From: a virus
Length of the DNA stretch: 22,876 bases
Reading direction: 5' to 3' (one strand)
Virus record (IMG/VR): IMGVR_UViG_3300025889_001013
Coordinates: 1-22,876 of that record
Under the pieces are notes generated by a model. It made no database searches. It was given only the letters and a program-made list of their open reading frames with translations, and was not told the origin of the DNA. Within the stretch, counting starts at the first letter, position 1. Each line of letters begins with the position of its first letter. The position numbers were made by a program, and so were the translations under genes. Of the stretch, positions 1-22,876 are shown piece by piece.

Positions 1-2
1 TT

Positions 3-185
3 CCATTAGAACAAGATAGTATTGATGTAGTGGAAAGTCTTGGTGGTGAATACAAAGGTATTTACAAAATGTTGATGACAAGAATGATAGGAATTGATGC
101 AAGTCAAGTAAAGAACTCAGTCAAGATTGACGGAACTTATTATAAATATGAACCAATATTAATATTTTATAAAGGAACAAAATGA
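3..185 (+). CDS. 3' end of a possible DNA (adenine) methyltransferase, partial
   Basis: An open frame enters from the left edge and ends at TGA 183-185, giving 60 residues. The TGA overlaps the ATG of the next gene in an ATGA junction, which supports translation of this frame; the other two forward frames close within the first 20 bases. The tail contains a K-Y-E-P-I-L-I-F-Y-K string that resembles the C-terminal 'YEPI-hydrophobic-F-K' strand of many phage N6-adenine DNA methyltransferases. The preceding 'GGEYKGIYKM' stretch is compatible with the same family. The catalytic motif would lie outside the window, so the assignment rests on a short resemblance. What is certain is that a coding frame ends here and is coupled to the next gene. 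Confidence 0.5.
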   Translation, partial: PLEQDSIDVVESLGGEYKGIYKMLMTRMIGIDASQVKNSVKIDGTYYKYEPILIFYKGTK

Positions 186-1723
186 CTAAAGAAATTGTAA
201 CACCATATATTGTAACTTTTTACAAAGAACAAAAAAATAAAGAAAAAGGAATTAAAGTAATTCTTAGAAAAAATTGGTATCCTAATGCAACAGGATATGT
301 TTATTTGTGGACATTCGAAAAGAATGGAGAGACTTGGTATTATCTTGGATACCATTCAATTAAAATTAATGAAAAAAAGTTTTATGATTTTTCAAGTCAA
401 GTACCTAAAATGAAAGAACTTTACATAGATGAAGATTGTCAAAAAACAATAGAAGTTTTACATTGGGGAACAGCTGAACAAATGAAAAAGAAAGAAGAAG
501 AATTACTTGAAATGGTAAAACATAGATTTTGGAACAATGGTAAAGGTGATTACTTTAACCAAAAAATTCAATACACTTCTGGACATCAAATATCTGGTGT
601 TGATTTAAATCTTGTAGCTCAAATAAATAAAGAAATTGAGATATTAAAAGATAAGAGAACGGATAAGTATGATGAGTTAAAAATACTAAGTCCAGACCTA
701 ATTAAAGAAAACTATTCTGCAAAAGAGTTATCTAACTTACCAAACTTACAAGTAAGAGAGGCTGCAAAAATTAAAAGTTTAATTACAGAACTTCAGTTTC
801 TTATTCAAACAAAAATAGACAACCAAGAAGATATTAAAGAGGGAGCTAAATGTGTGGTTGTTTTGGAAGATAGAGATTACTATTTAGACGGCAAACATAT
901 TCATTGGAAGTCGGTTCTTATTTGTGGTAAACATACTTCAGACTCTTATGGTAGTGGAGACAATAAATGGTCAGATTCTGCTGTATTAGATGTAATAATT
1001 ATACCAAAATCTATTCATCAAAACTGGAACGATATGGAGGTTTGGAAAATTGCAAATGGAGACAATGAAAGGTATAACTCAGTAGAACCTATAACTAAAG
1101 ATGACATTGTAAGAGAATATCAAGTTATGGTTGATAACAACTTAATATGGGAAACTGATGAAGAACATAACAGAGTTAAAAAACTATTAAAATCTAAAGA
1201 TGCTTGGAAGTATATAAAAACTCAAATGGAAAGTTATGAGTTGGATAAGAAAAGAGCTCAAAAGGGTTTGGGCCCACGAATAAGTTGGGGTACTGTTTCA
1301 AATCAACATAGGAAAGATTTAGAAAAAAAGATTATAAAATTAAATGGTGGGACTGACGAAGAATTAATTTCTAATTATTTTAAAAATGGAATTTTACCAA
1401 AATCAGTCTACCATAAGGGGCCTCATACTACTGAAATAGTTAATCCCTATGTTCAAGTCTTTGGCCCACTTACTACTAAAGTTATAAAATATTGTAATGA
1501 AAATGGACTTAGTGATAAACAGATTGAAGAATGTCTTGATAGTTTTAAGAAATCAATACAATTAATAAAATATTACTTGTATTTTGCAAATCCATCAGCA
1601 AAAAGAAAGTGGGAAAAAAACAATAGTCATAGAACTCAAATATTTGGAGTTGGTGATTATTTTCTTACTCACGATTATGATTATGAACTTCTTGATGAAT
1701 TTGAAAAGGACATTACTACATAG
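182..1723 (+). CDS. GIY-YIG-type endonuclease, homing-like, with long C-terminal region
   Basis: This 513-residue protein starts at an ATG in an ATGA overlap, with AAAGGAAC upstream as a weak ribosome site. Residues about 36-115 look like a GIY-YIG nuclease domain: GYVY at 38-41, YYLG at 53-56, a Tyr-containing YDFSS at 68-72, then 'GT-AEQM-KKEEELLE' around 96-110, which can supply the metal-binding Glu, and a 'GDYFN' element soon after. Similar modules occur in T4 Seg-type and other phage homing endonucleases. The usual catalytic Arg after the YIG strand is not obvious; residues 53-85 contain Lys but no Arg. Residues 130-513 are charged and largely helical, and I do not recognise them; they may bind DNA. 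It may be a free-standing homing nuclease or a nuclease linked to the neighbouring modification genes. The nuclease fold is moderately supported; its role is open. Confidence 0.6.
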   Translation: MTKEIVTPYIVTFYKEQKNKEKGIKVILRKNWYPNATGYVYLWTFEKNGETWYYLGYHSIKINEKKFYDFSSQVPKMKELYIDEDCQKTIEVLHWGTAEQMKKKEEELLEMVKHRFWNNGKGDYFNQKIQYTSGHQISGVDLNLVAQINKEIEILKDKRTDKYDELKILSPDLIKENYSAKELSNLPNLQVREAAKIKSLITELQFLIQTKIDNQEDIKEGAKCVVVLEDRDYYLDGKHIHWKSVLICGKHTSDSYGSGDNKWSDSAVLDVIIIPKSIHQNWNDMEVWKIANGDNERYNSVEPITKDDIVREYQVMVDNNLIWETDEEHNRVKKLLKSKDAWKYIKTQMESYELDKKRAQKGLGPRISWGTVSNQHRKDLEKKIIKLNGGTDEELISNYFKNGILPKSVYHKGPHTTEIVNPYVQVFGPLTTKVIKYCNENGLSDKQIEECLDSFKKSIQLIKYYLYFANPSAKRKWEKNNSHRTQIFGVGDYFLTHDYDYELLDEFEKDITT

Positions 1724-2475
1724 TGAATAAATTCTTTGATTACGGATACGAAAACATCAAGTGTGATGTTGAACTACCAAAACCAATCATTGAAGAATTT
1801 GACGGAATTAAAGTTGTTCGAGATGATTTGTTAGACGGAGGAACTAAACGAAGAGCCTTCACCAAGTATGTTGCATCACTTCCTAATGTTCAAGAGTTTG
1901 TTTATGCTTCACCACGACAAGGATATGCACAATTATCTTTGGCATATGCTTGTAAAGATTTAAACAGAAGATGTACCGTGACCGTACCAAAGGGTAAACG
2001 ATATTGGTTGACTGATGAAGCAGAAAAGTTAGGTGCAAATATTATTGAAGTTCCAATGGGATACTTATCAAACATACAACATAAGGCAAAAGTTTATTGT
2101 GAAGAAACTGAATCACACTTAATTCCTTTCGGTGGAGACCACCCGATTATTATTCAGGCAATGACAGAAACTGCATTAAGTTTAAACATCAATCCAACTG
2201 AAGTCTGGACGGTAATGAGTAGTGGTGTATTGAGTAGAGGTTTACAACAAGCATGGCCAGATGCAAAAGTTTATGGTGTACAAATCGGACACAACACAAC
2301 AGAAGAAGAAATGGGTAGGGCAGAAACATTTCGTTCTAAATATGAATTTCAACAAGAGTGTAAAAAAGATGAACGACCACCTTTTCCAAGTTCACTAACT
2401 TACGATAGTAAGGCTTGGACTTTCATCAAAGAACACGCAACAAAGGGAGCATTATTTTGGAATGTAGGAAAATAA
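1723..2475 (+). CDS. Fold-type-II PLP-dependent enzyme
   Basis: A 250-residue protein that starts at GTG, sharing a base with the upstream TAG. Residues 33-44 read R-D-D-L-L-D-G-G-T-K-R-R. Lys42 in this GGTK context is the likely Schiff-base lysine, as in ACC deaminase and D-cysteine desulfhydrase relatives ('GN-K'). Residues about 60-75 (YASPRQGYAQLSLAYA) fit the substrate/cofactor helix, and the S-S-G-V-L-S-R-G-L segment near 165-173 fits the phosphate-binding glycine loop. It is shorter than the roughly 330 residues usual in cellular homologues, but it runs from PLP lysine to a defined C-terminal block (F-I-K-E-H-A ... F-W-N-V-G-K), so it looks complete. Substrate and reaction cannot be read from the sequence. 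Beside a glycosyltransferase-like gene and a possible methyltransferase, a part in nucleotide or DNA modification is a reasonable guess. The stop sits in GGAAAATAA, discussed as a finding. Confidence 0.75.
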   Translation: MNKFFDYGYENIKCDVELPKPIIEEFDGIKVVRDDLLDGGTKRRAFTKYVASLPNVQEFVYASPRQGYAQLSLAYACKDLNRRCTVTVPKGKRYWLTDEAEKLGANIIEVPMGYLSNIQHKAKVYCEETESHLIPFGGDHPIIIQAMTETALSLNINPTEVWTVMSSGVLSRGLQQAWPDAKVYGVQIGHNTTEEEMGRAETFRSKYEFQQECKKDERPPFPSSLTYDSKAWTFIKEHATKGALFWNVGK

Positions 2476-3626
2476 CATTTGTTCGTTTAAGAAATACAGA
2501 AAAATATACTGGTAAACCTTTTGAACATATTGTTGATTCAATGTATCAATTAATAGAAAACTTTATCAAGACAAATAACGACAAGTATGATTTTAATTCT
2601 TACAATGTTTCATTACCAAGTATTCCGAAAAAACAAAAAAATATTCGTGATATAAAATCTATAATAGATTCAGATGTATTGGTAATTCCAAGTGAAAATG
2701 AATTTGCTTATCACATCAAAGGAAGAATGTCAAATATATTATTGGGTAGAAGTTGGACAAGAGTACAGAACATTAGAGAGGCCTTACTTGACAATCCAAA
2801 ACCAAGAAAGATTATTTTGATAACAAGTGATAAAGCCGACACTTGTGAACTTTTTGAACAAAGAGTATTTCACGATATACCAAATTTAACTTTTGATAGA
2901 ATTGATGAAAGTGAGTTTCCAGGCGGAATACATCATTTAAAATTTATAAACTTATTAGACTTAAAAATAAACAAAACAAAAACAAAAGATTTTGCATATT
3001 GGGGAACATCAAAAAAAGAAAAAGTAGATTTTACTTCAGAAGAAATAGAAGTTCCAATTAAAGATTGGTATAATATCAAAACTAATAAACTAACTCAAAA
3101 ATCCAATACAAAAGAAAATTATCTTAAAGTCAGAATGAACATTCAATTACTCAAAGGAGTTTCTTCCAAAGATGAACGACACACAATATTAGACAAAATA
3201 AATTCCGATTCTGATATTGTAAATAATATGATTGGATATTTTGACGGATTTAAATATACTCACAAGTTTGATAAAAATATGAACAAGATATTTGAATATA
3301 TTTCTGAGTGTAGAGCAACACTTTGTTTTAATTGGCCTGGACAAGAAGAACACTTAACTTCACGATACAATGAAGCATTGGGTTGTGATGTGATTCCATT
3401 GGTTTGGAAAAACTATGATTGTAATAATCAGTTAGTATTAGATGATTGGCAAAGATGTTATTCTTTTGAAGATGTTAAGAAAAAGTGCTTGACTTTAAGA
3501 GATGAAAGTATTAGATTAGAGAAATTAAATTTAATAAAAGAAAAGTATTTGGAAGTTACAAAACCACTTTCATATTACGAAAAAGAATTCAATAAGAAAT
3601 TAATTAATAAATTGGAGATTAAATAA
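2415..3626 (+). CDS. Glycosyltransferase-like protein (GT-B type suspected)
   Basis: This frame is open to TAA 3624-3626. The first in-frame start is TTG 2415, 61 bases inside the PLP gene, and the next in-frame ATG is 2541. Protein-like sequence ('FVRLRNTEKYTGKPFEHIV') already begins at 2478, so neither start is convincing. The C-terminal third carries C-R-A-T-L-C-F-N-W-P-G-Q followed by T-S-R-Y-N-E-A-L-G-C-D-V-I-P-L-V-W. This resembles the donor-binding region of GT-B glycosyltransferases, with conserved 'E-A-(hydrophobic)-x-C-x-V-I-P'. The middle has a Rossmann-like strand ('PRKIILITSDKAD'). The acceptor is unknown and could be a modified DNA base, a nucleotide or a surface glycan. The gene follows the PLP gene without a gap and is coupled to the HD gene by TAATG. 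Confidence 0.6.
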   Translation: MDFHQRTRNKGSIILECRKITFVRLRNTEKYTGKPFEHIVDSMYQLIENFIKTNNDKYDFNSYNVSLPSIPKKQKNIRDIKSIIDSDVLVIPSENEFAYHIKGRMSNILLGRSWTRVQNIREALLDNPKPRKIILITSDKADTCELFEQRVFHDIPNLTFDRIDESEFPGGIHHLKFINLLDLKINKTKTKDFAYWGTSKKEKVDFTSEEIEVPIKDWYNIKTNKLTQKSNTKENYLKVRMNIQLLKGVSSKDERHTILDKINSDSDIVNNMIGYFDGFKYTHKFDKNMNKIFEYISECRATLCFNWPGQEEHLTSRYNEALGCDVIPLVWKNYDCNNQLVLDDWQRCYSFEDVKKKCLTLRDESIRLEKLNLIKEKYLEVTKPLSYYEKEFNKKLINKLEIK

Positions 3627-4423
3627 TGCAATTAACAGAACAACAAATACAAGATAATTGGAATAAATTAAGAACAATTATCAACGATACATTTACAGGA
3701 GAAAGATTAGTAAATCTAAATAAAATGTATGACGACTTTGAAGATAGAATGTGTATGGCACCTGCAAGTGGAAAGGAACATTTTCATAATGCATTTGTCG
3801 GTGGGTATGTAGACCACGTGTTACACGTGATTGATTTTGCTTTAAAGATTAATAAAATCTGGAAAGACAACGGAGCACATATCAACTACACAGATGAAGA
3901 ATTAATATTCGCAGCTCTACATCACGACTTGGGTAAGATTGGAGATTTAGAAGGTGAGTATTATGTTCCAAACGATTCCGATTGGCATCGTAAAAATCAA
4001 GGATTAATTTTTAAACATAATGATGAGATTCAATATATGACCGTAACCGATAGGTCAGTATTTTTATTAAACCATTATGGAATTAAAATGTCTAAGTGGG
4101 AATATCTTGGATTAAGACTAACAGACGGAATGTATGAAGAAGCAAATAAAGGTTATTACACCGGTTATGTTCACGCAACTCGTCTTCGTAGTAATATTGC
4201 TTATGTTCTACATCAGGCAGATATGATGGCAACACATATCGAATATGATAAGTGGGAACAAGGTGATAGGGTTGAATCTGAAAAAGTAGCATTATCAGTA
4301 GATAAAATCAAAAGTGCAGTAAACACTCAGATTGATAAAAACAACGAAGTTAAAGAAAAGTTTACCACATCAACAGATGCGAAAGATATCTTTAACGAAC
4401 TATTCGGGGAGGCTAAAAAATGA
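3626..4423 (+). CDS. HD-domain phosphohydrolase
   Basis: A 265-residue protein with its ATG fused to the previous stop (TAATG) and GGAG at 3614-3617 as ribosome site. The HD signature is clear. The H-V-L-H-V segment at residues 64-68 lies in a helix that supplies the first metal-binding His. A-L-H-H-D-L-G-K at 97-104 supplies the His-Asp pair, and D-W-H-R-K-N-Q-G follows near 120. Later His and Asp residues (L-H-Q-A-D-M-M near 195) can complete the metal site. HD enzymes of this type remove phosphate from nucleotides or cleave cyclic or modified nucleotides. T4-like marine phages often carry similar genes beside nucleotide-metabolism genes. The substrate cannot be inferred. The last 40 residues are charged and probably lie outside the catalytic core. 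Confidence 0.8.
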   Translation: MQLTEQQIQDNWNKLRTIINDTFTGERLVNLNKMYDDFEDRMCMAPASGKEHFHNAFVGGYVDHVLHVIDFALKINKIWKDNGAHINYTDEELIFAALHHDLGKIGDLEGEYYVPNDSDWHRKNQGLIFKHNDEIQYMTVTDRSVFLLNHYGIKMSKWEYLGLRLTDGMYEEANKGYYTGYVHATRLRSNIAYVLHQADMMATHIEYDKWEQGDRVESEKVALSVDKIKSAVNTQIDKNNEVKEKFTTSTDAKDIFNELFGEAKK

Positions 4424-4668
4424 TATATGCATTGTTAACAATTATTATCTTGACTTTAGGTTGGACTACATTTAACTTAACGAGAAAAGTAGAAAGACTT
4501 GAAACTTGGGTTGAGGATTACGCACAACGAATCCAAGACACACAAAATGTATTAAAAGAGATTGACCAAAAAGGAACATTTCAAGCTGATGATGAAATCG
4601 GTGTAGTGTTTCAATCAATCAAAGAAACCGTAGACGAGTTAAACGAAATAACAGAACAGGAGTTATAA
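4420..4668 (+). CDS. Small membrane-anchored coiled-coil protein
   Basis: An 82-residue protein that starts in an ATGA overlap with the HD gene, with GGGGAGG at 4407-4413 as a strong ribosome site. Residues 1-20 (M-I-Y-A-L-L-T-I-I-I-L-T-L-G-W) form one hydrophobic segment, followed by 'RKVERLETWVEDYAQRIQ', which has heptad spacing of a short coiled coil. The rest is acidic and helical. The layout suggests an inner-membrane anchor with a cytoplasmic helical tail. Function is unknown. It is coupled by TAATG to the sigma gene, so the two are made together. The coupling and strong ribosome site make it a real gene despite its size. Confidence 0.75.
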   Translation: MIYALLTIIILTLGWTTFNLTRKVERLETWVEDYAQRIQDTQNVLKEIDQKGTFQADDEIGVVFQSIKETVDELNEITEQEL

Positions 4669-5393
4669 TGCCGAGAGTAGCAAAAAAAGGTTCAACAAGA
4701 TATTACTTTACTGATGATACAGAAAAAGCAATCATCAGACACAACAAAGAAACTCGTTCACATATAAGAGAACGAATTTATAATGAACATATTAGACAAC
4801 CATTTGAGAAGTTGGCAGAAAACATTATTCATACATTTAAGTTTTATTACTTTGATGTTCCGAGTGAAGATGTTAAACACGAGGTTGTGAGTTTCTTATA
4901 TATGAATATGCATAAATTCGCCGAAGGTAAAGGTAAGGCATTTAGTTATTTCAGTATTGTTGCTAAAAACTATTTGATTCTACATAACAACAACAATTAC
5001 AAAAAACTAAAACAGACTGACCAAGAGGACGCTACTGATTACAAAAGAGATGCGTTGTGGGAAACACAACGAGACGATATCTTGGAAGGTCAAAAAGAAT
5101 ATATGGACTTATTCGTTGATTATTGGACAAATAATTTGACTACGGTATTTAAAAGAAAACAAGACATTGATGTAGCTAATTCAGTATTGTATTTAATGGA
5201 ACAAAGACAAAACATTGAAAACTTTAATAAAAAGGCATTATATATTTTAATTAGAGAAATGACTGGTTCCAACACACAACACATCACCAGAGTAATTAAT
5301 GTTTTGAAAAAACATCACGTTAATTTACAAAAGAATTATCTGGCGACTGGAAGTATTGAAACTAAGTTTACAGGTAGTTGGGATTTATTGTAG
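4668..5393 (+). CDS. T4 gp55-like late transcription sigma factor
   Basis: A 241-residue protein whose ATG overlaps the previous stop, with CAGGAG upstream. Residues about 45-105 match the reduced region-2-like core of T4 gp55 relatives: a long helix 'QPFEKLAENIIHTFKF', then D-V-K-H-E-V-V-S-F-L, then K-A-F-S-Y-F-S-I-V-A-K-N-Y-L-I at 90-104, the stretch that contacts core RNA polymerase and the -10 element. T4 gp55 has 185 residues. This one is about 55 longer and ends with a helical segment near 183-212 that could form a helix-turn-helix. Its role would be to direct host RNA polymerase to late promoters lacking a -35 box. It sits immediately before the structural operons, and a repeated promoter-like motif precedes each of those. 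The family call is based on pattern recognition, not on an alignment. Confidence 0.68.
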   Translation: MPRVAKKGSTRYYFTDDTEKAIIRHNKETRSHIRERIYNEHIRQPFEKLAENIIHTFKFYYFDVPSEDVKHEVVSFLYMNMHKFAEGKGKAFSYFSIVAKNYLILHNNNNYKKLKQTDQEDATDYKRDALWETQRDDILEGQKEYMDLFVDYWTNNLTTVFKRKQDIDVANSVLYLMEQRQNIENFNKKALYILIREMTGSNTQHITRVINVLKKHHVNLQKNYLATGSIETKFTGSWDLL

Positions 5394-5396
5394 ATG

Positions 5397-5424
5397 AAAA
5401 GGCCGATATTTCTACCGGCCTTTT
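5397..5424. terminator. Bidirectional intrinsic terminator
   Basis: AAAAGGCCG at 5397-5405 pairs perfectly with CGGCCTTTT at 5416-5424 across a 10-base loop. Because A-runs and T-runs flank the GC core on both sides, the hairpin can end transcription from either direction. It lies four bases after the sigma stop codon and eleven bases beyond the end of the minus-strand gene, between two convergent genes, as expected for such an element. Confidence 0.85.
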
Positions 5425-5434
5425 GAATCCACCT

Positions 5435-5656
5435 TTATTTGTTGAGTAATCCGAATATCACGATAAATGATAGAAATCCAGCAAATCCTGCGTCACCGAA
5501 AGAATTTACCAAACTAATCAAATTACCAACAATGTCTATTCCTAAGAATCCCCCTACAAATACTAATTGTACGAGAACACCTAAGCCGATAATGTGATAC
5601 AATAAGTCTTTAATTCCGACTATTGAATCCAATATCAATTTCATTGCGTCTTTCAT
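5435..5656 (-). CDS. Small two-helix membrane protein, minus strand
   Basis: A 73-residue protein and the only minus-strand gene I accept in the window. Support comes from a good ribosome site (AGGGGAAA, seven to eight bases before the ATG on the minus strand), a shared bidirectional terminator just beyond its stop, and no competing + strand gene over its span. Residues about 19-40 and 54-71 are hydrophobic, separated by N-L-I-S-L-V-N-S-F-G-D. The N-terminus carries Lys residues and the protein ends in N-K. Two helices in about 70 residues would suit a holin or another small inner-membrane effector, but nothing in the sequence proves that. Being transcribed opposite to both neighbouring operons suggests separate timing. 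Confidence 0.65.
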   Translation of the reverse strand: MKDAMKLILDSIVGIKDLLYHIIGLGVLVQLVFVGGFLGIDIVGNLISLVNSFGDAGFAGFLSFIVIFGLLNK

Positions 5657-5682
5657 TTTAGTTTCCCCTTTTAAATGAATAA

Positions 5683-5703
5683 AAGTCGGTTTTTTTCCGA
5701 CTT
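5683..5703. other. Perfect 7-bp hairpin in divergent intergenic region
   Basis: AAGTCGG (5683-5689) and CCGACTT (5697-5703) flank a loop of seven T on the + strand. Read on the minus strand, the hairpin is followed by TTTATTCATTT, a weak U-rich tail. It would then sit in the leader of the minus-strand membrane gene, 27 bases before its ATG. It could be an attenuator, a terminator for leftward transcripts, or an mRNA-stabilising stem. Confidence 0.5.
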
Positions 5704-5770
5704 CCTATATAACTATATGGTATTTTTAAAAAAATAAACCGATATATAAATATATATTCCCTTTTTTCCA

Positions 5771-5786
5771 CAATCTTATATTTATT
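5771..5786 (+). promoter_or_regulatory. Putative late promoter, copy 1 (before baseplate operon)
   Basis: CAATCTTATATTTATT ends 14 bases before the ATG at 5801. The same 16 bases occur before the gene at 20756, and 13 of them occur before the gene at 17977. I read it as a -10-type element for the gp55-like sigma. No shared -35 box is visible upstream of the three copies, as in T4 late promoters. If it is a -10 element, the leader here is only about eight bases and ribosome binding relies on AGGAAAA. The exact T4 consensus TATAAATA also lies nearby at 5745-5752. Strand assignment is inferred from gene positions; the reverse complement contains AATAAATA. Confidence 0.5.
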
Positions 5787-5800
5787 GATAGGAAAATACT

Positions 5801-6190
5801 ATGGCACACGATTATGAAATATTTGAAGGCAAAACCTTATCTGATGTGTTCAAAGACATCTACGATAATTCCAAAACCAATAAGAAACAATTAGAAGTCT
5901 TGATGAAAGAAGTGGTAGGGTTTATTAAAGACGGAGATACTGCCGTCCAGATTATTCCTATGCTCAAAGAGTATTTAGAAATCAATGTGAAGAACGACGA
6001 ACAATTAGTCAAGTTAGCCACAGTCGTTCAAAGAATTATGGCAGCAGAAAAAAGAGTATCAGATTCCGGAGATGAGTTCGGTTTATCAGACGCAGAAAAA
6101 CAACAACTTATGGATGCTATCGAACACGACGTTCAAGAGTTACAAATCAAAAAAGACGAAATAGACAATTCTATCAGCAGGGAAAATTAA
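5801..6190 (+). CDS. Small helical protein opening the baseplate operon
   Basis: A 129-residue, entirely soluble and strongly helical protein with no Cys or Trp. It starts 'MAHDYEIFEGKTLSDVFKDI' and ends in a charged helix (D-A-I-E-H-D-V-Q-E-L-Q-I-K-K). The middle region 'GDTAVQIIPMLKEYLEINVK' and the following 'LVKLATVVQRIM' look like packed amphipathic helices. I do not know a function. Its place, one base before the spike/hub gene and directly after the promoter motif, suggests a structural or assembly protein of the tail. Its length is close to T4 UvsY, but I see no UvsY-like sequence features, so I do not use that name. Confidence 0.7.
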   Translation: MAHDYEIFEGKTLSDVFKDIYDNSKTNKKQLEVLMKEVVGFIKDGDTAVQIIPMLKEYLEINVKNDEQLVKLATVVQRIMAAEKRVSDSGDEFGLSDAEKQQLMDAIEHDVQELQIKKDEIDNSISREN

Positions 6191-7762
6191 ATGGCTTATT
6201 CCGATAAGAGTTTCGGTGGTGCTATTGATAAAATATTTGATAACGATTTTATCACAAGAAAAGAGTTAGAAGATGTTCTCAAACAAAGACAAGTTACTGA
6301 ACACTTTTATCAAATAGAACCACTTGAAGTATTAGACATATATCGTCAAGGTGGACGAGTATCTCAACCAGGTGCAGTGATTGGTAGATATATTATTTCT
6401 GAACAAAATCAAAATTCTGATGAATGTTTAGAATTTTATCCATTGAGTTCCAATATACATCAACAACCTATTGTTGGTGAGGTGTATCTTGGATTGTCAT
6501 TTAGAGGAGAACGATATTATTTTGGTAGATTAACAAACAACACTACTCAAATTAATTCTCAAAATTTTAACATCAGCGGAATAACCGACAACACATCTCT
6601 TATTGGTGAAAATGGAAATGTGTTAAATTCAGAAAATGTAAAAAATAAAAGACCATTTAAACAAGGTGTAAACTTTGTAAATGACTATCCGAATAGATTG
6701 GTGTTTTCTGAAGGTGATACTACAATTGAAGGTAGATACAAAAACTCAATAAGATTGGGTAATAATGATTCATTAAATAGTGGTAATATAAAATTAGTTG
6801 CTGGTTGTCAAACCGGAATAGAAGATTTAACAATTGATAAAACTTCGTTGTATATGACTTCAAACGAAGAAGTGATTTTATCAGAACCTTCAAAGAATTT
6901 TGTAAGTTCAGACTATACAAAACCACAAATAGTTTTAGATACTGATAGAATTATATTGAATGCAAAAACAGATGAGATTGGATTGTTTTCAGAAAAAGAT
7001 ATAAACATTAGTTCTGAACAAGGTGATGTTTTGATTACATCAAATAAAGTTATTGAGTTGAAACCAAAGGGTAGTCAAATCATTAACAACATAAAATCTG
7101 GTGGAACTATATTGAATGCAACCAAAGAAGGAATACCTTTTCCACAATTAGATATTGTGGGATTTTTAAAACAAGTAATGGGAATACAACAATTTTTACA
7201 AGCAATGACTATTGGGGTTCCTAAATTATCTAATCCCCTTACCTTACCTTCTGGTGTAAGGGATATCGTTAAAGGATTGGAAGGTGCAAAGAATTTTATA
7301 GACGCTACAATTAACTTAGAATTTTTAAGTAAAGCATTAATGGAAACAAAAACAATTGAAGAAATAAAAGCAGTATTACCAATACCAGCAGGATTTGATG
7401 GTATCATTGATGATATATCAAACATTACTGATGAACAAATTAGTAAACTAAAAGAATTAGAAAAATCAGTTTCAGATAAAATAGAAAGTGCTTCACAATT
7501 AAATGATTTATTATCAGGTGATTCATTAAATGCATCAGGTATATCACAATTACTTGACTCTGGAAACTTTGATGGTTTTCAAGGAGTTGAGGATTTAAAG
7601 AGTGTTATCGCAAATGGAACTGATGGAAAGGATTTAGCAAACTATGTTCAACAAGGAGGAATTTCAAATTTTCAACAAGAAGTTTCTGACTTAGGGAGTA
7701 TAGTTGGTGTAGCTGACCAAGCTCAATCCTATCAAAATTTATTTAATACAGCAAGGAGTTAA
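6191..7762 (+). CDS. Baseplate central spike/hub protein, gp5-like
   Basis: A 523-residue protein directly abutting the previous stop. Residues about 38-116 are beta-rich ('GAVIGRYIISEQ' to 'RYYFGRLTNN') and fit the OB-fold domain of gp5/gpV-type spikes. Near 179-190, 'IEGRYKNSIRLGNN' matches an element seen in gp5-like proteins of marine T4-like phages. Residues about 245-295 form short alternating strands ('IVLDTDRIILNAKTDEIGLF') like the intertwined beta-helix needle of gp5 and VgrG. The last 220 residues are helical and Gln/Ser-rich. Unlike T4 gp5, no lysozyme domain lies between the OB-fold and the needle. The protein should form a trimeric membrane-piercing spike at the centre of the baseplate. 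The following gp25-like and gp6-like genes support the call. Confidence 0.7.
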   Translation: MAYSDKSFGGAIDKIFDNDFITRKELEDVLKQRQVTEHFYQIEPLEVLDIYRQGGRVSQPGAVIGRYIISEQNQNSDECLEFYPLSSNIHQQPIVGEVYLGLSFRGERYYFGRLTNNTTQINSQNFNISGITDNTSLIGENGNVLNSENVKNKRPFKQGVNFVNDYPNRLVFSEGDTTIEGRYKNSIRLGNNDSLNSGNIKLVAGCQTGIEDLTIDKTSLYMTSNEEVILSEPSKNFVSSDYTKPQIVLDTDRIILNAKTDEIGLFSEKDINISSEQGDVLITSNKVIELKPKGSQIINNIKSGGTILNATKEGIPFPQLDIVGFLKQVMGIQQFLQAMTIGVPKLSNPLTLPSGVRDIVKGLEGAKNFIDATINLEFLSKALMETKTIEEIKAVLPIPAGFDGIIDDISNITDEQISKLKELEKSVSDKIESASQLNDLLSGDSLNASGISQLLDSGNFDGFQGVEDLKSVIANGTDGKDLANYVQQGGISNFQQEVSDLGSIVGVADQAQSYQNLFNTARS

Positions 7763-7763
7763 A

Positions 7764-8249
7764 ATGAAGAAAAACGAATTAGTAAAAATAATTGAATTAG
7801 TTGTTCGTAAAGAAATCAAAAAACAACTGAGTGAGATATTTATTAATGACGAAAAAGAAATTAGTTTATCGGAAACAATTTCTAAACCAAAACCTAAACC
7901 GGTTGTAAAACAAAAACCATATAAACAATATTCAAAGAACCAAGTGTTAAATGAAGTATTGAACAACACCAAACCATTAGGTTCATCAAGAGATGAAGAA
8001 TGGCCTACATTAGGTGGTGGTGTATTAGGTAGTGATAATATGGCCGAAGTCTTAGGATATGGAGATTTAGGTAGAGGTCAAAATAAAGAAAAAGCACGAG
8101 AAGTCGGTGCAGTTCAAACTATCAAGAAAGCTGGTGTTGATGTAAATTCAGTTCCTGAAGATGTAGTGAATGCATTAACTCGTGATTATTCTGGATTGAT
8201 GAAAGCAATTAATAAAAAGAAATCAGGTGAGGGTGGATTTAGACCATAA
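7764..8249 (+). CDS. Unknown baseplate-operon protein with Lys/Pro-rich linker
   Basis: A 161-residue protein with a GGAG ribosome site and one base after the spike stop. The first 30 residues form a basic amphipathic helix ('ELVKIIELVVRKEIKKQL'). Residues about 39-55 are a K-P-repeat linker (K-P-K-P-K-P-V-V-K-Q-K-P). The rest is Gly-rich with 'GGGVLGSDNMAEVLGYGDLG' and a helical end. It is soluble and has no Cys. I do not recognise the family. Position between spike and gp25-like genes makes a baseplate or hub-assembly role likely. The stop overlaps the next ATG (TAATG). Confidence 0.65.
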   Translation: MKKNELVKIIELVVRKEIKKQLSEIFINDEKEISLSETISKPKPKPVVKQKPYKQYSKNQVLNEVLNNTKPLGSSRDEEWPTLGGGVLGSDNMAEVLGYGDLGRGQNKEKAREVGAVQTIKKAGVDVNSVPEDVVNALTRDYSGLMKAINKKKSGEGGFRP

Positions 8250-8656
8250 TGGCAAGAAGTGTAAGAGAAATAGATAGAAACGAAGACAAATATGTCGGAA
8301 TACGATTTCCATTGGGATATAGTCCCGAAGGTTTTTTCTTTAAAACAAAAACCGTATTAGAACAATCAAAGGCAAATTTGAGAAATCTATTACTTACTAC
8401 ACCAGGAGAAAGAATATTTCAACCATTATTTGGAAGTCAATTAAAGTCAATTGTTTTTGAACAAGGACAAGATATTCCAAATAGAATTGAAGAAGCTATT
8501 CGTTCAGCAACTGAAAACTTTTTATCTTATATTAATATAATAAATGTATATACAATACAAGAACAAAATCAAGTTAATGTTCAAATTGAATTTTCAGTTT
8601 CTTTAAATCCAGAAACGATAGAAATATTAAACTTTGATTTTAGAATTGGAGAATAA
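8249..8656 (+). CDS. Baseplate wedge protein, gp25-like
   Basis: A 135-residue protein, the usual length for the GPW/gp25 family (T4 gp25 has 132). The core signature is at about residues 50-64: T-P-G-E-R-I-F-Q-P-L-F-G-S-Q-L. This is the family's 'E-R-x-x-x-P-x-F-G-S-x-L' block, the EPR motif at the inner baseplate core. Upstream, 'GIRFPLGYSPEGFFFKTKTVLEQSKANLRNLL' is also typical. In T4-like phages gp25 joins the gp6/gp7 wedge to the hub and sheath. The gene sits between the spike and the gp6-like gene and is followed two bases later by the gp6-like start. Confidence 0.88.
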   Translation: MARSVREIDRNEDKYVGIRFPLGYSPEGFFFKTKTVLEQSKANLRNLLLTTPGERIFQPLFGSQLKSIVFEQGQDIPNRIEEAIRSATENFLSYINIINVYTIQEQNQVNVQIEFSVSLNPETIEILNFDFRIGE

Positions 8657-8658
8657 AA

Positions 8659-10629
8659 ATGCCAGACTACGGAACAAATAAAAAGTTAGTCAAGAAAGAA
8701 ATCAATTATCTCGGTAGAGACTTTTCAAACATTAGAGACAATCTAATAGAATTTGCGAAATCTTATTTTCCAAATCAATACAATGATTTCAATGAAGCAT
8801 CACCAGGTATGATGTTTGTTGAAATGGCATCTTATGTTGGTGATGTATTGAATTATTATGTTGATAATCAATTTAGAGAAACATTATTACAATATGCAGA
8901 AGAAAGAAAAAATGTTTTAGCAATTGCACAATCTTACGGATACAAACCAAGATTAGCATCACCTTCAACCGCAGAGTTAACTTTTACTTTAGAAGTTCCT
9001 GCTATAAAAGTAGGTGAGAATTATAAACCAGATTTAAATTATGCTGGAAGTATATCTTCTAATTCTACTTTGATTTCTGATAGTGGTGTTGAGTTTACAT
9101 TATTGGATGATGTTAACTTTAAAGTATCAAGTTCATTAGATAGAATGAATGTTGAAATGTTAACACCAAGTTCAGGAACTATACCGACTACATTCAAATT
9201 AACAAAAAGAGGTTTAGCACAATCAGGTAGAAGAACTTCTCAACAATTTTCATTTACAAGTGGGAAAGAATTTGATAAGGTTGTTTTAGAAAATGAAAAA
9301 ATCACTTCAATTGTTTCCGTTGTTGATTCCGATAATAATACTTGGTATGAAGTTCCATTTTTAGCACAAGATACAGTATTTGAAGATGAAGAAAATACTT
9401 CACTTAATGACCCAGCTCTTGCTTCATTTAAAAATGATTCACCTTATTTATTAAAACTTATTAAAACATCAAGAAGATTTACCACAAGAGTTCGTGAAGA
9501 TAACAAAATGGAATTAAGATTTGGTTCAGGGGTTAGTGATAACGCAGATGAAGAAATTATTCCAAATCCAGATAATGTTGGTTCAAGATTGGGTGTAGGT
9601 ATTTCAAAATTAGATGCATCCTTTGACCCAAGTAATTTCTTAAAAACAAAAACATTTGGATTAGCACCAAGTAATACAACACTTACCGTGACTTATAATT
9701 ATGGTGGAGCAGTAGAACATAATGTAGCATCCAATAGAATAAATTCCTTTAGTAGAAAATTATATTCAAACTCAACTACTGGATTAAATGCAAATACTTT
9801 ATCTACGGTAGAATCAAGTTTAACCGTAACTAATGTAAGTCCTTCATCAGGTGGAGCATCAACAGAAACTATTACTGAAATAAAACAAAATGCTGCAGCA
9901 TATTTTAATGCACAAAATCGTGCAGTTACCAAGTCGGACTACATTACAAGAGTTTATTCATTACCACAAAAATATGGAAACATTGCAAAAGCATTTATCG
10001 TTCAAGACGAACAATTAGAATCTACTGGACAAATACAGATTATTAATGGTCAGGTAGTTGATACAAGATATAGAGACCCGTCGGTAGTGCAAAATCCATT
10101 AGCTTTAAATATGTATTTATTAGGATATGATGAAAATAGAAATTTAGTTAGAATCAATCAAGCAGTAAAACAAAATCTGAAAGTATACCTTTCACAATAC
10201 AGAATCTTAACAGATGCGATTAATTTAAAAGACGGATATATTATTAACTTTGGTGTTAAGTTTAATATTATTGTTAAAAGAGGATACAATAAAAATGATG
10301 TATTGTTTAGAGCAATACAAAAAGTAAAACAATTTTTTGATATCCAAAAGTGGCAAATTAATCAACCAATCATCTTAGGTGATTTAGCATATCAAATATC
10401 ATTGGTAGATGGTGTGGTTTCATTAGTTCCACCGGAAGCTAACAATCCAAACAAAGATTTAATTTTAATTGAAAATAAATACCTAACATCTCAAGGATAT
10501 AGTGGTAATGTTTATGATATGATATCCGCATCAAAAGACGGAGTTATCTATCCATCATTAGACCCAAGTATATTTGAATTGAAATATCCAAATGCTGATA
10601 TTGAAGGTAGAGTAGTAGGAGATAGATAA
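8659..10629 (+). CDS. Baseplate wedge subunit, gp6-like
   Basis: A 656-residue protein, near the 660 residues of T4 gp6. The N-terminal 100 residues are characteristic: Y-L-G-R-D-F-S-N-I-R-D-N-L at 18-30, 'DFNEASPGMMFVEMASYVGDV' near 43-64, then Y-Y-V-D-N-Q-F-R-E-T and A-I-A-Q-S-Y-G-Y-K-P-R. This is the conserved start of gp6/baseplate-J-like proteins of T4-like viruses. The C-terminal half has the second family block, 'NAQNRAVTKSDYITRVYSLP', followed by helix-rich sequence. Two gp6 with one gp7 form the wedge core of the baseplate; the large protein at 13448 is the candidate gp7 partner. The stop and the next ATG overlap in TAATG. Confidence 0.88.
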   Translation: MPDYGTNKKLVKKEINYLGRDFSNIRDNLIEFAKSYFPNQYNDFNEASPGMMFVEMASYVGDVLNYYVDNQFRETLLQYAEERKNVLAIAQSYGYKPRLASPSTAELTFTLEVPAIKVGENYKPDLNYAGSISSNSTLISDSGVEFTLLDDVNFKVSSSLDRMNVEMLTPSSGTIPTTFKLTKRGLAQSGRRTSQQFSFTSGKEFDKVVLENEKITSIVSVVDSDNNTWYEVPFLAQDTVFEDEENTSLNDPALASFKNDSPYLLKLIKTSRRFTTRVREDNKMELRFGSGVSDNADEEIIPNPDNVGSRLGVGISKLDASFDPSNFLKTKTFGLAPSNTTLTVTYNYGGAVEHNVASNRINSFSRKLYSNSTTGLNANTLSTVESSLTVTNVSPSSGGASTETITEIKQNAAAYFNAQNRAVTKSDYITRVYSLPQKYGNIAKAFIVQDEQLESTGQIQIINGQVVDTRYRDPSVVQNPLALNMYLLGYDENRNLVRINQAVKQNLKVYLSQYRILTDAINLKDGYIINFGVKFNIIVKRGYNKNDVLFRAIQKVKQFFDIQKWQINQPIILGDLAYQISLVDGVVSLVPPEANNPNKDLILIENKYLTSQGYSGNVYDMISASKDGVIYPSLDPSIFELKYPNADIEGRVVGDR

Positions 10630-11792
10630 TGCATTATTTTATATACGGAGATAAAGACGCAACAATTTATTCAGGTGGAACTACTTCATCAATCAATACC
10701 GGAGCAGACGAAATACTTGAAATTAATAAAGTTGTTGCTCAAAATGGAAGTGTTCAAAATGTTTCCAGAGTATTGATACAATTTGATTACACAGATATTT
10801 CATCATCAGTACAATCTGGTAAAATTCCTTCAACAGCAAAGTATTATTTAAATTTATATGACGCATCATCAGAAGAATTACTAAGAACTCAAAACTTGTT
10901 TGCTTATATGGTAAGTGGTAGTAGTTGGACTGAAGGTGATGGTAAACTTGACCACAACCCAGTAACAACCAATGGAGTAAGTTATAAATATAGAAATCAC
11001 GACCAACTAACACCTTGGGTAACGGGTTCAGTATTGACTGACGGAGGTGCTTGGTGGACAGGAAGTCAAGGTGGACAATATTCAGTTAGTTCATCATTTA
11101 GTTTGACCAAAGCAACACGAGATGTTAGAATAGATGTAACAGACTTAGTTAAGAATCATATTTATTCATCATCATTATTTCCTAATCAAGGATTTATAAT
11201 TAAAAGAGAATCATTATACACAGGTTCAAGAGACTTTTCATTTAATCCAGGTAGTGATACAACCAAAGATGAAAGTAGTTCAACAAGATTAGGAAACTTA
11301 AAATTTTTCTCAACAGAAACTCACACAATCTATCCACCGAAGTTGGAAGTAATGTGGGACGATAGTTCTTGGTCAACAGGAAGTTTATCACCATTGACAT
11401 CAACGAATTTAGAAAATCTAAAAGTTTATTTTAAAAATTTAAGAGAGGAATACAAAGAGGGTTCAATCGTTAAATTTAGAGTAGTGGGTAGAGAATTATA
11501 TCCGACAACTGCATTCTCAACAACACCAGCAGAACTTACGGTAAAATATTTGCCAAGTGCATCTGCTTACTATCAAGTTAAAGACGCTGAAACTGAAGAA
11601 ATAATTATTCCATTTGGAACAGGTTCAAAAATTAGTTGTGATTCCACAGGTAATTATTTTAATTTATGGATGAACGGATTACAATCAGAAAGAAATTATC
11701 GTTTCAGTATTAAAGTAGTTAGTGGTAGTGGAACAACAGATGAGCAAATAAACTTCTATGACGACGGACACGAATTTAGAGTTGTGAGGTAA
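10629..11792 (+). CDS. Virion protein with DNRLRE-like beta domain
   Basis: A 387-residue protein, overlapping the previous stop by one base. Residues about 1-245 are beta-rich and Ser/Thr-rich. They contain 'SRVLIQFDYTDIS', 'TAKYYLNLYDAS' and a later F-I-I-K-R-E-S. These resemble DNRLRE-type domains, where a strand 'R-x-L-I-x-F-D' and a 'A-x-L-x-L-Y' strand recur; such domains occur in secreted and surface proteins. The C-terminal part ('VKYLPSASAYYQVKDAETEE') is another beta segment. There is no signal peptide or membrane segment. It lies in the slot where T4 carries wedge proteins after gp6, so a peripheral baseplate role is likely. Domain naming is tentative. Confidence 0.6.
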   Translation: MHYFIYGDKDATIYSGGTTSSINTGADEILEINKVVAQNGSVQNVSRVLIQFDYTDISSSVQSGKIPSTAKYYLNLYDASSEELLRTQNLFAYMVSGSSWTEGDGKLDHNPVTTNGVSYKYRNHDQLTPWVTGSVLTDGGAWWTGSQGGQYSVSSSFSLTKATRDVRIDVTDLVKNHIYSSSLFPNQGFIIKRESLYTGSRDFSFNPGSDTTKDESSSTRLGNLKFFSTETHTIYPPKLEVMWDDSSWSTGSLSPLTSTNLENLKVYFKNLREEYKEGSIVKFRVVGRELYPTTAFSTTPAELTVKYLPSASAYYQVKDAETEEIIIPFGTGSKISCDSTGNYFNLWMNGLQSERNYRFSIKVVSGSGTTDEQINFYDDGHEFRVVR

Positions 11793-11796
11793 AACG

Positions 11797-12537
11797 ATGC
11801 CATATCTTCCAAGTGACGCAGAAAAAAAATCAAATCTTTACAATAGTCTTATCAATGGTGATAGTATTGAGTATCAATCTCAAATTGATGATTTAATAAA
11901 TAAACAACAAGTTTCGAGTTCTATTGATGCCAATTCACCATTAAGAGAAAATGGAATATTAGTATCATTTGAGTCAGCTATAGATGGTGTTGCTTTAGAA
12001 GAAAAGTTTCAAGAAGTTCGTTTGGAAAATGCACAATATTTTTTTAATGGACAATTAGATACTGAATTTAAATATTATTTTCAACCAGAAGATGTTGATG
12101 ACGGAGATGAAGATGATGATTCTGATACCGGTGGTGGAGCAACTGATGAACAAGTAGAATTTCAAATGACCAATAGAGATTATTTAATTCAAGTTATGTC
12201 AGAATATTTTAATGAAGAATATACACCAGATATGTCAACTGATTTACTACATAGCAAACTTAACAGATATTTTAAAACAGAAGGCCCAGTAGGTGGAAAA
12301 AATGCACCAGGTTGGGAAGAATATAGACAAGATAAAATCAAAGTAGAAAAGTTTAGAAAGAAAGGAAAGAAAAAACCAAAGATTGGTGGTAAAGGAAGAC
12401 CAAGAGCAAATTACAGAGATTTAAAAAGAGATTTAAATTGTTTTTGTTATGATGATGTAATTAACAAACAATTATACCATACAAGACGAGGACAAGAAAT
12501 ATGGTTAAAATTAGATTTTCCTTGGGTAACAGGATAA
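11797..12537 (+). CDS. Unknown baseplate-operon protein with acidic and basic linkers
   Basis: A 246-residue protein starting five bases after the previous gene, with GTGAGG as ribosome site. The N-terminal 95 residues look folded ('NSPLRENGILVSFESAIDGV'). Residues about 98-116 are a run rich in Asp, Glu and Gly. The region near 175-205 is strongly basic (K-F-R-K-K-G-K-K-K-P-K-I-G-G-K-G-R-P-R). A compact C-terminal piece contains L-N-C-F-C-Y-D-D and ends in D-F-P-W-V-T-G. I do not recognise the family. The charge-segregated layout suggests flexible connectors between folded parts, consistent with a tail or baseplate adaptor. Confidence 0.65.
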   Translation: MPYLPSDAEKKSNLYNSLINGDSIEYQSQIDDLINKQQVSSSIDANSPLRENGILVSFESAIDGVALEEKFQEVRLENAQYFFNGQLDTEFKYYFQPEDVDDGDEDDDSDTGGGATDEQVEFQMTNRDYLIQVMSEYFNEEYTPDMSTDLLHSKLNRYFKTEGPVGGKNAPGWEEYRQDKIKVEKFRKKGKKKPKIGGKGRPRANYRDLKRDLNCFCYDDVINKQLYHTRRGQEIWLKLDFPWVTG

Positions 12538-12548
12538 CGGAATAAGTA

Positions 12549-13424
12549 ATGGCAAGAGAATACGGATTTACACAACAAGAAAGAAACCAATACTTTTTAC
12601 CTACTAAGGTTTATAGTAGTTGGGGTAGAGATATCAATAGTGATTTCTTCGTCTTATATGTTTATGATTTAAGTGGTAATTTACTTATTAGTAAAATTAT
12701 GGGACTAAATGAAGTTGATTTTGAAAATGATGGAGATTTTATTGATATAAATGTTGGACAACATCTTAGAGATTTAGGTTTTCGTGAAGGTGAATATGAT
12801 GTTCATTATAAATTTTTAAGAAGACTTGCCGGTAGAGAAAGAACTGTTTATGTTGATTCACTTGGGAAAGTTTATGATGGAAAAGTAAGTAGACAAGTCA
12901 TTAATAAACAAGTAAGATTTTTTAAAGACACCGGAAATCAAAACGACAAATCAACTCAAGAAGAACTTTTCATTAGAGAAATGAAATATAAATTAGTTGA
13001 AACTTCACCAAATAGAGATGAGTTTATTTTAGAATTGGATAGTAATATTTCTAATCCAGAATATAGAAATGAGTTTGTCGAAATGGGACAAATGATTGAA
13101 TATCAACCAATAAATTCAAATAATTCAGGTTTGATAAAATTTGATTCTAAAGAAAAAAACATATTGGAATTTGACATTGATGACCTTGATAGAGGATTTA
13201 CGCAAAATATGGTTGGTGGTCAAATCGTTATTCCAAATATGTTTAAAGTAACAGGTCAAGAAGATGTTGACAATGATGATGTTGATGTTGATGATGATGA
13301 TTTAGATTCAGTTGATGAAATAGATTATGATTCAATGAGTAATGCAGACTTAGTAGAATTAGCAAATCAAGGTGATGATGAGGCAAATGCTGAATTACAG
13401 GAAAGGTCTGATGGTTTTTCCTAA
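12549..13424 (+). CDS. Unknown beta-rich virion protein with Asp-rich tail
   Basis: A 291-residue protein with AACGGA upstream of its ATG. Residues 1-235 alternate short beta segments ('FFVLYVYDLSGNLLISKI', 'FILELDSNI', 'GLIKFDS') and appear to be a folded structural domain. Residues about 237-262 are nearly all Asp, Val and Glu. The last 30 residues form a small helical tail (D-L-V-E-L-A-N-Q-G-D-D-E-A-N-A-E-L). I do not know the family. It is located between the gp6-like region and the gp7/gpI-like gene, so a wedge or wedge-tip part is the best guess. Confidence 0.62.
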   Translation: MAREYGFTQQERNQYFLPTKVYSSWGRDINSDFFVLYVYDLSGNLLISKIMGLNEVDFENDGDFIDINVGQHLRDLGFREGEYDVHYKFLRRLAGRERTVYVDSLGKVYDGKVSRQVINKQVRFFKDTGNQNDKSTQEELFIREMKYKLVETSPNRDEFILELDSNISNPEYRNEFVEMGQMIEYQPINSNNSGLIKFDSKEKNILEFDIDDLDRGFTQNMVGGQIVIPNMFKVTGQEDVDNDDVDVDDDDLDSVDEIDYDSMSNADLVELANQGDDEANAELQERSDGFS

Positions 13425-13447
13425 AGGATAATTAACAGAAAATTAAA

Positions 13448-16400
13448 ATGGCAAAAAGAGCATTTATAACAACCAATAGAAGAACAGACAATGAAAATTC
13501 TTCTCAAAGTATTAGAGAACAATCAATAGAATCCGTATCTAATACTGGTCGTGCTACGGCACCCGTGGTTGAAAGTGTAAAAGCTTCAATTCCACCAACA
13601 CCGGCACCGGAATCAAAACCAAAACAGGTTCCAAAACCACCGGTATCAAAACCAGTTACTTCTATTGCTAAACCACAAACAGTAACTGCAACACCAATAG
13701 TTTCTAAGACACCACCAGCACCGGTGTTGACTATTAAAGAACCTACTGAATCAACCGAAGATGCAAGAGATACAACTAAACCAGGTAATGCGGCTAATAA
13801 TATTAAAAAGGGATATATGCCTTCCCGAAATGATAATGTATTAACATCAGTAAATGAACAAATCGATACAACAAACAATACTGTAAAATATCAAGAACCT
13901 AAACCAGTTCAATCATTTATACAAATACCTAAACCAAAACCAAGTGTTCCAACAGCACCAATTAAAACTATTCAATCAGTTGGTGGAGTTAAAGTTAATG
14001 CACCAGTTGCACCACCAAGACCGAATCTTAATGTAGACTCGGGAATTAAATTAGATGTCCCTAAACCAAATAATGTGGTTGAAGGCCCAACATTTAAAAA
14101 TTCAAGAACAATCGTTAGACCAGACGGAGTAACAGAAGTTCTCAGTAAAGATGGTATAGTTTTAGAAGAAATCGGTGTAAACGGAAAAATTATTGTAGAC
14201 CCAATAAAAGATGCCGGATTTGATGTAAAGAATCCACCGGCAAGTATGAAAGCATTACAGGCTGAATTTAAACAACACATTGAGTCAGGTGCAGATGCAT
14301 CCGGACAACCATTTTATGTATCAGAACAAACAAAAGCAGCATTGGTTGCTGACGGATTAGGTGATAAAGGTAATTCATTAACTGCAAAAGAACAAGCAGA
14401 AAAAATTAAAAATAGTCCTTGGTTGTTAAATTCGGTCGGATATCAAATACTACAAAAAGATTTAATTAAAAAAGGACTATTAGACCCAAGTCCAGAAGTA
14501 GACTCAAAGGACAAAAAGAAGGCAAAAGAAAAAGTTGTTAATGTTAAACAAGTTCAAGCCAACTTAAAACCACAAGACTATGTAGCAACCATTAAAGAGG
14601 TGTTGGATGCTAATCGTATTAGAGTTTCTTTGTCTTACAATGACGGAGTAAATCTTTACGGACATAAAGGTGAAGACCAAGTATCAAAAAAATTCAAAGG
14701 ATTTAAAGTTAATTATGTAAAGAATAATATTCAAAGATACAAAACATATGTTAAAGTTGAAAATGAATATTATCTTGTTGTTAATAGTCAATTGGGTGTT
14801 GATGGAAATCAAAGAATTTTAAAAGTTAAACAACCATTAACAAGTGATGTTGAGTTGGGTGAAGGATTTACATTTGTAGAAAAAAGATTACCAGACTATC
14901 GTGATAGAGTTAGATTGATTCCATTTGAAGAACAAGAAAATAATCATATTTTCTTAAGATTACCAAACTTTAATTCAGTTGATAATCCAATTAATTTCCA
15001 AGGAACAAATTATCAAACACACACCGGTATACTTACAAACAACACCAATGTTGCAAATGATTTAGAGAGAATTTTAACAAGTGGTAGTTTATTGAGTGTT
15101 CAACCAAACATTGACTATCAAAAAACCACAACAGATTTAACAATAGAAAATGATGATACAGGTTTTGGAAACTTTGTTCATTTCTCAAATGCAGAATCAA
15201 GACTTCGTAATTTTAAAAAGAAATTACAATTGATTGAAGGATATACATCAACAAGTTCTTCATTGGTTAATGTTACAAGTTCTTTGTCTACAATTCAAGG
15301 TATAGAAGACAAAAGACAAAGAGTAATTAATTCATTTGACCCATATGAAACTTATTTATATTATGAAAGTTCATCATACTCAAGTGGTTCCAATGGATTA
15401 TTCCACGATACTTGTTGGCCAAAATCAAGTTCATTAGATTCTGCGGGTAGACAAACAAATCACATTTTATCTTCAACAAATCCATTATCAATAAGTTGGT
15501 TCAACACAATGATTGCAAGTGCTTCTTTATATGACCAAGGTAATATGAATTCATTAAGAAACACTTTACCAGAACATATCTATGCCGATACAGACAATAA
15601 TGTATTCTTAGAGTTTATGGATATGGTTGGACAATACTTTGATGAAATATATTCATATGTTAACAGATTTACAGATATTAACAATAGAGTAGAAAAAATT
15701 TCTGAAGGTATATCAAAAGATGTTGCAATAGAATATGCAAAAGCACTTGGTTTAGATTTATACACCGGTAATGATATACTTGTTTTACCAACATATTTGT
15801 TAGGAAAAGATAACTCAGGAAATTCTTTATATGAATCACCACAAGAAGAAATTACTGAAAAGATTTGGAAAAGAGTTTTAGCAAACTTACCTTTCTTTAT
15901 TAAGGCAAAAGGAACAGAAAGAGCACTTAAAGGATTATTAAATTGTTACGGAATACCAAGTTCTATATTGAGAGTTAGAGAATATGGTGGCCCTGACAAA
16001 GGAACAAGAGTAAGTTATGAAATCAAAAGAAAGTTTACTTATGCATTAGATTTTAAAGCAGGACAATATATTAAAGTTCCTTGGAAGTCAGTAAATAGTT
16101 TATATCCAGATACCGTAGAATTTAGATTTAGAACACCATATAGTGTTGGTAATTCTGGTTCAATGACAATTGTTCAAAAAGATAATGATTGGGCAATTTC
16201 ACTACAAGACAATGGTGGTGCAGATGATTATGGATATTTAAAATTTAGTATTAGTGCATCTGATGGAACAACAGAATACATTACATCATCATTACAACCA
16301 TTTTACAATGATGATATGTGGTCAGTTATGTTGACGAGAAAGTCATCATCTGGTGCCGAACACACTACTGAAAATGCATCTTTCACTTCAAGTTACGAAT

Positions 16401-17902
16401 TAAGTGCTAAACAATATGATTCTGGAAGACAAAAGATTTTATTTGAAACAACCGAAAGTTTATCAACACCAACAAGTAAATTTAATACAGAATTTATTTC
16501 ATCTGGTGATTTATATATCGGTGGTAATAGTAGTGCATTTGGAACACAATTTAGTGGTTCATTGATGGAGTTCAGATTATGGTCAGAACCATTAAGTCAA
16601 AGTGTATTTGACAATCACGTTCAAACACCAAAAGCATATAATGGAAATACATATTCATCATCATATGATGAACTATTATTTAGATTACCTTTAGGTGATA
16701 ATAATAATTGGTCATCACAACCAACAGCATCTGAAGTATCATACTTAAATACCTATCAAGGAAATATTACAGGTAGTAATATAAATGGATTTACATCAAA
16801 CTTCTTCAGAAGTATTGTAGACCAAGAAAAGATGAAAGTTCCAAATGTTGGCCCTAATCGTAGAAATGCAACCAAGATTAGAATTGAAACAAATAAGATA
16901 GAAAAAAATCTTGATGGAACTCAAACTCTTATGGTGGATAAAAGACGAGAAAGGTCTAATGATGATTTTGCACCACTTGATAGTAATCGTTTAGGTATTT
17001 ACTTTTCACCAGTTGATGTTGTCAATGAAGATATTATTTATAGTATTGCAGATTTTAATTTTGATGATTATATTGGAAATCCTAATGATGAATACGAACC
17101 AAATTATAAAGATTTAAGATATTTAAGAAGACAATATTTTAAAAGATATTCTAATTCAAATAATTTTTGGGATTACTTAAGATTATTACAATATTATGAT
17201 TCAAGTATTTTTGATACATTATTACAACTAACACCTGCTAGAGCTCATACACAAACAGGAATTTTAATTGAACCAAGTATATTAGAGCGTTCAAAACAAG
17301 TCGTAAGTAGAAAACCAGTATTTGATAATCAATATTTTGAAAATGCAGGACACTTTGGAGAAGGTATTAAAGTCACCAGATATATTAGTGGTTCTGATGA
17401 TAATTTTTTTGAAGTTAGTGGTGAATATCCTTATTATGAATCATTTATTAATTTAGCATATTTTGATACAGGTTCATCATTAGGATTTTTAAACAATCGT
17501 TCAATTGTGAAGTTAGACCAAATTGACAAACGAAGTGAATATGGTAGTTTATATGCAACCGCAAGTGTTACATTTGGTGGAACCAATACTATATTTACCG
17601 AAACTCTACAACCAATTATTACTGCATCCAGATTATCAGAACATAATGATGAATTAATATATTTCTATTCAAGTTCATATAGTGCATCGGTCGGGCCAAC
17701 ATTAGCATATAGTTCATCATTCTTCCGTTCAGATGTAGAAAGTATGGCATACTCAACACCACTATATAGAGTGTTTGTTCAAGGAACATTATTGACAATT
17801 GATAATTCAATAGACGGAGAAGAACCAGTAATCGTTAATGAAGTAGCACCTACCGTATTAAAAACACAAGAGAGTTTAATATCAAGGTTAAAGATAGAAT
17901 AA
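13448..17902 (+). CDS. Giant baseplate protein, gp7/P2 gpI-like with LamG-like domain
   Basis: A 1484-residue protein, larger than T4 gp7 (1032). Residues about 1-260 are a disordered Pro/Lys/Ser/Thr-rich region (P-P-T-P-A-P-E-S-K-P-K-Q-V-P-K-P-P). Residues 260-560 are mixed. Around 715-860 lies a helical core with 'VFLEFMDMVGQYFDEIYSYV', then 'LPFFIKAKGTERALKGLLNC' near 815 and G-I-P-S-S-I-L-R-V-R-E-Y. This K-G-T ... A-L block is the hallmark of phage tail protein I, the P2 counterpart of T4 gp7. Residues about 861-1070 resemble a LamG/concanavalin-like sandwich ('ALDFKAGQYIKVPW', 'DTVEFRFRTPYS', Y-I-G-G-N, 'MEFRLWSEPLS'). The last 400 residues are Tyr- and Ser-rich. It probably forms the wedge arm with gp6 and may display a glycan-binding domain. 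The last part of the operon ends here. Confidence 0.68.
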   Translation: MAKRAFITTNRRTDNENSSQSIREQSIESVSNTGRATAPVVESVKASIPPTPAPESKPKQVPKPPVSKPVTSIAKPQTVTATPIVSKTPPAPVLTIKEPTESTEDARDTTKPGNAANNIKKGYMPSRNDNVLTSVNEQIDTTNNTVKYQEPKPVQSFIQIPKPKPSVPTAPIKTIQSVGGVKVNAPVAPPRPNLNVDSGIKLDVPKPNNVVEGPTFKNSRTIVRPDGVTEVLSKDGIVLEEIGVNGKIIVDPIKDAGFDVKNPPASMKALQAEFKQHIESGADASGQPFYVSEQTKAALVADGLGDKGNSLTAKEQAEKIKNSPWLLNSVGYQILQKDLIKKGLLDPSPEVDSKDKKKAKEKVVNVKQVQANLKPQDYVATIKEVLDANRIRVSLSYNDGVNLYGHKGEDQVSKKFKGFKVNYVKNNIQRYKTYVKVENEYYLVVNSQLGVDGNQRILKVKQPLTSDVELGEGFTFVEKRLPDYRDRVRLIPFEEQENNHIFLRLPNFNSVDNPINFQGTNYQTHTGILTNNTNVANDLERILTSGSLLSVQPNIDYQKTTTDLTIENDDTGFGNFVHFSNAESRLRNFKKKLQLIEGYTSTSSSLVNVTSSLSTIQGIEDKRQRVINSFDPYETYLYYESSSYSSGSNGLFHDTCWPKSSSLDSAGRQTNHILSSTNPLSISWFNTMIASASLYDQGNMNSLRNTLPEHIYADTDNNVFLEFMDMVGQYFDEIYSYVNRFTDINNRVEKISEGISKDVAIEYAKALGLDLYTGNDILVLPTYLLGKDNSGNSLYESPQEEITEKIWKRVLANLPFFIKAKGTERALKGLLNCYGIPSSILRVREYGGPDKGTRVSYEIKRKFTYALDFKAGQYIKVPWKSVNSLYPDTVEFRFRTPYSVGNSGSMTIVQKDNDWAISLQDNGGADDYGYLKFSISASDGTTEYITSSLQPFYNDDMWSVMLTRKSSSGAEHTTENASFTSSYELSAKQYDSGRQKILFETTESLSTPTSKFNTEFISSGDLYIGGNSSAFGTQFSGSLMEFRLWSEPLSQSVFDNHVQTPKAYNGNTYSSSYDELLFRLPLGDNNNWSSQPTASEVSYLNTYQGNITGSNINGFTSNFFRSIVDQEKMKVPNVGPNRRNATKIRIETNKIEKNLDGTQTLMVDKRRERSNDDFAPLDSNRLGIYFSPVDVVNEDIIYSIADFNFDDYIGNPNDEYEPNYKDLRYLRRQYFKRYSNSNNFWDYLRLLQYYDSSIFDTLLQLTPARAHTQTGILIEPSILERSKQVVSRKPVFDNQYFENAGHFGEGIKVTRYISGSDDNFFEVSGEYPYYESFINLAYFDTGSSLGFLNNRSIVKLDQIDKRSEYGSLYATASVTFGGTNTIFTETLQPIITASRLSEHNDELIYFYSSSYSASVGPTLAYSSSFFRSDVESMAYSTPLYRVFVQGTLLTIDNSIDGEEPVIVNEVAPTVLKTQESLISRLKIE

Positions 17903-17921
17903 TAACGGAAAAATTTAACTT

Positions 17922-17934
17922 TCTTATATTTATT
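17922..17934 (+). promoter_or_regulatory. Putative late promoter, copy 2 (before fibre-type genes)
   Basis: TCTTATATTTATT lies 20 bases after the stop of the giant baseplate gene and 42 bases before the ATG at 17977. It matches the core of the copies at 5774-5786 and 20717-20729, although the preceding CAA is AACTT here. A good ribosome site, ACAGGAGC, follows at 17963-17970. No hairpin terminator is visible between the upstream stop and this motif, so read-through from the baseplate operon is also expected. Confidence 0.5.
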
Positions 17935-17976
17935 AATGAATAAGAATAGTTATATCATTCCACAGGAGCAAAATAA

Positions 17977-18690
17977 ATGGGATTTTTAGATAATACAAGT
18001 ATAACAGTAGATGCTATCTTGACAAAAAAAGGTCGTGAACTTTTGGCAAGAGGGCAGAACGAATTTAGAATTACAAAGTTTGCATTAGCAGACGACGAAA
18101 TAGATTACAATCTATGGGATACAGCACACCCAAATGGTTCAAACTATTATGGGGCAGTGATTGAAAATATGCCTTTATTGGAATCTTTCGTAGATGAAAA
18201 TCAATTGATGAGATATAAATTGGTAACACTTCCAAAGGAAACAGCAAAACTTCCTATTATGGAATTACCAAGTCCTTCACTAACTTTCAATGGAGCAGGT
18301 ATTACACAAACCGTAACACCTAACACCCGTAATGGATTGGATAGTTCATATACATTTACATTGTTTAATGCAGATGTTGCAAACTTAACATTAATAGGTG
18401 GTGCACCACAAGTTAGTACACCAAAACCAAACTTAGGTGGTTCTGCTTTTGCAAAAGGAATACAACTTGATGAAAACGAGTTACAAGCATTAAGTTCTGG
18501 AGCAACTACACCAGTATTCTTAAACGAAGTAGATAGAAAACGCTCTATTACAGTAATTGGTAAGAGTGTAAGAGTAATCTCAAGGTCATTAACAACACTA
18601 ACAAATACTAACTTGTCTATAACAGGTAATCAAACCGGAGCATCACAAACCATATCGATTACTGTTAAAGCAGACCCAAGTAAATTATAA
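17977..18690 (+). CDS. Probable virion structural protein
   Basis: A 237-residue protein with a strong AGGAG ribosome site. The N-terminal half has a distinctive run, 'MGFLDNTSITVDAILTKKGR' then L-L-A-R-G and 'ITKFALADDEIDYNLWD', followed by N-Y-Y-G-A-V-I-E-N-M-P. I associate this pattern with structural proteins of marine T4-like phages but cannot name a T4 counterpart. The C-terminal half is beta- and Thr/Ser-rich, like a small immunoglobulin-type or fibre-tip domain ('SYTFTLFNADVANLTLIGG', 'LSITGNQTGASQTISITV'). It heads a three-gene block after the promoter motif, and the next gene begins ten bases after its stop. Confidence 0.65.
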   Translation: MGFLDNTSITVDAILTKKGRELLARGQNEFRITKFALADDEIDYNLWDTAHPNGSNYYGAVIENMPLLESFVDENQLMRYKLVTLPKETAKLPIMELPSPSLTFNGAGITQTVTPNTRNGLDSSYTFTLFNADVANLTLIGGAPQVSTPKPNLGGSAFAKGIQLDENELQALSSGATTPVFLNEVDRKRSITVIGKSVRVISRSLTTLTNTNLSITGNQTGASQTISITVKADPSKL

Positions 18691-18700
18691 GGAGTAGATA

Positions 18701-19714
18701 ATGGCATTTCAAAGATTCAATAGAGCAAACGATATAGTTGAAAACCAAAAAACAACTATATCAAGTGGTTTATGGAGTGGTGGTAGTTCTACTTTAACTT
18801 CATTTTATACTCAATCTTCAAATGGAAATATAACAGGTTCATTTTTAGAGACTTATAATATCAATCCTTCAAGTAGTGCAGCAGAAGTTCAATTTGCATT
18901 GGGATATGCACATATTGACGGAAGTGGTTCAGCAGGAAACACCACTAAATTAACAACAGGTGGTAGACAAACTGCAGCACTTTATCGTCAGTTTAGAAAT
19001 TTATTATTACCACCAAATAGTAATAATATTGAATTTACTGGTGGTAGTACAATTTCTAAAAAAGACTTTTACTTTATTTCATTTCAAAGAGCAAGACAAA
19101 GAGAAAAAGTTGACCCAGGTAATTGGGAACTTCATTTGGATAGTGGTGGAGCAAAAGTCAAACTAATTGACGATAGTGGTGCTTCAACCAATCCTACTGT
19201 AAATGCAGGTGGTCGTGTCTTTAATGTTGTGAGTGGAACTATTGCAGCAGGAATTGAAACACCAGCAGCTTCAGAAGCAGGAGACGGAGCATATGGATTA
19301 TTTTATCCAGACTTAGGAATTATATTATTGAATGCACAAAAACTTGATGATGATGTAGCAGATATCACAACCAGTCGTTCATCAGATACATTTGATAATA
19401 ATCCACAAAAACTATATAATTCAATAGTTCAAGGTGCATACTTCCAAGCTCGTCGTGAAGAAGAAATTAGTTCAACAAATTACTTTTGTCGTGTAAACAA
19501 TAGAAACTTTAATTTCAGTACTAATCCAACATTTGCGACAGCATCAGACGGAAGTTTCACACAAGCAACTTTCTTTAAAGACCCTAAAACTTTTATTACA
19601 CAGGTTGGTCTTTACAATGATGCGAATGAATTATTGGCGATTGCTAAGTTATCAAAACCAATATTAAAATCATATTCAAGGGAAGCTATTATTAAAGTGA
19701 AACTTGATTTTTAG
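18701..19714 (+). CDS. Probable tail fibre/collar-type virion protein, paralogue A
   Basis: A 337-residue protein preceded by AAGGAG. The composition is Ser/Thr/Asn/Gly-rich and beta-prone, with no signal or membrane segment. Two modules match the next gene's product. One is G-L-F-Y-P-D-L-G-I-I-L-L-N near residues 205-217, against N-I-F-Y-E-Q-G-L-I-V-L-T. The other is a C-terminal block 'FITQVGLYNDANELLAIAKL' then S-K-P-I, against 'YVTDIGLYSEQGELLVHGKL' then A-K-P-I. Shared 'x-x-x-G-L-Y-x-x-x-x-E-L-L-x-x-x-K-L-x-K-P-I' marks them as paralogues. A fibre, whisker or baseplate-rim protein is likely from composition and place. Confidence 0.62.
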   Translation: MAFQRFNRANDIVENQKTTISSGLWSGGSSTLTSFYTQSSNGNITGSFLETYNINPSSSAAEVQFALGYAHIDGSGSAGNTTKLTTGGRQTAALYRQFRNLLLPPNSNNIEFTGGSTISKKDFYFISFQRARQREKVDPGNWELHLDSGGAKVKLIDDSGASTNPTVNAGGRVFNVVSGTIAAGIETPAASEAGDGAYGLFYPDLGIILLNAQKLDDDVADITTSRSSDTFDNNPQKLYNSIVQGAYFQARREEEISSTNYFCRVNNRNFNFSTNPTFATASDGSFTQATFFKDPKTFITQVGLYNDANELLAIAKLSKPILKSYSREAIIKVKLDF

Positions 19715-19723
19715 GACACTCTA

Positions 19724-20698
19724 ATGTTCAAAAATCTTGACCCACAAGACATTTCAAAGAAAGCATTTCAAAGCTTTAAAAGATATAACTTTTCCAACAA
19801 TAGTAGTGGAAGTGGTGTATATTCTATTAAGGCTCGTTCAGGTTCAGCTTTCAACTATGTAAGTTCATCAGATGATTTCACAACTATAACTTCTGGTTCA
19901 GTAAGTACTAATTTTTATTCATATCCAACTTATGCTATGTTGAGTAATTTATTTTATTCTGCTAAAGGAACTGAATATATTAGAACTAATGCTACCAAAA
20001 GAGAACTTCACACTTCCGCGTCAGTTATTAGTATTCCAAGAAATGCATTTGGTGAAAAAATAAAACCATTATCATTAGATTTAGATGTTACGATTGGAAG
20101 CAATACATTTACTTTGAGAGATGACGGAGAAGGAACTATCTATGATAATGCCCATTCTGCAAGTTTTGCGGCATTCAAATCAAGTTCATTTAATAGAAAT
20201 CAAGGTGTTCAAGCAAACGGAAGTGGTTCTGATGTAGGTAATATTTTTTATGAACAAGGTTTAATTGTATTAACTGATACCGGTTCATACACAGGAGATA
20301 TTACAGGATTTTCTTTAAAATATCAAGCAACACAAACTCATTACGAATATGAATATTTGGTTGTTGTTAAACCAGGAGAATTCAATACAACTACAAACAT
20401 TAGTGTTACACCAGGTAGAAGTGGTAGTATCACTATGGCAGAGGGAGTTGTCAGTATGTCAAACTATTTCCCACCAGGTGTTCAACCAAGTGGAGCAGGA
20501 ACAGGTAGTTATGCAAGATTTTATAATGCATCTTCAGAAGCATTGGGTTTTGTAACTGAATCTACTTTTAGACCATATGTTACAGATATTGGTTTATATA
20601 GTGAACAAGGAGAACTATTAGTTCACGGAAAATTAGCAAAACCTATCAAATTATCAGACGATTATTCTACTACTTTTGTAGTTAGATTTGATGTCTAA
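19724..20698 (+). CDS. Probable tail fibre/collar-type virion protein, paralogue B
   Basis: A 324-residue protein ten bases after paralogue A, with only a weak ribosome site (GGACACTCT). It begins 'MFKNLDPQDISKKAFQSFKR' and is otherwise Ser/Gly/Thr-rich and beta-prone. The C-terminal 40 residues carry the same GLY-x4-ELL-x3-KL-x-KPI block as its neighbour and end in V-V-R-F-D-V, against K-V-K-L-D-F. A stretch 'GNIFYEQGLIVLTDTGSYTG' also has a counterpart there. Most of the rest has diverged, as expected for virion surface proteins. It ends the fibre-type block; no terminator hairpin is visible after its stop. Confidence 0.62.
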   Translation: MFKNLDPQDISKKAFQSFKRYNFSNNSSGSGVYSIKARSGSAFNYVSSSDDFTTITSGSVSTNFYSYPTYAMLSNLFYSAKGTEYIRTNATKRELHTSASVISIPRNAFGEKIKPLSLDLDVTIGSNTFTLRDDGEGTIYDNAHSASFAAFKSSSFNRNQGVQANGSGSDVGNIFYEQGLIVLTDTGSYTGDITGFSLKYQATQTHYEYEYLVVVKPGEFNTTTNISVTPGRSGSITMAEGVVSMSNYFPPGVQPSGAGTGSYARFYNASSEALGFVTESTFRPYVTDIGLYSEQGELLVHGKLAKPIKLSDDYSTTFVVRFDV

Positions 20699-20713
20699 AC
20701 CCCACTTTTAACC

Positions 20714-20729
20714 CAATCTTATATTTATT
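20714..20729 (+). promoter_or_regulatory. Putative late promoter, copy 3 (before secreted protein)
   Basis: CAATCTTATATTTATT is identical over 16 bases to the copy at 5771-5786. It starts 16 bases after the stop of paralogue B and ends 26 bases before the ATG at 20756. The predicted leader holds ACGGAGAAAA as ribosome site. Sharing the element ties the signal-peptide gene that follows to the phage late programme and argues that it is a phage gene. Confidence 0.55.
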
Positions 20730-20755
20730 ATTGACAAAAACTCACGGAGAAAACA

Positions 20756-22876
20756 ATGTTTCGTTCATTAAAATTAATGGTTATGTCATTAGTGATGTTT
20801 GGTTTTGCCTTTGGACAAACCCCAATCATACGAGTAAAACAATTAGGTAGTTGGTCTACACCGCAAATGTGGTGGAAAGACTCAGTTACACAAAATTTAG
20901 ATACATTTCTAGCACAAGATACATCTAATCCAGCATACGATAATAATAATTTTGATATCTGGAGAGATAAAATCTTAGAAATGGAAGTCACATTAGATGA
21001 TAATGGTGCAGATATTACTGCACTTAGATTTGATATTGCATTTGATAACGACTTAATCACTTGGGTAGAATCAGGTGAAACATCAATCAACGCTTGGTCA
21101 CAAGGAGATTCCAAAGTTGTTAAAGGAGATTACATTGACGATTGGACTGAAGGTGATGAATCATCAGGTGCAGATTATTCTTTTGAAGTGGTTCATTATG
21201 CAAACACCGGTTATCAAGATTCATTAGCCGTTGGAACATCCGAAACATTATATGAAGAAAGTATTTCCGACAACAGATACGATTGGTTAAGAATCACAAT
21301 GGTTTCACACGGAGTTGATGCCGATTCCGACGGAACACCAGATTATACTTTTGGTAATGGTGACGGAACTCAAACACAAGTAATAAAATTATATTTTAAA
21401 ATCAATGATGTGGTAGATGATTTTGCACCAAGAGCATTTAGAATACCAACATTTTATAATGGTTCATCAGGTTATTACACTTACGCTTCTGATGATTATT
21501 TATTAAATTATAAAGTTTACATTGATGGTAATTGGGGTGATTATTATACATCAGAAAGAACTTATAATGGTGGTGCTCGTGGTGATATCACACTACATCC
21601 AAAACTCGTAGACATTGAAGGATATATGAGATACATTGGAGAATACGACGGAACAAATGCATTCTCACGAAACAAATATCCATTTTGGAAAGTTATCTTT
21701 GAAGTAGATGAAACTAATCCAGATAATCTTTCTAATTGGAGAAATATACGAGACATTAATTATCCAACAAGTTTAACAGACGAATCTCTAAATGATGATG
21801 TTATGGGAACTTACGACGAGTATGGAAACTTCGCATTGGGGTATCAACATATGAGATACTATGAACAAAATGCAGGTTCAACATCAGACCAAAAAATTCA
21901 AAATCAAGGATTTAAAGATGTAAGTTATTGGTATTGGACATACACAGATGATAAAGGATACTTTAATATTTCTTTACCACGAAACAACAGATATCGTGTA
22001 TCGTTCTGGCCACCAGAAGCAGATGATGTGGTTGGAGACCATACCACTTATACATTGGATAGAGGTGCAATCACCAACATTAACGACGCTATTGCATCAT
22101 TTAATTTCCAATCCAACAAATACGAAAACTCAAATGATATTGATGTCGCAACACCAAGTGCATATTTAATCGGTGATGTAGACGGAGATGATGTATTTCA
22201 ATTAAACGATACATATTTCTTATGGGCATATACATCAGGAGTGTTCGATACAGATTACACACACTACAATGGAGAAACTTATCAACAATGGTCAAGTATT
22301 GATAATTTAAAATCCAACGGAACATCAGAAACTTTAAATTATTATCAAGCATATGATGGATTCACAAGAAACCAAAGACGAGAGTTCAGTATATTTGTTG
22401 ATGATGATTTAGCACAAGAAACCACAACACTAACACAAGATGCTGGTGGTGTGATTTATTTAAATCCTTTGATGGACGAAGTTCAAACCGGATTAGATAC
22501 ATTGAGTATTAAGATTGGGGCAGGTAGTTCTACATTTGGAAGTGATGTAAATCCAGATTATTTATTTAAAACAACTGATTCATCTAAACAAGTAGATATC
22601 GTTGGAACGGATAATGATTCAGATATCGGATATTACTTTACCGGTGATATGAATTTAACAGGTGTTAAAGTTGATGTAAACGGAACAGCAACTACACCAA
22701 CTCTTGACGGAACAACATATTATCGTTGGGGTAATGGAACACCACCAGACGAGTGGTCAAGAACTCAAGAGATGAGAAACTTCTTAGCCAAGACTGATGT
22801 GTTCTTAACTTTACCAGCAGATTCAACAGTAAAAGTTCAAGCAGGTAATCAAGTTGTAGTTCCATTAACCATTACA
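20756..22876 (+). CDS. Secreted multidomain protein with cohesin-like and dockerin-like parts, partial
   Basis: The frame stays open from ATG 20756 to the window edge, giving 707 residues with the C-terminus missing. Residues 1-20 form a Sec signal: basic M-F-R-S-L-K, a hydrophobic core, then F-A-F-G before Q21. Residues about 70-230 look cohesin-like ('ADITALRFDIAFDNDLITW'). Residues about 280-420 resemble a carboxypeptidase-regulatory-type beta domain ('KGYFNISLPRNNRYRVSFWP'). Residues about 471-495 carry one dockerin-like calcium loop, G-D-V-D-G-D-D-V-F-Q-L-N-D-T-Y-F-L. The last visible residues, V-K-V-Q-A-G-N-Q-V-V-V-P-L-T-I, look like the first strand of another cohesin-like domain. Such proteins are normal for cell surfaces of FCB-group bacteria but unexpected in a phage tail region. 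Function could be surface display, glycan binding or superinfection exclusion. The signal and dockerin-like loop are visible; the domain names are tentative. Confidence 0.65.
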   Translation, partial: MFRSLKLMVMSLVMFGFAFGQTPIIRVKQLGSWSTPQMWWKDSVTQNLDTFLAQDTSNPAYDNNNFDIWRDKILEMEVTLDDNGADITALRFDIAFDNDLITWVESGETSINAWSQGDSKVVKGDYIDDWTEGDESSGADYSFEVVHYANTGYQDSLAVGTSETLYEESISDNRYDWLRITMVSHGVDADSDGTPDYTFGNGDGTQTQVIKLYFKINDVVDDFAPRAFRIPTFYNGSSGYYTYASDDYLLNYKVYIDGNWGDYYTSERTYNGGARGDITLHPKLVDIEGYMRYIGEYDGTNAFSRNKYPFWKVIFEVDETNPDNLSNWRNIRDINYPTSLTDESLNDDVMGTYDEYGNFALGYQHMRYYEQNAGSTSDQKIQNQGFKDVSYWYWTYTDDKGYFNISLPRNNRYRVSFWPPEADDVVGDHTTYTLDRGAITNINDAIASFNFQSNKYENSNDIDVATPSAYLIGDVDGDDVFQLNDTYFLWAYTSGVFDTDYTHYNGETYQQWSSIDNLKSNGTSETLNYYQAYDGFTRNQRREFSIFVDDDLAQETTTLTQDAGGVIYLNPLMDEVQTGLDTLSIKIGAGSSTFGSDVNPDYLFKTTDSSKQVDIVGTDNDSDIGYYFTGDMNLTGVKVDVNGTATTPTLDGTTYYRWGNGTPPDEWSRTQEMRNFLAKTDVFLTLPADSTVKVQAGNQVVVPLTIT

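Follow-up and report, generated by a model that had tools for sequence, protein, structure and literature searches.

The last gene on a viral contig (IMG/VR record IMGVR_UViG_3300025889_001013) is likely the first gene of a late phage operon that would display a phage-made protein on the cell surface by way of the host type IX secretion system (T9SS) and a shuttle encoded by the phage. The window, by which we mean the whole stretch of 22,876 nucleotides that was analysed, ends within this gene (Table 1). Domain content, gene order, the promoter motif and the signal peptides are read directly from sequence; the PorV-family gene, the cargo C-terminus and the remaining cassette of the window phage lie outside the window and are taken from its relatives. 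Judged by these features, infected cells probably display the phage-made protein on their surface.

Table 1. Coordinates of features at the cargo gene, in positions of the window.
Feature	Position	Strand	Remarks
Promoter-like 16-base motif CAATCTTATATTTATT	20714..20729	+	also before baseplate operon (5771)
Shine-Dalgarno-like GGAGAA in short leader	20740..20755	+	abuts cargo ATG
T9SS cargo gene (C-terminal sorting domain predicted from homologs)	20756..22876	+	aa 1-707 of about 949; cut by contig end
Sec signal peptide	20756..20815	+	aa 1-20; mature protein predicted to begin at Q21, in line with the Q-rule of Bacteroidota (PMC5837995)
Small beta domain	21902..22018	+	aa 383-421; weak fn3_3/CarboxypepD_reg-like match
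Dockerin-like calcium-loop motif GDVDGDDVFQLND	22172..22210	+	aa 473-485; no Pfam dockerin match
Cohesin domain start	22793..22876	+	aa ~680 on; remainder past window

Architecture of the cargo protein

The reading frame of 707 aa is open at the window end, without a stop codon. It lies directly downstream of the tail block, with gp25/gp6-like baseplate genes upstream, in agreement with its initial placement right after the tail genes of a contractile-tail phage. The proposed Sec signal is likewise borne out; the N-terminus, MFRSLKLMVMSLVMFGFAFGQ, is of the Sec type (the signal peptide was assigned by eye and by conservation), and the glutamine at mature position 1 is invariant among 45 of 45 distinct full-length homologs. 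The GGAGA-type leader ahead of the gene is kept in close relatives. Two further assignments of the initial annotation stand in part. The ‘regulatory’ beta domain (aa ~383-421) amounts to a weak match, to fn3_3 at E 0.006. The calcium-loop motif is conserved in 44/45 cargo homologs, but the Pfam dockerin model, a profile of two calcium loops, finds no match at E≤1 in any of the 45; the cargo is therefore called ‘dockerin-like’ only. An Rfam search returned no matches.

Close relatives of the cargo are encoded on 31 IMG/VR contigs, and a profile search retrieved 125 stretches; closed homologs range from about 870 to 1020 aa. Of the long ones the nearest, at locus L001, has 949 aa, and its C-terminus is a T9SS type A sorting domain (aa 855-947; TIGR04183, 35.6 bits versus a cut-off of 23). 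The same domain is found in 44 of the 45 distinct full-length homologs (TIGR04183, E≤0.001), and Pfam Por_Secre_tail matches all 45 at E≤1. The C-terminal sorting domain for which the initial annotation proposed a check is thus present in the homologs, L001 included; the window itself ends before it, and the window gene, 95% identical to L001 over the shared part, is predicted to carry it too. Across 396 Flavobacteriales genomes, cell genes match the cargo only at aa ~840-949, that is, at the sorting domain, the sole exception being one phage contig inside a MAG. A tblastn search of public phage records with L001 gave no match to the cargo, a profile search found the Flavobacterium phage described below, and a pattern scan for the cargo in 85,000 species genomes found none.

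The cohesin domain proposed initially is real; as a correction to its placement, most of it lies outside the window (aa ~680-840 in L001, the first ~27 residues inside). Both the sequence profile and the predicted fold place it among cohesins: Pfam PF00963 is detected in 41/45 homologs (best E 6e-8), with L001 itself just below the cut-off (23.0 versus 24.1), and in a Foldseek comparison the predicted fold matches solved cohesins with TM values up to 0.80, to 1g1k. The model was built from 45 sequences (pLDDT 69.5, pTM 0.63; 14 sequences gave pLDDT 40). For its N-terminal ~680 residues the comparison gave loose beta-sandwich matches and nothing clearer, so no function can be read from them. 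The top structural match to the cargo model is BFVD A0A6J5M064 (E 4e-28), which comes from an uncultured phage and bears the name ‘Secretion system C-terminal sorting domain’. The structure search also turned up other proteins of uncultured phages with sorting-domain names; T9SS cargo may possibly be more common in environmental phages.

A conserved cassette with a PorV-family barrel

Downstream of the cargo, the relatives of the window share a cassette in the order PorV-family gene, CC134, LPP, OMP328, S171 and SPAN. With counts limited to contigs that extend far enough, a PorV/PorQ-family gene comes next after the cargo in 48/48 closed contigs, mostly ≤250 bases away (in three, one more short ORF is called in between), followed by CC134, a coiled-coil membrane protein (34/36); LPP, a lipoprotein (32/32); OMP328, a predicted outer-membrane protein (30/30); S171, a small exported protein (28/28); and SPAN, an inner-membrane-anchored coiled-coil protein (26/26). 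These cellular locations were read off the sequences. The contigs are partly near-identical and hence not all independent; the diverged ones agree, and the order is kept across phages whose best-segment cargo identity falls to about 45-50%. Initially it had been considered that the downstream sequence might be bacterial chromosome, the window then spanning a junction or chimera; phage genes follow instead, and their common order in dozens of contigs rules this out. Further downstream of the cassette, L001 carries a Nudix hydrolase (17559-17954, 56.2 bits) and a nucleotidyltransferase-like gene (19767-20309, GYFDPLHVGHLEY).

The barrel of about 280 aa that follows the cargo belongs to the PorV/PorQ family. 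In L001 it passes the family model NF033709 (95.1 bits against a cut-off of 90), 12 of 12 phage barrel members match the PorV family at E≤0.001, and the phage barrel profile aligns with the PorV of F. johnsoniae at both ends (structure 6h3i, E 1.4e-11). It scores under the equivalog cut-offs for true PorV (52 versus 250 bits) and true PorQ (61.5 versus 220 bits), and its role as cargo shuttle is accordingly putative. In a tree with long branches and an arbitrary root, the phage PorVs form a single clade apart from 17 cell PorVs (support 100/98). The corresponding genome scan for PorV brought up a single binned phage contig along with two PorVs from cells. Most short PorV-family paralogs in cells stand alone in their neighbourhoods. 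At locus L247, from a cell genome, a protein with a sorting-domain-like tail (3827-5881) directly precedes a PorV-family gene (5901-6860), possibly a cellular counterpart of the phage cargo/shuttle pair.

Among the remaining cassette proteins, LPP and OMP328 were absent from all 295 other Bacteroidota genomes searched, which makes this part appear phage-specific. A profile comparison shows LPP and S171 to be homologs (96.6%, E 5e-10), and the S171 profile aligns with Bacteroidota CsgG (89%, E 2e-6; decoys <1%; LPP itself reaches 3.5%). The cassette proteins have no match to CsgG in Pfam, and a PDB sequence search with the LPP, S171, OMP328 and cargo profiles gave nothing useful. The likeness of LPP and S171 to CsgG is suggestive only, that of a putative remote family at profile level. 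It is possible, if doubtful, that the phage builds a whole export and assembly apparatus, in which a PorV-type shuttle, a CsgG-like/OMP module and the host T9SS motor would produce a cohesin-dockerin coat guarding the cell or tethering progeny.

The same proteins invite a reading of the cassette as a lysis or envelope-disruption module, in which the membrane-anchored coiled-coil proteins and the lipoprotein would work as spanins do, and the barrel and the CsgG-like proteins would perforate the outer membrane. The alignment of S171 with CsgG pore proteins points that way, as do a weak match of SPAN to the Rz-like spanin family (E 0.0012) and the late position. We consider it unlikely, as no endolysin or holin was found in the cassette, a surface-tagged cohesin protein of 950 residues is not needed for lysis, and PorV serves the T9SS as a shuttle, not as an open pore.

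A related cassette in a cultured phage

Genes 13-19 of Flavobacterium phage vB_FspM_immuto (MW353176), which has a Bacteroidota host and makes up a cultured phage-host pair with Flavobacterium sp. LMO8, form a related cassette. Like the window phage, immuto combines a cohesin and a T9SS sorting domain with a related tail block. Its cohesin and sorting-domain protein passes both Pfam cut-offs and scores 47.1 bits against TIGR04183. LPP (E 2.8e-49), OMP328 (E 1.2e-14) and S171 (E 3.9e-15) also have homologs there, in the same order as in the cassette; PorV, SPAN and CC134 were not found in the immuto cassette. The immuto annotation calls these genes only ‘cohesin domain-containing’, ‘lectin C-type’ or hypothetical. 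Unlike in the window, the cargo is split into an anchor bearing cohesin and sorting domains and two separate exported proteins with dockerin-like parts. Gene 13 encodes a C-type lectin protein whose tail is dockerin-like (a weak cargo-profile match, E 0.004); gene 14, for the second exported protein, resembles the N-terminal part of the cargo by eye and layout, at a profile match that is not significant; the anchor is gene 15. The window cargo thus appears, by domain content, to resemble the immuto anchor and client fused in one chain, a likeness which suggests that a cohesin-dockerin contact may hold the immuto set together. By this analogy the split version gives concrete form to a scaffolding role, which we infer. 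On the gene 12 side (locus L253, MW353176 8000-20000), an exported DNA/RNA non-specific endonuclease (Pfam, 91.4 bits) stands just before the lectin gene.

Promoter motif and late expression

The initial annotation reported a 16-base motif common to the cargo gene and the baseplate operon, and CAATCTTATATTTATT is indeed present in exact copies at 20714 and 5771; a 14-base version stands at 17922, before the gene at 17977. In the relatives, where intergenic sequence makes up about 5.5% of bases, the gene strand carries 98 copies of TTATATTTAT, of which 87 are intergenic, and the opposite strand 9, none of them intergenic. The motif lies upstream of the cargo, the first gene, in 46/63 loci, never precedes PorV, LPP, OMP328, S171 or SPAN, and precedes CC134 in 5/39. 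This distribution fits a single putative operon under the same type of promoter as the tail genes. The ‘late’ expression first proposed has behind it the common promoter motif and the position after the tail genes, which suggest late timing.

The tail promoter motif would also suit a virion component, that is, an accessory tail fibre or receptor-binding protein with a chance signal peptide, and the cargo directly follows tail-fibre genes, in a place taken in immuto by genes for a tail fibre and a tail spike. This reading is very unlikely. A Sec signal obeying the Q-rule, together with a sorting domain, is present in virtually all members and would be pointless in a protein assembled in the cytoplasm, and the genes after the cargo also encode exported proteins. 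In immuto the cassette lies near nrdA instead, with about 70 kb between it and the tail genes.

A model for surface display

Our preferred model is of T9SS-dependent surface display, a form of the surface export proposed initially, in favour of which the sorting domain, the PorV-family shuttle gene and the Q-rule signals argue. Sec would export the cargo by its signal peptide, and the host translocon SprA would then carry it across the outer membrane by means of the sorting domain. The phage barrel would receive the cargo as a dedicated shuttle, making output independent of host PorV, and would either retain the cargo at the surface or pass it on to the surface. The mechanism is drawn by analogy with type B cargo of F. 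johnsoniae and the shuttles paired with it (PMC12618676). All type A cargo in F. johnsoniae uses a single PorV (PMC12618676), so a private phage shuttle is not obviously needed, and the immuto cargo without a detectable PorV also counts against the model. At the surface, the cohesin and dockerin-like parts would link proteins together. The purpose is the least certain part of the model and a guess guided by the immuto lectin: a change of the infected-cell surface, most likely one that would keep further or released phages from adsorbing, with adhesion or glycan binding ranked after such superinfection exclusion.

Relation to known systems

Cryophage genes with T9SS type A sorting domains have been proposed to use the host secretion system, as described in the part of the Nat Commun 2020 report considered here (PMC7468147), and they resemble the window gene in being type A phage cargo. 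They differ in that the cargo is variable (endoglucanase, GH39, PA14), and that part of the report describes no shuttle or conserved cassette (PMC7468147). In F. johnsoniae, type B cargo requires a cognate PorP/SprF shuttle, encoded immediately downstream of it (PMC12618676). As in the phage, the cargo gene adjoins a gene for its own outer-membrane shuttle; the phage cargo, in contrast, is type A, and the shuttle is of the PorV/PorQ family. The PorU-PorV pair of the T9SS is similar in that a sorting-domain protein is encoded beside PorV, as at locus L245. PorU is the sortase of the T9SS attachment complex, whereas the phage cargo has no sortase domain and the phage shuttle is short and forms a separate clade. 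Pelagiphages and methylophages carry CsgG/curli genes (PMC9004378, PMC7029224). The cassette may have in common with them phage-encoded outer-membrane export proteins of the CsgG kind; here the similarity is remote, at profile level only, and combined with T9SS cargo. In the open literature (non-subscription, non-preprint) we found no phage PorV or such cassette. Phage T9SS cargo is thus already known, and the phage shuttle and conserved cassette appear undescribed.

Small lipoproteins and sugar-modifying enzymes are known means by which phages change the surface of their hosts. If the model is correct, a conserved late operon that supplies the host secretion machine with a large protein, and brings along a shuttle of its own, would be a new way to seize the cell surface, and T9SS use would be a widespread trait of aquatic phages of Bacteroidota, themselves major degraders of algal sugars. 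The phages would also offer natural type A cargo/shuttle pairs for the study of T9SS cargo choice, and immuto with Flavobacterium sp. LMO8 is a system in which the idea is testable now.

Host assignment

The phage family is large and aquatic, and its hosts are very probably Bacteroidota. The glutamine at mature position 1 recurs in the cargo, PorV, OMP328 and S171, and the Q-rule is a trait of Bacteroidota rather than of the entire FCB group (PMC5837995). The FCB-type origin proposed initially is supported, as Bacteroidota, by the sorting domain, the PorV-family shuttle and the Q-rule signal peptides; Marinimicrobia, also considered as host, are disfavoured by the Q-rule. One cassette-bearing contig is binned in a Flavobacteriales MAG that encodes SprA, which is weak host evidence. 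The closest cultured relatives of the window baseplate protein include a Microcystis phage (46.2%) and Flavobacterium immuto phages (38.5%), and the window tail block is syntenic with both the Microcystis phage and immuto. No tRNA genes for host tracing were found in the window or in most loci.

It is scarcely probable that the cassette is a recently captured host gene cluster without special function (passenger or general auxiliary genes): the sorting domain, cohesin and PorV family all have Bacteroidota relatives and the cell pair at L247 exists, but the cassette order is kept in highly diverged phages, the phage PorVs stand apart from those of cells, and LPP and OMP328 occur in none of the 295 other Bacteroidota genomes.

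Other genes in the window

A gene at 1723-2475 (+), upstream of the tail genes, encodes a PLP-dependent enzyme-like protein (PALP, 40.1 bits, above the cut-off) and overlaps the next gene if the latter is read from a TTG start. In the window there is only one long intergenic gap, and it holds a reading frame at 5435-5656 (-) for a strongly hydrophobic protein of 73 aa, which could be a holin-like membrane protein; the GGCCG hairpin beside it is a possible two-way terminator.
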